DNA from: Sphingobacteriaceae bacterium
GTDB lineage: Bacteria; Bacteroidota; Bacteroidia; UBA7662
Direction: 5' to 3'
DNA length: 64,000 bases
Assembly: GCA_030682795.1 (NCBI GenBank)
Contig: JAUXNJ010000042.1
Location: 1 to 64,000 of the forward strand
The notes under the pieces were generated by a model. That model had not been told where the DNA came from. It worked only from the letters and a program-made list of their open reading frames with translations, and did not search any database. Positions 1-64,000 of the stretch are shown piece by piece. Position 1 is the first letter of the stretch, and each line of letters opens with the position of its first letter. Made by a program: the position numbers and the translations under genes.

Positions 1-125
1 TTAGGTGCAGTTAGGGACGGGGTACAAAGATGTAGCCTTTCCTCTGCAAAGGCTAAGCTCGGAGGCCCTTCGCTGCGCTCAGGGCTGGCACAGACGGCTG
101 TTTCACAGCCGCGTTCAAACGAAAA
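1..125 (+). repeat. Intergenic hairpin repeat, copy 1 (left end cut by window)
   Basis: First of nine copies in this window of a roughly 165-225 base intergenic repeat. The conserved core is a gtgcag...tagcctttcc stretch, an aaggct/agctcggagg stretch, then a hairpin with arms CGGCTG (95-100) and CAGCCG (106-111) around TTTCA. Bases 126-373 hold no gene: a 'gagcgcgaagcag' module near 200 and another AACACAGAG terminus at 244-252 belong to the same repeat vocabulary. The open frame through 5-199 runs across the repeat and recurs with it in other copies, so it is not called as a gene. Confidence 0.75.
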
Positions 126-373
126 GACTGCTAAAAAAATCCCACTGGTCGGAGCGTATTTTTCTGCCGGTACCTGAGCAGTTTATTACCGGTCCTTGAG
201 CGCGAAGCAGTGGTTGCTGAGTTTATCGAAGCATCGAAGGGTTAACACAGAGGGTTTGGTTGTTCCATGCATTCTAGCATTGGACAAAAAAGATGAAGGG
301 TATTTAAAATTTTGCTTCAAAATCAGGCGGAGATGCGGTTTTGTGCTATATTGCCATTCCAAACACCTATGAC

Positions 374-3007
374 ATGAAAAAAATATTAATGCTATTGGCT
401 TTTTTACAGGCCTTTAACAGCTATGCACAGCGAACCGTATCGCTATCTGCGCAATTCCCCAAAACCTCCCTAGCCATTGCGAACGATTCGCTTGTTTATA
501 TAGGCTTCTTGGCGGGTAACGTCAAAGTTTTTAACGGGACGGCTGTGGTTGACCCAGTCTTCAATTTGCCAGCCAATATATCCATTAGGTCAATGGAATA
601 CCATCCCTCAGGTTCGTTGTGGATTGGCCTAACCACAGGCTTACTCCGTGTGGTTGATACCACAGTAACGCTCTTTAATATGGCACAAGGCCACTTGCCT
701 GGTGATACAGTTTTTGCCTTGGGTGTAACCGACAATGGCCATGTGCTTGTTGGTACCAATGCTGGATTGGTTGTTTATAATGGTACCACTTGGACCACCT
801 ACAATACCGCTAACAGCGTCCTTGTTTCCAACCGCATTACCAACATCAAAACCAGTCAAAACAGGGTTGGCTTGGTAGCCGGTGCAAGCGCCTACCTCTT
901 TACAGGTGGAATCATTACGGCATCTGCATTCAACGCAGGCACAGCAGTGGTGTCGATTATGCCGCAAAGCAATGGAGGGTCGTTACTCACAACCGATTCG
1001 GCGGCCTATTTTATTGGCGTTAGTGGAACGAATTTTTTACTACCCGAATTGCAGCGGGTAAACGACATGACCGCGGATAACGGTACAGACAAGGTTTTTA
1101 TGATGCAAGGGAGCCGCTTGTACCTGTTTAACAATCCCACGGTAGCATTCAAGAATGCGAGTGCTGCGCCACTGATGGCGAGCATCACCCACCCAGTATT
1201 CATCAAACAGTCGGCCACAGGCCAGTTTTTCATCTTGTCGAGAACGAGCCTGATCATCCTTAAGGATTTTAATTTTGTGGATGATTCGCCTAATTCGTTC
1301 AATCGCAGGAATTTAGATATTAATCAGGTCGATGCCCTGTATATGTCAACCGGGGATATGTTTTGGGACAGGGCAGGTACATCCAATGCCCGATACAATG
1401 TGCCCAAGGTTGCCAATACGGGCGCTGTGGCAAAACACACCCTATTTGCAGCTAGTCCGTGGATTGGTGGCATGAACAACGGTACGCTGTATCAGTCGGC
1501 ACAAACCTATCGACAGTCGAGTGTTGGCGGAGCTGCTTATCGACCAGGTCCTTTAGATGCCAATGGAGAGCGTTTAGAAACGGAAGGCACCTACGATCGT
1601 CTGTGGAAGATTAACAGGTTTGATATCGAGGCATTTAAGCAGGCCTGGCAAGCAGGTAATGTGCAAAATGGCAACTACCTTCCGCCAATCGATATGCGCG
1701 AATGGCCTGGCAACAGGCCCGGAGGCGGGGTATTGGCACCTTTCCATGATCAAAACACAGATGGTATTTACAATTACTTAGATGGTGATTATCCATTGAT
1801 TAAAGGTGATCAGGCCATTTGGGGGGTATTTAACGACCTAGCCCCGACCAGAACCATTGGTACACCTGCACTTGGCTTAGAGATACATGTAAGTGCATAT
1901 GCCTACGTTTGTAACCAGGCGAGTGGCCAGGATACCGTGTTAAACTACACCACTTTTCTGGATTATATTGTAAAGAATAAGTCTAACCGCAGCTACCAAG
2001 ACACCTACATAGCCTTTTGGGCCGATGGCGATCTTGGCAATTCTACCGACGATTTTACAGGTATGGACGTGGCTGGCAATGGTTTCTATTTTTACAATGG
2101 AGATAACGATGATGAAGGCATCTTAGGCTATGGCTTAAACCCGCCTGCACAAGGCATTTATCAGCTGAAGGGGCCTTTAGCACCTGCCAACGACGGTATC
2201 GACAATAACCGCAATGGGGTAGTAGATGAAGCGGGCGAGGACATTGCTTTCTCTAATTTTCTGTATTTCGACAATAATGGGCTACCCAATGGCAATCCAA
2301 CGGTGGGGGCTCATTTTTATAATTACTCACGCTCGTTGTGGAAGGACAATTCGCAGGTTGTTTTTGGTGGAACGGGATACCCTGGTTCAGCGGGAAGTAC
2401 CACGCAAGCTGCCAAATTTATGTTTCCAGCCAGTAGCGATTTGTTAGGTTGGGGACTGGGTGGTACCACGGCATCACCCGTAACGGTACCATTCGCTTGG
2501 GCAGAGACCTTGCCTGGCCCAGGAATTTCCCCCAATCAGCCAGCCGACCGCCGGGGTGTTGGTGCCATGGGGCCTTTTAACTTGGCCGCAGGTGCTGAGC
2601 AAAGCTTCACCATGGCGCTTATTTACAGCAGAGGCAACAACGGGCCCCAAAGTTCGGTAACCAGACTGCTGGCCCATGATGCGCCGCGCATCAAGCAGTG
2701 GTTCGCACAAGGCAATTTCCCAAGCTGTTTAGATTTGAGTACGGTAAATGTGCAGGAGCTAGGGGTTGAGGCAGCGCAGGTGCGCCTCTATCCAAACCCA
2801 GTTCAAAACGCGTTGATGGTAGAAATAGCAGAGGCAGCGCCTGTGCGACTGGAGCTGTACGATGTACAAGGCAGGTTGTTGCAGCAGCAATCTCTGGCAG
2901 GCAGCCAAACGCATGCCATGGATGTGCAGCAGTTGAGCCCTGGCATGTACTTGGTGCGCATACACCAAGGCAATAAAATCAAGCAGCATAAATTTATCAA
3001 GCAATAG
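374..3007 (+). CDS. Secreted T9SS type A sorting-domain protein with propeller-like N-terminal half
   Basis: Large exported protein of unknown role (877 residues). The start at 374 is chosen because it gives a normal signal peptide (MKKILMLLAFLQ, ending near SYAQ); the in-frame start at 341 would put eleven extra residues in front of it. The first 300 residues carry repeated segments of the kind 'SLWIGLTTGLLRV' and 'VLVGTNAGLVVYNG', which resemble the blades of the two-component-regulator propeller family. The C-terminus (VRLYPNPVQN..., SPGMYLVRIHQG..., KFIKQ) is a type A sorting domain, so the protein should cross the outer membrane by the type IX system and be anchored or released. The middle has Asp/Asn/Gly-rich loops (for example NDGIDNNRNGVVDEAGED) that may bind calcium. 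It is a single-gene unit followed by a terminator. Confidence 0.85.
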   Translation: MKKILMLLAFLQAFNSYAQRTVSLSAQFPKTSLAIANDSLVYIGFLAGNVKVFNGTAVVDPVFNLPANISIRSMEYHPSGSLWIGLTTGLLRVVDTTVTLFNMAQGHLPGDTVFALGVTDNGHVLVGTNAGLVVYNGTTWTTYNTANSVLVSNRITNIKTSQNRVGLVAGASAYLFTGGIITASAFNAGTAVVSIMPQSNGGSLLTTDSAAYFIGVSGTNFLLPELQRVNDMTADNGTDKVFMMQGSRLYLFNNPTVAFKNASAAPLMASITHPVFIKQSATGQFFILSRTSLIILKDFNFVDDSPNSFNRRNLDINQVDALYMSTGDMFWDRAGTSNARYNVPKVANTGAVAKHTLFAASPWIGGMNNGTLYQSAQTYRQSSVGGAAYRPGPLDANGERLETEGTYDRLWKINRFDIEAFKQAWQAGNVQNGNYLPPIDMREWPGNRPGGGVLAPFHDQNTDGIYNYLDGDYPLIKGDQAIWGVFNDLAPTRTIGTPALGLEIHVSAYAYVCNQASGQDTVLNYTTFLDYIVKNKSNRSYQDTYIAFWADGDLGNSTDDFTGMDVAGNGFYFYNGDNDDEGILGYGLNPPAQGIYQLKGPLAPANDGIDNNRNGVVDEAGEDIAFSNFLYFDNNGLPNGNPTVGAHFYNYSRSLWKDNSQVVFGGTGYPGSAGSTTQAAKFMFPASSDLLGWGLGGTTASPVTVPFAWAETLPGPGISPNQPADRRGVGAMGPFNLAAGAEQSFTMALIYSRGNNGPQSSVTRLLAHDAPRIKQWFAQGNFPSCLDLSTVNVQELGVEAAQVRLYPNPVQNALMVEIAEAAPVRLELYDVQGRLLQQQSLAGSQTHAMDVQQLSPGMYLVRIHQGNKIKQHKFIKQ

Positions 3008-3027
3008 CAGCTTCGGCAGCCAGGTTT

Positions 3028-3064
3028 AAACCACCCTTACTTCGGTTTGGGTGGTTTTTTGTTT
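3028..3064 (+). terminator. Rho-independent terminator
   Basis: The stem aaaccaccc (3028-3036) pairs with gggtggttt (3049-3057) around a 12-base loop and is followed by a T run. It lies 21 bases after the stop of the T9SS protein. Confidence 0.8.
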
Positions 3065-3280
3065 TTGAAGGGATGAGTTTGGCTTGAGCGGAGGTGAGTT
3101 TTGGATTGTTTTTGGTGCTTGATTAATTTACCACCAGTCCCTGAGCAATTTTACTACCACCGGTGCCTGAGTGTTTGTGTAGCGCAGTGGAACGGACAGT
3201 CGAAGGCGGTCCCTGAGCGCGAAGCAGTCGAAGGGAGAGGTTTCCAATATCATAAAGAGTCCTTTCAGCGCCTCTTTTTT

Positions 3281-3463
3281 TAACACAGAGGTTTTGGTTG
3301 GCCGGTTCATTTTTTCGGGAAAATTGAGAGCTACTGGTTCGCAGGAGTGCGTTTGGGTGCAGGCAGGAGCGGAGTGTGGAGATGTAGCCTTTCCTGTGCA
3401 TAGGCTGGGCTCGGAGGAACACAGACGGCTGTTTCACAGCCGCGGTAAATCGAAAAGACTGCT
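3281..3463 (+). repeat. Intergenic hairpin repeat, copy 2
   Basis: Begins with taacacagagg, ends after the hairpin CGGCTG (3426-3431) / CAGCCG (3437-3442) and the shared tail aaaagactgct. The gap 3065-3838 holds no gene: besides this copy and the next it carries 'ccctgagc...gaagcagtcgaaggg' modules (3201-3235) that recur near other copies. Confidence 0.75.
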
Positions 3464-3498
3464 GGTAATTTCCCTTGTTACAGAAGCAGGTTTTTTTT

Positions 3499-3725
3499 AT
3501 CACAGAGGTTTTGGTTGGCTGGTTCATCTTTGAGGAAAAATTGAAAGAGGCTGGTTCGCGGGAGTGCGTTTGGGTGCCCTTCGACAGGGCTCAGGGACCA
3601 CAGTTAGGGGCGGTGTACATAGAGGTGGCCTTTCCTCTGCAAAGGCTAAGCTCGGAGGCCCTTCGCTGCGCTCAGGGCTGCCACAGACGGCTGTTTCACA
3701 GCCGCGTTCAATCGAAAAGACTGCT
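3499..3725 (+). repeat. Intergenic hairpin repeat, copy 3
   Basis: Direct neighbour of copy 2 in the same orientation. It shares the atcacagaggttttggttgg start, the ggagtgcgtttgggtg middle, the aaggctaagctcggagg core and the hairpin CGGCTG (3688-3693) / CAGCCG (3699-3704). It contains an insert 'cccttcgacagggctcaggg', which pairs with itself and appears in other copies in altered form. Confidence 0.75.
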
Positions 3726-3775
3726 AGCGATTAACCTATTCAAGAAGACATGCGGCAGTCAATTTTAGGCATCAT

Positions 3776-3853
3776 CATTAAATCAGAAATCCGAAATCTG
3801 AGGTCTGAAATCATAAATCCGAAATCCGAAATCCGAGATCACAAATCTGAAAT
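3776..3853. repeat. Short degenerate tandem repeat (aaatccgaaatc type)
   Basis: About seven imperfect units of the pattern gaaatc/cgaaatc run from 3776 to 3853. The array overlaps the stop codon of the GH92 gene on the minus strand (TGA at 3841-3839), so the last codons of that gene are formed by, or abut, the array. Confidence 0.6.
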
Positions 3854-6802
3854 CACCACTTCATCTACAAAAATATAGGCCTGTTCGCCTTCGCTCACAT
3901 GCCCGGCGGGCAAGGGACCATAGTTTTCGGCCACCACCTTGATGTAGCGCAGCTTCCGCTTTTTCTTCAGCCGCAATACCATTTGCTGCGTTTGCACTTG
4001 GTAGTCGCTGGCGGGTATTTGGTTGTTCACTTCCCCCAATAACGCATAGCTTTTGCCATCTACCGAGCCGTAAAACTGCAACTTCTTAGGAAAAACAATC
4101 CAGGCCCGGGTATCCTGCAAAAAGCCGGCGCTCAGCTGCCGCACCCGCTGCACCTGGCCCAGGTCAATTACCGCTACTGCATCGGTGCCCCAGTAGCCCT
4201 GCCAGTCGCCTTTGCGCCAATTGGTGGTGCCTCGGATGCCGTCGATCAGGCTGCTCGGCCCGTTGGCGCCGTACTGCGGATGGGTGGCGGTGAGTTGCTG
4301 CACCTCCCAGGGCGGCAGGCGGTAGTAGTGGGCGGTTACCATAGGACTCCCCGCTCCGGTAGCAGCCTGGTAGGCCATTACCTGCAGCTGGGTGTTTTGC
4401 CGAATTGTAAAAGCAGCCGTATAGCGCTGCGATTGCACCGTGGGCGCGCTGCCGTTGGTGGTGTAATAAAGCTCGGCTTGGGGATGGGGGTGACTGATGG
4501 CTACGCACAGACTGTCGCGGAACACCTGACTGGCGGCGCTGATCAGAGGCACCGGCTGGTAGTCGCCAGCCGCCGAAAGCGCGGCACTGCCCGGCGCAAG
4601 CGCAGGCAAACACTGGGCCGCATCGCTGCTGAGCTCAAAATCGAGCTGCAGTCCGCCCATGATATCGTAATAATGCAAGGCCTCCAGCTGGCTTTGCACC
4701 TGCCCATTTTTGCGAAAGCTTTTGGGGTAGATGGCCCCGGGAGCCGTGCGCTGACTGCGGAGCCGGAGGCGTTCGCCATTCTCAAACAACACCGTGGCCG
4801 AATCGAAATGCGGGGCAAAAAGGTTGAAATACGGCTGACCCGGAGTAACCTGGTACAGCCCCAAACTCGCCAGCACATACCAGGCGCTCATCTGCCCGGC
4901 ATCTTCATTGCCAATGAGCCCATCGGGCGCGGTGGTGTAGAAGTGCGTGAGCAGCGTATCAACCAGCCGCTGGGTTTTGTGCGGCGCCCCCACGTATTGG
5001 TAGAGGAAGGCCATGTGGTGCGAGGGCTCGTTGCCGTGGGCGTACTGACCAATGAGCCCGGTAATGTCGGCCTGCTCGCGCCCCGTGGTGCGCGAATCGG
5101 CGCTGAACAAAGCATCGAGCTTGGCCTCAAAAGCCGCTGCCCCGCCATGGGCCTGCATCAGCCCGTACACATCTTGCGGCACAAAAAACGAATACTGCCA
5201 GGAGTTGCCCTCGGTAAAGTGGTTATTCACCTCGCTCGGGTCGAAAGGGGCTAGCCAGCCGCCGTTTTTCTTCGGCCGCATGAAGCCGGTGCCGGGGTCG
5301 AATAGGTTTTTCCAGTACTGCGACCGCTGCATATAACGTTTATGGGTGTCTTGCTCGCCCAACAAAGCCGCCAGCTGGGCAATGCACCAGTCGTCGTAGG
5401 CATATTCGAGCTGTTTCGACACGCTTTCGTGCTCGTCATCCACCGTAATTTGGTGGTTTTGCTGGTAGGCAGCCAGCCCTAAGTGCTGCAGCTCGGCGCT
5501 GTGCCGCATGGCTTCGAGCGCCAGCTGTATGTTGTAATCGTAAATGCCCTTCACCGCAGCATCGGCGATCACGCTTACGCTGTGGTAGCCAATCATGCAG
5601 TCGGTTTCGTTGGCGGCCAGCTCCCATACGGGCAATCTGCCGCCCTGGCGGTACATGTTCAAGAAGGTGCGGATAAAATCGCGGGTCCGCTGCCGGTCAA
5701 TAAGCGTAAAAAGCGGATGCGCGGCCCGAAAGGTGTCCCACAGCGAAAAAACGCTGTAGTGCAGGTAATTGCTGGCGGTATGCAGCTGCTGGTCGATGCC
5801 CCGGTAGGTGCCATCCACATCGCTGGCCAGGTTGGGATGCATCATCACATGGTAGAGGGCGGTGTAAAACTTCACCAGCTTGCTGGTATCGGCATCCTGC
5901 ACGCTGATTTTGCCCAGTTCCTGCGCCCAAAGGGCCTCGGCTTGCTGGCGGATGGCTTCAAAATCCCAATGGGGAATTTCCTGCTGCAGATTGCGCTGCG
6001 CCCCGGCGGCATGGGTATGCGCATAGCCGGTTTTAATAAGCAGGGGCTTGCCGCTCGGCAGGACAAACTGCAGGATGGCCGTGCTGCCGTTGGCGTTTTT
6101 TTGCAGGCGAAAGGGGGCCGAAAAGCGCACATAGGCGTAGGCGTGCTGCTCGGTGGCCCAGGCGGTGCTGCGGCGGTAGAGGGCCAGGGTTTGGGGGTCG
6201 AGGCTGTCGATGCTGTGCGCCAGCAGCTGGTCGCGGTGGTTGAGGTCAATCACCACATATTGCCGCTGGTCGGGGAAGAGGATGCGCTGCATGCCGGCGC
6301 GGGGACTGGCGGTGAGCGCTACTTCGATGTTGTTGGCCAGCTGCACGCGGTAGTAGCCCGGCGAGGCTTGTTCCTGGGCGTGGGCAAAGGCCGTGGCATA
6401 GTCGGCCGGCTGCCAGGCCGCAGCATTTTGCACCGGCATAAAGTGCATATCGCCATAATCACTCACGCCCGTGCCGCTGAGGTGGGTGTGACTGAAGCCG
6501 TAAATCAGGCTGTCGCTGTAGTGGTAGCCGCTGCAGCCATCCCAGCTGCCGTCGATGCGGGTGTCGGGCCCCAGCTGCACCATGCCAAAAGGGGTGGTGG
6601 CGCCCGGAAAGGTGTGGCCGTGGCCGCCTGTGCCGATGAAGGGGTTTACGTAGCGCAGGGGGTTGGGGGTGGTGAGGTTTTGGGCCGAAATGGGGCTGCT
6701 GGGGAGAAGGAAGGTGAGCAGCAGGGCTGCGAACAGGCTTGGGAGCTGGTGCAGACTGCGGGTGGTATGCGGGTTTTTATGGTTGGTCTGCTTCATCGGC
6801 AA
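3839..6802 (-). CDS. GH92 family alpha-mannosidase with chitobiase-C-like and F5/8C domains, secreted
   Basis: Predicted exo-alpha-mannosidase acting in the periplasm or at the cell surface on mannose-containing N-glycans (987 residues). A signal peptide ends near PISAQ (about residue 41). The GH92 start signature NPFIGTGGHGHTFPGA follows, and the conserved GNEPSHHMAFLYQY (about 590) and GNEDAGQMSAWY (about 635) motifs lie in the catalytic barrel. After the usual GH92 length there is a chitobiase C-terminal-like segment (AELYYTTNGSAPT, about 770) and an F5/8-type discoidin-like carbohydrate-binding domain (AVIDLGQVQRVRQL to the end). Family members usually stop near 750 residues, so the two added domains are likely substrate-binding modules. 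It shares the window with beta-mannosidase, hexosaminidase and glycosylasparaginase genes. A degraded copy of its 5' end lies at 7979-8070. Confidence 0.9.
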   Translation of the reverse strand: MPMKQTNHKNPHTTRSLHQLPSLFAALLLTFLLPSSPISAQNLTTPNPLRYVNPFIGTGGHGHTFPGATTPFGMVQLGPDTRIDGSWDGCSGYHYSDSLIYGFSHTHLSGTGVSDYGDMHFMPVQNAAAWQPADYATAFAHAQEQASPGYYRVQLANNIEVALTASPRAGMQRILFPDQRQYVVIDLNHRDQLLAHSIDSLDPQTLALYRRSTAWATEQHAYAYVRFSAPFRLQKNANGSTAILQFVLPSGKPLLIKTGYAHTHAAGAQRNLQQEIPHWDFEAIRQQAEALWAQELGKISVQDADTSKLVKFYTALYHVMMHPNLASDVDGTYRGIDQQLHTASNYLHYSVFSLWDTFRAAHPLFTLIDRQRTRDFIRTFLNMYRQGGRLPVWELAANETDCMIGYHSVSVIADAAVKGIYDYNIQLALEAMRHSAELQHLGLAAYQQNHQITVDDEHESVSKQLEYAYDDWCIAQLAALLGEQDTHKRYMQRSQYWKNLFDPGTGFMRPKKNGGWLAPFDPSEVNNHFTEGNSWQYSFFVPQDVYGLMQAHGGAAAFEAKLDALFSADSRTTGREQADITGLIGQYAHGNEPSHHMAFLYQYVGAPHKTQRLVDTLLTHFYTTAPDGLIGNEDAGQMSAWYVLASLGLYQVTPGQPYFNLFAPHFDSATVLFENGERLRLRSQRTAPGAIYPKSFRKNGQVQSQLEALHYYDIMGGLQLDFELSSDAAQCLPALAPGSAALSAAGDYQPVPLISAASQVFRDSLCVAISHPHPQAELYYTTNGSAPTVQSQRYTAAFTIRQNTQLQVMAYQAATGAGSPMVTAHYYRLPPWEVQQLTATHPQYGANGPSSLIDGIRGTTNWRKGDWQGYWGTDAVAVIDLGQVQRVRQLSAGFLQDTRAWIVFPKKLQFYGSVDGKSYALLGEVNNQIPASDYQVQTQQMVLRLKKKRKLRYIKVVAENYGPLPAGHVSEGEQAYIFVDEVVISDL

Positions 6803-6953
6803 GCGTGCGGTTTTAGGGGATGGATGTGTGGGTAAAAATAGTAGAAATTTTGGGGGAGGGTGGCATAAAACGAATGCCTGCCTTCAATGGTGCCAGCTGA
6901 TGGGCGTTGGCAACAAACGCAATCATAAAACCAGTGTTTGGATTTTGGTTTGC

Positions 6954-6978
6954 AAATTAGGAATCTGATTCCTAATTT
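6954..6978. other. 25-base perfect palindrome
   Basis: AAATTAGGAATC and GATTCCTAATTT are perfect reverse complements separated by one T. It sits immediately before the remnant of a DUF4143-like coding sequence and about 150 bases upstream of the GH92 start on the other strand. It could be an operator, a recombination site or a small bidirectional hairpin; no second copy was seen in the window. Confidence 0.6.
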
Positions 6979-7107
6979 TTCAAGTCCTTGCAGGCGTTCA
7001 GCAAACTCCATCCGCAAGCCAAAACCTACCTCATTCACGGCGGTCGAATACATCAAACCCGCCAAGGCCACCAGGTGTTGGGGGTGGCGGACATCCAGGC
7101 GTGCTGA
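6979..7107 (+). pseudogene. Remnant: C-terminal tail of a DUF4143-type ATP-binding protein
   Basis: Reading from 6979, the frame gives FKSLQAFSKLHPQAKTYLIH and then GGRIHQTRQGHQVLGVADIQAC before the stop at 7105-7107. The pattern (K-L-AF-K-P-A-YLI-GG) resembles the last residues of the AAA_14/DUF4143 ATPases common in Bacteroidota. No ATPase body is present upstream, so this is a scrap. The assignment rests on memory of the family pattern only. Confidence 0.35.
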
Positions 7108-7915
7108 TGCGCCATTAAATCACGAGGCCTTGCTCAACATTTTTAAAATAGGCACCTCTGCCGCTGGCGCAAGACTGAAAATATGGATAGCCGAAAGCAA
7201 GTTGGATGGCAGCATGGTGCCTGGCGACATTCATTTTTCTGACGACCACGAACATTATTTGGTCAAGTTAAATCTGGACGACGAAGGCCCTTACAACAGT
7301 GAAATGATGGAGTATGCCTATTATTTAACGGCCCGGCATTGCGGCATCAGCATGATGGACTCGAAATTAATCGACCACAGGCATTTCGCCACCAAGCGGT
7401 TCGACCGCATGGCGGGCGAAAAAATCCACGTTTTAACGGCGAGCGGCATCACGGGTTGGGATTTTAAAGATCCCTCGAATGCTTCTTACGAGAACCTGTT
7501 TGAATTGGCGCTCTTCCTGAAACTACCCCACGCTCAAATCGAAGAACTCTTCAGAAGAATGGTTTTTAACCTGGTATTTGCCAATAACGACGACCACTTG
7601 AAAAATCACAGTTTCCTGTACGACCGGCACAACGACCGTTGGCAGCTTTCGCCTGCCTACGACCTCACCTATTCGCTCAATCCGCTCGTGAATTTCAAAA
7701 AAACATCCAGGGCATTGGCCATTAATCATAAACGGATCGACATTGGCCTAGCCGATGTGAAGCTCATTGCCCAAAAGTACACGGTTAGAAACTACCTCGG
7801 CATCATGGAGGAGGTTCAAAGCGGCATGGCCTTTTGGCAGCACTGCACAAAAGACTTAGGCGTACCCTTAAAAATCAGGGAGCGTATAGCCCGCGTTTTT
7901 GTGGTGCTAAAATAG
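7106..7915 (+). pseudogene. 5'-truncated HipA-like kinase/toxin
   Basis: The frame carries the C-terminal two thirds of a HipA family protein: the kinase entry segment LLNIFKIGTSAAGAR, the catalytic loop region FANNDDHLKNHSFLYD and the metal-binding segment LSPAYDLTYS. Intact HipA proteins have about 100 more N-terminal residues and are normally preceded by a small HTH gene (hipB); neither is present, and the sequence before residue GAR joins an unrelated ATPase scrap. An open frame continues upstream to 6938, but its first 50 residues (RNLIPNFSSPCRRS...) do not look like HipA. Probably non-functional, although a shorter product starting at an internal ATG cannot be excluded. Confidence 0.7.
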
Positions 7916-7978
7916 GCTGCAGCCTGCCATAAAAGTTGGGTTGTCGTTGGAAGGGTGCCTGTGCCCGCCTGTACTGTT

Positions 7979-8070
7979 AGAAGGGTTTGCGTAGCGCAGG
8001 GGCTTGGGGGGAGGTTTTGGAGGGAGGAATGTGTGGGAAAAAATAGCGGAAATTTTTGAGGGGCGGTTGG
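7979..8070 (-). pseudogene. Degenerate duplicate of the GH92 5' end and leader
   Basis: Read on the minus strand this stretch gives LRYANPF followed by a stop, matching LRYVNPFIGTGG at the start of the GH92 protein. The DNA matches 6610-6680 and 6820-6860 (shared blocks gtagcgcaggg, gaggttttgg, tgtgtggg and aaaatag-gaaattttt), with the signal-peptide part deleted. Thus the hipA debris is bracketed by two same-orientation copies of GH92 sequence. The rest of the gap 7916-8392 holds no gene. Confidence 0.6.
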
Positions 8071-8310
8071 GTAGAGGAAAAATGGGCTGTAGAAGCTGGA
8101 TGAGGATTTTGTTGGGGAGGATGGCTGAGATGTACTAGATATGCGAGGAAGTTTTTTTGTAACGGTTGTTGCTTTATGTTTTTGAGGTATTATATTGCAG
8201 TGACTAACAACCTATTTGAATGAATCTTTCCTTTCTTCTGCTGACTGATCAATATGATTTTAGAGCGCCTTTGCTTTTTTGGGAAAGGCAAGGGTTTAGG
8301 CTTCGGCATC

Positions 8311-8375
8311 GTGTTTAACTATTGGCGAGCGGCTTAGGATGATTTTTAGCGGCCAATAACAGAGTTATAGCGCAT
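8311..8375. other. Inverted repeat at left edge of the AT-rich island
   Basis: TATTGGC (8320-8326) pairs with GCCAATA (8352-8358), with partial extension (aact ... agtt) on the outside. It lies just in front of the Fic gene, where the base composition falls. It could be a leader hairpin or a recombination-site-like element; with one copy only, no identity is claimed. Confidence 0.35.
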
Positions 8376-8392
8376 TTTAAAATTGAACTAAC

Positions 8393-9877
8393 ATGATATA
8401 CAAAGTACCTGAGGTTCGTCTCCCAATAGAAGTAGAGGAAAACCTCAAAAATATTGAAAAGGTTATTGATGATTTAAATAGACGAAGAGACAAAGGTCTC
8501 AGCGCTGACCTATTAGAAAACTTAAAAAAACAACTACTGATAAAGCATGTATATCATAGCAACGCAATAGAAGGTAACAAACTTTCGCTTAGAGAAACAG
8601 AGCTGATTCTTAATGGAATGGTCATCAACGAAAGACCATTGAAAGACGAAATCGAAGCAAGGTCCCTTGCTAATGCAACCGATTATTTATACAAGCTTAT
8701 TGATGGCCGAGAACCTCTGACGAAAAGGACTATTTTAGAGTTGCACGGCTTAATAATGAAGGAAATTCCTGGAATAAATTCTGGGCAATTCAGAAAAGAT
8801 GAAGTTCAAATAAAGGGATCGGAACATAATCCGCCGCATTTCAATGATGTAGATGCACATATGGATGAAATGTTTCAATGGATGAACAGGAATTCTCATA
8901 AATATCCTCCTCTAGTAATGGGATCCATTCTTCATCATTGGCTGACATGGATTCATCCATTTAGTGATGGAAATGGAAGAGTTTCGAGGCTATTTTTAAA
9001 TTTCTTCCTTCTTCAAAAGGGCTATCCCGAAATTATTATTAAGATATCTGATAGAGACAATTATTACAACAGCCTTATTGCTGGCGATAAAGGTGACCTT
9101 ACGAATCTCATCGAATTAGTTTCAGATAATATACGTGAATCAATTGCTATATATGAAGAGTTGATCAATGAAGACCAAAGGCAAAAATCATGGCTTGAAA
9201 AGTATAAATCGATTTCATCAGATCAGTACGAAGCGGCAAAATCTCAGCATTCATTTCAATACGAAGTATGGAAAAATCAATTAAATGTTTTTAAAACTTT
9301 GCTTAAAGAAAATATTCAAGGTGTTAACTCTCTTCTTCCACAAATTGACATTTCGATAAAGGAATATGAAATTTTATCCTTTAGTCAATATCTCGATTTA
9401 TTAGAAGATCGAAAAGTGTCCAATACATGGTATCTTTCAGTTAGATTTCACGACAATAGGTTTCACAAGACTTTCACAACTATTTTCTTTTTTGAAAGGT
9501 TATACAGATCTAAAGTCTTACATTTTCTTGGTGTAGATGCTAAAGATCACAGAGGTAAAACGGCCAGAAAAGATTTGCCACCACAAATCAAATTGTATCT
9601 TGGTGGCAGACAAAACGGTGAATCAATTGAAATGGACAGAAGAGTAGATCTTGTGAATATTGGCACTTGGAAAGACCAACTTTCCTTTGGAATTGTAGAT
9701 AGAAAAGTGAAAAGAGACGAAAATCAAAAACCAAAATTAGATTCAAAAACTGATAACCCTGGTATAGTTATCAGACACTTTATAGATCAAATTTTAGAAT
9801 ATTATTTTGAAGTGAAACCTGACATAAAACGCGCTATAACATCACATATGCGTAGGCAGGGGTTTCGTAGTTCATAG
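8393..9877 (+). CDS. Fic domain protein (class II) with a long uncharacterised C-terminal region
   Basis: Fic proteins transfer AMP or related groups from nucleotides onto target proteins. The core motif HPFSDGNGRVSR begins at about residue 188 with His, the acidic residue of DGN and the terminal Arg intact. The N-terminal segment SNAIEGN (about 56-62) matches the [S/T]xxxE[G/N] inhibitory helix, so this is a self-inhibited class II Fic protein. Relatives usually run to 350-380 residues and end in a winged helix; here about 240 residues (255-494) follow with no recognisable helix-turn-helix. They are rich in charged and aromatic residues (VRFHDNRFHKTFTTIFFFERLYR). The gene is AT-rich, opens the accessory island and stands alone, with a 134-base gap to the next gene. 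Confidence 0.85.
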   Translation: MIYKVPEVRLPIEVEENLKNIEKVIDDLNRRRDKGLSADLLENLKKQLLIKHVYHSNAIEGNKLSLRETELILNGMVINERPLKDEIEARSLANATDYLYKLIDGREPLTKRTILELHGLIMKEIPGINSGQFRKDEVQIKGSEHNPPHFNDVDAHMDEMFQWMNRNSHKYPPLVMGSILHHWLTWIHPFSDGNGRVSRLFLNFFLLQKGYPEIIIKISDRDNYYNSLIAGDKGDLTNLIELVSDNIRESIAIYEELINEDQRQKSWLEKYKSISSDQYEAAKSQHSFQYEVWKNQLNVFKTLLKENIQGVNSLLPQIDISIKEYEILSFSQYLDLLEDRKVSNTWYLSVRFHDNRFHKTFTTIFFFERLYRSKVLHFLGVDAKDHRGKTARKDLPPQIKLYLGGRQNGESIEMDRRVDLVNIGTWKDQLSFGIVDRKVKRDENQKPKLDSKTDNPGIVIRHFIDQILEYYFEVKPDIKRAITSHMRRQGFRSS

Positions 9878-10011
9878 GAAAGGTAAGTAGTATATTAAAG
9901 TTCAGTTCTTCGTAGGAAGTTCCATTGTAAAAATCCCTGCCTGCCGATAGCTGAGAACCGTCACGTAATGCATAAGTTGGATGCTTAAAAATTGACATAT
10001 TAAAAATCAGT

Positions 10012-10983
10012 ATGCTTTGGAATAAAGAAGAAAAATATATCGAGGTTCCCTACATGAAGGAGGCGGAATTAGAAGAAGCAGTAAATGAGGTAAAAGATGC
10101 GCTGTTTGGACCAAGCAGAATTTATCTAGATGATAAGAAAAAGATAGGGCAGAAGGGCTCCACTAATAATTTGCCAGATGGTTACTTAATTGATCTCACT
10201 AACAAGCAAGACCCCAAAATTTTTGTGGTTGAAAATGATTTGGCGAGTCATCAGCATTTGAAACATATTGCTGTTCAAATTCTTGAGTTTTCTTTGTCAT
10301 TTGAAACCTCCAAGGTTAAGGTTAAAAACATCATCAAGGAAATGCTACAAAAACGACCTGCTGAATGGAAAAAGTGTGAGGCGTTTGCCAAAAAGTATGG
10401 ATATGAGAATGTTGATTACCTGCTAGAGTCAATTATACACAAGAAAGATTCATTTAATGCGCTTTTGATCATAGATGAATTGGGTGAAGAATTGGAAACA
10501 GTTTTAATCAGCCGGTTTAAATTTCCTGTGGAGGTTACTACATTGAAAAGATTTAAATCAGCCAGTGGTAAACTGCTTTATGAGTTTGAGCCTTTTTTAA
10601 ATGAAGTCACCGAAGATACCGAAAAGGTAGACATTTCAGATATTGATACCATCGTGATACCGGCAAGAGAAGATGGTTTCAAGGAAGTCTTTATAGATCA
10701 AAATTGCTGGTATGCGATTCGATTAAATTCATCGATGATTCCGAAGATTAAGTATATCGCTGCATACCAGGTTGCACCAATTTCAGCCATAACCCACATT
10801 GCAGAAGTAAAGTCCATTGAACAATGGAAGGACTCAAACAAGTATATTCTGCATTTTACAGAGCCTGCAGAATCGATAAAGAAGATACCATTAGGTGCAA
10901 GTAAAGGCAAGGCGCCTCAAAGTCCCAGATATTCTTCACGCGATCGAATTTTAAAGGCAAAATCCATTGATAATGTGTTTTAG
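10012..10983 (+). CDS. Predicted PD-(D/E)XK-type nuclease with PUA/EVE-like C-terminal region
   Basis: 323 residues, no clear named family. Residues 54-92 (LPDGYLID ... IFVVENDLASHQHLKHIAVQ) have the spacing of a PD-(D/E)XK nuclease core: Asp56, then Glu74-x-Asp76 on a hydrophobic strand, followed by a helix that starts with His80. The lysine position is not canonical. Residues 225-323 (CWYAIRLN, IKYIAAYQVAPISAITH, YILHFTEP, PRYSSRDRIL) look like a small beta-barrel of the PUA/EVE/ASCH type, which in defence proteins often reads modified bases or RNA. The neighbours are Fic and HEPN-like genes on the same strand with short gaps. A nuclease that senses altered nucleic acid is an inference from this layout. 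Confidence 0.5.
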   Translation: MLWNKEEKYIEVPYMKEAELEEAVNEVKDALFGPSRIYLDDKKKIGQKGSTNNLPDGYLIDLTNKQDPKIFVVENDLASHQHLKHIAVQILEFSLSFETSKVKVKNIIKEMLQKRPAEWKKCEAFAKKYGYENVDYLLESIIHKKDSFNALLIIDELGEELETVLISRFKFPVEVTTLKRFKSASGKLLYEFEPFLNEVTEDTEKVDISDIDTIVIPAREDGFKEVFIDQNCWYAIRLNSSMIPKIKYIAAYQVAPISAITHIAEVKSIEQWKDSNKYILHFTEPAESIKKIPLGASKGKAPQSPRYSSRDRILKAKSIDNVF

Positions 10984-11049
10984 GTATGCCATCCCTTTGA
11001 AACTAAGTCAATGCTCGCCTCCTTTTAAATAAATGTTTTATAAACGCTC

Positions 11050-11859
11050 ATGTTAAAGTTTGAACGACAGAAAAAATTAACAAAACGAAATTCAGAAAAA
11101 ATGATTTACATGTTGGCAAAGCATAGTAATCATTATAATGACTTTAACTTGAACACAGATCAAGATGTAGTGCGTGCATTTAAACGAAATAAAATAGACT
11201 TTAGTCAACTGGTAGAAGATTGTAGAGACCCAAGTATTAATGTTCCTTTTTTTGAAAACCAAATAGGTAGTACTGTTCATACCACAGGAGTGAAGGTGGA
11301 AAGGGTAAACTTTAAAACCGGAATGGTTAAGCCGATTATTGATGGTGATGGCACTTATTCTGAAGCCTCATATTGGAGCTCTTTTGAATTGGCTATGGAA
11401 TCATTGGATAGGTGCATTGCAAAAACGTCATATCCAGAATTTTTGAATTCAACAATTCAATTAATAACGAGTATTGAATCTTATATTAACCGACAGGTGG
11501 AATTTTGGAATGAAACACATTCTGAAGATCAATTGATTGACAGTAGATCATCAAAAGTTTCAATTGAGGATAAGATTGAAAAGTGGGTTCCCAAAATGAG
11601 CCATGGTCATAGAATTGATAAATCTCAGAAATATTGGGAAGAATTTAAGGCCATAAAAAATATTCGAGATAATGAGGCAATTCATGTAAAAAGCCAATTC
11701 AATAGCATTACAAGCGCCAATTTTCTAAAAAGGATACATCAGCTGCAAGGTGCAATTTTACTTCTCATTAAATTACATATTTGTTTTGGGGAACGTATTC
11801 CGAGAATTATAATCAGAGCGTATTTTTCCCCACCAGTTGAATTAATAAAAACGGAGTAG
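11050..11859 (+). CDS. HEPN-like protein, putative ribonuclease
   Basis: 269 residues with no family recognised over the first 100. The C-terminal half is predicted to be helical and ends in the segment NIRDNEAIHVK, where Arg206 and His212 are spaced as R-x5-H, the catalytic pattern of HEPN ribonucleases. The preceding helix (LNSTIQLITSIESYINRQVEFWNE) also suits a HEPN four-helix bundle. There is no membrane segment and no signal peptide. The gene follows the predicted nuclease by 66 bases and precedes the restriction-modification gene by about 100, all on one strand. The HEPN call rests on one motif and predicted helicity. Confidence 0.45.
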   Translation: MLKFERQKKLTKRNSEKMIYMLAKHSNHYNDFNLNTDQDVVRAFKRNKIDFSQLVEDCRDPSINVPFFENQIGSTVHTTGVKVERVNFKTGMVKPIIDGDGTYSEASYWSSFELAMESLDRCIAKTSYPEFLNSTIQLITSIESYINRQVEFWNETHSEDQLIDSRSSKVSIEDKIEKWVPKMSHGHRIDKSQKYWEEFKAIKNIRDNEAIHVKSQFNSITSANFLKRIHQLQGAILLLIKLHICFGERIPRIIIRAYFSPPVELIKTE

Positions 11860-11966
11860 CGAAGTGTGGAATATGTGACTTTGTTAGTTAGTTTATTCAA
11901 TACAAGGTATATTATTTATAGCAGAAGATCATTCTTGAATTTTGAATTTCATGCTATCTTGTACCC

Positions 11967-14900
11967 ATGCTCAAACCCCGCCGCGCACTCAATAAGGCCT
12001 TTCTGAAGGTAAAGCCCAATAGAAGCGATATGGAACGCTTCAAGGCTCAGCTTGTGTCGTTGCTTAATAGCAGCAATGAAACCGAAAGCGAGGAATTCCA
12101 TAAAAACCTGGTATCCGATTTCCTCAAGCGCACTTATTACGAGGGAAAGCATTTCATCAATACCAAGGGCCGCAACGATTTGGTGATCCACAACGGCGCC
12201 CAAGCCAATAGCAGCGTAGGCGTTATCATCGAAACCAAAAAGCCCACCAACAAGGCCGAAATGCCGCAAGCGGCCACCGGCAAACTCAACAGCAAGGCCC
12301 TGCAAGAGCTGGTGCTGTATTACCTGCGCGAGCGCATCACCCACAAAAACCTGGAGGTAAAGCACCTCATCATCACCAATATTTACGAATGGTATGTGTT
12401 CGACGCGCAGCTGTTCGACCGGCTGTTTGCGCAAAACAAAACGCTGGTAAAGCAGTTCACCGACTTTGAAGGCGGCCGCCTGTCGGAAACCAAAACCGAC
12501 TTCTTTTACCGCCAAATTGCTGAGCCCTTTATTGCTGGCCTGCAAAGCGAACTGGTGTACACCTATTTCCACCTGGCCGATTACGACAAGGCGCTGCGCA
12601 ACGCCAACAAGCAAGACGATACCCAGCTCATAGCGTTGTTCAAGCTGCTGTCGCCCGAGCACCTGCTGAAACTGCCTTTTGCTAACGACAGCAACAGCCT
12701 CGACAAGCGCTTTTACAGTGAATTGCTGCACATCATCGGCCTCACCGAAACCAAGGAGGGCGGCAAAAAGCTCATCCAGCGCAACAAAGCAGGTGAGCGG
12801 CACAGCGGCAGCCTGTTGGAAGACGCCATCATCCAGCTCGACAGCCTCGACAAACTCAGTCGGCTCGAGCGCTACGGCCAAGGCTATGGCGCCACCACCC
12901 AAGACCGGCTGTTTAACGTGGCCCTCGAGCTCGTGATCACCTGGATCAACCGCATCCTCTTCCTCAAACTGCTCGAAGCCCAATTGCTGAGCTACCACAA
13001 GGGCGATGCCTCCTACGCCTTTTTGAGTCTGGCCAAAATCAAAAACTACGACGACCTCAACAGCCTCTTTTTTCAGGTGCTCGCCCGGCGGCAAAACGAA
13101 CGCAACGAGGATGTACAGCAGCTTTTTGCCCAGGTGCCATACCTCAACTCCTCGCTTTTTGAACCCACCGAGTTGGAGCAGCTCACGCTGTTTATCAGCA
13201 ATCTGCGCGATGACAAAGAACTGCCCCTGCATTCCCAATCGGTGCTCAAAGACGAGCACGGCCGCAAACGCAGCGGCAGCATGGGGGCTCTGGCTTATTT
13301 GTTTGCCTTTTTAGAGGCTTATGATTTTAGCAGTGAAGGGGCCGAAGACATACAGGAAGACAATAAAACGCTCATCAACGCCTCGGTGCTGGGGCTCATT
13401 TTTGAGAAGATCAACGGCTACAAAGACGGCTCCTTTTTCACCCCGGGCTTCATTACCATGTACATGTGCCGCGAAACCATTCGCAAGGCCGTGCTGCAGA
13501 AGTTCAACGAAACCAAAGGCTGGTCCTGTCAAGATTTAGACGCCCTCTACGACAAAATTGAAGACCGCAACGAGGCCAATGCCATCGTAAACAGCGTTAA
13601 AATTTGCGACCCTGCCGTGGGCTCGGGGCACTTTTTGGTGTCGGCCCTCAACGAAATGATTGCCGTTAAAAACGACCTCAACATCCTGCAAGACCGCCAA
13701 GGCCGTCGCCTCAAAGAGTACCAGGTAGAGGTGGTGAACGACGAGCTCATTGTAACCGACGAAGAAGGGGAGCTGTTTGAGTACAACCCGCGGAACGCCG
13801 AAAGTCAGCGCATTCAGGAAACGCTGTTCCTCGAAAAGCAGGCCATCATCGAAAACTGCTTGTTTGGGGTAGACATTAACCCCAATTCGGTTAAAATTTG
13901 CCGGCTGCGCTTGTGGATTGAGCTGCTCAAAAACGCCTATTACAAAAATGCTGGCGAGCTCGAAACCTTGCCTAACATCGACATCAATATTAAGGTGGGC
14001 AACTCGCTCGTGAGTCGTTTTGCCATGGATGCCGATTTAAAGCAGGCCCTGCGCAAAAGCAAGTGGACCATGGATGGCTATCGTACTGCCGTGGCCACCT
14101 ACCGCAATGCCGAAAACAAGGAGCAGAAGCGCGAAATGGAGCAGCTTATTGCCAGCATCAAAAGCGATTTTAGAAGCGAAATTGCTGGCAATGATCCCAA
14201 AATTCGCCGGTTGCAGAAGCTTGAGTACGATTTTGGCCTCCTGGTGGCGCCCAATATGTTCGAAGAAAGTGCCGAGGTGTACGGTAGCCGCGATAATAAA
14301 AAGAAGGCCAAAGAGCGCGAAGCCAAAATGCTGGCCGAAATCAACAAAATCAGGGCCGACATCGAGGAAATTAAGTCAAACAAAATTTACGAAAACGCCT
14401 TCGAGTGGCGGTTTGAGTTCCCTGAGGTGCTCAACAACGAGGGCGACTTTGTGGGCTTTGATGTGGTGATTGGGAATCCGCCATACATCAGGCAAGAGGA
14501 GTTCACCGATTTGAAGCCTTACTTGCAAACAAGTTACCCCGAAACTGCACAAGGAACCGCTGACCTGTTTGTGTATTTCGTCGAGTTATCCATGCGAGTT
14601 TTAAAACAGGCTGGTGAGTTTTCGTTTATCATTCCCAATAAATGGATGCGCGCTGGCTACGGTAAGAAATTACGGGCATTTGTTGCCAAAAAAAGAATTG
14701 AAATTTTGATTGATTTCGGCGATTTGCCAGTTTTTGAAGAAGCAACTACTTATCCAAATATTGTGCACCTGAACAATTCAACTGCTGGTCAAGTATTCAA
14801 GGCATGTAATGTTCAGACGCTTAATTTTCCTCAAGGACTTAATTCGTACTTGAACGAAAATTTGCTTGAAATCGACAAAAGCGATTTGTCCCCTGAAGGG

Positions 14901-15725
14901 TGGACGTTAACGAATTCAGAAGTACAACGATTGCTTTCAAAGTTAAAAAATACAGGTCAGCCGTTGAGTGATTATGTTGGAGGAAAAATATATAGAGGTG
15001 TATTGACTGGTTTAAATGAGGCTTTTGTGATTGATGAACAAACAAAAGAGCAATTAATTGAAAGAGATTCTAAGAGTGCTGAAATCATCAAGCCTTTTCT
15101 TGCAGGTAGGGATATCAAGCGATACCAAACTCCTAGGGCTGATAAATATCTCATTTTCACACGCAGAGGGATTGCAATCGAGGAATACACAGCGATCTTG
15201 GATTACTTAAGCCAATTTAGAAGCCGTCTTGAACCTAAACCTAAAAACCACAAGGGTGAATGGACTGGTAGAAAGGAGGGCACCTACAAGTGGTATGAAA
15301 TTCAGGATGCTGTGGATTACTTTACTGAATTTGAAAAAGCAAAAATCATTGTGCCAGCCATTGTGAAAGCAGCTTCATATGCTTTTGACACAAACGGTAT
15401 ATTTAGCAATGATAAAACCTGCATTATTCCAACGAATAATCTCGGTCTGATTGGTTTGCTTAATTCACAGTTGATTGACTTTTATTTAAAGAGTATCGCA
15501 TCTACAAAACAGAATGGCTACTATGAATACAAGCCGGTATATGTTGCTCAACTCCCGATAGTCGACGCGAGAGTACTAGAACAAATAGTTCAAGAGATCC
15601 TAGCAGTGAAAAAACACAATCTTAGCGCCGATATCACTGCTCTTGAAGTCCAAATAGACCAATTGGTTTACAAGTTGTACGACCTTACAGAAGAAGAAAT
15701 CAAAATTATCGAGGGTGTTGGGTGA
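11967..15725 (+). CDS. Type IIG (Eco57I-like) restriction-modification enzyme
   Basis: Single-chain restriction endonuclease and adenine-N6 methyltransferase, 1252 residues. An N-terminal nuclease domain shows DLVIHNG (about 71) and IIETKK (about 88), fitting a PD-x-ExK site. The methyltransferase has motif I, CDPAVGSGHF, near residue 547 and motif IV, NPPY, near 837. The region after 850 is the target-recognition domain, with TaqI-C-like features (ends AQLPIVDARVLEQIVQEI). Base composition changes sharply at about 14490, just after the NPPY motif: upstream is GC-rich like the host genes, downstream is AT-rich like the rest of the island. The recognition half was probably swapped in. The stop overlaps the start of the next gene by four bases. 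Confidence 0.88.
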   Translation: MLKPRRALNKAFLKVKPNRSDMERFKAQLVSLLNSSNETESEEFHKNLVSDFLKRTYYEGKHFINTKGRNDLVIHNGAQANSSVGVIIETKKPTNKAEMPQAATGKLNSKALQELVLYYLRERITHKNLEVKHLIITNIYEWYVFDAQLFDRLFAQNKTLVKQFTDFEGGRLSETKTDFFYRQIAEPFIAGLQSELVYTYFHLADYDKALRNANKQDDTQLIALFKLLSPEHLLKLPFANDSNSLDKRFYSELLHIIGLTETKEGGKKLIQRNKAGERHSGSLLEDAIIQLDSLDKLSRLERYGQGYGATTQDRLFNVALELVITWINRILFLKLLEAQLLSYHKGDASYAFLSLAKIKNYDDLNSLFFQVLARRQNERNEDVQQLFAQVPYLNSSLFEPTELEQLTLFISNLRDDKELPLHSQSVLKDEHGRKRSGSMGALAYLFAFLEAYDFSSEGAEDIQEDNKTLINASVLGLIFEKINGYKDGSFFTPGFITMYMCRETIRKAVLQKFNETKGWSCQDLDALYDKIEDRNEANAIVNSVKICDPAVGSGHFLVSALNEMIAVKNDLNILQDRQGRRLKEYQVEVVNDELIVTDEEGELFEYNPRNAESQRIQETLFLEKQAIIENCLFGVDINPNSVKICRLRLWIELLKNAYYKNAGELETLPNIDINIKVGNSLVSRFAMDADLKQALRKSKWTMDGYRTAVATYRNAENKEQKREMEQLIASIKSDFRSEIAGNDPKIRRLQKLEYDFGLLVAPNMFEESAEVYGSRDNKKKAKEREAKMLAEINKIRADIEEIKSNKIYENAFEWRFEFPEVLNNEGDFVGFDVVIGNPPYIRQEEFTDLKPYLQTSYPETAQGTADLFVYFVELSMRVLKQAGEFSFIIPNKWMRAGYGKKLRAFVAKKRIEILIDFGDLPVFEEATTYPNIVHLNNSTAGQVFKACNVQTLNFPQGLNSYLNENLLEIDKSDLSPEGWTLTNSEVQRLLSKLKNTGQPLSDYVGGKIYRGVLTGLNEAFVIDEQTKEQLIERDSKSAEIIKPFLAGRDIKRYQTPRADKYLIFTRRGIAIEEYTAILDYLSQFRSRLEPKPKNHKGEWTGRKEGTYKWYEIQDAVDYFTEFEKAKIIVPAIVKAASYAFDTNGIFSNDKTCIIPTNNLGLIGLLNSQLIDFYLKSIASTKQNGYYEYKPVYVAQLPIVDARVLEQIVQEILAVKKHNLSADITALEVQIDQLVYKLYDLTEEEIKIIEGVG

Positions 15726-16594
15726 ATCTTACTGATGCCATATGGAATAGCTTGAGCAATCGCGAATTGGCACTCCTTTTTTGGTTTGGGAGTGTTTTAA
15801 CTGCAGTATTTATTTGGAATAAAGGTCGTTCTTCAATTCGGGAACTTTTAAAAATACTGTTGAGCGGTATAGTCATCAAGGTTTTGGCATTCATGATATT
15901 GTATTTATTCTGTATGGTGAATCTTATTCATTGGCTTGTTGATTTAGGACCACAACATGTTAAAGATGTTTTATTCTGGATGTTTTCTGTGGGTTTAGTC
16001 ATGTTGTTCAATCTTAGTAAATATAAGAGCCTCGAGGAATTTAAGTTGCTCATATTCGATGCAGTTAGGTTTACTATTTTAATTGAGTTCATCGTTAGTT
16101 TCCATAGCTTTAGCTTGATAACCGAATTAATGCTAATGCCATTTATAACAATCTTAGCTTTAATGCAAGTAGCGACGGAAACAAAGGAATCTACGCGGTA
16201 CTTTGCTAAGGGTGTTCAAAACGTAATTAACTATATACTGGTTGCCATTTTTGTGTTCGCACTTTATAAAACAATTGTGAATTACGAGGAGGTGTTAAGC
16301 TTCACCAATTTGATATCATTACTGCTACCGTCTACATTAACCATCTTGTTTTTGCCGTATGTATACATACTAACACTTTATATGGCTTATGAAGACTATT
16401 TTATTCACTTAGATTTCATGACAAAGGAAATGGCGAAAGTGAAGCTTTTGAAACGCGCAATTATGCGACATGCTAATTTAAATCTTGACAAGCTTGCTCG
16501 CGTAAGACAGCATTTTAGTAAACGGGCAATTTACGATGGGACGGACTTGAACAATTATATCAAAGAACTTTGTAATTCAAGAACTACACAGTAA
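15722..16594 (+). CDS. Multi-spanning membrane protein coupled to the restriction-modification gene
   Basis: 290 residues starting with GTG; the GTGA overlap with the upstream stop implies translational coupling. About six membrane spans are visible, including LALLFWFGSVLTAVFIW (16-32), IVIKVLAFMILYLFCMVNLI (about 50-69), VLFWMFSVGLVMLF, FIVSFHSFSLITELMLMPFI, VINYILVAIFVFALY and LLPSTLTILFLPYVYILTLY. The last 65 residues are charged and probably cytoplasmic (KEMAKVKLLKRAIMRHANLN). No known family was recognised. Membrane partners of nucleic-acid-sensing enzymes can be effectors in defence systems, but here the coupling to a type IIG enzyme is the only clue. Confidence 0.7.
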   Translation: MNLTDAIWNSLSNRELALLFWFGSVLTAVFIWNKGRSSIRELLKILLSGIVIKVLAFMILYLFCMVNLIHWLVDLGPQHVKDVLFWMFSVGLVMLFNLSKYKSLEEFKLLIFDAVRFTILIEFIVSFHSFSLITELMLMPFITILALMQVATETKESTRYFAKGVQNVINYILVAIFVFALYKTIVNYEEVLSFTNLISLLLPSTLTILFLPYVYILTLYMAYEDYFIHLDFMTKEMAKVKLLKRAIMRHANLNLDKLARVRQHFSKRAIYDGTDLNNYIKELCNSRTTQ

Positions 16595-16787
16595 GTCTTA
16601 CTTTCTTGGCTTGCCGATGATATATAATGAAGTAGGAATCCTTGTCCAAAACTTTAGATTTTATCTGTTTATAACTTTTGAAACACAATCTGCGCTTTTT
16701 AATGAGTATTTTGTATTTTAGAAAACTGCGAGCTAAAAATGATAATGATTAAATGCTTCGGATTTGTTTTGATTTTATAGATGTGCC

Positions 16788-18314
16788 ATGAAAGTTTTAC
16801 TTGATACAAACATCATTATTCATCGAGAGGCCCATAAGCTATCCCAACAAGATATTGGACAACTGTTTTTTTGGCTTGATAAGCTCAAATACGAAAAATA
16901 CATCCACCCTATTACGGTTGAAGAAATAAGTCGTTATAAGGATCCCGAAACTTTATCTGCCTTTAATATCAAGCTTGAAAGCTATAATAGAATTAAACAC
17001 ACTGCTCCAGTAGTCGAAAAAGTACAATTACTGTCTAAAGCACATGATAAGAATGCGAATGACCAGAACGATACGCTTTTATTAAATGAGCTTTTTGCCA
17101 ACAGAGTAGACATATTTATTACAGAGGATCGTAAAATTCACCGCAAAGCAGCATTGCTCGGGCTTCAAGATAGGCTGTATTCAATTCAATCATTTCTTGA
17201 AAAGGCTATTGCTGAAAATCCAGAATTGCAGTCCTACAAGGTGCTGGCTGTTAAAAAAGTAGATTTTGGTGAGGTTAACCTGCGGGATAGCTTTTTTGAT
17301 AGTTTTAGAGAAGATTATGCAGGATTTGATGCTTGGTTTAATGGAAAAGCCAATGATCCATGTTATGTATGTTACTGCGACGACCAGCTCGCGGCATTTC
17401 TATTCATTAAGGAAGAGGGGGTTACTGAGCCTTATGCTGATATAACGCCTAATTTCTCGCCTAAAAAAAGACTCAAAATTGGTACGCTGAAGGTTTCGCG
17501 CAATGGATACAAAATAGGTGAACGCTTTTTAAAAATCGTTTTTGATAATGCCATCACCAAGAAAGTTGAAGAGATATATGTCACCATTTTTAATAAGCGG
17601 CCTGAACAGGAGGACCTCATTAGTATGCTTGAGGAATGGGGGTTTGTTAAGCACGGAACCAAGCATTCAAACAATGGTAAAGAATTGGTCTACGTACGTT
17701 CCTTTGGCAAAAACTTACCAAAGAACATTCAAAATCCGAAACTTACATTTCCTTTTTTCTCCCGGGAAACAAATCAATACATCATTAGAATTGAGCACCG
17801 TTATCATACGGAACTATTCCCAGACAGTATCAATACCAAAGAAGATGCAAGTCTTTACCAAGATAACGCGCCCCATCGAAATCGTTTGAGCAAGGTTTAT
17901 ATTTCTCATTCTCCAGAACGAAATTTAAAGCCAGGAGATGTAGTGCTCATTTACAAAATGGGTGAAACCACACCTAAAATTCACTCTAGTACTCTTACGT
18001 CTATCTGTATTGTCGAAAGCGTAAAAACTCATTTCAAGGATTTCGAAGACTTTTATGAAAGCTGCAACCGTCGCACCATGATACCCAAAGACGAATTATT
18101 AAGTGAGTGGTGGAACAAAAAAGGGGATTACAAGCCATTCATCATCAATTTCTTGTATGCCTATCCATTGCCAACCCCAAAACCTACGCTTAATGATTTG
18201 ATTCATTTGGGAATTTACAAAAGCCCTATGGACATGCCGAGGGGGTTTACGAAATTAACCCCTGCGCAATTCGAATCAATAGTTAATTTTGCTTATCGCA
18301 AGAAACCACGTTAA
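16788..18314 (+). CDS. PIN nuclease - GNAT-like - EVE/PUA-like fusion protein
   Basis: 508 residues with three parts. Residues 1-145 form a PIN domain: the first acidic residue is in LLDTN (Asp6), with further acidic positions near NDQND (92-95) and ITEDR (about 118), as in metal-dependent RNases. Residues 155-310 look like a GNAT acetyltransferase: a beta strand leading to VSRNGYKIGERFL, a near match to the acetyl-CoA loop, and a final EEWGFVKHG. Residues 345-505 contain KVYISHSPERNLKPGDVVLIYK, typical of EVE/PUA-like barrels that bind modified nucleic acid or RNA. The stop is one base before the start of the ASCH gene. The set suggests an RNA-directed conflict system; the target is not evident. 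Confidence 0.7.
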   Translation: MKVLLDTNIIIHREAHKLSQQDIGQLFFWLDKLKYEKYIHPITVEEISRYKDPETLSAFNIKLESYNRIKHTAPVVEKVQLLSKAHDKNANDQNDTLLLNELFANRVDIFITEDRKIHRKAALLGLQDRLYSIQSFLEKAIAENPELQSYKVLAVKKVDFGEVNLRDSFFDSFREDYAGFDAWFNGKANDPCYVCYCDDQLAAFLFIKEEGVTEPYADITPNFSPKKRLKIGTLKVSRNGYKIGERFLKIVFDNAITKKVEEIYVTIFNKRPEQEDLISMLEEWGFVKHGTKHSNNGKELVYVRSFGKNLPKNIQNPKLTFPFFSRETNQYIIRIEHRYHTELFPDSINTKEDASLYQDNAPHRNRLSKVYISHSPERNLKPGDVVLIYKMGETTPKIHSSTLTSICIVESVKTHFKDFEDFYESCNRRTMIPKDELLSEWWNKKGDYKPFIINFLYAYPLPTPKPTLNDLIHLGIYKSPMDMPRGFTKLTPAQFESIVNFAYRKKPR

Positions 18315-18315
18315 C

Positions 18316-18699
18316 ATGAAAGTAATCCTATCAATTAAGCCCGAATTCGCCAACAAAATTTTTGATGGCACCAAGAAATTCGAGTTCCGTAGAGGTATTT
18401 TCAAAAATACTGCGGTAAATAGGGTGGTGGTGTATGCTTCTGCACCCATTCAAAAGGTGATTGGAGAATTTGAAATTGGCGAAATCCTGAAGCACGACTT
18501 AGAAACGCTTTGGAGACTTACCGCCAAACATGCGGGAATTTCAGAGCAGTATTACTTCTCATATTTTGCCGACAAGGAAGAGGGCTATGCCATAGGCGTT
18601 AAAAATGCCCATTTGTATGCTACTCCCAAATGTATAAAAGCAGATTACAATCTGATGCCGCCACAATCTTTTGCTTATCTGGCTGATGTTGGCGACTAG
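18316..18699 (+). CDS. ASCH domain protein
   Basis: 127 residues from the ATG at 18316, chosen because MKVILSIKPEFANKIFDGTK is the usual start of ASCH proteins; an upstream TTG start at 18289 would overlap the previous gene and add nine unrelated residues. ASCH is a PUA-like fold thought to bind RNA or modified nucleotides. The KKFEFRR segment is the conserved basic strand. It follows the PIN-GNAT-EVE gene with a one-base gap, so the two are surely co-transcribed and probably form one module with two PUA-superfamily readers. Confidence 0.8.
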   Translation: MKVILSIKPEFANKIFDGTKKFEFRRGIFKNTAVNRVVVYASAPIQKVIGEFEIGEILKHDLETLWRLTAKHAGISEQYYFSYFADKEEGYAIGVKNAHLYATPKCIKADYNLMPPQSFAYLADVGD

Positions 18700-19067
18700 C
18701 TTCTCCTTGCTGTTCGTTTGAATGCACGTTGACTGAAGCACTATTTAGTCAACAAACCATAAGTATGGTTTTTAGCTTCATAATTTAATAGGATAATTTA
18801 ATGCCGTTGTCAATAACACTGTCAGGACTTTCTGTCTGGTGCTTGCTGTCTTACTGACATTCTTGTCATTAACAGCACTTTAGAATTGCTGTTATTCTTA
18901 GGTGTTTGTTATTGGCACATTGGTTGTATCAGCTTTTCTAAGGAAATGTTGAAAGTGGTTTTCAATCCTAAAAGTCCTTGCTGAGTGCATCAAGGCTAAA
19001 CAAACATAAAAACTACTAGCAGGAATTGTTTCAACTGGTTTAATTGAAACAGCTTAAATCTTAAACT
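18700..19067. other. Non-coding leader with two matched inverted repeats
   Basis: There is no protein-like frame in this 368-base gap. Two inverted repeats have identical geometry, eight-base arms with nine-base spacers: TAACAGCA (18870-18877) with TGCTGTTA (18887-18894), and TGTTTCAA (19027-19034) with TTGAAACA (19044-19051). The second ends 17 bases before the small gene that follows and may form a 5' leader hairpin. Confidence 0.45.
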
Positions 19068-19202
19068 ATGGCTAAGAAAGTTACAAGTCCTAAAGTGGCG
19101 TCTACTGCTTCCAAAGTACTCCGAGATGGTAGAACCAGTGCAGCAAGTAAATCAGTTGCTGGAAGTGCTCTATCTCAAAGAGAAGGTGGTAAGAAGAAGT
19201 GA
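19068..19202 (+). CDS. 44-residue Lys/Ser/Ala-rich small protein
   Basis: A short frame with ATG at 19068 and TGA at 19200-19202 encodes MAKKVTSPKVASTASKVLRD and continues GRTSAASKSVAGSALSQRE before ending GGKKK. The periodic SKVL/SKSVAGSAL pattern resembles small basic proteins that I recall from many Bacteroidota and Proteobacteria, of unknown role. It has a strong terminator 11 bases downstream and a hairpin leader upstream, the layout of a real monocistronic gene. It is strongly basic, which would suit nucleic-acid binding, but that is inference. Confidence 0.7.
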   Translation: MAKKVTSPKVASTASKVLRDGRTSAASKSVAGSALSQREGGKKK

Positions 19203-19213
19203 GTAGGTAACGG

Positions 19214-19246
19214 GCGGCTGATTTTTCAGCCGCTCTTTGTTTTCAA
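19214..19246 (+). terminator. Rho-independent terminator
   Basis: GCGGCTGA (19214-19221) pairs perfectly with TCAGCCGC (19226-19233) around TTTT, followed by tctttgtttt. It terminates the small-protein gene. Confidence 0.85.
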
Positions 19247-19429
19247 TAGCAATTGAATTTATTAATGTATGGTTTAAGCTGAACAAGTCAAAGAATTACT
19301 GAATTAGCAAGAATAGTCCATCTAATTAACCAATCAGCTTAAGAAACGATGGATGAATTGAATATGCATTAATCGAGTAGTGTTTATTGGTGCTATTCTT
19401 CAAAGCTTTTGTGCTCAGAAATAGTATAT

Positions 19430-20287
19430 CTACCAAAAATACTCTTTTTGGTAAGTGAATATTAAGCCCGCTTGAAGTTGATTGGATTGTGTTGTCCATT
19501 CATATCTAACGTCAAGTTTTAATCTGTCAAAAAGTTTGAATTGAGCACCTGTAATTCCTCCATATCCAAAGTCCCAAATATAGTTAATGCTTGGTCCAAC
19601 ATAAAATTTCAGTCTTTCAGGGGTTCTGTAATAAAATAGATCGTGCACAAAATTAAAGTGCCAGCCCCATTTAGTGAATTGATAAGGATTGATGGTTTGG
19701 TTAGGAGCAGTTCTTTTATTGAATTCAAAATAAGTGGCACCGTATTCCAATGCAGCGTAATCGAAAGTTTTTCTAAACCCAAAAGCCCAACCTGTAACGT
19801 TATCAATTAAATTGGTGTAGATTGGGATTTTGGGCCTTTCGTAATTGTAGAAGAATGTGCGAACCGGGTAGGCATACACATCGTTTGATAGAATAATTGC
19901 TCCAACGGTGATGATCGCTATTGCAATTACGGCTTCAGCTGAATTATCACCACCACCGCCCCCGCCACCAACAGCAGGATTGTCGTCTTTACACCGCCCA
20001 CCTGTGTTAGTCCAGCATCTACAGCAAGGCACTCTTCCTAGCGTGTTCATAGCATAGGATTGATCCGTATATTTTCTCTCGCCCCTACAGTTGGTGAATC
20101 CCGGACAATCAAGTCGGCTATGGTAGGTGTAAGCGTATGGGCCTGTACAAATATAAACGCCTATGCCTGAGGGGTTGGTCGATTCAGTTTTTGGAGCACT
20201 AGCAGTGTCTGATAGATTGTTCAATGAACAGCCATTAGATGGATTGAAATGAAATAAATAAAGCGTGATTAACAGTAAGTATTTCAT
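19430..20287 (-). CDS. Exported protein with Cys-rich motif, glycine linker and beta-barrel-like C-terminus
   Basis: 285 residues, family not recognised. The first 20 residues (MKYLLLITLYLFHFNPSNGC) are a signal sequence, with a Cys at the end that may be lipidated. Residues 45-105 hold ICTGPYAYTYHS, CPGFTNCRGE and CCRCW, a His/Cys-rich cluster like short metal or disulfide motifs seen in other Bacteroidota exported proteins. A run of seven glycines then precedes a hydrophobic helix (AVIAIAIITVGAIIL). The last 140 residues alternate aromatic and polar residues and end in YQKEYFW, as in outer-membrane strands. Mixing a possible membrane helix with an outer-membrane barrel is unusual. Confidence 0.6.
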   Translation of the reverse strand: MKYLLLITLYLFHFNPSNGCSLNNLSDTASAPKTESTNPSGIGVYICTGPYAYTYHSRLDCPGFTNCRGERKYTDQSYAMNTLGRVPCCRCWTNTGGRCKDDNPAVGGGGGGGDNSAEAVIAIAIITVGAIILSNDVYAYPVRTFFYNYERPKIPIYTNLIDNVTGWAFGFRKTFDYAALEYGATYFEFNKRTAPNQTINPYQFTKWGWHFNFVHDLFYYRTPERLKFYVGPSINYIWDFGYGGITGAQFKLFDRLKLDVRYEWTTQSNQLQAGLIFTYQKEYFW

Positions 20288-20605
20288 CTCGTAATCGTGG
20301 TTAGAATGGCATTTTTGGTCAAATTACGCACGGTTGATTAGTTATGTTAGTTTCATTTGACCTCATGAATTTGCTAAATTTAAGTTTTCAGGCGTTGGAT
20401 TAGCGTTCTCCAAAGGAAATTGTCTACGCAAGTCTTCAACTAATTTTAAAAGTAACCAAACTTTTTCATTCTGGTGAACAAGGTTATTTTTCAACTACAC
20501 TAAAATCTCGCCTTCAAAATTTTCGATGCCTAAATACGTTCATTTCTTTTTGTGGCAATTCCTTCCCACAGCCAACTTCTAGTTTTGAGCCCCAAGCATC
20601 AACCC
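20288..20605. other. Intergenic region, nothing recognised
   Basis: This 318-base stretch between divergent genes holds no protein-like frame, hairpin or repeat that I could recognise. It presumably contains promoters for both flanking genes, but no clear TAnnTTTG element was found. Confidence 0.4.
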
Positions 20606-21262
20606 ATGAAACACTTCGCCTTCGTTGTCTTCCTCCTCACCAGCACCACCGCCTTCGGCCAAAAGCTAAGCGTGGGAGCCGAGCTGGGGGCCATCTCGTC
20701 GATAAGCGAAAGTTACGAAAGCACCGACTTCAACAACCGCCGCCATACCTACCTGGCGGGCGTGAAGCTGAACTACGCCTACAACACACGCCTGAGTTTT
20801 AGCACCGGACTGCAATATTTGCGGCTGGGCTATCGGCGTACCACCTGTTACATTTTTGAGGAAGGGGTTAAAAATGAGCTCACTGGCAAAATCGACTATT
20901 TGGTGGTGCCGCTGCTGGCCAATGTGCACATGCTGCGGTCGCGGCGGCTGGTTTTTACTTTTGGGCTGCTTCCCGGCGTTAACATCAAGGCGGTGCAAGA
21001 CCACCCCGATCCCATAGGGGGTTGCCTCATTGGTTACATAAAGGATTTGCGGCCCTACACCCAAAGCTTTACGTTGAAAGGTCAGCTGGGGCTGGGCTAC
21101 ACCCTGTTCGAAACCGAGCGGCTCAAGGGCCTGGTGGGTGTGAGCTTTGTGCGCGGGTTCAGCAACAACATCCGAAACCCCTACGATTTTCCAACCCCCA
21201 GTAGCTGGGAGCGCCGCTACCATGCCACCGCCCTTTCGCTGGGGGCGGCTTATAAGCTTTGA
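20606..21262 (+). CDS. Outer-membrane beta-barrel protein (PorT-like family)
   Basis: 218 residues from the ATG at 20606, chosen because MKHFAFVVFLLTSTTAFGQ is a complete signal peptide; the frame is open further upstream. The mature part alternates strands such as TRLSFSTGLQYLRLGYR and QSFTLKGQLGLGYTLF and ends in ATALSLGAAYKL, as in small outer-membrane barrels of the PorT/OMP_b-brl type. The role is unknown. It is monocistronic. Confidence 0.7.
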   Translation: MKHFAFVVFLLTSTTAFGQKLSVGAELGAISSISESYESTDFNNRRHTYLAGVKLNYAYNTRLSFSTGLQYLRLGYRRTTCYIFEEGVKNELTGKIDYLVVPLLANVHMLRSRRLVFTFGLLPGVNIKAVQDHPDPIGGCLIGYIKDLRPYTQSFTLKGQLGLGYTLFETERLKGLVGVSFVRGFSNNIRNPYDFPTPSSWERRYHATALSLGAAYKL

Positions 21263-21332
21263 CAGCCTATCTACGGGAGGGAACAGGTTGAAGCTGGGTT
21301 TTTATTTGGATAAAATTGCGTCGTGTAGATTT

Positions 21333-21368
21333 TTTCGATTATTTCGTTTGTTTCGATTATTTCGTTTA
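21333..21368 (+). promoter_or_regulatory. Two 18-base direct repeats, candidate operator
   Basis: TTTCGATTATTTCGTTTG (21333-21350) is followed directly by a copy differing at one base (21351-21368). The repeats cover the -33 element of the toxin-antitoxin promoter, the expected place for autorepression by the HTH protein encoded just downstream. Confidence 0.6.
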
Positions 21369-21378
21369 GCTACTTTTG
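21347..21378 (+). promoter_or_regulatory. Bacteroidota-type promoter of the toxin-antitoxin pair
   Basis: TTTG (21347-21350), 20 bases, then TACTTTTG (21371-21378), an exact TAnnTTTG -7 element. The start codon at 21399 lies about 14 bases after the expected transcription start. This supports 21399, not an upstream frame extension, as the gene start. Confidence 0.65.
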
Positions 21379-21398
21379 TAAGGCTAAACAATACTACG

Positions 21399-21857
21399 AT
21401 GGATACGATTTTGAATAGAACCTCGGGCGACGATCAGCGCATTGCTTTGAAGTCCATGTCACGCCTCAAAGGGCTTTCGAACAAACTTCGTCAAGTTCCA
21501 AGCGCGGGTGTGAAGATTAAAATTCAGGAAACAGGCGAGTTTATTACCATTCCCAAAAAGGCGATTTCGTTGCTGCTAAGCATTTTGTCGAACATGGCGG
21601 AGGGGAAGTCCATCAGTCTCATTCCCACCGATTCAGAAGTGAGTACCCAGCAAGCGGCCGATATGTTGCAGGTATCGCGGCCGCATTTGGTTAAACTCTT
21701 GGAAAACAATACGATACCCTTTAAAAAAGTAGGGAGCCACCGAAGAATCTTACTCCGCGATTTACTGGTGTACGAGCAAAGCCTGCGCAACACCCGAGCC
21801 GAAAAGTTGAACTTCCTTTCTGAACAAGCGCAAGCCTTGCAGCTAGGATACGAATGA
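21399..21857 (+). CDS. Excisionase-type HTH antitoxin
   Basis: 152 residues. The start at 21399 is fixed by the promoter at 21347-21378; the frame is open further upstream, but that part translates the promoter repeats as FRLFRLFRL. Residues 80-125 (VSTQQAADMLQVSRPHLVKL ... IPFKKVGSHRRILLRDL) form an excisionase-family helix-turn-helix. The gene overlaps the downstream PIN gene by four bases (ATGA), the classic arrangement of an antitoxin followed by its toxin. It probably represses its own promoter through the 18-base repeats. Confidence 0.8.
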   Translation: MDTILNRTSGDDQRIALKSMSRLKGLSNKLRQVPSAGVKIKIQETGEFITIPKKAISLLLSILSNMAEGKSISLIPTDSEVSTQQAADMLQVSRPHLVKLLENNTIPFKKVGSHRRILLRDLLVYEQSLRNTRAEKLNFLSEQAQALQLGYE

Positions 21858-22423
21858 TTTATTCATCGAATTTTATTGCTGTATTAGATGCCTGTGTGCT
21901 GTACCCCGCGCCGGTAAGAGACCTGCTGCTTTCGCTCGCGGATGTAGGTTTGTATAAGCCAAAATGGACGGCAGAAATTCAAGAAGAATGGTCTAGAAAC
22001 CTGCTTCTGAATCGCGCTGACTTAAAAAAAGAGCAATTGGAAGCCACGAAGCATGCCATGAACATGGCTTTCCCAGATGCCAATGTAGAAAGGTATGAGG
22101 GGCTTATATCAGGAATCACACTTCCCGACCCGCACGACCGCCATGTGGTTGCAGCGGCCATTCGCTCCAAAGCCGATGTCATCGTAACCTTCAATCTGAA
22201 AGACTTCCCCAAAGCCATAGAAGCTGAATTCGACATAGAAATTTTGCATCCGGATGTTTTTTTGACCAATCTGCATGACCTGCATCCAGAAAAATCCAAG
22301 GAAGCCTTTGGTAAAATGGTTCAGCGACTAGTTAACCCTCGCAAATCACAAGAGGCGGTACTTGACACCCTGTCAAAATCAGGGTTGAAGGAAATGGTAA
22401 CCAAGCTCAAAGGCCAACGCTGA
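21854..22423 (+). CDS. PIN domain toxin (VapC-like)
   Basis: 189 residues, predicted RNase toxin. The first acidic residue is in AVLDACVLYP, later acidic positions are in LPDPHDRHVVAAA and IVTFNLKDFP, all standard for PIN domains of the 3'-extended type with an extra C-terminal helical tail (KSKEAFGKMVQRLVN). The start overlaps the antitoxin stop. The family is commonly paired with excisionase-type HTH antitoxins. Confidence 0.85.
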   Translation: MIYSSNFIAVLDACVLYPAPVRDLLLSLADVGLYKPKWTAEIQEEWSRNLLLNRADLKKEQLEATKHAMNMAFPDANVERYEGLISGITLPDPHDRHVVAAAIRSKADVIVTFNLKDFPKAIEAEFDIEILHPDVFLTNLHDLHPEKSKEAFGKMVQRLVNPRKSQEAVLDTLSKSGLKEMVTKLKGQR

Positions 22424-22492
22424 TTTAAAGTAAAAATCTTCAGCAACAAACCAGCGCCAAGCCACTTGCCATTCAGCAGATAAATCCTATAT

Positions 22493-22507
22493 TGCAACTT
22501 TGTTGCA
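22493..22507. promoter_or_regulatory. Palindrome TGCAAC-TTT-GTTGCA, candidate operator
   Basis: A perfect six-base-arm palindrome lies 20 bases before the metalloprotease start. The same palindrome with AAT in the middle lies before the ABC transporter operon (25979-25993), and both share the wider context CCTA-ATTGCAAC. Two copies in similar places, absent elsewhere as far as I could see, suggest one regulator. Confidence 0.6.
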
Positions 22508-22527
22508 TAAAGCAGCAATGCGCAGCC

Positions 22528-23676
22528 ATGAAACCTACCTACCTCTTTGTTTTTTTTCTGCTACTCGGCATTGGCCTCCTCTGCCAGCTTCCAACCGCAA
22601 AAGCACAAGCACCCGCCAACAAGCTAAGTCCTTGCCAACTGCCGCGGCTTGTGGAAGGTCCCATTGCGCTGGGCTTCCCCAAGGTGCCCAAGCTAGCGCC
22701 TTCGCTCGGCCAGCTAAACATGACGGTGTTGTTTGTTGATTTCGATGATGTGCCGGCCAGCAGCAGCACCGACAGTGTTTTTGCCATCATCAACCCCCTA
22801 GTCCCCAACTTTTTTGCCGAAACCTCCTACGGTCGCCTGCAGCTCCAGCTCCAGCCACATCACGCCTGGTTGCGGTTGAGCCGGCCATCGGCGCACTACG
22901 GAGAGGGGATTTATGGCTTTGAAACCCACCGCGCCTTCATACAAGAGGCGGTTGATTTGGCCGATGCGCAAGTCGATTTTAGTAAAACCGATGTGGTGCT
23001 GGTCCTTTCCAATCCAAAAGCCAAGGCCATTCCGCTTGGTCCCACCTTCAAAGTGCAGGATCCTTATTGGCAAATCAAAGCCGATGGCGCGAGCATCTCC
23101 TCGGCCATTACGTCGGGTTACGACCTCAATTATTGGGGAGGTATTTGGCTGGCGCACGAAACGGGGCACACCTGGGGCTTGCCCGATCTGTATCATTTCG
23201 GGAATGAGGGATGGAACAAATACGTGGGTACTTTTGGTCTGATGGGGACATGCGGCGCCACCGCGCCCGGCTATTTTGCCTTTGAGCGCTGGGTGTTGGG
23301 CTGGCTCTACGATGCACAAGTGCTTTGTCACGATGCGGGTGAGCTGCTGATCGAAATCGAAGCCCTCGAAAAGCCAGGGGGCATCAAAGCGGTGATGGTG
23401 CCCATCGACAGTACGACCGCGCTGGTGGTAGAATGCCGGCGGAAAATGGGTTTCGATAAAAACATGACCAAAGCTGGGGCCCTGGTGTATGTGGTGAATA
23501 CGGCCTTAGAGGGCGGCAGCGGTCCCATTCAAGTAAAACCCGGTCAGCCCGGCGCCACCGAATTTTTGCTCGAAGCACCCATGGCGCAAGGCGACAGCTA
23601 TACCTATGGCAACATCTACCTGGAGGTGCTGGAGGCAAAGGGCGAAAGCGACCGGCTGAAAGTGGTGGTGAAATAA
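22528..23676 (+). CDS. M6-like (immune inhibitor A type) secreted metalloprotease
   Basis: 382 residues from the ATG at 22528, which starts a signal peptide (MKPTYLFVFFLLLGIGLL ... AKAQ). The zinc-binding motif HETGHTWGLPDLY near residue 210 matches the HExGHxxGLPDLY pattern of the M6 family, and GTFGLMG fits the conserved met-turn area. There is no T9SS sorting domain, so the product is probably periplasmic or a lipid-free exported protein. The palindrome at 22493-22507 is right upstream, so its expression may be tied to that of the ABC operon at 26 kb. Confidence 0.75.
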   Translation: MKPTYLFVFFLLLGIGLLCQLPTAKAQAPANKLSPCQLPRLVEGPIALGFPKVPKLAPSLGQLNMTVLFVDFDDVPASSSTDSVFAIINPLVPNFFAETSYGRLQLQLQPHHAWLRLSRPSAHYGEGIYGFETHRAFIQEAVDLADAQVDFSKTDVVLVLSNPKAKAIPLGPTFKVQDPYWQIKADGASISSAITSGYDLNYWGGIWLAHETGHTWGLPDLYHFGNEGWNKYVGTFGLMGTCGATAPGYFAFERWVLGWLYDAQVLCHDAGELLIEIEALEKPGGIKAVMVPIDSTTALVVECRRKMGFDKNMTKAGALVYVVNTALEGGSGPIQVKPGQPGATEFLLEAPMAQGDSYTYGNIYLEVLEAKGESDRLKVVVK

Positions 23677-23843
23677 GGCTGGTGGCAGTCTACCAAACAC
23701 AGGCAAAGCAGGCACATCTTTCAAGCAAATAAAAAGCATGAGGCCAGCACCACGGTACTTTTCGGGGATTTTAGAATGCCCACAAAAGCGTGGGTTTTGC
23801 AACCAGCTGGTGGCCATTGGCTAGCTACTACTGCCATTTCACC

Positions 23844-23875
23844 TTTGAATTTTTCGCCTAAACTGATTATCTTTA
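23844..23875 (+). promoter_or_regulatory. Bacteroidota-type promoter
   Basis: TTTG (23844-23847), 20 bases, TATCTTTA (23868-23875). It lies 32 bases before the start of the barrel protein at 23908. Confidence 0.55.
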
Positions 23876-23907
23876 TTGGTGTTATTTAGGGATTAAATCG
23901 CTGAACG

Positions 23908-24630
23908 ATGCTAACAAGGCTATGGCTGATGTGCTTGTTGCTGCCGCTGGCGGGCTGGTCGCAAGGGGGCTATTCCCTTGGTCCAACCATACTGGTACCG
24001 CAGGGCGAACTGTCCTCGTTTATGTATGAGGCGGCAGGCTTTCAATTTGGGGGAGAGTACAAATTCAAAAAAATCAGAACCACGCTCAACGCCAACTTCG
24101 CCTTGAACCGCTACGCCAAAGAATCGCAGCGCTTTTATGATTATCCGGGGCCTTGGTTGCTGGAGGAGGTCGATATATCGGTAATCAGCGCCATTCGTTA
24201 TTCGTTTATAGGCTTGTGCTTTGAGCCCATCAAAGGCAATCCGCCTGTGAGTCCTTTTGCTGCCATTGGAACAGGGCACAGCGGTTTTCGCTCTTATTGG
24301 GATTTAGAGCAGTACGCTGGAAGCAAAGAAGGTTGGGGAGAGGTGCACCGGTTGCTGCTGTCGCGCACCACGAATTTTAGCTATGGTGTGGGCTTAAAAA
24401 TTGCACTTGCGCGGGAGGGCACCGATGGTCGGGTGGATGTTGTTTTGCAAATCATGCGTCACCAAGGCAACCAGGTGCGCTTTTTGAATCCTGATAAAAA
24501 TCCCGCCCACTACAATTTTGATCGCCGTTTGATAGATACCAGCACCAGTTTTAGTGCGAAGTCTGATTTTATAGCTTTTTGGCTGGGGTTACAAGTCCGG
24601 TTTCCGTCGCGCTCAAAGCCCCCAAATTAG
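23908..24630 (+). CDS. Outer-membrane beta-barrel-like exported protein, function unknown
   Basis: 240 residues with a signal peptide (MLTRLWLMCLLLPLAGWSQG). The mature part has alternating hydrophobic strands (FQFGGEYKFKKIRTTLNANF, TNFSYGVGLKIALAR, DFIAFWLGLQVRF), fitting a small outer-membrane barrel. No family was recognised. The promoter at 23844-23875 supports this start. It stands alone. Confidence 0.6.
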   Translation: MLTRLWLMCLLLPLAGWSQGGYSLGPTILVPQGELSSFMYEAAGFQFGGEYKFKKIRTTLNANFALNRYAKESQRFYDYPGPWLLEEVDISVISAIRYSFIGLCFEPIKGNPPVSPFAAIGTGHSGFRSYWDLEQYAGSKEGWGEVHRLLLSRTTNFSYGVGLKIALAREGTDGRVDVVLQIMRHQGNQVRFLNPDKNPAHYNFDRRLIDTSTSFSAKSDFIAFWLGLQVRFPSRSKPPN

Positions 24631-24838
24631 CGGCGGGTGGCTAGGCAGCTTCAGGGCTGCTCCATGGTCAACGCCTTAGCCCTATGCCATCGTTCATCTC
24701 CTCGGCCTAGCCTTTTCCATTTCAAAAATGGCGCGCGACCCATGAGCATATAGTTCCAAACCAAGTTATTCGAATGGATATAGGTATCTTGCCAAACCAA
24801 AGCCCACTGGCAACGTTTCACACAAAATAGCTTTACGA

Positions 24839-25084
24839 ATGCACAAACACTACAAAAATTGGTTGATTCAAGCCCCCCTCGGTTTAATACTAGTGGGTTT
24901 TGGCGCTTGTTTAATTGCTGAATCGGCCATCTTAAAAGCCACCGGCGCCGAAACCTGGCAATGGGTGGTGGCCGGCACGGTTTCGCTATCGGTTTTTAAC
25001 GCGGGATTGTGTTTTTTTGGAAATGCCATCCTCGAAAGGATGCGCTATGAGCGCAACATGGAGGAGCACAAAGAGGGCAGCTAG
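24839..25084 (+). CDS. Small two-span membrane protein
   Basis: 81 residues with two hydrophobic helices, APLGLILVGFGACLIAESAI (12-31) and WVVAGTVSLSVFNAGLCFFG (about 42-61), and a charged tail ERMRYERNMEEHKEG. This pattern is common to many uncharacterised small inner-membrane proteins. The function is unknown. Confidence 0.6.
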   Translation: MHKHYKNWLIQAPLGLILVGFGACLIAESAILKATGAETWQWVVAGTVSLSVFNAGLCFFGNAILERMRYERNMEEHKEGS

Positions 25085-25173
25085 TTTAAACCCGGCTCAA
25101 ACCCTTGTTTACGGAAAGCGCTGGTAATGGGTAGGCCGGATGTTGCATGCACTGAAGCTAAGAACAACTCGTT

Positions 25174-25315
25174 TCAATTAAAGCGCAGTTTTGCGGGGTC
25201 TTGCCGAGTGTCGTAAATTCTCAATATTAAAATATGGGCGGATGTTATTGTCGAAAAACTGAAGTATGCCACCCAGGTCTTCATCCGCCAGTTTGGTCCA
25301 AATTACTTCAGGCAC
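25174..25315 (-). pseudogene. Internally deleted ParE/RelE-like toxin
   Basis: On the minus strand, GTG at 25315 opens VPEVIWTKLADEDLGGILQF and continues FDNNIRP, the N-terminal third of a ParE toxin. In another frame the C-terminal end ILRIYDTRQDPAKLRFN follows directly, ending at TGA 25176-25174. The middle, about 50 residues, is missing and the two halves are out of frame. The gene overlaps the antitoxin stop by eight bases, as in intact ParDE operons. Certainly broken as it stands. Confidence 0.75.
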
Positions 25316-25547
25316 CTGGATACCGGTTTTTGTATTTCGCTGCTAGTTGTTCGTGCGGCAGTGTTTGCTCATTTTCAACTTGAGACAAAGCATCCAGTAG
25401 GCCAGAACGCTGAGCTGCTGATAAGTCGCTCCATTCGCCGTCTACCCTTCGACCATGTAAAAAGTTTAAAAGTAAGCCGTAAAAATCTTGCAATGCATTT
25501 GGATCTAGGGCGTCCATCTCCCTAATAATTTGCGACTTGATATCCAT
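25308..25547 (-). CDS. Antitoxin of a ParDE-like pair (toxin broken)
   Basis: 79 residues from MDIKSQIIREMD (start 25547; an in-frame ATG eight codons upstream is less likely). The ending WSDLSAAQRSGLLDAL ... PHEQLAAKYKNRY follows the pattern of Bacteroidota ParD-like antitoxins, whose C-termini are 'LSxxQRxxLxxAlxxxxxGxxxxHEEV'. The gene is intact although its toxin partner is deleted, as expected, since loss of the toxin removes the need for balance. It may persist as an anti-addiction relic. Confidence 0.7.
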   Translation of the reverse strand: MDIKSQIIREMDALDPNALQDFYGLLLNFLHGRRVDGEWSDLSAAQRSGLLDALSQVENEQTLPHEQLAAKYKNRYPGA

Positions 25548-25650
25548 CTTGCTTTTTATTCGAAGATACAAAAAAGCATCGGAATTTATCTTCGACGATT
25601 GAAACGCAGTAATAGCCAGCGCATTTGGCTTACACTCTTACGCTATACGT

Positions 25651-25742
25651 TCACCCCAACTCCGCCAACAACTGCTCCATTACCACATACGTAATCGGAC
25701 AAAAAGTACTGTTTTTAAGGGTGATGTCGGGGGCTTTGAAAT
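25651..25742 (-). pseudogene. Internally deleted remnant of a YkgJ-family gene
   Basis: The minus strand reads FKAPDI-TLKNSTFCPITYVV-MEQLLAELG-stop. The intact gene at 29543-30028 contains FKAPDI and, about 66 residues later, RPNITLKNSTFCPITYVV-MEKLLAEIG. Thus this copy has lost everything between two short matching sequences (CCCGACATC and CCCAACATC) and everything 5' of FKAP. The 73 bases 25660-25732 match 29552-29624 with four differences. The open frame on the plus strand here is only the antisense of this scrap. Confidence 0.75.
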
Positions 25743-25978
25743 ATTCAGTCTGGGATGTGTTTGGAATTCAGCCTCCTTTGGAAATAAAATTTAACGGAGT
25801 CTGGCTTCCATAGCGTTTGGTGTTGAGTACAAACGTGGCGTTTCATTAAACTGTTTCAAGCATCGAATGCCGTTTGACTTTTTCAGGTTAACGTAGAGCC
25901 CTGCAGACTTTGAATGAGCTGCAATTATGATTCAACCGCAACAAAAATTTGTGAATGTTAAAATACAATTCCTAATAT

Positions 25979-25993
25979 TGCAACAATGTTGCA
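25979..25993. promoter_or_regulatory. Palindrome TGCAAC-AAT-GTTGCA, candidate operator
   Basis: Second copy of the palindrome at 22493-22507, 18 bases before the ABC ATPase start at 26011. Position and symmetry suit a dimeric repressor; the identity (for example a Fur/Zur-type metal regulator) cannot be read from the sequence. Confidence 0.6.
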
Positions 25994-26010
25994 TTATTGA
26001 TGATTATTTT

Positions 26011-26712
26011 ATGATACAAATGAACCAAGTAAATAAGTCGTTCAAAGGCAGTTTCGCTGTAAGGGATTTGAATTTACAAATCAATTCGGGTGAAATTTTA
26101 GGGCTTTTAGGCGCAAATGGAGCGGGTAAGTCTACCACCATTAATATGTTATTAGGCTTTCTTCGGCCTGATACGGGTACGGTACAGATTCACCAGTTAG
26201 ATCCGTTTGTTAAAGCGCAGGAAGTTCGAAAACTCATTGGCTATATTCCTGAGAATGTAAATCTCTACCCTTATCTATCAGGCATCGAAAATTTAGATTA
26301 TTTCTGTCGCTTGGCGGGCTTGAAATATACCAAGGGGGAGCTTCACGAATTTCTAGCCAGCTGTGGTTTGCAGGAAGAGGCCCATCTCAAAAGGGTAAAC
26401 GATTATTCAAAGGGAATGAGACAAAAAGTTGGCATTGCGATAGCCTATGCCAAAAAAGCGAAAGTATATCTGTTAGATGAACCTGCAAGTGGGCTTGATC
26501 CTTTAGCGAGCAATGAGCTTTCTGATTTGCTTAAGAAACTCGCCGGTGAGGGGGCTACCATCCTCATGGCGTCACACGATATTTTTAGGGTACGGGAAGT
26601 GTGTCATCGCATTGGCATTCTTAAAAAGGGAGTGCTGGTAAAAGAGCTTCGCAGTGCTGAGGTAACTGCCAATGAGTTGGAACAGTTGTATTTGGAATTT
26701 ATGAAAAATTAA
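26011..26712 (+). CDS. ABC transporter ATP-binding protein
   Basis: 233 residues from ATG 26011; the frame is open upstream, but that part covers the operator palindrome. Walker A is GANGAGKST, the signature is YSKGMRQKVGIA, Walker B is VYLLDEPASGLDP, and the switch His is in MASHD. It is the energy unit of an ABC-2 exporter with the two permeases that follow within six bases and with a four-base overlap. Substrates of DUF3526 transporters are unknown; in Bacteroidota such operons often sit near outer-membrane metal uptake genes (recalled, not shown here). Confidence 0.9.
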   Translation: MIQMNQVNKSFKGSFAVRDLNLQINSGEILGLLGANGAGKSTTINMLLGFLRPDTGTVQIHQLDPFVKAQEVRKLIGYIPENVNLYPYLSGIENLDYFCRLAGLKYTKGELHEFLASCGLQEEAHLKRVNDYSKGMRQKVGIAIAYAKKAKVYLLDEPASGLDPLASNELSDLLKKLAGEGATILMASHDIFRVREVCHRIGILKKGVLVKELRSAEVTANELEQLYLEFMKN

Positions 26713-26718
26713 GCTTCG

Positions 26719-28131
26719 ATGATGATGGAGATGATTAGAAATGAGTTCCAATACTGGAGCAGAACGCGCTGGCTCTTGGGTATTGGACTGGGCTTTGTGA
26801 TGGTGTTGCTTTTGGCTGTTTTGTTAGGGCAGTACCAAACGCAAATCCAAACCAACAATTACCAAGCTGCCCAAAAGCATGTAAGGCAACAGTGGGAAAA
26901 CATTCAGGAAATGAACCCGCATGGCGCAGCGCATTATGGCACCTATGTTTTTAAACCTGCCAATTTATTAAGCAGTTTAGACGAAGGTGTTAACAGCATC
27001 ACAGGTAATATTTTAAGGGTAGAAGGGCATGTGCAAAATGAAATAGTGCATTCAGAAGCTTCGCAAATGCAGGCGATTTCGAAATTCGGAAAACTTAAGA
27101 GCGCACTTTTATTACAATACATCCTGCCCGTGCTGTTGATTTTTTTGGCCTTTAGTAGCATCAGCAATGAAAAGCAAAGCGGCAGACTCAAATTGCTGCT
27201 TTTGCAAGGGGCATCATCGGCTCGAATTGTTTTTGCCAAAACTTTCGCGGTTTGGCTCTTTGGAGTAAGCCTTTTAACCATCAGCGTATGGGGCTATGCA
27301 GCTTTTAATTGGACGAGTTTAAATGGGGAAATTGCAAAGAGGACCCTTTTCTTTTTCCTTTCATACAGCTGCTATTATTTTGTTATTACCGGGTTAACCG
27401 TTTTTTTTTCGGCACGTTGGCAAAATGCCACCTTGGCACTCACCGCTATGTTAGGTATTTGGATTGTTTGGACGATTTTTTGGCCAAGTGTTTTGATGAG
27501 TGCTATCGAAAATTGGCATCAACTACCCAGCCGCAACGAAATGCAGACGGCTATGAAAGAGGACCGATCAAAAGGAATCGATGGACATAACCCCTCTGAT
27601 GAAAGGAAAAAGGAATTTAAAGAGCAGGTATTGAAAACATATCAAGTAGATAGCCTGTCTCAATTACCAGTTAATTTTGATGGTTTGCTGATGCAAGCCG
27701 ATGAAGAATACGGGAATACGGTATGGGACAAGCATTTCGGGCAGCTTAACGCTGTTTTGGAACAACAAAAACGATCATACCAAGTAGGCGGCTTTTTCAA
27801 TCCGTTTGTAGCGCTCCAAAATGCGAGCATGGGCTTTACTGGAAGTGATAACAAACATCATCAGGATTTTTTAAGGCAAGTAGAAAGTTACCGCAGGGTG
27901 TTAATCAAAATTTTGAACGATAAACATGCCTATGGAGGATCAAAAACAGGGGATTGGGACTGGACTGCTGACAACGCATTTTACAAGTCTATCCCAGATT
28001 TTGAGTACAAAACAGTTGCAATCCGAATGGTGCTGCCCCATTATTTGCTCGATTTAGTTGTATTGTTTTTTTGGACACTGGCCACCATTGTGCTTTTGAG
28101 CATAGGTGCTAAAAGAATGAATGAGTTATGA
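26719..28131 (+). CDS. ABC-2 permease with DUF3526 domain
   Basis: 470 residues. A first membrane helix (LLGIGLGFVMVLLLAVLLG) is followed by a large outside loop containing NPHGAAHYGTYVFKP, the hallmark of DUF3526 permeases. Five further helices follow, in two groups: LLQYILPVLLIFLAFSSI, TFAVWLFGVSLLTISVWGYA, FFFLSYSCYYFVITGLTVFF and ALTAMLGIWIVWTIFWPSV, then YLLDLVVLFFWTLATIVLLS at the end. A second hydrophilic loop (about 265-430) lies between them. Its stop overlaps the next permease start (ATGA). Confidence 0.85.
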   Translation: MMMEMIRNEFQYWSRTRWLLGIGLGFVMVLLLAVLLGQYQTQIQTNNYQAAQKHVRQQWENIQEMNPHGAAHYGTYVFKPANLLSSLDEGVNSITGNILRVEGHVQNEIVHSEASQMQAISKFGKLKSALLLQYILPVLLIFLAFSSISNEKQSGRLKLLLLQGASSARIVFAKTFAVWLFGVSLLTISVWGYAAFNWTSLNGEIAKRTLFFFLSYSCYYFVITGLTVFFSARWQNATLALTAMLGIWIVWTIFWPSVLMSAIENWHQLPSRNEMQTAMKEDRSKGIDGHNPSDERKKEFKEQVLKTYQVDSLSQLPVNFDGLLMQADEEYGNTVWDKHFGQLNAVLEQQKRSYQVGGFFNPFVALQNASMGFTGSDNKHHQDFLRQVESYRRVLIKILNDKHAYGGSKTGDWDWTADNAFYKSIPDFEYKTVAIRMVLPHYLLDLVVLFFWTLATIVLLSIGAKRMNEL

Positions 28132-29444
28132 AAAACGTGCATATATGTTTAAGTGAATGGAAGCACTTTGTGCGCAGTCCGTTCAAAATTGTGGCCTTAC
28201 TGCTTTTTGTGTTGGCAAGTGTGTATGGATTGCACAATGGGGCGCATTTGTATCAAAAGCAAAATGCTGAAATTCAAAAAATTAACCAAAAGGCGCAAGA
28301 ACAGAAAGATAAAATGGTTTCTTACTACCAAAAAGGCCAAAAAAGTCCGGATGGCAGGCCATGGGTGGATTTTACAAGGCCTTTTTGGGCCATCTGGAAT
28401 TTGCCAACTTATGCTGTTAAAAACCCTTCTTCTGCCATGGTGTACAGCATTGGGCAGGCCGAGCAGTATGGTTTTTACAAAGCGATTTCAGTTTGGGCTA
28501 GTGCCTATGATGCAGATATGGCAGAAGAAATTTCGAATCCCGAACGCTTGCAAATTGGCACATTGGATTTTGCTTTTGCAGTGCTTTTTTTGTTGCCCTT
28601 GTTGCTTTTGATTTTAGTTTACAATATCAAAAGTACTGAAAGTGAGCAAGGCTTTCTGCCTTTAGTTTATGTACAAACCGGTACAAAGGATGCCTGGCTG
28701 TTGGCACGACTGTGGTTTTATACGGGGATGATTTTGCTGGTGCTTTTGCTTTTAATGGCCTATGGGGCGTTCTTAACCCATGTTTGGGAAACAGAAGTGA
28801 ACGCCTTTTTTGAAGTGTTTGCTTATGCTGTGTTCTATGTGGGGTTTTGGCTGCTTATTTATTTTTTTATTCTGCGAAATGGAAAAAGCATTTTGGGGAA
28901 TAGCCTACAGATGATAGGTGTTTGGCTCCTTTTTGCTTTAATCATCCCTGCAACGGTACATCAAATAGTTGGTGTTTTGAAGCCAGTTAATCTAATGACC
29001 GATTGGATAGACATCCAAAGAGATGGGCAAGAAAAATTATTTGCGCAGCCCGACTCGGTGATCGATGATCAACTTTTTGCCCTGTATCCTTCCCTTAAAG
29101 TAAGCAAATTGGCGGATGATCTCGAAAAAAGACAGCTGCTTAGAAATTTCTCGTCTAGTGCATTGGCCTACGACATGGTAAAAGGAGCAACAGTTCAAAT
29201 GGTGGCCGAAAATCAAGCTAAAAATGCGCTCATAGAGCAAACTTATTGGTTTAATCCATCAACATTTTTCCAAAATCGACTCAATAAGAGTGCTCAAACC
29301 CATTATCAGGACTATGAATCCTACCGAGTACGCATAAACCAGCTGGTAGCGCGGAGCATTGAGTTGATGGTAACTGATTTATGGAATGAGGTGACTGTGG
29401 ATGAGCATAAGTATCTCCAATATTACAAGCAATTAAGTAAATAA
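28128..29444 (+). CDS. ABC-2 permease, second DUF3526-type subunit
   Basis: 438 residues with the same plan as the upstream permease: an N-terminal helix (IVALLLFVLASVYGLHNG), a long external loop (HLYQKQNAEIQKINQKAQEQ onward) and a helix bundle at about 145-285 (FAVLFLLPLLLLILVYNI, LWFYTGMILLVLLLLMAYGA, AVFYVGFWLLIYFFIL, IGVWLLFALIIPATVHQIVG), then a hydrophilic tail. It lacks the C-terminal helix of its partner. The pair should form the heterodimeric membrane part of the exporter. Confidence 0.85.
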   Translation: MKNVHICLSEWKHFVRSPFKIVALLLFVLASVYGLHNGAHLYQKQNAEIQKINQKAQEQKDKMVSYYQKGQKSPDGRPWVDFTRPFWAIWNLPTYAVKNPSSAMVYSIGQAEQYGFYKAISVWASAYDADMAEEISNPERLQIGTLDFAFAVLFLLPLLLLILVYNIKSTESEQGFLPLVYVQTGTKDAWLLARLWFYTGMILLVLLLLMAYGAFLTHVWETEVNAFFEVFAYAVFYVGFWLLIYFFILRNGKSILGNSLQMIGVWLLFALIIPATVHQIVGVLKPVNLMTDWIDIQRDGQEKLFAQPDSVIDDQLFALYPSLKVSKLADDLEKRQLLRNFSSSALAYDMVKGATVQMVAENQAKNALIEQTYWFNPSTFFQNRLNKSAQTHYQDYESYRVRINQLVARSIELMVTDLWNEVTVDEHKYLQYYKQLSK

Positions 29445-29542
29445 GTGGATGCACTCGTAAATGAAGCAGGTAGTTTGTTTTTTGCTGATATTAGATCAAT
29501 ATCAGGCGTTTTTTTCGTTGCAAAATATTCCGAAACGAAGTC

Positions 29543-30028
29543 TCAGCCAATCTCCGCCAACAACTTCTCCATCACCACATACGTAATAGGACAAAAAGTA
29601 CTGTTTTTAAGGGTGATGTTGGGGCGTTTGAGCAACACATCTTCGTCGGTATAGGGAAAGCGCTGGCAGTCGGTAGGCCGCATCTCGTAAATGCTGCAGG
29701 CGTTGTCGCTGCCGAGGAAAGGACAGGGGCTGCTTTTCACCACATAGTCGCCTTCCTCATCCATGCGCAGGTATTGCGCTATAAACGCACTTTCGCGCTG
29801 CCCGAGGCCTTTGCTGATGCGTTTGATGTCGGGGGCCTTGAAACGAGGCGAGTAGTTTTTGCAGCAAGCCGCGCAGCTCATGCAGTCGATTTGCGCCACC
29901 GCAGCCTCGTGGGCTTCGGGCAAGGCCTTTAAAAAGTCACGTTTGTTAGCCCGCAACAGAAATTTCTTATAGTTTTTTTGCTGGGCGAGGGCGTGTTTGT
30001 GCCAGGTATCGGGCGGGAGCTTTTGCAT
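29543..30028 (-). CDS. YkgJ family cysteine-cluster protein
   Basis: 161 residues from ATG 30028 (MQKLPPDTWHKHA); an ATG nine codons upstream is possible. The family binds a zinc or iron-sulfur centre of unknown use. The cysteines CMSCAACC (about 50-57), CPFLGSDNACSIYEMRPTDC and the final FCPITYVV are all present. A deleted copy of the 3' end lies at 25651-25742, on the far side of the ABC operon and in the same orientation. Confidence 0.85.
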   Translation of the reverse strand: MQKLPPDTWHKHALAQQKNYKKFLLRANKRDFLKALPEAHEAAVAQIDCMSCAACCKNYSPRFKAPDIKRISKGLGQRESAFIAQYLRMDEEGDYVVKSSPCPFLGSDNACSIYEMRPTDCQRFPYTDEDVLLKRPNITLKNSTFCPITYVVMEKLLAEIG

Positions 30029-30285
30029 GATTGGGTGTACTTCTAAAGTCGGCAATGCTGCCGGGCTAATAGATGGCTTAAAGTTACGTTAATCGGGTGA
30101 ACGATTCAGGTAAATGCAGGACGTTCGCTACCCTTTTTATGCGGTTTTAAAGATTTTCCGCCTTTTGACACAAGCGTTACATTTCATTTTTTTGATTGAA
30201 GTAAATTGTAACATGATTCATTCGATGTAGGCGCCCTTGCGCTGTAACTAGGGAAGGGTGCAGGTTTAACTTAAATTTTAAAGCC

Positions 30286-31733
30286 ATGAAAAAGCTAATC
30301 TTTCTCCTCTCCCTGCTGTTGAACAGTTTAAACAGTGCCGGCCAATGGACCGAATTTCAGGTCCATGCCAACGGATTTATCTACAGCGACACCACCATGA
30401 AACAGCTCGAGCAGATTGTGGATTCGCTGAATATCAAGTTCAGGACCTGTGAATTCAACAAAACCTATTACTCAAGCTACCAAGCCAAGGGTCATTACAT
30501 TCGATTGGCCGAAGGTGACTTGAACGCTGCCAAGGCAGACATGCTTGCTGGGATGTCGTTGCCCGATTTTGTTAAGAAGTATCCAACTACTACCGTAAAT
30601 CCAGAAGAACTAATCATTAGGAGTAGTTATGAGGATTACGAGAACCAGGAGATCATCCGCTTCATCAGTTATCCCCTGGAGCAGCGGCTTAGTGTAAAAT
30701 CGGCACCACAATTCTTAAAAAATGAACTTCAGGGAAAATGGGTTGTAGATTATTGGGCAAAAAGCAAATACAACGATGCCAAGCTCATGGCTTTTTATTT
30801 TACTCAAGATTTTGTTCAAAAGGAGATTCCTGCGCAATATGCCCAAATGGTGATGTATGTCGACTGCATGGTTGACACAAATAGTCAGATTTTCACAGGC
30901 AGGGAAGAAGGTCGTAATAAAAAGGAGGCGCCGCTCGAGCTGCCTAAAATCAAAGCCTTCTATGCTTTCGTGAATGAAAGTACAGAGCGCCCTGCCCCAG
31001 GCAGTAAAAATTATCAAGAACGCTATTGGGCTTGGGATTCGATGCGCTTCGTCCGAATAAACAGGTGGGTGTTGCTCCGAGACAAATTTGACACACTCTT
31101 GAACGAGGCCATCGAAGAGGCGTTGCATCACAAGCTAGATGACCATGAGTTAGAGGAGTATGCCATACGCTATCATTCTGCCGCAGCTGCCTTGGCCCTG
31201 AAGCGCAATAGAAAAGTGTATGGTATGTGTAGTCAAGATCAAAGTCCACGCTACCACGCCATGGAAATAGCCGTATTGTCGGCTGAATCGGTGAATTGGG
31301 AGGTTTTTTTGCGGGCCCACCTCGACATTATGAACGATCGCTTTGACCGGGCTTCGGATGGCAGTTATGCCTGGGCAGCGAGAAAAACCTATCTGGCTGA
31401 ATTGGAGGCTTTGGATATCAATGTGGTGGATTTAATGCTGGGTATGTCGCTTCGCATCGAAAACCCAAGTGAAAACCATTATTTCGGCAGTATTGGTCGG
31501 CTAGGACGAGCTTTGTCGGAAACCGCACATGCGCAGGCTGTTGAGGCCAAGATGTTGGAAATGATTAATGATGCAAACTTGGACGATTTTAATCGACTGC
31601 TCATTATTATCTCGCCCGCAATTACGCTTACTATTTGGAAGAGGAGGCTCAGCAAAGTGGTATGAAAGCCCGTTTAAAATTGGCTGCAGCAACTTTGCCA
31701 ACTTATTTGGCCACGGCGGTGAAAACCGACTGA
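30286..31733 (+). pseudogene. Secreted protein of unknown function, frameshifted near its 3' end
   Basis: The open frame from ATG 30286 has a signal peptide (MKKLIFLLSLLLNSLNSAGQ) and 459 residues, ending at 31665 in an unlikely tail (IIISPAITLTIWKRR). Re-reading one base back at about 31605 gives LLIYYLARNYAYYLEEEAQQ, then SGMKARLKLAAATLPTYL and a stop at 31731-31733. That tail is helical and protein-like, and it ends one base before the convergent GH2 gene. A single-base loss near 31601-31611 (tcattattat) explains it; no slippery heptamer is present. Helical, charged protein, family not recognised. It may be a sequencing error. Confidence 0.65.
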
Positions 31734-31734
31734 G

Positions 31735-34260
31735 TTATTTAAATCGTCCAGAGGATAAGTCGAACATGCTCATCCAGCGCAGCTTTTCGTGCAAAGTCGA
31801 TGGGCTAGCGTATGCAGCTTGAAGCGGATCGAACGAAATCAGCTTACTTTCACCCGGCAACAAGTCAAAGTAGTTGTGGCTCGGCAATAGCGGATGCTCC
31901 AGAAAGATGTTTTTGGCAGGCCGTTTTACACTGATGCGCAGGGTAGTGGCATCAATGGGCGCTATTTTGAGCTTGGGGTCGCGCCAGTGCTGGTCTTTGG
32001 GCGGCAGTGGCGACCACAGCTGCTCCGACAATACCTGTTCGCCTTGAAGCAACCGAATGCGCAATACGCTGTGGCCCCGTTTCAGGCGACGCAGATAAGC
32101 CCGTGGCACCCAGCCGGCGGCATGCACTTGGCCGGGAGGCAGCGCCAGGACTTCTTCCCAATGACTCAGCACCTTGCCGCTGCGCAGCGACCACAGTTGC
32201 AATTCAAGGGTAACGGGCAGGGAGTCGAGCGCTTCGTTCACCAGCAGCAAAGCTTGCCGCCCGCTGCTGTCGGCTTGCACCACGGCCAGTTGCGGGGCGT
32301 ACAAATGCTTCAATCCGTAATACAAGGCTTTCGGACGGCCATAATGGTCGATGGCACTCCACGAAATGGCCGGCCATACGTCGTTGAGCTGCCAAAACAG
32401 TGTGCCCATGCAGTAGGGCATGGCGCTGCGGTGCGCTTCTATGGCGGTTTGCATGGCCCGCAGCTGCAGCAATTGACTGGCATAGGCATACAGCGGCAGC
32501 GTAGGCGGATCGGGGAAATCGCGCTGCAAATAGGTGTTGATGGTTTCAAAGCCCGTAGGATGCTTTTGGTGCTGGCGCAGTTTGGGGTCGCTGATGCGCA
32601 GCGGCAGGCTGTCGGTGGCAGCCATTTGTAGCAGCGACTGGTGCTCGGGTAAACTTTGCATGCCATATTCCGATACAAAGCGGCCTACCTTTTGGCGGTA
32701 ACTTTCAATAGGCGCCAGTCCCCACCAAACGCCCCAATAGTGCACATCGCCGCGCTTATAGGCTTCGGGCCGGCCCCAGCCGTTCAATGGCGAGGAGTGG
32801 ATGTACGAGCGCTGCGGATCGAGTTGCGCCAGTTGCTGAGGTATTTGCTGCTGAAAAAGCCGGCGGTAATCGGCCAAAACAGCCAAACTATCGGCGGCGC
32901 TGTAGCCCAACGCCCGCTGCCAGCCCCAATTGCCCCAGCCTTCCCAGTTTTCGTTGTTGCCGCACCAAAGTGCCAAACTGGGCTGGTGCCGCAGGCGTTT
33001 GATCTGAAAATCGACTTCCCGTGCCACGCTGGCCAGAAAAGCCGAATCGCCGGGGTACATGGCGCAGGCAAACATAAAATCTTGCCAAACGAGCAAGCCC
33101 AAACGGTTGGCCAGTTCGTAAAAATAATCGCTCGGATATACCCCACCGCCCCAAACGCGAATCATGTTCATGCCCACAGCAGCGGCTTGGTGCAGCAAGG
33201 TGCTGTCGGCGGCACGCTGCCCGGCGGTGTTGAGGTGACTGGTGGGGATGTAATTGGCGCCTTTGATAAACACAGGGCGGTTGTTCACGCTGAAGTAAAA
33301 GCTGCGCCCCAGCGAATCGGCCTCCTGCACCAGCTCAATGTTGCGCAAACCTATATCAGCGCGTAATTCTTGCCGCTGCACCCAGCCGTTGGGCGTTTCT
33401 TCTAGCAAAATCAAGTGCAGATTGTAGAGATTGGCGGTCCCGCTTCCATTGGGCCACCAAAGTTCGGGCTCGGGCAGTTGCACACTAAAGCTGATTTGGT
33501 TTTGGGAGAGGGGCAGGTCGCCCTTGCTGGCAAACACCAGCTGCTCGTCGTTAAACAGCAAGGCCCGCAAATGCAGCTTGGGCGAGGCAGCGTGCAGCTC
33601 AATTTGGAACTCCAACTCAGCCAGGCTGTCGGTTAAACTTGTGAGCTGATGCTGCCAGCTTTCGATGCGGGCCTGTTCGGCTGGCCGCAAAAACACCCGC
33701 CCAGTGAGGCCACCAGCAGTGAGCTTAGGGCCCCAGTCCCAGCCAAAATGAAAAGCCGGCTTGCGCACATACACCCGATGGGCCTCTGGCAAAAGCACTG
33801 GTGCCCGCTTGGCCAGGCTGTCGTTTACGCTTTCGCTCGACAATAGCCGCACTTCAACAATGTTTTCGCCTATCCGCAGCAGCTTTTGGGTGCGAAACAC
33901 CCACGGATGAAAGGCATTGTTGGTCTCGCCCAGCTTTTGTCCGTTTAAAAACACCTCCGCATGGGTATCGATGCCTTCAAAATACAATTCCATCGCCTGC
34001 AAGGCGGTACTGCTGTCTGCCACAAAGCGGTTTCGGTACACCCATTGGCTTTTTCCTACCCACTGCACACTGTCTTCGAAGCTGCCTAAATACGGCTCCG
34101 AAACGCGTTGCGCTGCTAAAAGCGCCTCGTACACCCTCCCTGGCACGGGAGCGGGCTGCCAAATAGCCTCCGTTTGCGCCTGCACTTCCCAATCGGTAAG
34201 CACCATTTGCCCTTGAGCAAAACCCGAAAAACAAAGCAAAAGCAGTAGGAGGCGCATCAT
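31735..34260 (-). CDS. GH2 family beta-mannosidase, secreted
   Basis: 841 residues with a signal peptide (MMRLLLLLLCFSGFAQGQ). The fold order is that of GH2: an N-terminal jelly roll (KSQWVYRNRF, YFEGIDTHAEVFLNGQKLG), an immunoglobulin-like domain and a catalytic barrel. WCGNNENWEGW (about 432-442) holds the general acid Glu and FVSEYGMQS (about 528) the nucleophile Glu. The signature combination, plus ANYIPTSHL and RVWGGGVYP, points to beta-mannosidase rather than galactosidase. In N-glycan breakdown it would cut the Man-beta-1,4-GlcNAc bond left by the GH92 enzyme. Converges with the frameshifted gene upstream. Confidence 0.9.
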   Translation of the reverse strand: MMRLLLLLLCFSGFAQGQMVLTDWEVQAQTEAIWQPAPVPGRVYEALLAAQRVSEPYLGSFEDSVQWVGKSQWVYRNRFVADSSTALQAMELYFEGIDTHAEVFLNGQKLGETNNAFHPWVFRTQKLLRIGENIVEVRLLSSESVNDSLAKRAPVLLPEAHRVYVRKPAFHFGWDWGPKLTAGGLTGRVFLRPAEQARIESWQHQLTSLTDSLAELEFQIELHAASPKLHLRALLFNDEQLVFASKGDLPLSQNQISFSVQLPEPELWWPNGSGTANLYNLHLILLEETPNGWVQRQELRADIGLRNIELVQEADSLGRSFYFSVNNRPVFIKGANYIPTSHLNTAGQRAADSTLLHQAAAVGMNMIRVWGGGVYPSDYFYELANRLGLLVWQDFMFACAMYPGDSAFLASVAREVDFQIKRLRHQPSLALWCGNNENWEGWGNWGWQRALGYSAADSLAVLADYRRLFQQQIPQQLAQLDPQRSYIHSSPLNGWGRPEAYKRGDVHYWGVWWGLAPIESYRQKVGRFVSEYGMQSLPEHQSLLQMAATDSLPLRISDPKLRQHQKHPTGFETINTYLQRDFPDPPTLPLYAYASQLLQLRAMQTAIEAHRSAMPYCMGTLFWQLNDVWPAISWSAIDHYGRPKALYYGLKHLYAPQLAVVQADSSGRQALLLVNEALDSLPVTLELQLWSLRSGKVLSHWEEVLALPPGQVHAAGWVPRAYLRRLKRGHSVLRIRLLQGEQVLSEQLWSPLPPKDQHWRDPKLKIAPIDATTLRISVKRPAKNIFLEHPLLPSHNYFDLLPGESKLISFDPLQAAYASPSTLHEKLRWMSMFDLSSGRFK

Positions 34261-34336
34261 GTTGGCAAGATAAAAAAGCCTGACGCAATTCGCAGGTTTT
34301 TGGCAAGAAGCTGGGAGATTTTTGGTTTTCGCTGTC

Positions 34337-34420
34337 CGCGTGAGGGATAGCAGCGGAAAGCCCGCAGCGAGGCACGAGCGAGGAATGGAGCGAATAGCCC
34401 GACCCGCAGGGGCACGCCCA
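34337..34420. repeat. Dispersed intergenic repeat fragment
   Basis: The stretch tccgcgtgagggatagcagc, then ggaaagcccgcagcgaggca and an alternating gagcga/gagcgaa tail up to gcccgacccgcagg, has the look of a GC-rich palindromic intergenic element that I recall from many Bacteroidota genomes. Only one copy was seen here. It lies between the GH2 start and the CutC stop. Confidence 0.5.
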
Positions 34421-34450
34421 AAAAATACTTCTAATACTTGAAAAAAGGTC

Positions 34451-35131
34451 TTATTGGCCTGCTAAGAGCTGCTTGAGCCGACTGATTTCCTGTAAATCGG
34501 GGATTTCGGTGCCGGGCAGCAGGGCGGCGCTGTGGTAGTCGAGGTCGATGCCCTCGGCCAGCAGCAGGGCGAGGTTGTGACTGCGGAGGCCACCCCCAGC
34601 GAGGATGCGCATTTTTGGTCCGGCGAGGGCGCGGTAGGTACGCAACCATTGGATGCCATCGAGGGCGTTGGTGGTGCAACCGGAGGTGAGCAGGTTGCTG
34701 CAGCCGGCTTGGCGCAGCGTTTCGAGCGCTATTTCGGGCTCCTGCACTTGGTCGAAAGCGCGGTGGAAGGTCCAGGGGTGCTCGTCGGCAGCCTGTGCCA
34801 GCTTTTCGAGGGCGAATTGGTCGAGCCGGTCGTGCGGCAACAGCGCCCCGAACACAAAACCGTTGGCCCCGGCGCTTTGGAAGTCGCGGATTTGCTGCTG
34901 CATGCGCTTGACTTCGGTGTTGGAGTACACAAAGTCGCCGGCACGACAGCGGATCATGGCGTATATGGGCTGTGTTACTTGCTTTCGGAGGAGGTCGAAG
35001 CCCTGCACGGGGGGCGTAATGCCGCCGTGGATGTAATGGGCGCAGTATTCGAGCCGGTCGGCCGCACTGCCCGCCGCCTGCAACAGGGCCTGGGGCGAAA
35101 AACAAGCGATTTCGAGCAGGGGTTTTACCAT
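34451..35131 (-). CDS. cutC: CutC family protein
   Basis: 226 residues, a TIM-barrel of the CutC family, first linked with copper homeostasis but with a disputed function. Family motifs are present: LLEIACFSPQALLQA at the N-terminus, RLEYCAHYIHGGITPP, IRCRAGDFVYS, GANGFVFGALL, HRAFDQV and LLTSGC. The start overlaps the stop of the glycosylasparaginase gene by seven bases (ATGGTAA), so both are read from one message. CutC genes often sit with glycan-degradation genes in Bacteroidota, which suggests a carbohydrate-related role here (inference). Confidence 0.88.
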   Translation of the reverse strand: MVKPLLEIACFSPQALLQAAGSAADRLEYCAHYIHGGITPPVQGFDLLRKQVTQPIYAMIRCRAGDFVYSNTEVKRMQQQIRDFQSAGANGFVFGALLPHDRLDQFALEKLAQAADEHPWTFHRAFDQVQEPEIALETLRQAGCSNLLTSGCTTNALDGIQWLRTYRALAGPKMRILAGGGLRSHNLALLLAEGIDLDYHSAALLPGTEIPDLQEISRLKQLLAGQ

Positions 35132-36123
35132 GGCAGGAGGGAGTCGGTGTCGAGCAAGCGGTTGTTTTGTGTGCTGTGCACGGCGAAATTGAAGCCGGGC
35201 TTGAGGGCAAAGCCGCCGTATTGGCCTTGTTTGTTGAGGGCGAGGAAGCCAATTTGGGCCGATTTAAGGTCGGCACCGCGCTTTTTGAACTTCTGCAGAA
35301 TGAGCTCCACCGCTTCCTTGCAGGCCGCCTGGGGATGCTTGCCTTGGCGCATGAGCTCCACCACGAGGTGCGAGCCCACTACGCGGATCACTTCTTCACC
35401 ATGCCCGGTGGCTGTGGCCGCACCCACCTCGTTGTCGACGTACAATCCCGCGCCAATGATCGGCGAATCGCCCACGCGGCCGTGCATTTTAAAGGCCATG
35501 CCGCTGGTGGTACAGGCGCCGCTGAGGTTGCCGGCGGCATCGAGGGCGATCATGCCAATGGTGTCGTGGTTTTCGATGTTCACAATGGGCTCGTACTTGC
35601 TGGTTTTGAGCCATTCGCGCCACTCGGCCTCCGATTCAGGGGTAAGCAGGTTTTCTTTGGGGAAGCCCTGTTCGAGGGCAAATTGCAGCGCACCTTCGCC
35701 CACCAGCAGCACATGCGGGGTTTTTTCCATGATTGCGCGGGCCACCGAAATGGGGTGTTTGATGTGCTCGAGGCAGGCCACCGAGCCGATGTTCGCGTCT
35801 TGGTCCATGATGCAGGCATCCAACGTCACCCGGCCATCGCGGTCGGGCCGCCCGCCGTAACCCACGCTGCGCTCCGCAGGATCGGCCTCTACCAGTCGCA
35901 CGCCCTTTTCTACGGCATCGAGGGCCTTGCCGCCTTTGCCCAGCACCTCCCATGCCGCCTCATTGGCCTGGATGCCGAAGCGCCAGGTGCTCAACACCAG
36001 CGGTCCGCCAGCTCCAGCTGCTGGTTTATTTTTGCCGAGCCCTGCAAAACCCTGCAAAGGCTTCAGACTGAGGGCAGCGGCAGCAAGTAAACTGCCTTTG
36101 AGGAAGTAGCGGCGGGAGTTCAT
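35125..36123 (-). CDS. N4-(beta-N-acetylglucosaminyl)-L-asparaginase (glycosylasparaginase)
   Basis: 332 residues, an Ntn-hydrolase that frees GlcNAc from Asn in N-glycopeptides. The N-terminus MNSRRYFLKGSLLAAAALS is a twin-arginine-type export signal. The self-processing site is HDTIGMIALD, where Thr187 would become the new N-terminal nucleophile; RVGDSPIIGAGLYVD and TATGHGEE are conserved substrate-pocket segments. It forms an operon with cutC and sits between beta-mannosidase and hexosaminidase genes, which supports a role at the end of N-glycan breakdown. Confidence 0.9.
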   Translation of the reverse strand: MNSRRYFLKGSLLAAAALSLKPLQGFAGLGKNKPAAGAGGPLVLSTWRFGIQANEAAWEVLGKGGKALDAVEKGVRLVEADPAERSVGYGGRPDRDGRVTLDACIMDQDANIGSVACLEHIKHPISVARAIMEKTPHVLLVGEGALQFALEQGFPKENLLTPESEAEWREWLKTSKYEPIVNIENHDTIGMIALDAAGNLSGACTTSGMAFKMHGRVGDSPIIGAGLYVDNEVGAATATGHGEEVIRVVGSHLVVELMRQGKHPQAACKEAVELILQKFKKRGADLKSAQIGFLALNKQGQYGGFALKPGFNFAVHSTQNNRLLDTDSLLPW

Positions 36124-36165
36124 GACCGAAATTTAAGGGTTTTAGGGTTGAGAGTGTATTTTTTT

Positions 36166-36362
36166 TAACACAGAGAGGAGGTTGAAGAGGCTTTGGTCTG
36201 TTGCAGAAGGGCTTGGGTGGCAGGGAAGCGGCTGATAGGGTGCAGCTTGGGGCTTTGGTAGGGTGCAGCTTGGGGCTTTGGTAGGGAGATTTAACCTTTC
36301 CTTTGGTTAAGCTGTACGCGAAGTTGCACAGATGGCTGCTGGAGCAGCCAGGGGAGCAAGGA
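36166..36362 (+). repeat. Intergenic hairpin repeat, copy 4
   Basis: Starts taacacagag and contains the hairpin TGGCTGCT (36333-36340) / AGCAGCCA (36343-36350). Compared with copies 1-3 the outer pair C-G has become T-A and the inner pairs have also changed on both sides, so pairing is kept. It contains an internal 23-base tandem duplication (agggtgcagcttggggcttt type, about 36237-36282). The gap 36124-36783 has no gene besides copies 4 and 5. Confidence 0.75.
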
Positions 36363-36420
36363 CAGGCGGGTAATGTTGGACATTTTATATAAGTGAGGTT
36401 ACGAAGGTGTGGGAGTATTT

Positions 36421-36600
36421 TAACACAGAGGTGGATTTGACAGGCTTTGGTCTGTTGCAGAAGGGCTTGGGTGGCAGGGAAGCGGCGGATAGGGTGCAGC
36501 TTGGGGCTTTGGTAGGGAGATTTATACTTTCCTGTAGTCAGCTGTACGCGAAGTTGCACAGATGGCTGCTAAAGCAGCCAGGGGAGCAAGGGCAGGCAAG
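36421..36600 (+). repeat. Intergenic hairpin repeat, copy 5
   Basis: Close direct duplicate of copy 4, with the same gctttggtctgttgcagaag block, one unit of the 23-base sequence and the hairpin TGGCTGCT (36563-36570) / AGCAGCCA (36573-36580). Confidence 0.75.
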
Positions 36601-36783
36601 ATAATTTAGATGAGTAAAAGTGTGGATTCGACCTGTCTTAATTAGATTGGGAGCACGCTGTCATTATTTTGAGAGATTTTGCAATATTCTTAACAAATGA
36701 TAAATTGTATCGAATTGCGCAATTGTTTTCGAAGGCTTTTAAGTCAGAAAAGGAAGCGTTATTTTCGATAGAAATGAATGTAA

Positions 36784-37185
36784 ATGGCAACCCCAACAAC
36801 TTTGACGGAATACAATCAGCTGGGTTTTCAAATCATAGGTGCTGCGATGGCAGTTCAAGATGAATTTGGTTTTGGTTTATTAGAGGAGATTTATCGCGAA
36901 GCATTTGTCATGGAGCTGCTGCAAAGAAATATTGGTGTAAAATCTGAACAACAAATCAATGTATACTACAAAGGCATGCCCATAGGTAAGCATTATAGAC
37001 TTGATTTACTGGTGGAGGATGCGATTATTGTGGAGTTGAAGGCCGTCGAAAGTCTGCATCCCAAGCATTTTTCACAATTGAATACTTACCTCAAAACCGC
37101 AGACAAAAAACTAGGCTACTTAATTAATTTCCACACGTACCCTCTAAAAAACGGCATCCATCGAGTGATTAATGGCTATTTTTAG
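36784..37185 (+). CDS. GxxExxY family protein
   Basis: 133 residues. The family signature is in FGFGLLEEIYREA (G-LLEEIY), followed by a nuclease-like arrangement RLDLLVEDAIIVELKAVESL, in which Asp and Glu-x-Lys fit a PD-(D/E)XK fold. The function is unknown; such genes are common singletons in Bacteroidota and often lie among repeats, as here. The ATG at 36784 is the natural start of the family (a short lead, then LGFQIIGAAMAVQDEFG). Confidence 0.85.
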   Translation: MATPTTLTEYNQLGFQIIGAAMAVQDEFGFGLLEEIYREAFVMELLQRNIGVKSEQQINVYYKGMPIGKHYRLDLLVEDAIIVELKAVESLHPKHFSQLNTYLKTADKKLGYLINFHTYPLKNGIHRVINGYF

Positions 37186-37239
37186 AACATCCCAAAGCTC
37201 GAATATTCCAAAATCAAAAATCACCAACCCAGCAGCCTC

Positions 37240-37413
37240 TTCAAAACGTCATGGCTGTGAAACAGCCATCTGTGCCCCTCCGAGCCAAGCCTCTACCAAG
37301 GAAACGTTAAAGCTCCCTACCTCAAGCCCCTGCCTGCACCCTAACAGCCTCTTTAGCGGGCAGCAGCCATTAAACAAATAGAGCAAAGCCTGCTAATATG
37401 GCCTCTGTGTTAA
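37240..37413 (-). repeat. Intergenic hairpin repeat, copy 6 (inverted)
   Basis: Opposite orientation to copies 1-5: the hairpin ATGGCTG (37251-37257) / CAGCCAT (37263-37269) comes first and cctctgtgttaa last. It is followed by a 'cccttcggctgcttcgcgctcaggg' type module (37414-37440). The gap 37186-37762 holds copies 6 and 7 and no gene. Confidence 0.75.
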
Positions 37414-37554
37414 CCCTTCGGCTGCTTCGCGCTCAGGGACCGGCTGTCGAACCACAATGTATTACACTCTTCTACCTAAAGAAGCTATTCTTTCTAAAAA
37501 CTCAGGGATAATGGGGAACCATTCATAATCCAGCGTGAATCGTTTAGCAGCATC

Positions 37555-37751
37555 TTTGTTTTGACCGCGGCTGTGAAACAGCCGTCTGTGTTGGCCCTTT
37601 CGTTCACGAAGGGGCCTCCGAGCCAAGCCTCTACCAAGGAAAGGTTAAATCTCCCTACCTCAAGCCCCCGCCTGCACCCCAACAGCCTCTTCAAGGTACA
37701 GCAGCCGTTAAACAAATAGAGCAAAGCCTCAACAATTGGCCTCTGTGTTAA
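37555..37751 (-). repeat. Intergenic hairpin repeat, copy 7 (inverted)
   Basis: Direct duplicate of copy 6, with the same gagccaagcctctaccaagg and aaacaaatagagcaaagcct blocks. The hairpin is CGGCTG (37568-37573) / CAGCCG (37579-37584), so it carries the C-G outer pair where copy 6 carries T-A. Confidence 0.75.
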
Positions 37752-37762
37752 AAAAAAAAGCC

Positions 37763-39376
37763 TCACTTCTTCGATTTCTTTGCCACTACTTTCCCGTGAT
37801 AGTTATAGCCTCGCGCATCTAAAATCGTCTTATGCACCTCCAACCGCTTCTTAAAATCCTCAAAATCCTTATTCTCCGGATACGTCCACAACACCTCCGC
37901 CAAAGCCGCCATCCGCGGCAACGCCATGTAGGTCACTTGGTCGAAAGTGGGCATATACTCGGTCCACACATTGCCCTGGGCACCTAAGATGTAGGCAGCT
38001 TGGGCAGGGGTTAAGCCGGCAGGAATGGGCTCATAGGCGTATACCGAGTCTAAAGGATTGTATCCACCGATGGCCAAAGGTTCTTTTTTGGTCTTTTTGG
38101 TTTGATAGTGGTCGAAGTAGCAGGGCTTGCCCGGACTCATCACCACATAATGGCCAGCCTTAGCTGCAGCCACACCGCCTTCGGTGCCGCGCCAGCTCAT
38201 CACCGCCGCATTGGGCGCTAAACCGCCTTCTAATATTTCGTCCCAGCCAATAATGATCTTGCCTTTTTGATTTACATGCTTTTCAATGCGCTTGATGAAG
38301 TAACTCTGCAGCTCATGCTCGTCTTTCAAACCGGCCTCCTGCATGCGCTTCTGGCAAGCCGCACAGGCTTTCCAGCGGGTTTTGGGGCATTCGTCGCCGC
38401 CAATGTGCACAAACTGACTCGGAAACAAGGCCATCACCTCGTCGAGTACGTCGGTGAGGAAGTCGAAGGTTTCGTCCTTACCCGCACAAAATACATCTTC
38501 AAAAACGCCCCAGCTGGTGGCGGTTTTAAAAGGACCGCCTGTGCACGACAATTGCGGATAAGCCGCCAAGGCCGCCCTACTGTGCCCCGGCATTTCAATC
38601 TCGGGCACTACTAAAATGTGCCGTTCTGCGGCATAGGCCACAATTTCACGCACTTGCGCCTGGGTGTAAAAGCCGCCATGCCGCTTCCCGTCGAACTTCA
38701 TTTTTTTGCTGGGCCTGCCAATCAAAGTCTCATCGCGGTAGCCGCCTACCTGCGTAAGCAAGGGGTATTTTTTGATTTCGATGCGCCAGCCTTGGTCGTC
38801 GGTGAGGTGCCAATGAAACACATTCATTTTGTACATGGCTAGCAAATCGAGGTAACGCTTGATTTCTGCTACCGTGAAAAAATGCCTGCTCACATCCAAA
38901 TGCATGCCGCGCCAGGCAAAACGGGGCTCATCCACAATGGTGAAAGGGTAGAGGATGCTGCCATCGTTCTGCTGCAGCAGCTGCAGCAAGGTCATGGCGC
39001 CGTAATGCAAACCGGTTTCGCTGCCGCCGGTAATCACCACACCTTCGCGGCTGTATCGCAGGATGTAGCCGTCGGGGTGCTTCACGCTGGTGTCGATGAG
39101 TAACGTAATGGAGGCCGCACTGTCGATGCCCGGTTTTAGTTGGGGCAGCAGAAAGGAAGCCACCCGGCCGCAGGCAGTTTCGTTCAGGGGGTCGAGCTCA
39201 AATTCACTGCTTTGGCCGAGCCGGATGAAGTTTTGGTCTACAAAGCGGCTGAGCTCTGTAAATTGAGGATTGGGAAGGAGCGGTGCCGGCCGCAATTGCG
39301 CCTTGGAATTAAATAGGGTGACCGAAAGGAGGCAAGTTAGGAGGGCTGTTTGGACCGCTGAAGTCTTTATGAACAT
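37763..39376 (-). CDS. GH20 beta-N-acetylhexosaminidase, exported
   Basis: 537 residues from the ATG at 39376, chosen because MFIKTSAVQTALLTCLLSVT begins the signal peptide; longer starts exist to 39481. A GH20b-like N-terminal domain is followed by the catalytic barrel: FAWRGMHLDVSRHFF, FHWHLTDDQGWRIEIKKYP and the Asp-Glu pair in HIGGDECPKTRW (about residue 328) for substrate-assisted catalysis. It removes terminal GlcNAc or GalNAc from glycans. Together with GH92, GH2 and glycosylasparaginase it completes a glycoprotein-glycan set. Confidence 0.9.
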   Translation of the reverse strand: MFIKTSAVQTALLTCLLSVTLFNSKAQLRPAPLLPNPQFTELSRFVDQNFIRLGQSSEFELDPLNETACGRVASFLLPQLKPGIDSAASITLLIDTSVKHPDGYILRYSREGVVITGGSETGLHYGAMTLLQLLQQNDGSILYPFTIVDEPRFAWRGMHLDVSRHFFTVAEIKRYLDLLAMYKMNVFHWHLTDDQGWRIEIKKYPLLTQVGGYRDETLIGRPSKKMKFDGKRHGGFYTQAQVREIVAYAAERHILVVPEIEMPGHSRAALAAYPQLSCTGGPFKTATSWGVFEDVFCAGKDETFDFLTDVLDEVMALFPSQFVHIGGDECPKTRWKACAACQKRMQEAGLKDEHELQSYFIKRIEKHVNQKGKIIIGWDEILEGGLAPNAAVMSWRGTEGGVAAAKAGHYVVMSPGKPCYFDHYQTKKTKKEPLAIGGYNPLDSVYAYEPIPAGLTPAQAAYILGAQGNVWTEYMPTFDQVTYMALPRMAALAEVLWTYPENKDFEDFKKRLEVHKTILDARGYNYHGKVVAKKSKK

Positions 39377-39549
39377 AGGGGTATGCCGTGGTTTAAGCAT
39401 GGATGAAGCTGAAAGCTCCGCAATTAGGCCGGAGCAAATCGCTTTCATGCTGCAATATCTGAATTTTAGTCTATTTAGCACGCATACTTAGCTTCTATGA
39501 CGTGATAACAACTCATTTTTCTTAAATTGCCTGACAATTACCTGTTTGT

Positions 39550-41466
39550 ATGAAATGTTTAAGCTTGCTCTGTAGTTTGATGTGTTTGGGGGTGAGCAAT
39601 GCCGCCGCTCAAAATTTTATTTTTGCCGAGCTCCAAGGCCAGCCTACCATGATTACCACCGGCTGGAGCCTCAATGGCGGCGCCTATGTGGGCGATACCA
39701 ATGGCGATGCAGACCCCTTTAACAACGAACTGGTGCTGGTTGACCCCATCAACTCTACCAGTGGCAGCATTTTTTTTAACCAGCCGGTAAATTTAAATTT
39801 CTGCACCCGCTGGACCGCCACTTTCGATTTTAGGATTTTCGACGGCAATGCGGCCGATGGACTCGCTTTTTGCTTCATCGACGTGCCACCAGCTGGCTTT
39901 GTGGTGGGCGGTGGCGTGGGCATTCCGGCTACGGCAAACGGACTAAAAATTGTGTTCGATACCTACGACAATGGTTGCGGCGCAAATCCTGAGATTCAAA
40001 TTTACAGCGGTCCGGGCTACGACGAATGCATTCCCGGCATCGTAAAAGTGAACAACACTGGCGGAAACCTCAATTTTATACGGTCTAATGCTTATAATAC
40101 GGCCATTGTGCAGTACGACAATGGTTTCATAGATGTAACCGTAAACGGCATTACCTATTTGTCGTCGGTATTTGCGCCCGTTACTTTTTCTGGTTACTTA
40201 GGCTTTACTTCAGGCACGGGGGCGCAAAACGACCGCCATTCGTTGCGCAATGTCACCATTTATACCGACGGCACTTCCTTAGGAGGTTTTTTAAGTCTGG
40301 ATACCACCTCCACCTGGCCGGTGGTACAAGCCAATTGCTACGACAGTGCCTTCGATCTAAAAACCGTGGGTAAGTTCCGCTGCTCCACTGTAGATCCAGG
40401 TGGCTCCGATTTCCGCCTATACGACCCCAATGGCTACCTCCTCCAAATTGCCAACGTGAGCACTTCCTGCACCGACGACCGCAGCGATAGCATGCACCTG
40501 CGCATGGGTGTGCCCTTTGCCCGCAACGGCGACCACTACCTGGTGCTGCGCCAGGGCATCGATGGCAATGTGATTTTGGGTGATTGCGGGGCAGAACTAT
40601 TCGCTTTCGACACGGTCATTATTCGGGTAAACGACTGCTATAGCTATAACCAGCCCGTGCACCTGCGCAATGTAACGGTGCAAGCCACCGACGACTCGGT
40701 TTTGTTGCACTGGGAATACCCCACAGCCCTCGATACCGCCTTTTTTAATGGCTATCGCGTGCAAATGAATGAGCAATTGAGCGGCTCTATTTGGCAAGAT
40801 GTGGCCTTGGTAACGGCCATTGCCGATACTTCCATGGCGCTTGCTAGTTTGCAGCCTCGCAACGAAAGCCGCGATTTTAGGGTCATCCTTCGGGTACGTG
40901 CCAATCCCGACTGCCCGCCTGGCGATTCCATCAGCAACATCTGGCTCCGTAATCCCGATGGCCAACTGGCCAATACCGATGCACTGGAAGCCAATTTTGA
41001 ATGGACTGCCTACGACAAAGCCTGGCCCTCGCCAGTATATCAGTTGTATTTTTTGCTAGATGGGGACAGCCTTTTAGCCGCCACCACTCAAAACACTTCT
41101 ATCAATCTTAAAAAGCCGCTCATCAATGGTAACTACCAGGCGGTGGTGCGCACCAATGCCCCCGCCGATTCGCGCAGCAGTCGCAGCAATGCCATAAGTT
41201 TTACAGTAGAAGTAAAGGAGGTGGTGATTTACAATGTGATTACCCCCAATGGCGATGGCATGAACGATGTGCTGCAAATCGATAACCTGCAGTTTTACCC
41301 GGGAACCAAGCTGCATGTATTTAACCGCTGGGGACAAGAGGTGTACAGCTCGCTGGATTATCAGAACAATTGGTCACCAACAGATTTGTCGGGCGGTAAT
41401 TATTACTACAAACTGCTGCTGCCCAATCAAAAGCAATACGAAGGCAGCATCCGCATTGTGAAATAG
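39550..41466 (+). CDS. Lectin-like secreted protein with gliding-motility-type (T9SS type B) C-terminal domain
   Basis: 638 residues with a signal peptide (MKCLSLLCSLMCLGVSNAAA). Residues 20-235 look like an L-type lectin/concanavalin-like jelly roll (FDFRIFDGNAADGLAFCFID, GLKIVFDTYDNG). A second part (245-370) has Cys-containing beta structure, then fibronectin-III-like segments (VTVQATDDSVLLHWEYP). The end (NVITPNGDGMNDVLQIDN, LHVFNRWGQEVYSS, LSGGNYYYKL) is the CHU_C/gliding-motility C-terminal domain used as a type B T9SS signal. Probably a surface adhesin or glycan binder. Confidence 0.85.
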   Translation: MKCLSLLCSLMCLGVSNAAAQNFIFAELQGQPTMITTGWSLNGGAYVGDTNGDADPFNNELVLVDPINSTSGSIFFNQPVNLNFCTRWTATFDFRIFDGNAADGLAFCFIDVPPAGFVVGGGVGIPATANGLKIVFDTYDNGCGANPEIQIYSGPGYDECIPGIVKVNNTGGNLNFIRSNAYNTAIVQYDNGFIDVTVNGITYLSSVFAPVTFSGYLGFTSGTGAQNDRHSLRNVTIYTDGTSLGGFLSLDTTSTWPVVQANCYDSAFDLKTVGKFRCSTVDPGGSDFRLYDPNGYLLQIANVSTSCTDDRSDSMHLRMGVPFARNGDHYLVLRQGIDGNVILGDCGAELFAFDTVIIRVNDCYSYNQPVHLRNVTVQATDDSVLLHWEYPTALDTAFFNGYRVQMNEQLSGSIWQDVALVTAIADTSMALASLQPRNESRDFRVILRVRANPDCPPGDSISNIWLRNPDGQLANTDALEANFEWTAYDKAWPSPVYQLYFLLDGDSLLAATTQNTSINLKKPLINGNYQAVVRTNAPADSRSSRSNAISFTVEVKEVVIYNVITPNGDGMNDVLQIDNLQFYPGTKLHVFNRWGQEVYSSLDYQNNWSPTDLSGGNYYYKLLLPNQKQYEGSIRIVK

Positions 41467-41493
41467 CCTGCGAAAGCCGGTGCCAAGGCGTGT

Positions 41494-43842
41494 TTATTCC
41501 AAAACAAGTCGCTGACTGCTCAAGCCATACGAGCTTTTAACCACCAAATGGTACAATCCCTTGGCTTGCTGCAGTTGTAGTTGGTACTGACCGAGGCTAA
41601 AATCCACTCCCTCTTGCACAAACACCAGTCTACCCAAGGCATCATACACCCGCAGGCCAATGGGTTCGCTATCGGCAACCCCTTGCAATTGAAAAATACC
41701 TGTGCTGGGATTGGGATAAACGCTAAAGGTAGGCCGCTGGTGCAGGTCATTTACCGCCACAGTGGTCATGCGCACCTGAAACCGACTGCTGTCGGCCACC
41801 AAACGCACCCTTTCGTACACCTCGTTCACCGCTGCATCTGCATTTTTTAGGTAGATGAAGCTGTCGGTGGTGGCGCTGTAAAACACCCGCAAAACCGGCC
41901 GTAGATTGGTGGCGCGATTCACCGACTTGGTTAAGTCCTGCACAACTGCCATCACCTTGCCATTGATGTTTTGGTACAAATTCATGGCTGGCGTTCCTGG
42001 TGGTAACAAGCTCATTACGGCGCTAGCCCTTATGCCATGTATTTGAAACGATAGGGCCGTGAGTTGGCAGGCATCGTTGCTCATGCCGATGTCGATAAAG
42101 CGCTGCAGGGTATCGAGGTGCTGAATTTGAATGTTCACCTGCTGCAAGTTGTTGTACAGCCCACGAGGAAAATCACAGCTCGCACCGCCGCCTTGCACCA
42201 AACAATTGCCCAGCAAAACCGCATCCCAGAGGGTTATCAAACTATCTCCGCTGAGGTCCTTGCACTGGCTGTAGCTCAACGTATCGGGCAGCAAGCCCGC
42301 AATGTAGGCCGTATAATCGGCGGTGGTGCGCACACTGTCGCGGTTAAGGTCGCCAGCCAAAGCACTGCCGCCGCAATTGCCCTCACAGTCGAGCTGCGCA
42401 TTGCCATAAGGCGTGCCGTTACAATCGAGGTAAGGCGCGCAATTGGGATATTTAGTGAATTGCTTCCTCCCTAAGCTGTCGGTGAAAATGTTGATGCAAA
42501 CCTGGGCCCAGTTGTTGGCATAATTGGTTTCATAACGGCCTAGGGCATCGGGCGATTGGTCCCAGTTAACTTTGGTGGCCAAAATGTAATCCCCATCAGT
42601 TACATCGGTAATGTCGATCCACTGACAATCGAGGTAGGCCCCGTAAATATCGCCACAACCCGCCGTAATGCCCATATTGCCGCAGCCATATTTGGCGGTG
42701 TAGCCGGCGGGACAAGCCAAATCCATTACGCAAAAGCCGTTTTTGAAGCCAATAGGAATGCGATTGCCTACCGTAGGGTACAGCACATATTCGGCATAAC
42801 CTTCGTAATGCGCGTGGTTGTGGCAATTGTTGGTGTTAAATTGGTTGGGATGGGTGGCCGGACTCCCAATAAAATAATCGGTTTGACCAACATTGCGGAT
42901 GTCGGTATCAAAACGAATCACCGTGCGTTGCCCATAGCCGGTTAAACATTGCTCCGCCACCATGCAGTTCGATGAATTCACCGTACCGCGCACGAGGGAG
43001 TTTTCAAAAACCGACTGTACGAGTTCGAGGTCGGGACCCGGCGGACAAAGCGGATTACCGGCATAATAGCAGGGCCCCACCACCGTAGCCAGGGGGTCGT
43101 AGTTGCAAGCGTTGGAGTCTAAGCAGCCTGCCACCGGTCCCATATAGCTAATGCTAAAAGGAATAGCACCAGTAATATTGCTGCCGCCCACCCGAATCAA
43201 ATAAGTGGTGGCCGTATCTAAATAGGCATGTATGCGGGCCAAATTGCCGCAAGTGCTGTTGGTGTCGTTGTAAAAAAGCGTGCCCATATTGTCGGGCGCC
43301 AAAACCGGCACATTACAATTGTTGTACACCCACAATTTGGTGTTCCAGCTGTTGGGAGCGGTGCAGGTAGAAATCACATAAGCGCCCAAACTATCGGGCT
43401 TAAACCTATACCAGCTGTTGGCAACGGGAGCAGTGTAGCTTCCCACCGTGGTTACAACTGGATTGCTGCAGGCTTGTCCCGTGCTGCAGTTCACAAATTT
43501 AGTTTCAATAAAGCCAAAATTGCCGCCGCTCGCTTGCACCACGCCATTTACCCTTACTTGGTACGAACCATTGCCGTAGGCGCAACAAATGCCATCTCCA
43601 TAACTATCAAAAATGCTAAAAACCAAGCAACTGCCCGTGGGTACGCAAAGGGTATCGCTATTGGCTAAGCCTGTGGCAAGGGTGTCGCCGGCTTGGTTCT
43701 GAAGCAACCAACTGGTTTCACCTGGATAGTTGTCGGGTACAATCCGCACAATTATTTGAGCTTGCGTGGCGGTACAGCCCTGTCCATAGCTGCTAAAACT
43801 GCTAAGCAATAGCGCGCAGCCGAGTAAAAACTTACAATTCAT
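41494..43842 (-). CDS. Lysyl-oxidase-domain protein with dockerin-like and T9SS type A domains
   Basis: 782 residues from ATG 43842; the ATG at 43869 would lie inside the promoter -7 element (43867-43874), so the later start is preferred and gives MNCKFLLGCALLLSSFSSYG. After two N-terminal beta domains, residues 270-460 resemble lysyl oxidase: CHNHAHYEGYAEYVLY is the copper-binding His cluster and NWDQSPDALGRYETNYANN the downstream conserved part. A dockerin-like pair (LNRDSVRTTADYTAYIAGLL, LSGDSLITLWDAVLLG) follows, then VYPNPSTGIFQLQ ... SSQRLVLE, a type A sorting domain. A secreted copper amine oxidase that could cross-link or oxidise lysines outside the cell. Confidence 0.8.
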   Translation of the reverse strand: MNCKFLLGCALLLSSFSSYGQGCTATQAQIIVRIVPDNYPGETSWLLQNQAGDTLATGLANSDTLCVPTGSCLVFSIFDSYGDGICCAYGNGSYQVRVNGVVQASGGNFGFIETKFVNCSTGQACSNPVVTTVGSYTAPVANSWYRFKPDSLGAYVISTCTAPNSWNTKLWVYNNCNVPVLAPDNMGTLFYNDTNSTCGNLARIHAYLDTATTYLIRVGGSNITGAIPFSISYMGPVAGCLDSNACNYDPLATVVGPCYYAGNPLCPPGPDLELVQSVFENSLVRGTVNSSNCMVAEQCLTGYGQRTVIRFDTDIRNVGQTDYFIGSPATHPNQFNTNNCHNHAHYEGYAEYVLYPTVGNRIPIGFKNGFCVMDLACPAGYTAKYGCGNMGITAGCGDIYGAYLDCQWIDITDVTDGDYILATKVNWDQSPDALGRYETNYANNWAQVCINIFTDSLGRKQFTKYPNCAPYLDCNGTPYGNAQLDCEGNCGGSALAGDLNRDSVRTTADYTAYIAGLLPDTLSYSQCKDLSGDSLITLWDAVLLGNCLVQGGGASCDFPRGLYNNLQQVNIQIQHLDTLQRFIDIGMSNDACQLTALSFQIHGIRASAVMSLLPPGTPAMNLYQNINGKVMAVVQDLTKSVNRATNLRPVLRVFYSATTDSFIYLKNADAAVNEVYERVRLVADSSRFQVRMTTVAVNDLHQRPTFSVYPNPSTGIFQLQGVADSEPIGLRVYDALGRLVFVQEGVDFSLGQYQLQLQQAKGLYHLVVKSSYGLSSQRLVLE

Positions 43843-43866
43843 ACAATACCAGGTAAATAGGTATTT

Positions 43867-43874
43867 CAAATGTA
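43867..43874 (-). promoter_or_regulatory. -7 promoter element of the lysyl-oxidase gene
   Basis: TACATTTG on the minus strand is an exact TAnnTTTG. It overlaps the upstream candidate start codon at 43869 and so argues for translation from 43842. A clear -33 element was not seen. Confidence 0.45.
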
Positions 43875-43899
43875 ATGAAATTTGAAGAAGTATGGAGGT

Positions 43900-45903
43900 T
43901 TAATACTTGGCTGAGCTGCGGCCGTAAAACCGATGCATCATCACAATGTGCGGCGCGCTTACTGCCGCCAAAAACACAAAAAAGGCAGGAATCCAGCCTT
44001 CAAACGATAAATCAAAAGTGGCAGCGGCAATGCCTAAGCCTATAAAAAGCAACCAGGCCGCGGTAGAAAAGGGAAGGGCTTTTTTAAACAAATCGGCATG
44101 ACTCATGCCTAAACCTTGTTGCAGGTGCCGCCAGCCTCGCCAGCTATGCAGACCAATAAAATAGAAGCCAAAGGCCGGTAGAAGGGGGAGCAGCGCACCG
44201 CCCAAGACTACCAAAGCGGTTACACCATAGCCGATGCGATGCTTTTTAGGTAAAAAAACGGGAAGCAACAACAGCAGCATCCCCAAAAATAAAGCCGCTG
44301 TAGGTCCCTGCGGCACCATCAAGCCGCTGCCGAGTGCGCTTATGTGCTGCTGGAGCTCGGTGGGATGACTGAGCAGGATGAAGCCCAAGGCCGTCACACC
44401 ATAGGTAATGGCCCACCAAGGCTGTTTTTGGCCCCATACCTTGGCATCGGTTTGGCCGAAATGCCAGGCGCTATAACCAATAAAGCCAAGCAAAGCCAAG
44501 GTTGGCCACTGCCACCACAGCAGCACCACAGCAAGCATAATGGCTACATATTTGCCCACAAAAAGAGGAAGAGCGCTGTTTTTGAAATCCAATAAATGGT
44601 CTACCGCCCCATGTGGAATGCCCGGAAACAACAAGCCAATCCCTAATAAAACGGGTAGCACAACCGCATTGGCAGCTGGCCAAAGCTGCTGCAGCAGCAC
44701 ACAAAGCAGTAAAAGCAGCAATACGAGTCCGTCGGCACCGATGTATTTCCGTCCCACCGCCGCTAAAAAAGTAGGTACAGGCAAGGCGGCTAAGATGGGG
44801 AGCTCTTGATTTAGACTGCTTTGTTCATCTAAAAAGCGAAACACCTGCGGCAGGGGAACTTTGTTGAATAGCGCTAAAAAAATGCCTTTTCCTTTCGCGG
44901 GATGGCGTTTTAAAATATCAAGGAGCAAGCCATCATAAAAACTGTGGCGAGGAGGGTGGTAAGGCCTGGGCAAAGGACCAGCTACACGCATGGCCATGCT
45001 AATGGCCTCGGCATGCGCCCACATTTGCTTAAAGGCATAACCAGTGCTGGCCTTCACGGCACCAGCAGCCGTGCCAATGGCCACGTGGCGTTGGTTGGCA
45101 GGATGGAAGGGGGCGGCGGGATTGAGCTGCATTTGCATGGGTATGCGGCCGCCTTCCAGCTCCAGCATGTTAAAGGCACCAAAGCGCTCCCGGGCCCAGG
45201 GCTCCAGCAAGGCATAGGCCTCATCACGGTCTAAAATGCTGCCATCGAAGCGGGTGAGCTCCACCAAGCCTTCGGTTTCGCTTACCGGAAGCACGTAAAC
45301 AAACTGCGTGCTGCCCTGCTGGTCTACCTCAAAATTCATCAGCTCCATGCTGCCTGGCGCAAAAGCCGCTTGCTCCAGCCGGATGCGCATGCCGTAAAAC
45401 GACTGCCACAGTCCGTCCTTTGCAAAGGCATCGCTGGGTAAGCGACTATCGAAAACAAGTTTGGCGGTAAACTGCCCCGCAGCACTATCGATGGCACAGG
45501 CATCGGTTGTTTCATGCACCTCGCTTACTGCGGCCTGCACCCAATTGAGCTGCGGGTATTGCGGCAAAAGGGCCTGCACGGCTGCATACAGCGCGCTGCT
45601 CCGAATTTGATAATAACGGTAGGGGGCTAAATCCTGCTGTTTGCCAGCCACCAAAGCAGTTCCCCAACTGCTGCCAATCAAATTGCCAAAGGCCGCTAAA
45701 ATGCTGTCGTCGGCCTTCGCCCAAAAGCACCAGGTGCGGTCGTTAAGCTTTTTTTCGGCCGGCTCCAGCACCAACACCCGTTTTTGCGCCAAAATCCCCG
45801 CTTCATGCCAGGCTTGTAGCAAGCACATGCCAGCACCACCAGCGCCAATCAAGGCCAAATCGTAGTGATTTGCAGAAGAGGGAGCAACAGGCGCGACCAA
45901 CAT
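43900..45903 (-). CDS. crtY-blh: Fusion of lycopene beta-cyclase (CrtY) and beta-carotene 15,15'-dioxygenase (Blh/Brp)
   Basis: 667 residues. Residues 12-390 are a CrtY-type flavoprotein cyclase: the dinucleotide loop IGAGGAGMCLLQAW, LNDRTWCFW, YGMRIRLEQAAF, GTAAGAVKASTGYAFKQMW and FRFLDEQSS are all family landmarks. From about 395 a membrane domain of the Brp/Blh family begins, with its iron-ligand histidines in GIPHGAVDHLL, SAWHFGQTD, IGLHSWRGWRHL and SAPHIVMMHRF. CrtY makes beta-carotene from lycopene and Blh splits it into two retinals. No stop or frame change lies between the halves, so this is a true fusion. Retinal supply implies a rhodopsin gene outside the window. Diverges from the DUF2911 gene. 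Confidence 0.88.
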   Translation of the reverse strand: MLVAPVAPSSANHYDLALIGAGGAGMCLLQAWHEAGILAQKRVLVLEPAEKKLNDRTWCFWAKADDSILAAFGNLIGSSWGTALVAGKQQDLAPYRYYQIRSSALYAAVQALLPQYPQLNWVQAAVSEVHETTDACAIDSAAGQFTAKLVFDSRLPSDAFAKDGLWQSFYGMRIRLEQAAFAPGSMELMNFEVDQQGSTQFVYVLPVSETEGLVELTRFDGSILDRDEAYALLEPWARERFGAFNMLELEGGRIPMQMQLNPAAPFHPANQRHVAIGTAAGAVKASTGYAFKQMWAHAEAISMAMRVAGPLPRPYHPPRHSFYDGLLLDILKRHPAKGKGIFLALFNKVPLPQVFRFLDEQSSLNQELPILAALPVPTFLAAVGRKYIGADGLVLLLLLLCVLLQQLWPAANAVVLPVLLGIGLLFPGIPHGAVDHLLDFKNSALPLFVGKYVAIMLAVVLLWWQWPTLALLGFIGYSAWHFGQTDAKVWGQKQPWWAITYGVTALGFILLSHPTELQQHISALGSGLMVPQGPTAALFLGMLLLLLPVFLPKKHRIGYGVTALVVLGGALLPLLPAFGFYFIGLHSWRGWRHLQQGLGMSHADLFKKALPFSTAAWLLFIGLGIAAATFDLSFEGWIPAFFVFLAAVSAPHIVMMHRFYGRSSAKY

Positions 45904-46022
45904 ATTAAATCAAATACAATTGGTTCCGTATAATTGTTTGGCTTGCTTCAATTATGAAAGCTTTTGGGAGCAAGCTTGAAATTTGCTTATAGCTGCGTAG
46001 CTTGCAGTCAAATACATCTTCC

Positions 46023-46568
46023 ATGAGCCTCAGATTTAAAATCATCGTGCTGCTGCTGGTCATCCTCACCGCCGCAGGCGTGGTTTGGTTCCGCAAAATG
46101 CAAGCCGAAACCCGCAAACACAGTCCAGTTCAAACCTCTACCCTCGCTGAGCCAGGCATCGAAGTAATGTACTGCAGTCCGGGCGTCAAAGGCCGCGCCA
46201 TCTTCGGTGGACTCGTACCTTACAACGAAGTGTGGCGCACCGGAGCCAATGAACCAACCACTTTCGATACCAAAGTAGCCTTGCAAATTGGCGATAATAC
46301 CCTCGAGCCGGGTATTTACACCCTCTGGACCATCCCCGGGGAAGAAAATTGGCAGGTCATCTGGAACAGCAGCATGTACCCTTGGGGCGTGAGCTGGGGA
46401 GGCAAACCTAGCCGCAAACCCGAAAAAGACGTGTTCAGCATCACCGTGCCGGTTGCCCGGCTCACTGAACTGCAGGAACAATTCGAGATTAAACTCACCT
46501 CTGAGCCGCTTCAAATGCAATTGGCCTGGGAAAACACGAGCGTCACCGTGCCCATGTCGCTAAAATAG
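46023..46568 (+). CDS. DUF2911 family membrane-anchored protein
   Basis: 181 residues from ATG 46023 (MSLRFKIIVLLLVILTAAGV, a single membrane anchor or uncleaved signal). The DUF2911 landmarks are present: SPGVKGRAIFGGLVPYNEVW, RTGANEPTTF, LEPGIYTLWTIP and WQVIWNS. These proteins are common in Bacteroidota and have no known activity. The DUF3820 gene follows after one base. Confidence 0.85.
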   Translation: MSLRFKIIVLLLVILTAAGVVWFRKMQAETRKHSPVQTSTLAEPGIEVMYCSPGVKGRAIFGGLVPYNEVWRTGANEPTTFDTKVALQIGDNTLEPGIYTLWTIPGEENWQVIWNSSMYPWGVSWGGKPSRKPEKDVFSITVPVARLTELQEQFEIKLTSEPLQMQLAWENTSVTVPMSLK

Positions 46569-46569
46569 G

Positions 46570-46803
46570 ATGTCGACAGGCCTCCAACCCGATCCCGAAG
46601 TGCTGCGTAGCTTGGTTACCACCCGCATGCCTTTTGGTAAGCACAAAGACTGGCTGCTGAGCGACTTGCCGGTGCACTACCTCGAGTGGTTTGCCCGCAA
46701 AGGCTTCCCGCCAGGAAAACTGGGCATGCAGCTCGAAACGGTTTTGGTGATCAAAGCCAATGGACTCGAAAGCATTTTACAGAAGGTAAAACGTTTGCCC
46801 TAA
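46570..46803 (+). CDS. DUF3820 family protein
   Basis: 77 residues, soluble. The pattern TRMPFGKHKDWLLSDLPVHY and LEWFARKGFPPGKLG is the DUF3820 signature, a small domain also found attached to exonucleases and often described as a putative quorum-sensing-regulated factor. It is in an operon with the DUF2911 gene and ends at the shared terminator. Confidence 0.85.
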   Translation: MSTGLQPDPEVLRSLVTTRMPFGKHKDWLLSDLPVHYLEWFARKGFPPGKLGMQLETVLVIKANGLESILQKVKRLP

Positions 46804-46816
46804 ATTCTCCAACAAA

Positions 46817-46852
46817 TAAAAAGGCGCTCTACTTCGGTAAAGCGCCTTTTTT
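46817..46852. terminator. Bidirectional terminator
   Basis: aaaaaggcgct (46818-46828) pairs with agcgcctttttt (46841-46852). It sits between the convergent DUF3820 and cphA genes and works in either direction, with A and T runs on both sides. Confidence 0.85.
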
Positions 46853-46888
46853 AATGGGAAGATGGCCAAGGTGGGGCCCGATGCCGGC

Positions 46889-49504
46889 TTACAAGCCCGC
46901 TTCTTTATCTAGATAACTTTGTACTACCTGGATGGCGTTGTCAATCACATCGCTCAAAGCGGTAATGAAGGTGCCCGCCTGGGCCATGTTCATGGCGTGC
47001 TTCAGGGCTTCCACCTCTTTGGGCACTACTTCGTATTTAAGGTCTTTGTCTACCTCCTGAATGCCGGCAATCAGTAAATCAATGATCTCCTGCTCGGTAC
47101 GGCCCCGCAAGTGCTTTTCTTGGCGGATGATGATGTGGTCGAACATACGCGCCGCAATTTTGCCGCATTCTTTGATGTCTTCATCACGCCGGTCGCCAGT
47201 GCCGGCAATGATGCCGATTTTTAAAGGCGATTCGATATTACCCATGAGCTCCTCAATGGCCAGATAACCGGCTGCATTGTGCGCAAAGTCAATCATCACC
47301 CGGTATTCTTTGAACTCAAAAATGTTCATGCGCCCAGGGGTGAGGGCCGCAGAAGGAATGAAGGTTTCGAGCGAAAGTTTGATGTTTTCGGTCCTGAAGC
47401 CCTGCAAATAGCCCGCTAATGCCGCCGCCAACACGTTTTCAATCATAAAACGCGCTTTGCCAGCCAGGGTAATCGGAATATGAGTCACTTTTTCAATCCT
47501 GATCTTCCAGTCGCCTTTTTTGATGGTGATGAAGCCGTTTTCGAAAATGGCTGCAATGCCACCTTTTTTGCAGTGGGCCTTCACCACAGGATTGTTTTCA
47601 TCCATGCTGAAGTAAGCCACATTGCATTTTAAGTCCTCGGCAATTTTCACGCACCAGCCATTGTCGGCATTCATCACGGCCCATCCTTCGCGCTTCACGC
47701 TTTTTACCACCACCGATTTTACGCGGGCGAGGTCTTCGAGGGTATCAATGTCGTTCAATCCCAAATGATCCTCGGCGATGTTGGTGAGCACGGCTATGTC
47801 GCACCTACTAAAGCCCAATCCCGAGCGCAAAATGCCGCCACGGGCAGTTTCGAGCACGGCAAATTCTACCGTAGGGTCTTTCAAAATGAACTCCGCACTC
47901 AACGGTCCGGTGGTATCACCTTTGTCGAGCATGTGGTTTTGCACATAAATGCCATCCGAAGTGGTAAAGCCTACCCGATAACCCGCATTTTTTACCATAT
48001 GGGCAATCAAGCGGGTGGTGGTGGTTTTACCATTGGTACCTGTAATGGCAATGATCGGAATGCGCGATGGCTTGCCCGGAGGGTACAACATATCAATTAC
48101 CGGTGCAGCCACATTGCGCGGCAATCCTTCGGCCGGAGCCAGGTGCATGCGGAAGCCAGGAGCAGCATTCACCTCTAAAATGGCCCCGCCGCTCTCTTTC
48201 AAGGGCTGGGTAAGATTGGGCGCCATGATGTCGATGCCACACACATCCAAGCCAATGATGCGGGCCACCCGCTCGCACAAAAACACGTTTTCGGGGTGCA
48301 TCATTTCGGTTACATCCACGCTGGTACCGCCGGTGCTGAGGTTGGCAGTGCTCTTCAGGTAGATGGTGTCGCCTTTTTTGGGGATGGATTGCAGGGTATA
48401 GCCGCGTTTTTCGAGCAAATCGAGACTGTCGCGGTCGATTAAAATCTCCGTCAATACGTTTTCGTGACCGTAACCTCTCCGTGGATCGAGGTTTTCTTTG
48501 GCAATGAGCTGTTCGATGGTGCTTTCGCCATCGCCTTTTACATGCGCAGGCACCCGCTGGGCCGCGGCAATTACCTGGTTGTTAATCACCAGCACCCTAA
48601 AATCGAAGCCGGTAATAAACTTCTCCACAATTACTTTGCGCGAATACTGCTGGGCATGGGCGAGTCCCGCCACCGCCGTTTCACGGTCTTTGACGTTGAT
48701 ACTCGCACCCTTGCCATGGTTGCCATCTAAAGGCTTTAGCACCATGGGATAGCCAATGCGGGCAATGGCAGCATCTAAATCTTCCTCATCTACACAGATA
48801 TCGCCCTTGGGTACCGGGATGTTGGCGTCGTCGAGCATTTTTTTGGTGAGCTCTTTGTTGCAGGCGATGTCTACGGCAATGCTGCTGGTATTTTGGGTGA
48901 TGGTGGCCTGAAAACGCACCTGATTTACACCATAACCCAGCTGAATGAGCGAATTGGTGCCCATGCGAATCCAGGGGATGTCGCGGGCCACAGCCTCGTC
49001 TACGAGAGAGCCGGTGCTCGGACCCAAACGCACGCGTTCGCGAATTTCACGCATTTTTTGGATGTCTTTTTCAAGGTCGTAATCGGTGCCCGCAATCAAA
49101 GCCTCGGCAATGGCCACCGAAGCTTCGGCGGCGTACAAGCCCACTTGCTCTTCTACATAGCTGAAAACCACGTTGTAGATGCCCGGAGTACGGGTTTCGC
49201 GGGTTCTGCCAAAGCCGGTATCCATGCCCGCCAGGGTCTGAATTTCAAGGGCAATGTGCTCAATTACATGGCCCATCCAGGTGCCCCGCTCAATGCGGTA
49301 AAAAAAGCCGCCGGGCGTGCCTTCTGAGCAACGGTGCTCAAACATGCTCGGGAACATGGCCTCGATGCGCTGGCGGAAACCAGGGATTTTATTGGTGGGC
49401 TGCTGCTCAAGTTCTTCTAAATCGAGCCGCATTTGAATGAGCTTTTTGCGTTGGATGCTCCAGATATTGGGGCCGCGAAGGGCCTGTATTTTGAGGATTT
49501 TCAT
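46889..49504 (-). CDS. cphA: Cyanophycin synthetase
   Basis: 871 residues from ATG 49504 (MKILKIQALRGPNIWS, the family start; an upstream ATG adds eleven residues). It builds cyanophycin, a poly-Asp backbone with Arg side chains, using ATP. The three expected parts are present: an N-terminal domain with GTWMGHVIEHIALEIQ, an ATP-grasp domain (PMVLKPLDGNHGKGAS, GAILEVNAAPGFRMH) and a Mur-ligase-like domain with ITGTNGKTTTTRLIAH (about 490) and IDFAHNAAGY. Length and motifs match typical CphA. It is divergent from cphB across a 171-base gap, which allows shared control. Confidence 0.95.
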   Translation of the reverse strand: MKILKIQALRGPNIWSIQRKKLIQMRLDLEELEQQPTNKIPGFRQRIEAMFPSMFEHRCSEGTPGGFFYRIERGTWMGHVIEHIALEIQTLAGMDTGFGRTRETRTPGIYNVVFSYVEEQVGLYAAEASVAIAEALIAGTDYDLEKDIQKMREIRERVRLGPSTGSLVDEAVARDIPWIRMGTNSLIQLGYGVNQVRFQATITQNTSSIAVDIACNKELTKKMLDDANIPVPKGDICVDEEDLDAAIARIGYPMVLKPLDGNHGKGASINVKDRETAVAGLAHAQQYSRKVIVEKFITGFDFRVLVINNQVIAAAQRVPAHVKGDGESTIEQLIAKENLDPRRGYGHENVLTEILIDRDSLDLLEKRGYTLQSIPKKGDTIYLKSTANLSTGGTSVDVTEMMHPENVFLCERVARIIGLDVCGIDIMAPNLTQPLKESGGAILEVNAAPGFRMHLAPAEGLPRNVAAPVIDMLYPPGKPSRIPIIAITGTNGKTTTTRLIAHMVKNAGYRVGFTTSDGIYVQNHMLDKGDTTGPLSAEFILKDPTVEFAVLETARGGILRSGLGFSRCDIAVLTNIAEDHLGLNDIDTLEDLARVKSVVVKSVKREGWAVMNADNGWCVKIAEDLKCNVAYFSMDENNPVVKAHCKKGGIAAIFENGFITIKKGDWKIRIEKVTHIPITLAGKARFMIENVLAAALAGYLQGFRTENIKLSLETFIPSAALTPGRMNIFEFKEYRVMIDFAHNAAGYLAIEELMGNIESPLKIGIIAGTGDRRDEDIKECGKIAARMFDHIIIRQEKHLRGRTEQEIIDLLIAGIQEVDKDLKYEVVPKEVEALKHAMNMAQAGTFITALSDVIDNAIQVVQSYLDKEAGL

Positions 49505-49675
49505 AGGAAAATGTTCGTGCGTTTTGACTAATCTCAAATAAAGCTAATTAATCGCACAAAAACCAAATATGGGAGGGGCTTTTCGAAAGAAAGGGGACGA
49601 TTTGTGCAAAAAATGAGGTTGGGCTTGTGCTAAAATTGCCCTATTATTACGGCACTTTTAATTGAAAGTTACCTG

Positions 49676-50560
49676 ATGATACCAAATGGGAAGCTCATTG
49701 TAATTGGCGGTGCCGTGGATACGGGCAGTTTTACAGAGAAGAATTATAAAGAAGACATCCGCAATAACCTCAATTTTTTTGAGGAAGGCATTCTCAAAAC
49801 CATCCTCAACGAGGCGGCACACGGCCTAAATGCCCGCATCGAAATCATTCCCACCGCCTCTCAAATTCCGGTAGAAGTAGGAGCGGAGTATGTCAAGGCT
49901 TTTTCTTTTCTCGATGCGCACAATACCGGGGTGCTGCACATCCACACCCGCGAAGAGGCCAACGATCCTGAAACCTGCGCCCGTTTGGAGGCTGCCGATG
50001 CAGTGGTATTTACGGGTGGTGATCAATTGCGATTGACTTCGATCCTTGGGGGAACCAACTTCCACCATTTATTACTCAAAAAATACCGCGAAACACCCTT
50101 TGTTTTGGCAGGCACCTCGGCCGGCGCCGCAGCCTGTTCCAACAATATGATTTACCAAGGTTCGGCCAGCGAAGCCTTGTTAAAAGGAGAGGTGAAAATT
50201 ACCAGCGGACTGGGCCTCATCAACGACGTAATCATCGATACCCACTTTGTGCAAAGGGGCCGCATTGGTCGCCTCTTCCAAGCCGTAGTGAGTAATCCCA
50301 TGGCCTTGGGCATTGGCTTAGGCGAGGATACGGGTTTGCTTATTAAAAATGGATCTGAAATGATTGCCGTGGGTTCTGGTTTGGTTATTTTGGTAGATGG
50401 CCGGGCGGTCAAAGACACGAACATCACCGATGTGCCCCTCGGCGCGCCTATTTCTATCAGTAATTTGGTGGTGCATGTAATGAGCAAAGACGATCATTAC
50501 AACCTGCAAACGCACCAAATGGTGATCCACAAAGAGCGCCAGAGTGCCGACGTAGAATAA
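49676..50560 (+). CDS. cphB: Cyanophycinase
   Basis: 294 residues, serine exopeptidase that releases beta-Asp-Arg dipeptides from cyanophycin. The nucleophile elbow is GTSAGAAA with Ser near residue 149; GGAVDTGSF at the N-terminus, FTGGDQLRL and IDTHFVQRGRIGRL are family-conserved. There is no signal peptide, so it is an intracellular CphB rather than the secreted CphE kind. Followed by a terminator and the isoaspartyl peptidase gene. Confidence 0.95.
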   Translation: MIPNGKLIVIGGAVDTGSFTEKNYKEDIRNNLNFFEEGILKTILNEAAHGLNARIEIIPTASQIPVEVGAEYVKAFSFLDAHNTGVLHIHTREEANDPETCARLEAADAVVFTGGDQLRLTSILGGTNFHHLLLKKYRETPFVLAGTSAGAAACSNNMIYQGSASEALLKGEVKITSGLGLINDVIIDTHFVQRGRIGRLFQAVVSNPMALGIGLGEDTGLLIKNGSEMIAVGSGLVILVDGRAVKDTNITDVPLGAPISISNLVVHVMSKDDHYNLQTHQMVIHKERQSADVE

Positions 50561-50574
50561 AACCGATCAAATCT

Positions 50575-50608
50575 AAAAGCCATCCTCCAAAAGAGAGATG
50601 GCTTTTTT
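50575..50608 (+). terminator. Rho-independent terminator after cphB
   Basis: aaaagccatc (50575-50584) pairs with gatggctttt (50598-50607), followed by T residues. It separates cphB from the isoaspartyl peptidase gene, so that gene probably has its own promoter. Confidence 0.75.
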
Positions 50609-50770
50609 AGGTAAAAGCTTTTGATGTAAGGGGATGTGCTTTGAATGCGAATCAAAGCGTTAGCATGGATTGGAATAAAGCGATGGCCTAATTTATTTGA
50701 ATTTAATTTTCAACTTAATTTTATCTCCAACCTCATTTATATTCCTCAAATTTGCGCTTCAACATTCATC

Positions 50771-51622
50771 ATGACCCAACCCAAGCTCATCATTCACGGA
50801 GGATTTTTTAGCGAATCGCATACCGATGCCGCTACCAAATTGGCCAAGCAGCAAGCCATGGCCAGCATTGCCAAAATGGCCTTTGAATATTTACAGGCAC
50901 ATACGGCCCTCGAAACCGTGATTTTTGCAAATGAGTTGTTGGAAAACGATCCGCTTTTTAATGCAGGTACGGGTTCTCAAATCCAAAGCGATGGCATTGT
51001 GCGCATGAGCGCCAGCATCATGGATGGCATCAGCCAGCGCTTCAGTGGCGTGATTAACATCGAAAACGTGCAAAACCCCATTCGTGTGGCCGAAAAGCTG
51101 CTAGGCTACGACGATCGGGTGTTGGGAGGTACCGGGGCTTCAGCTTTTGCCCGCCGCTCTGGCTTTACCCATTACGACCCACGTACCGAACAACGTAAAG
51201 CCGAATACGAAGCCAAAGTGGCCTCAGCAGGCACAGGAACGGTAGGTTGCGTGGCCCTGGATGCCACCGGCGCCCTGGCTGCAGCTACTTCAACCGGTGG
51301 CAAAGGCTTCGAAATGGTAGGCCGCATCTCCGATTCCGCAACCGTAGCCGGTAATTATGCCAATGCCAGCTGCGGGGTTTCCTGCACAGGGGTTGGTGAA
51401 GACATTGTAAGCGCCGCCCTGGCCACTAAAATAGTTACCCGCGTTACCGATGGCATGACACTGTCATCCGCTTTCCAAAAATCCTTCAACGAGCTCAAAG
51501 CCATCGACGGATTTGCAGGCGCTATCGGCATCAGCGCGTCGGGCGAACTTTTTCACCTCGATTCCCACCCGAGCATGGTGTATGCCTGGACCGACGGAGA
51601 AAAACTGGAGTTTTTTAAGTAG
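50771..51622 (+). CDS. iaaA: Isoaspartyl peptidase / plant-type L-asparaginase
   Basis: 283 residues from ATG 50771 (MTQPKLIIHGG); the longer frame to 50645 has no family match. An Ntn-hydrolase that cleaves beta-aspartyl peptides. Thr157 in TGTVGCVALD is the predicted self-cleavage site and nucleophile; GRISDSATVAGNYAN and SCTGVGEDIV are the substrate loops. Directly after cphB, it fits the last step of cyanophycin use, splitting beta-Asp-Arg into Asp and Arg. Confidence 0.92.
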   Translation: MTQPKLIIHGGFFSESHTDAATKLAKQQAMASIAKMAFEYLQAHTALETVIFANELLENDPLFNAGTGSQIQSDGIVRMSASIMDGISQRFSGVINIENVQNPIRVAEKLLGYDDRVLGGTGASAFARRSGFTHYDPRTEQRKAEYEAKVASAGTGTVGCVALDATGALAAATSTGGKGFEMVGRISDSATVAGNYANASCGVSCTGVGEDIVSAALATKIVTRVTDGMTLSSAFQKSFNELKAIDGFAGAIGISASGELFHLDSHPSMVYAWTDGEKLEFFK

Positions 51623-51695
51623 TAGCCTTTCCTCACGGCCAAGGTCGTAGGCAAGCTGATTTCTTTCGGTTATATTTACCAGCGTCAACCACATC

Positions 51696-52301
51696 ATGCC
51701 GTTACGCCACACCTTTTTTGTGAAATTGCTACTGCTAGCCCTAGTGCTCGTTACCAGCGCCAGCAGCAACGGTTTGCAACGTTATACCTACCGGGCGCAC
51801 CAAATGACCATCGAAGGACGTTCTAATTGGCAAGCTTGGCGTTTGGAGGTGAAAGAAATCGGTATTCAGGCCGATTTAAGCATTAACAACAAAGGCTTTA
51901 TAAGTCTTGTTGGTCCAGTTGTGCTCATGGCTAAAGCAGCACACATCAGTGCTCCGCGCCCAAGCCTCATGGATCGCAACGTTGGTCCCGTACTTAAAGC
52001 CGATAAACACCCTTACATTACATTTAACTTGACCCAAATCGATACCCGTGATTTACAACACGGCGTTACGTTACTTAAAACCAAAGGCTTGCTCAGCATG
52101 GCGGGTGTAGGTAAGGAAATTGAGATGGAGGTTTTTGCTCGGGTATTGCCCAATGCCGATGTGGAAATTTGGGGGATGAAAGATTTAGATATGCGGGATT
52201 TTGATATTAGTCCGCCCACAGCTTTTTTTGGCATTATCCGCTCCGAAGGCCGGGTAAAAATTAATTTCGATATCATTCTGCGGGCCGTGCCCAGACAATA
52301 A
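51696..52301 (+). CDS. YceI family exported protein, first copy
   Basis: 201 residues with a signal peptide (FFVKLLLLALVLVTSASS). The YceI lipocalin-like barrel is visible: YTYRAHQMTIEGRSNWQAW, LKADKHPYITFNLTQI, LLSMAGVGKEIEMEV and DFDISPPTAFFG. YceI proteins bind long lipids or isoprenoids in the periplasm. The usual NLHDW is changed to NWQAW here. A TATATTTA element at 51671-51678 may be its promoter. Confidence 0.85.
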   Translation: MPLRHTFFVKLLLLALVLVTSASSNGLQRYTYRAHQMTIEGRSNWQAWRLEVKEIGIQADLSINNKGFISLVGPVVLMAKAAHISAPRPSLMDRNVGPVLKADKHPYITFNLTQIDTRDLQHGVTLLKTKGLLSMAGVGKEIEMEVFARVLPNADVEIWGMKDLDMRDFDISPPTAFFGIIRSEGRVKINFDIILRAVPRQ

Positions 52302-52460
52302 TTCCTAGAAATTACCAGGGTATAGCGTAAGCCTTTTCTTGACGATGCGGGTGCTCGTATAATACCAAGCCGATACTTTTCGTCGGCTAGCTGCTTTTTT
52401 GTTTTTCGTAAAACCTTCAGGAGAGCTCTGAATCGCACTTTTGTTTTTTTATATGATTTT

Positions 52461-52493
52461 TTTGCATTTGTTAATTATATATTTATACCTTTA
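52461..52493 (+). promoter_or_regulatory. Bacteroidota-type promoter of the second YceI gene
   Basis: TTTG (52461-52464), 21 bases, then TACCTTTA (52486-52493), seven of eight matches to TAnnTTTG, in a very AT-rich stretch 25 bases before the start codon at 52518. Confidence 0.5.
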
Positions 52494-52517
52494 TATCCGA
52501 AATACAAACGCTACATC

Positions 52518-53105
52518 ATGAACAAACTACTGCCAATTGCGAAAGTTTCTGTGTTAGCACTAACGCTAGCCCTCACTGTTTCTTGGATGGGCGTGGTGAA
52601 ATTCACCAACAAAGCCCATCAAATGACCATTTCAGGTACTTCTAACCTGCACGACTGGTCTACCAATGTGGAGCAAATCCAATTGCAAGCCGAAATGGAA
52701 TTGGTAAACGGCTTCGTGAGCTCCGTAGGAACGGTGGCACTCTCTGCCCGGGTCGAAAGCATCAAAAGCGACAAGGGCACAGTGATGGATAATAAAACCA
52801 AAGAAGCTTTAAAAGGCGACAAACATCCGGTGATTAACTATCGCCTGAAGCAAGTGGCCATCAGTGAACAAAAAAACAACATCTCCCTCCTCAAAACCGA
52901 AGGCAGTCTCAGCATCGCTGGTGTAACCAAACAGGTTAAAATGGATGTTTATGCCCGCCAACTCCCTAATGGTGACGTAGAGGTTTGGGGAGGTAACGAT
53001 ATCAAAATGTCGGACTACGGCATGAAAGCACCAACTGCCCTCATGGGTACCATTCGCACAGGCGATGCGGTTAAAGTCACTTTTAGCGTCATTCTCAAAA
53101 AATAA
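52518..53105 (+). CDS. YceI family exported protein, second copy
   Basis: 195 residues with an N-terminal signal (LPIAKVSVLALTLALTVSWMG). YceI landmarks are FTNKAHQMTISGTSNLHDWS, LKGDKHPVINYRLKQV, LSIAGVTKQVKMDVYA and APTALMGTIRTGD. It is a paralogue of the upstream gene, roughly 30-40 percent alike by eye, and keeps the canonical NLHDW. The porin-like gene follows after 29 bases, so the two are probably co-transcribed. Confidence 0.88.
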   Translation: MNKLLPIAKVSVLALTLALTVSWMGVVKFTNKAHQMTISGTSNLHDWSTNVEQIQLQAEMELVNGFVSSVGTVALSARVESIKSDKGTVMDNKTKEALKGDKHPVINYRLKQVAISEQKNNISLLKTEGSLSIAGVTKQVKMDVYARQLPNGDVEVWGGNDIKMSDYGMKAPTALMGTIRTGDAVKVTFSVILKK

Positions 53106-53134
53106 ATCCACAAAAACACCTAAAACCAATAATT

Positions 53135-54439
53135 ATGAAAAAGTTTTCAAGTTTGCTGTTTGCGGCCTTTGCTTTGTCTGCTTCAGCTCCAGCATTCGCC
53201 CAACAGCCTGAAATCCAATATTTCAGACCTAACGATCAAAAAGGCATTCATATGTTTGAAACGCCCAAGGAAGACACCGTTGAGTTCAAAGGCCTCGCAG
53301 TACGCATGGGGGGGCACTTCAGTCAAACCTTCCAAGGCATTAGCCACAGCAATATGGCCGATACCAACGCCATTTACCGCTTGAAAGAAATTACTCCGGG
53401 CTTTAACCTCGCCACTGCCAATTTAAACATCGACGTTCAGCTTGCCGACGGGGTGCGCTTGAACCTGGTGACTTATCTTTCTTCGCGCCACCACCCCGAA
53501 ACTTGGGTAAAAGCGGGCTTCATTCAGTTTGATAAGCTAACTTTTTTAAAGTCTGCCGCCATCGACAACGCCATGCAATACCTCACCATCCGGGCGGGTC
53601 AAATGCAAATGAACTACGGCGATGCCCAGTTCCGCCGTGCCGATAACGGTAATGGCATGTACTCACCCTTTGTAGGCAACATCATTTTAGATGCCTTCGA
53701 TACCCAAATTGGTACCGAAATTGTGTTCCAAAACAAGGGCTGGTTGGGTATGGTGGCCGTAACTTCTGGCGAAAATAAAGGCTTGGTAACCCCTGGTCCC
53801 GACAACGCCAATGACCCCAATAAGTCAAAAGCCCCGGCCATTTACCTCAAAGCGGGCTACGACAAGCAAATGAACGAAGATCTGCGCTTACGCCTCACTG
53901 GCTCTATGTACAGCACTGCCAGCTCAGCTCGTAACTACCTCTACGATGGCGACCGCGCCGGCTCACGCTACTACCTGGTGATGGAAAACTTGGCAGCATC
54001 TACTGCCAGTCCACACTACTCTGGCCACTTCATCCCTGGTTTTAACGACCAAGTGACTGCCATCATGATCAATCCTTTTGTGAAATACAAAGGCCTTGAG
54101 TTCTTCGGTACTTTCGAAACTGCTAATGGCCGCTCACACAATGAAATTGATACCCGTCCCGTACAACAAATCGCTGGAGAATTGGTATACCGTTTTGGAA
54201 AGACTGAAAATGTGTTTGTTGGAGGTCGTTACAACAAAGTAACTGGCACTTTGGCGGGTGCTGCAGCCACCGAAATCGACATCGATCGCATCCAAATTGG
54301 TGCCGGCTGGTTCTTAACTCCTAATATTTTGCTCAAGGGCGAATATGTGAGCCAAAACTACAACGGTTTCCCGACTGCTAACCGCTTTGCTGGTGGCGCT
54401 TTCAACGGCTTTATGTTAGAAGCTGCCGTAGGATTCTAA
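53135..54439 (+). CDS. Outer-membrane porin-like beta-barrel protein
   Basis: 434 residues with a signal peptide (MKKFSSLLFAAFALSASAPAFAQ). Many amphipathic strands (NLNIDVQLADGVRLNLVTYL, LTIRAGQMQMNYGD, RIQIGAGWFLTPNILLKGEY) and a terminal aromatic (FNGFMLEAAVGF) show a large outer-membrane barrel. I recall such porin-like proteins next to YceI genes in Bacteroidota. Possibly a channel for a lipid or isoprenoid handled by YceI, which is inference. Confidence 0.75.
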   Translation: MKKFSSLLFAAFALSASAPAFAQQPEIQYFRPNDQKGIHMFETPKEDTVEFKGLAVRMGGHFSQTFQGISHSNMADTNAIYRLKEITPGFNLATANLNIDVQLADGVRLNLVTYLSSRHHPETWVKAGFIQFDKLTFLKSAAIDNAMQYLTIRAGQMQMNYGDAQFRRADNGNGMYSPFVGNIILDAFDTQIGTEIVFQNKGWLGMVAVTSGENKGLVTPGPDNANDPNKSKAPAIYLKAGYDKQMNEDLRLRLTGSMYSTASSARNYLYDGDRAGSRYYLVMENLAASTASPHYSGHFIPGFNDQVTAIMINPFVKYKGLEFFGTFETANGRSHNEIDTRPVQQIAGELVYRFGKTENVFVGGRYNKVTGTLAGAAATEIDIDRIQIGAGWFLTPNILLKGEYVSQNYNGFPTANRFAGGAFNGFMLEAAVGF

Positions 54440-54458
54440 ATTTCAATACCAACAGCTC

Positions 54459-54493
54459 AAAAGGGATGTGTCGCCAGATGCATCCTTTTTTTT
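54459..54493 (+). terminator. Terminator between porin and rluE
   Basis: aaaagggatg (54459-54468) pairs with catccttttt (54481-54490) with one bulged G, followed by a T run. Confidence 0.65.
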
Positions 54494-54507
54494 GCGTACT
54501 TTGCAAG

Positions 54508-55062
54508 ATGTACCGCTACTACCTGCTCCACAAACCCTTTGGCGTTTTAAGTCAGTTTACCACCCCCGTCGAAGGAAAAAAAGGCCTCGGCAGTCTGTTT
54601 AATTTCCCCAAAGATGTGTACCCCGTAGGCAGGCTCGATGAAGACAGCGAAGGCTTGCTGCTGCTCACCAACGACCCGCGCCTGAATGCACAATTGCTAG
54701 GAGAGGGGGCCGAAAAAACCTATTGGGCGCAGGTAGAAGGCAGTCCTTCGGAGGCTGATCTAGAACCGCTTCGCCGGGGCATCACCTTGCGCATCAACCA
54801 AAAAGACCACCGTACTTTGCCAGCCCAAGTGGAGTTACTCGAACCACAGCCTGTAGTACCCGAGCGCAATCCACCCATCCGCTTTCGTGCGAGTATCCCC
54901 ACCACCTGGATTGCCCTTACCATCCGCGAAGGTAAAAACCGCCAAGTCCGCCGCATGACGGCCGCCGTTGGCTTTCCAACCCTCCGCCTCATTCGGGTGA
55001 AGTTTGCTGCCTACGAACTCGGCCAAATGCAGCCAGGGGAAGTGGTGGAGTTTGATCTTTAA
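54508..55062 (+). CDS. rluE: 23S rRNA pseudouridine synthase, RluE-like
   Basis: 184 residues from ATG 54508 (MYRYYLLHKPFGVLSQF, the standard start of the RsuA/RluE group). The catalytic Asp44 is in VGRLDEDSEGLLLLTND. REGKNRQVRRMTAAVGFPTL is the conserved RNA-binding tail. There is no N-terminal S4 domain, which distinguishes RluE from RluB/RsuA. A TACTTTG sequence just before the ATG suggests a very short leader. Confidence 0.9.
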   Translation: MYRYYLLHKPFGVLSQFTTPVEGKKGLGSLFNFPKDVYPVGRLDEDSEGLLLLTNDPRLNAQLLGEGAEKTYWAQVEGSPSEADLEPLRRGITLRINQKDHRTLPAQVELLEPQPVVPERNPPIRFRASIPTTWIALTIREGKNRQVRRMTAAVGFPTLRLIRVKFAAYELGQMQPGEVVEFDL

Positions 55063-55139
55063 GGCAATAGCAAGCAATCCAAGCCAGCGGTATCCCAACG
55101 ATTATGTGGTTACAAAGGCTTCAAACATCAGCCCGCGCT

Positions 55140-58100
55140 TTAACGAGGCAAAAATACTTTGAAAGTAGAACCTCTACCAGGCTTGCTTTTCACCTTGATG
55201 CTGCCACCCATGGCTTCAACCTGGTTTTTGCTGATGAATAAGCCCAGCCCTTTACTGTCGCCCAGGTTGTGAAAGGTTTTATACATGCCAAAAACCAGCT
55301 CGCCATGTCGATGGAGATCTATACCGAGCCCATTATCGCTAACAGTAAGCAGTACACATTTTAGTGAATGGGTAACTGAAATTTTAATAGTCGATTGCGG
55401 CTTTTGCGGATCTTTGAACTTGATGGCGTTGGTTAATAAATTGAGTAAAATACTATCCAAATAAGCAGGAATGGTGCTCAGCGTTATGTTGGCGTCTTCA
55501 GGTATTTCCAAAACTTCAACCTGATTGTCCTTAGCCAGTTGCGCCACGCTGTTCACTGCTAAATTAATGCTGTTTTTTAGGTTGATCGGCTCAAATTTGC
55601 TTTCTAAATTTTTGGAGATATCGAGTACTTCATTAAGATGTTCGAGGGTTTCATTGAGGTTATTAGCCGAATTTCGGATGATGTTTATGTATTCGAGCTC
55701 CAATAATTCTGGCGCTTCCAATTCCATGAGCATCAAAATGCCTTGCATATTCGCCGTATGCGAGCGCAAATTGTGAGATACGATGTGGGTGAAATTGAGT
55801 AAGCGCTTTTTTTGCTCTTCTTCTAAACTCAATAGCTTTTTGATGCGGTTGAGGTAGTCGGTGGCCTCGGTAATATCGCGCACAGTAATCATGGCCTTTT
55901 CTTCGTCTAAGGCAACCACTCGCGCATTAAAATGCCGTATATGTCCTTGAATTTCAAGTGCATATTCAGCCTCTACTAATTTTTTTGTTTTGAAAGCTTC
56001 TTGAACCAGCTTTTTAGTGAATTGTGCATTTTCATCGGGCATTACTGCCTCAATCTGTTGGTTTAAAAAGTGCTCAGGCTTGGTGTATAAATCACCTTCT
56101 TTCGCTTTGTAGTCTAAAAATTTAAATGCTCGGTCCATCACAAACATGGCATCGGGTTGCGCCTTGAGCAGGGTATGGTAATAGAGCTCTTTTTCACGGA
56201 CTTTGAGTTCGGCGGCTTTTAATGAACTGATGTCGATGTGGGTTCCCAAAATCACATCCGACAAACTGCCATCGGCATTGCGAAGGCGCTTCCCGCGCGA
56301 CCAAACCCAAACAATACGTTGGTTTTTGCCTATAAGCCGAAAGTAATTCTCGTAACTGCGTCCATCTGCTTTGGTCCAATATTGCTCAAAGCGCTTCAGG
56401 GCTTGGGCACGATCGTCGGGATGCATCAGGTTTTGCCAAAGTTCATAGCCTTGCAACCGTAGCGCATAGAGCTCCTGCTTTGTAAAGCCTAGCATCAACA
56501 GGTATTCGTCGCTCACCCAAAGCTCCTTGGTACTCACGTTAAACTCCCAGGCCCCAGTATTCGATACTTCAATAATCGAACGGTACTTTTCTTCGGATTT
56601 GGTAATGAGTTCCCGCGCTAGTTTTTGCTCGGTAATATCTTCCTTAACGGCCAGGTAATTCACAATTTTGCCAGCTTCATTAAAAATCGGGGAGATGGAA
56701 GCCGATTCCCAATAGAGTTCGCCGTTTTTCTTTTTATTACAGAGTTCCCCGCGCCAGCTTTTACCCTGTACCAAGGTCTTCCACATTTGTTCGTAAAAAA
56801 CTGGACTTTGTACACCAGATTGTAAAATGCGCGGGTTTTTGCCTATCACTTCCTCGGGAGCATAGCCCGTAATGGACTCAAATTTGGGATTCACAAACTC
56901 AATGTTGCCGGCTAGGTCGGTGATGACGATGGTGCTCGGACTCTGTTCAAAGGCTACCAGCATTTTTTTAAGCTCCAATTCCTTGGCTTTGCTTTCGCTG
57001 ATGTCGCGCACCGTAAGCAATACCGCTTCAAATTCTGGATTGTGTAAGAAGTTTTGCGCACTGCCTTCCATCCAAACCCAGCCTTTGGTTTTGTGAATGA
57101 GCCGATACTGTGCCTTATGTGACCGTTCCGGTTCGTTTAGCACCCGGTTATAGGCTTGTTGTACCTGTTCAATGTCTTCAGGATGGATGACTTCTGTGAA
57201 ATTTTTGCCCACAAATTCTTCAGGCTTGAAACCAGTTAATTTTTCGGCAACAGGACTGACCATGGTTTGGTCGCCTTGTTCATTCAACAACACAACGATG
57301 TCGGATGCGAATTCAATGATTTTTTGAAATCGAGCTTCACTGGCTTGTAAAGAAGCTTTGGCCACTTTTTCAGCTGTGATGTCGCGCGCAGATGCGTAAA
57401 TTTTACGTTCTGCAGGATAGGCACGCGATTTCCACGATAACCAGCGGTAACTGCCATCTTTGCATTGATAACGGTTTTCAAATGCAAAGGACCCATCTCC
57501 AGAACTAACCGTCTCATATTCAGACTCAGTTACGCCTTGATCCGCGGGATGCACTAGTGATAAAAATGGCCGACTCAAGAGTTCCTCACGGCTCCATCCC
57601 AAGGTTTTGGTCCAGGCAGGATTGATGGTCACGAAATACCCATCATAATCGGCTATGCAAAGTAAATCAGCCGCGTTTTCAAAAATCCGGTCAGAATTCA
57701 GGATTTTTTCTTCACTCATTATCCTTTCGGTAATGTTTTGAGCAGTGCCATAAAGTCGAATGATTCTGCCAGAGTCATCTTTTTCTGCATAACCATATTC
57801 TTCAATCGTGCGCACTTCACCCGCCGGTGTGGTGATTTTATACTGTACATGAAACGACTCTCCTGTACGTTGAGCCTGCTCACTTACGGCTTTCACCCGC
57901 ACTCGGTCACCTTCCTGAATAAAGTCTAAGAACGAATCGTGGGTCTCGTCAAAGGCCTTCCGATCTACCCCAAAAACTTCATATAGCCCATCCGACCAGG
58001 TTAAGGAATTGTTTTGAAGGTCGAAGTTCCAGTTTCCTAATTGGGCTAATAACTGAGCTTCATTCAACAGTTTTTCGCTTTCTCTTAATTGTCGGAGCTG

Positions 58101-61016
58101 GGTAACCTCAATGCCCGTACATTGTATTTCTAACGGATCACCATGGTCGTCGGGAATGCATAAAAATTCCCATACAGTGGTGCGAATGGTACCCCCTTTG
58201 CCAGGCTTGTCTAATTCTACTTTGATGGGCTTACCCATGTTTTGGAGACAGGCGATTACGGCATCCTGGGTTTTGGCGTGGTCATGGTCACATATTGATA
58301 CCAAGCCATCGGCACCTAATAACCCACTGTCCTTATACAACCAGCCATAGTCGTCTTCAAAAATCTGGTTCCAATACGTATGCTTGCCTTCCAAATCGGT
58401 ACGCAAAACGTAGTGGGTTTGTGAATTTAACAAACTTTCAAGTCGGCTTTGGTTACGTTCTAAACGTTGTTGTGCAAGTTTGAGCTCGCTGATGTCGAAC
58501 ATGCCAATACTCAGCTGAGTTGGTTTGCGACCAGGAACCAAAACGGGGGTGAAACTTAGCTGCAGCCAGAGGTATTGTCCGTTAAGTGCACGCAGCTGTC
58601 TTTCAGAAGCCATTATAGATTGACTGGTGTTCAGTACTTCCTTGCAGTCACGTACAAAGGTTTCCACCTCCCCGGCAGGTAAAAAGTCAATCATCGAGAT
58701 GTTCTCGGCAGCCTGTTTGCCACTGATATGCAGCAGCAGTTCTTTCGCTTTTTCGTTTAAATCTAGAATTTGATAAGCGTTGTCTACCAGTACGAAAGCT
58801 TGCAAATTGTTGTTGAGCAGGGCCCGGGTATTGGCTTGCATGCCCTGCAAAAGCTGGTCTTTGAGCGCCAAATCCTCATGCGCTGCCCTCAGTTCGGCAT
58901 ACGCAATTTGAATTTCTTCATTGGTGCTTTGTAATTCTTCGTTGGTGGTTTCCAGCTCCTCGTTACTGCTTTGCAACTCTTCATTGGTGCTTTGCATTTC
59001 TTCGTTGAGCGACTGCAGCTCCTCATTGCTGGTTTCAATTTCTTCGATATAGGTTTGCAGATGCTCCTTGGTGGAGGCCAATTCCATTTCTAAATCTAAG
59101 TACTGCTCGTTAAGCGGGACTACGCCGGTACTAGGACTGCTATGCTGTACAAAGTCGCTAATGTCGAGCTTCTCAAAAATGAGCATAAACAAATCATCCT
59201 TACCGCCATGGTGGATCAGGGGCTTGGCAATCATGCGCACATAATATTCCTGCCCAAAAAGCTCAAACTTTTTAATTTGACTGCGCTGCGTTTCGTGTTG
59301 CTTGAACACCTTCGCCAGTAAGCCCCGCAGTTCGATTTGTAACTCGGGATTTACCATTTTGAGCACATTTACTTGGATGTTGCCCGAGCTCAAGGTCATA
59401 AACAGCCGCACATCCCCAAAAACCTCAAGTACATTGTACTCCATATTCACCACCACATAAGGATGCTCGTAGGTTTTGAAGAGGGTGTCTTTGATGCGGT
59501 CTAAAAGGCTGTGTGTTTTTTCCTGAACAGGCAATGCTACTTGATGGGCGCGGGGCAGCAACGGCCGAAAGTTTGCAAGTTTGAGCGGGCGCACACCAGC
59601 GCCATTTTTTCGTTTGAATAGCTTGTTTTTGCCATCAATTACAGCAAATAAATCGCCGAATGGCCCTATGCTTTCTGATTTTCCTAGAAACAGTATGCCT
59701 TCGTTGTTCAGTCCATAATGGAAAATGGGCATCACCTGCTCTTGCAATCTGTTGTTAAAGTATATCAATAAATTGCGGCAAGTAATCAGGTCTAAGCGCA
59801 AGAATGGGGGATTGCGCAACAGGTCATGTTTTGAAAAAAGCACCTTACTGCGGATGGCTTTGGTGAGCTCGTAAGCACTGCCTTGCTGAACAAAATAGTG
59901 CTGCACAAGCTCGCTCGACAACTGCTTTAAGCTTTGTGCAGAATAAACGCCTTTTCGAGCCACAGCAATGGCCCTTTCGTCAATATCCGTCGCAAAAATC
60001 TGCAAGGCTACCCTGCGCTTCAGCTGCTTAGTAAGCTGATCTACCAATATGGCCAGCGAATAGGCTTCTTCGCCAGTTGAACAACCTGCCACCCAAATGC
60101 GCAAGGGCTCATGTTCTTTTTTATGGGATAGGAGTTGTAGTAATGGGGTTTTGAGTGCCTCGAAGGCTTCTTTATCCCTAAAAAATTGAGTAACGCCAAT
60201 CAACACCTCGTTAAAAAGCTGTTCCAATTCCTCTGGTTGATGTGCTATAAACTGTAGGTAGGAGGGATAATCGGAAAATTTCAACGCATGCATCCGTTTT
60301 TCAATGCGTCGCTCCAGGGTGGCTGTTTTATAGTTAGCGAAGTCGGTACCAGCGTAGTGACCTAGTCGTTCAACAATTTCCTTGAAATCGTCTCCGCGCT
60401 CATGTATGCCATGCTCTGGGAGAAGTCCCTGCTTGTTGCCGTTTTGCAGGAAGGCGAGAATGGCACTTCCCATTTTATCAGGCGTTAAGAGTTGATCGAT
60501 TTGCCCCGATTGACTAGCAGCCACCGGCATACCATCGAATTTGGCCGTGGCTGGATCTTGCACCAGCTTCAAATAACGAGGACCCCGGAGCAACTGCAGC
60601 CCTTTTGAACCGTCGCTGCCCGTGCCTGATAAAACAATGGCAATGATTCTTGATCCTTTAACCTTCGATAGCGATTCAAAAAGCACATCTACACTGGGCT
60701 TGGGACCAATTGTTGCGCTTGGCTTACCGAGCTGGATGTTAAAATTGCTCAGGAAGATGTCTTTATTGGGCGGTGCAATATACACCGTATTGGGTGCTAG
60801 ACGCTCGTTATGCACGGCACCTGCTACCTTCAAATTGGTTTGTCGACTTAGTAATTGTACGAGCAAGCTTTTATGGGTGGGACTTAAATGCTGGGCAATG
60901 ATGATGCTCACATTGGGTAATTCTGGTAAATGCAGTAGAAAGGACTGCAAAGCTTCCAATCCACCAGCAGATGCTCCAATGGCAATGATGTTTGGTTGCT
61001 CGGTAAGGGCCTTCAT
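55140..61016 (-). CDS. Giant CheB-CheR-PAS hybrid histidine kinase
   Basis: 1958 residues, cytoplasmic, no membrane helix. Order: CheB methylesterase-like domain (1-190; Ser16 in GASAGG, His43 in AQHLSP, Asp135 in GTGSDGSKG, a complete triad, but no receiver domain); CheR methyltransferase-like domain (about 215-480; CSTGEEAYSLAI); a long coiled coil of repeated TNEELQSxNEEL units (about 640-720); seven or eight PAS/PAC modules (about 740-1720); and a kinase core with FTHIVSHNLRSHT (about 1745), LNLLTNAIKF, SDNGLGIDL and KGLGLFIS. Such hybrids are sensory kinases whose CheB/CheR parts need not serve chemotaxis. No response regulator gene is adjacent. Confidence 0.9.
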   Translation of the reverse strand: MKALTEQPNIIAIGASAGGLEALQSFLLHLPELPNVSIIIAQHLSPTHKSLLVQLLSRQTNLKVAGAVHNERLAPNTVYIAPPNKDIFLSNFNIQLGKPSATIGPKPSVDVLFESLSKVKGSRIIAIVLSGTGSDGSKGLQLLRGPRYLKLVQDPATAKFDGMPVAASQSGQIDQLLTPDKMGSAILAFLQNGNKQGLLPEHGIHERGDDFKEIVERLGHYAGTDFANYKTATLERRIEKRMHALKFSDYPSYLQFIAHQPEELEQLFNEVLIGVTQFFRDKEAFEALKTPLLQLLSHKKEHEPLRIWVAGCSTGEEAYSLAILVDQLTKQLKRRVALQIFATDIDERAIAVARKGVYSAQSLKQLSSELVQHYFVQQGSAYELTKAIRSKVLFSKHDLLRNPPFLRLDLITCRNLLIYFNNRLQEQVMPIFHYGLNNEGILFLGKSESIGPFGDLFAVIDGKNKLFKRKNGAGVRPLKLANFRPLLPRAHQVALPVQEKTHSLLDRIKDTLFKTYEHPYVVVNMEYNVLEVFGDVRLFMTLSSGNIQVNVLKMVNPELQIELRGLLAKVFKQHETQRSQIKKFELFGQEYYVRMIAKPLIHHGGKDDLFMLIFEKLDISDFVQHSSPSTGVVPLNEQYLDLEMELASTKEHLQTYIEEIETSNEELQSLNEEMQSTNEELQSSNEELETTNEELQSTNEEIQIAYAELRAAHEDLALKDQLLQGMQANTRALLNNNLQAFVLVDNAYQILDLNEKAKELLLHISGKQAAENISMIDFLPAGEVETFVRDCKEVLNTSQSIMASERQLRALNGQYLWLQLSFTPVLVPGRKPTQLSIGMFDISELKLAQQRLERNQSRLESLLNSQTHYVLRTDLEGKHTYWNQIFEDDYGWLYKDSGLLGADGLVSICDHDHAKTQDAVIACLQNMGKPIKVELDKPGKGGTIRTTVWEFLCIPDDHGDPLEIQCTGIEVTQLRQLRESEKLLNEAQLLAQLGNWNFDLQNNSLTWSDGLYEVFGVDRKAFDETHDSFLDFIQEGDRVRVKAVSEQAQRTGESFHVQYKITTPAGEVRTIEEYGYAEKDDSGRIIRLYGTAQNITERIMSEEKILNSDRIFENAADLLCIADYDGYFVTINPAWTKTLGWSREELLSRPFLSLVHPADQGVTESEYETVSSGDGSFAFENRYQCKDGSYRWLSWKSRAYPAERKIYASARDITAEKVAKASLQASEARFQKIIEFASDIVVLLNEQGDQTMVSPVAEKLTGFKPEEFVGKNFTEVIHPEDIEQVQQAYNRVLNEPERSHKAQYRLIHKTKGWVWMEGSAQNFLHNPEFEAVLLTVRDISESKAKELELKKMLVAFEQSPSTIVITDLAGNIEFVNPKFESITGYAPEEVIGKNPRILQSGVQSPVFYEQMWKTLVQGKSWRGELCNKKKNGELYWESASISPIFNEAGKIVNYLAVKEDITEQKLARELITKSEEKYRSIIEVSNTGAWEFNVSTKELWVSDEYLLMLGFTKQELYALRLQGYELWQNLMHPDDRAQALKRFEQYWTKADGRSYENYFRLIGKNQRIVWVWSRGKRLRNADGSLSDVILGTHIDISSLKAAELKVREKELYYHTLLKAQPDAMFVMDRAFKFLDYKAKEGDLYTKPEHFLNQQIEAVMPDENAQFTKKLVQEAFKTKKLVEAEYALEIQGHIRHFNARVVALDEEKAMITVRDITEATDYLNRIKKLLSLEEEQKKRLLNFTHIVSHNLRSHTANMQGILMLMELEAPELLELEYINIIRNSANNLNETLEHLNEVLDISKNLESKFEPINLKNSINLAVNSVAQLAKDNQVEVLEIPEDANITLSTIPAYLDSILLNLLTNAIKFKDPQKPQSTIKISVTHSLKCVLLTVSDNGLGIDLHRHGELVFGMYKTFHNLGDSKGLGLFISKNQVEAMGGSIKVKSKPGRGSTFKVFLPR

Positions 61017-61303
61017 AGGCTTGTTGGTTTTAGACGAATAAGCAAGTCATACGATAAAACACAAGAAAATTTTTATTGTGTTTTAAATGAACAGCGTTTA
61101 TCAAATAACGTGATGTTTTTTCAATTTGCTATCAAAAGTGGGTTATAAAGACTGCTTTTTTTTGAGTTTCAGCAAGATTTTTTCAGTTTATAGATTTAAG
61201 AATTATTCTGGCTAAAATACCTGCATATTCAGCTGTTTAATTGTTTATTATCGCGTTGGTGATTTGCTTAAAAGAAGGGATAAACGGCTTGTTTTTTGAC
61301 AAT

Positions 61304-61340
61304 AAAAAAGCGGGAAGATTTGCATTTACCCGCTTAAAAA
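61304..61340. terminator. Possible terminator hairpin
   Basis: aagcggg (61308-61314) pairs with cccgctt (61329-61335), flanked by A runs on the left and an A/T mix on the right. There is no gene to terminate on the plus strand nearby, so it may be a relic or may belong to a small RNA. Confidence 0.4.
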
Positions 61341-61469
61341 ATTGAAGCTGTTTTTAACATCTTGATTTTGGTAAAAAACGGTCAATCTATTTCAGAAAAT
61401 GATAGAATAACGATCAACAAGCCCTCTAAAAATGTTCATCCCATACCGCACTCATGTACGCTAGGGCTT

Positions 61470-61960
61470 GCGCTGTCTGATAGCGAGCCACAGGCGAGCG
61501 GTCTGATGTCTGAAAAGGGAGCGCAGCGACCGGTCTGTAAAGCGAGCGCAGCGACGGTCCCTGAGCCCCGTCGAAGGGCGTTCTTTTTTTTCTTTAATCA
61601 CAGAGTTGATGTTTTTGTGGAAGCATGCCTGCTCCAATTAAATGCATCGTAAGTTGGTGCTACAAGGTGCAGGGGGGGACGGGCTACAAAGAGCTGGCCT
61701 TTCCTGTGCAAAGGTTTGGCTCGGAGGACCTTCGCAAAACTCAGGTCTAACACAGATGGCTGTTCCACAGCCAGGTGCCAAAACAAATGCCTATTATAAA
61801 CAGAGTGTGGTACCTACGAGTCATCCAAAAATGCTCCTCCTGCCCTGCGCTGCTATGCGCTAGAGCCTGTTTTGTCTCTCAGCGAGCCACAGGCGAGCGG
61901 TCTGTTAGTGAGCGCCAGCGAACGGTCTATAAAACGAGCGCAGCGAGCGATCTATCAGCG
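61470..61960. other. Gene-free region with paired gcgagccacaggcgagcggtct elements
   Basis: The 1.3-kb gap 61017-62318 has no protein-like frame. The block 'gcgagccacaggcgagcggt' occurs at about 61481-61500 and again at about 61881-61900, each followed by a run of alternating gagcg/cagcga units. Between and after them lie hairpin repeat copies 8 and 9. It looks like a landing zone for several intergenic repeat families. Confidence 0.55.
61596..61790 (+). repeat. Intergenic hairpin repeat, copy 8
   Basis: Starts taatcacagag and contains the gggctacaaagagctggcct and cctgtgcaaaggtttggctc stretches. The hairpin TGGCTG (61757-61762) / CAGCCA (61768-61773) around TTCCA again has a T-A outer pair in place of C-G. 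Confidence 0.75.
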
Positions 61961-61983
61961 TAGTGGTTCCGCAGTCATGTATT

Positions 61984-62146
61984 GAACGCGGCTGTGAAAC
62001 AGCCGTCTGTGTCTTCTCCGTTAAAGTCTATGTCGAGGAAAGGTTAAATCTCCTCCTTCCGCTCCCAGCTGCACCCTGATACATCAACCCACGATTCTCA
62101 TATACTGACCAAACCTTTCAACCTGCCCCATTTTTTCTCTGTGATA
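61984..62146 (-). repeat. Intergenic hairpin repeat, copy 9 (inverted)
   Basis: Inverted copy. The hairpin CGGCTG (61989-61994) / CAGCCG (62000-62005) comes first, then gaggaaaggttaaatctcct and a closing tctctgtgat. The interior is the most diverged of the nine. Confidence 0.65.
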
Positions 62147-62230
62147 AAAAAAGAAATACCAACAGCCCTCTTCCTACCACCGCCAGTGTCTACTTTTCTG
62201 TCAGCATTCTAAGAATATCTAATCGCATTC

Positions 62231-62296
62231 TTTTCGCTCAATACGGTCAAGTCCATCATGCTCCTACATCACCGGTGGTTGAGCTTGTCGAAACCT
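62231..62296 (-). repeat. Repeat caccggtggttgagc-ytgtcgaaacc plus degenerate rhodanese tail, copy A
   Basis: The 27-base repeat lies at 62270-62296. Next to it, 62231-62260 (minus strand agcatgatgg-acttgaccgtattga) matches, with gaps, the 3' end of the rhodanese gene at 63220 (atcatga-gctggccgtattga). It follows the stop of the DUF6132-rhodanese gene. See copy B at 63138-63194. Confidence 0.6.
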
Positions 62297-62318
62297 GATA
62301 TAAAGTTTAAAACTGCCG

Positions 62319-62807
62319 TTAAGGCTTTTGCACCTGGCCATCCCAACCCATCATGCCGCGGTTGAGGTTCACCACCTCTTTAAAGCCCATCTGCAACATC
62401 ATATTACCGCCACTGCTCGAGCGGGCGCCAGAGCGACAATAGATCATGTATTTTTTGCTTTTGTCGAGCTTTTGGAGCCTGGCTTTAAACTCGGGGTCAT
62501 ACACATCGAGGTTAATGGCGCCAGGAATAAAACCCGATTTTACTTCCGCGGGGGTGCGCATATCGAGGATGACCACATTTTTATCCTTCATTTCAGCTGC
62601 AAAAGTGGCATTGTCAACGTTCCGCAGCTTGGGTTGCTGGGCGTGCGCCAAATCTCCCGCTAAAGTAAGACCAAGCAAGGCACCCATAAACATGCTCATG
62701 TACTTGTTGGCACCAATAGCACAGCTGCCATTTCTGCAGCCAATGAACTTCCAATAGGCAAAGCCGCCTCCTGCGCCGAGTAAACCGGCCAATACTGATG
62801 TCATCAT
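62319..62807 (-). CDS. DUF6132-rhodanese fusion protein
   Basis: 162 residues from ATG 62807, chosen because it overlaps the thioredoxin stop (ATGA); an in-frame start 24 codons upstream would run through the end of the thioredoxin gene. Residues 1-50 hold a glycine-rich membrane helix ([20 protein letters not shown]) with Cys residues and a second hydrophobic segment ([20 protein letters not shown]), matching DUF6132. The rhodanese domain follows, with the active-site loop [13 protein letters not shown] (Cys plus RSGAR) and [10 protein letters not shown]. Probably membrane-anchored and involved in sulfur or redox handling. Confidence 0.85.
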
Positions 62808-63121
62808 ACGAGTTGTGGTAAATGTTGGTGAATGATTTGTTTGAGTTGATGCGCGGGCATCACACCCGACTGCCGCCAAAGCTGCTGGCCTTGGTGAAAT
62901 AAAATGAGGGTGGGTACACCTGTAATTCTAAAAGCCTGCGCAGGCTGTGGATTGCGGTCCACATCTACTTTAATAATTTTGACTTTCCCGCCTAAATCAC
63001 GGTTCAGCTCCACCAAAATAGGAGCGAGGCTCTTACATGGACCACACCATTCGGCTGAAAAATCTACCAAAACAGGCGTTTCGCCTTGTATAATATCGTT
63101 AAAACTAGCTTTGTTACTCAT
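62804..63121 (-). CDS. trxA: Thioredoxin
   Basis: 105 residues, full-length thioredoxin fold. [20 protein letters not shown] holds the redox pair WCGPC and [12 protein letters not shown] the cis-Pro loop. It starts a run with the DUF6132-rhodanese gene (four-base overlap) and follows a stand-alone rhodanese, so it probably reduces or exchanges persulfide on the rhodaneses. This may be a dedicated thioredoxin rather than the housekeeping one. Confidence 0.93.
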
Positions 63122-63137
63122 TTTTTGACTTTCAATT

Positions 63138-63194
63138 TTAATAAGGCCAGCTCATGATGCCATTCCTCACCGGTGGTTGAGCCTGTCGAAACCC
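63138..63194 (-). repeat. Repeat caccggtggttgagc-ytgtcgaaacc plus rhodanese tail, copy B
   Basis: The repeat is at 63168-63194. Right beside it, 63138-63161 reads G-I-M-S-W-P-Y-stop on the minus strand, a perfect protein match to the last residues of the rhodanese gene at 63220-63549 (GGIMSWPY). So the end of that gene is present twice, with the repeat between the two ends. Confidence 0.75.
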
Positions 63195-63219
63195 GGTGTT
63201 TCCAATGCACTCGTTTTGC

Positions 63220-63549
63220 TCAATACGGCCAGCTCATGATACCACCACTGAGGTTGTACACCTGAAACCCTTGCGCAGCCATGTGGTTACAGGCCATACC
63301 AGAGCGTGCACCAGAACGGCAATACACGTAGTAAGTTTTGCTTTTGTCGAGCGCAGCCACTTTTTTGCCAAAATCAGCCGAACTCACATTGATGTTTTTG
63401 GCGCCTTTGATTTTGTCGCCCGCAAATTCACCCGGCGAACGCACGTCTAATAATACAGCTTTCGGGTCTTTGGCCAAGCCGGCTTTAAAATCGGCGGCCG
63501 ACAAACTTTCGTAATTTTTCTTGAAGAGATTTTTGAAGAAATTTAACAT
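63220..63549 (-). CDS. Rhodanese-like sulfurtransferase
   Basis: 109 residues, single rhodanese domain. LLDVRSPGEFAGDKIKGAKN is the CH2A-like start and [17 protein letters not shown] the active-site loop with Cys. The N-terminus (MLNFFKNLFKKNY) is a short amphipathic segment that may touch the membrane. It is downstream of the Crp/Fnr gene by about 80 bases and upstream of trxA, so the operon is likely under that regulator. Confidence 0.9.
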   Translation of the reverse strand: MLNFFKNLFKKNYESLSAADFKAGLAKDPKAVLLDVRSPGEFAGDKIKGAKNINVSSADFGKKVAALDKSKTYYVYCRSGARSGMACNHMAAQGFQVYNLSGGIMSWPY

Positions 63550-63627
63550 AGGTGCTTTGTTGGCTTATTCCAACATCGATACAAATATCGGTAGGCAAGC
63601 GGCCATGATTGGTCACCAAAGTTACAC

Positions 63628-64000
63628 TTAGGCCATCAATACATTTAATTTCACAATTTCAATCTGATTGCGGTGCAGCTTCACATAGCCTTTGTTCTCT
63701 AAAGCCTTCAGCAAACGCGAAATCACCACCCGCGAACTGCCCAAATCACGCGCAATTTCTTCGTGGGTATGGTTGATAAGGTTGCCTTTTAGACTTTGCT
63801 GTTGTTTTTTGAGGTAAAAAACCAAACGCTCGTCCATGCTCTTAAAAGCCACTTGGTCTAGGGCCTCTAATACCTCTTCAAAGCGCTGTCGGTAGGTCTG
63901 CAGCACAAATTGGTACCACGAGCTGTGGTGCTGCATCAAATCATCCATCACACTCAACGATACAATCAATACCTCGGTTTCTTCATCGGCAATGGCGGTG
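63628..64000 (-). CDS. Crp/Fnr family regulator, C-terminal part (gene runs off the window)
   Basis: About 123 residues are visible in frame to the window edge (reading TAIADEETEVLIVSLSVMDD from the edge). The last strand of the cyclic-nucleotide-binding-type sensor domain, the long dimer helix and the Crp-type helix-turn-helix (THEEIARDLGSSRVVISRLL, then KALENKGYVKL) are clear. No cysteines for an iron-sulfur cluster are in the visible part. It likely controls the rhodanese-thioredoxin genes behind it. The start lies beyond 64000. Confidence 0.88.
   Translation of the reverse strand, partial: TAIADEETEVLIVSLSVMDDLMQHHSSWYQFVLQTYRQRFEEVLEALDQVAFKSMDERLVFYLKKQQQSLKGNLINHTHEEIARDLGSSRVVISRLLKALENKGYVKLHRNQIEIVKLNVLMA

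Follow-up and report, generated by a model that had tools for sequence, protein, structure and literature searches.

The window (the whole stretch of 64,000 nucleotides analyzed here) holds on its minus strand an open reading frame of 667 amino acids, crtY::blh (43900-45903), which runs from an ATG at 45903 to its stop codon without any internal stop; on the plus strand of the same interval, a comparable open frame was not found. The N-terminal half of the product (residues 15-377; 44773-45861, minus strand) is a CrtY-type lycopene cyclase domain with an FAD-binding GAGGAG motif near the N-terminus. It matched PF05834 over profile positions 1-373 of 380 (E 6e-41; 141 bits vs a curated Pfam cut-off of 23.4). 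The C-terminal half (residues 424-658; 43930-44634, minus strand) is a Brp/Blh β-carotene dioxygenase domain according to both Pfam (PF15461; E 4e-31; 109 bits vs a curated cut-off of 28) and NCBIfam (TIGR03753; 127.6 bits vs a cut-off of 95.25), and the same architecture is common to 36 genomes. The original prediction of an in-frame cyclase-dioxygenase fusion was thus correct in frame, extent, and domain order, with the minus strand as the coding strand, and the polypeptide indeed unites the enzymes of two successive steps toward retinal (PF05834 and PF15461).

Further Pfam families were not matched at E values up to 1; as the cyclase belongs to PF05834 and no other Pfam family was hit, the protein does not qualify as carrying a heterodimer-type CrtYc/d cyclase domain. 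The CrtY equivalog models of NCBIfam scored below their cut-offs (TIGR01789, 67.5 vs 215.2 bits; TIGR01790, 97.9 vs 209.5 bits), as they did for the separate CrtY encoded in the same genome, so neither model seems to extend to this group. The acidic motif of the cyclase reads LVELT, its E215 aligning with the glutamate of LIEDT in Pantoea CrtY, and E215, T217, and R218 are invariant across all 36 fusions. A search of solved structures gave no sequence match, and a structure prediction from a two-sequence alignment was discarded (pLDDT 36).

The junction and its neighborhood

Between the two domains lies a junction of residues 378-423 (44635-44772, minus strand), delimited by the alignment of the 36 fusions and by hydropathy, which peaks at residues 402 and 420. 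A linker domain is absent from this alignment; the C-terminal tail of the cyclase leads directly to the first hydrophobic segment of Blh. Mean identity is 20% at the junction, compared with 39% in either domain. Between the two closest fusions, dN/dS was 0.11 in the cyclase, 0.08 in Blh, and 0.07-0.09 at the junction, and indels were confined to the termini; judged between close relatives, the junction is under purifying selection. It contains no ATG codon, only GTG and TTG codons without a clear ribosome site. An internal start was rejected in view of this lack of ATG, the fusions in other genomes, and dN/dS near 0.1, and the latter two also counter the idea of a pseudogene.

Immediately after the fusion gene, in the same orientation, comes a gene (41494-43869, minus strand) whose product, of secreted type, combines a lysyl oxidase domain (PF01186) with a type IX sorting tail. 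Another part of the window (46889-51622) contains a gene similar to cyanophycin synthetase (minus strand), next to it a gene for a peptidase of the S51 cyanophycinase kind and, by eye, an ORF resembling isoaspartyl peptidase/asparaginase; this is likely a cluster for synthesis and breakdown of a storage polymer.

Distribution and origin of the fusion

Complete fusions from 36 Bacteroidota genomes, belonging to at least two classes, could be aligned. A sister genome of the window's family encodes the same uninterrupted fusion (665 aa; 83% identity; locus L010, MAG contig CAMCHJ010000006.1; L037), which was also the only locus matched in a contig scan for the fusion. Two further full-length fusions in the family comprise 702 and 703 aa (35-36% identity), and, beyond the sister genome, 32 more aligned genomes have the fusion at 31-36% identity; alignments therefore span the junction in other genomes at 31-83% identity, as had been proposed as a check. 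Others in the window's family are truncated where the contig stops, and one draft (G010) has the gene split by a frameshift. That two real genes had been joined by an assembly or frameshift artefact, the read-level error named at the outset as grounds for refutation, is excluded for practical purposes by the presence of the same fusion in other assemblies, the MAG contig included; the frameshift in the G010 draft runs the opposite way and splits the gene.

When 395 genomes of the class Bacteroidia were searched with PF15461, 71 exceeded the cut-off, and the frames found fell into two main size classes (∼250-355 and ∼650-720 aa); all long frames fetched from this search were CrtY-Blh fusions. 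A complete fusion was present in 32 of the 71 Blh-bearing genomes and a cut or frameshifted one in five more, shares that are somewhat inflated because the sample is rich in the window's own family. The assertion that the two enzymes are normally encoded by separate genes is therefore only half right in Bacteroidia. Three more fusions (family code f89) lie outside the class, inside the phylum. Elsewhere in the phylum, a BCD match was located within a 958-aa open frame (L096/L136, genome G585), which may be another type of fusion or simply a long frame. Among the plasmid matches listed, only the cyclase half was hit. Three loci on viral contigs matched over only 30-33 residues, were GC-rich, and had no Blh gene; they were judged to be chance matches.

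In several other Bacteroidota, the gene immediately preceding blh, in the same orientation, is an unfused crtY, and in many cases the two overlap by a few bases. The cyclase tree contains a branch (support 99) that has on one side the solo CrtY, i.e., those not linked to blh, including the second, solo CrtY of the window genome (contig C43), which belongs to a different clade from the fused one; on the other side are the fused and paired CrtY, three of the paired adjoining the fused. In the best tree found, the fused CrtY form one clade (lnL 9.7 above the free search; AU p 0.74); the window's own cyclase domain may sit at the base. The fused Blh likewise form one group (support 97), which contains a single separate Blh. 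Because the fused cyclases and the fused dioxygenases each form one group, one old fusion of adjacent crtY and blh genes appears likely from these trees, and the simplest reading is that it probably occurred once and was then inherited, probably with some transfer between lineages. The separate Blh inside the fused clade (L059:1480-2325, genome G237), near which no cyclase remnant was found, is apparently, and most simply, the result of a later separation from the fusion.

The Blh histidines and the link to rhodopsin

The Blh half was compared with the stand-alone Blh of the uncultured marine bacterium 66A03, a member of the same Brp/Blh family, using what we take to be its sequence; its histidines at residues 21, 78, 188, and 192 agree with the published numbering. 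In that enzyme, H21, H78, H188, and H192 were reported to be essential, and alanine in place of H21, H78, or H188 leaves less than 5% activity (PMC9227343). Three of the four are kept in the fusion protein: H431 (44611-44613, minus strand) corresponds to H21, H481 (44461-44463, minus strand) to H78, and H586 (44146-44148, minus strand) to H188. These three are invariant in all 83 aligned sequences (36 fused and 47 unfused Blh), as is H652 of the C-terminal PH motif (43948-43950, minus strand), also shared with 66A03. The place of H192, however, is taken by G590 (44134-44136, minus strand), with Gly, Ser, or Ala at this position in all 36 fusions. Thus, the original statement that all expected histidine motifs are present holds for three of the four residues tested by mutagenesis, and for the further invariant H652, but fails at H192. 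Loss of essential histidines, which had been named as an observation that would speak against the prediction, was accordingly found at one of four positions, where it does not indicate decay but is a trait of the whole class: histidine is never found there in the aligned unfused Blh of Bacteroidia either, so H192 cannot be a defining feature of Blh in this class. In 22 unfused Blh of the same phylum from outside the class, the position is histidine, the second of an HxxxH motif.

Of the 37 sampled Bacteroidia genomes in which the fusion is present, whole or as a fragment, 36 carry a rhodopsin, vs 50 of the 358 others (Fisher p 4e-26, which is only indicative as the genomes are related); the sole exception is a draft of 84% completeness in 320 contigs. 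At 19 of 36 fusion loci, the rhodopsin gene has the same orientation as the fusion and is no more than 160 bases away, and at one more the distance is 495 bases (20 of 36 within 500). It is also co-oriented, at ∼3 kb, in one further locus and divergent, at 311 bases, in one other. Altogether, 68 of the 71 Blh-bearing genomes of the class carry rhodopsin. Conversely, 18 genomes of the class sample had rhodopsin over the cut-off and no Blh that could be found (e.g., G014, G017, and G019); a novel or scavenged source of retinal, or incomplete assemblies, may possibly account for these.

The window genome itself encodes a rhodopsin (contig C4) that carries D-T-E, the residues typical of proton pumps. 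Its contig C20 carries crtB, crtI (CrtID model over the cut-off), a crtD-like desaturase gene just under the cut-off, and acyltransferase, cruG-like, and cruF-like genes. Another BCD, or a carotenoid oxygenase of the RPE65 type, was not found in this genome. Hence, of the genes suggested for inspection, rhodopsin, crtI, crtB, and a stand-alone crtY were present, and only another blh was not found, a context that fits a role in retinal supply. Rhodopsin, carotenoid cluster, and fusion are each located on different contigs, so that co-expression is not visible in this genome. Three members of the window's family (G016, G003, and G001) lack both rhodopsin and Blh and have kept the solo CrtY, which supports separate roles of the two cyclases.

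A predicted route from lycopene to retinal

Retinal is the light-absorbing part of rhodopsin, and its formation requires β-carotene with both ends cyclized. Judged by family membership, the fusion protein would possess both enzyme activities, and its most likely function is that of a lycopene-to-retinal enzyme serving rhodopsin. The FAD-dependent N-terminal CrtY domain, at the face of the membrane, would cyclize both ends of lycopene, yielding β-carotene, which the membrane-embedded Blh domain would then cleave at the 15,15′ bond into two molecules of retinal; for the latter step, it is the link to rhodopsin that points to retinal as the product. The genes crtY and blh, adjacent and often overlapping in the rhodopsin cluster, would have been joined in frame, probably once, and the fusion then maintained by purifying selection in many Bacteroidota. 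The solo CrtY most likely serves another carotenoid, encoded by the crtI, crtD, cruF-like, and cruG-like genes elsewhere. The gene set on contig C20 suggests a carotenoid left open at one end, where it would be hydroxylated and glycosylated; a single ring would suffice for such a product, and the two cyclases may thus divide the labor. Taken together, a bifunctional cyclase-dioxygenase that supplies retinal to rhodopsin, arose once, and is kept by selection, next to a second CrtY for another carotenoid, is the reading in which we have high confidence.

A Blh half that is altered or inactive, so that the protein would be a membrane-anchored cyclase or would cleave another bond, is improbable. 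The replacement of H192 by G590 is what speaks for it, given that this residue is essential in the 66A03 enzyme (PMC9227343), but its equivalent is missing from every aligned Blh of the class, fused or unfused, and the four other histidines are invariant. The low dN/dS of the Blh half, the rhodopsin in nearly all Blh-bearing genomes of the class, and the failure to find another of the listed retinal sources in the window genome likewise argue for a functional dioxygenase.

The benefit of the fusion is a separate matter from its two activities. It is plausible that β-carotene is handed over directly between the active sites, whose nearness may be where the gain lies, and that it would thereby be committed to retinal. 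About evenly balanced against any such channeling is the alternative that the fusion does no more than hold two independent enzymes at a 1:1 ratio and in a joint place in the membrane, with β-carotene leaving freely, and so operates as the unfused neighboring pair does. This would accord with the adjacent, often overlapping unfused pairs, which occur in rhodopsin-carrying genomes too, and with the one Blh of the fused clade that is separate again. Moreover, another PF05834 cyclase was not found in 27 of the 32 fusion genomes; there, leakage of β-carotene to other carotenoids is possible, and a purely retinal-dedicated role is thus not general. On the other hand, that the fusion is retained across many families, and that close relatives have conserved the junction, suggests some advantage of linkage. 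The farthest-reaching proposal, a widespread and undescribed enzyme, devoid of an "essential" histidine, that is dedicated to handing over β-carotene and so, in a cell with two lycopene cyclases of different clades, keeps the retinal line apart from the membrane-carotenoid line, is rather unlikely in our view, in contrast to the bifunctional cyclase-dioxygenase for rhodopsin retinal as such.

The fusion is another form of a module that is already known, the rhodopsin-linked crtY-blh pair, and its function is easily predicted. Proteorhodopsin and xanthorhodopsin operons contain the same two enzyme families, for the same pathway steps and in the same gene order beside rhodopsin (PMC10284914; PMC13043013), but with separate crtY and blh genes instead of one open reading frame. 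The only report of a cyclase-Blh junction found in the open-access literature concerns the protist Thecamonas trahens, in which a quadrifunctional CrtI-CrtB-CrtYcd-Blh protein also ends in a Blh domain that is immediately preceded by a lycopene cyclase (PMC10016063). That protein, however, is eukaryotic, has four domains, and contains a CrtYc/d cyclase whose origin is independent of the FAD-binding CrtY described here; the two fusions are independent. Verrucomicrobial proteorhodopsin operons encode a CrtIB fusion, reported in 2023 (PMC10284914), which is likewise a natural fusion of two consecutive retinal-pathway enzymes in a bacterial rhodopsin cluster but joins other steps (CrtI and CrtB); the same paper names CrtBY and CrtIBY as previously characterized natural fusions and does not mention CrtY-Blh. 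As the open-access literature yielded no account of CrtY and Blh fused in a bacterium, the fusion is apparently undescribed, although databases very probably already contain the PF05834-PF15461 architecture, uncommented.

Where consecutive carotenoid enzymes are naturally fused, the fusions serve as arguments for substrate hand-over and as building blocks in vitamin A production. With a compact lycopene-to-retinal protein such as the one predicted here for many rhodopsin-bearing Bacteroidota, a single gene would suffice to test whether the link between cyclase and dioxygenase favors retinal over free carotenoid. The class-wide absence of the "essential" H192 bears on the question of which histidines truly bind the metal in this family. 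For the hosts of rhodopsin in Bacteroidota, a survey that looks for a stand-alone blh of ∼300 aa may wrongly score genomes with the fusion as being devoid of retinal synthesis, and naming the long protein by its N-terminal half only ("lycopene cyclase") may lead to the same misannotation.
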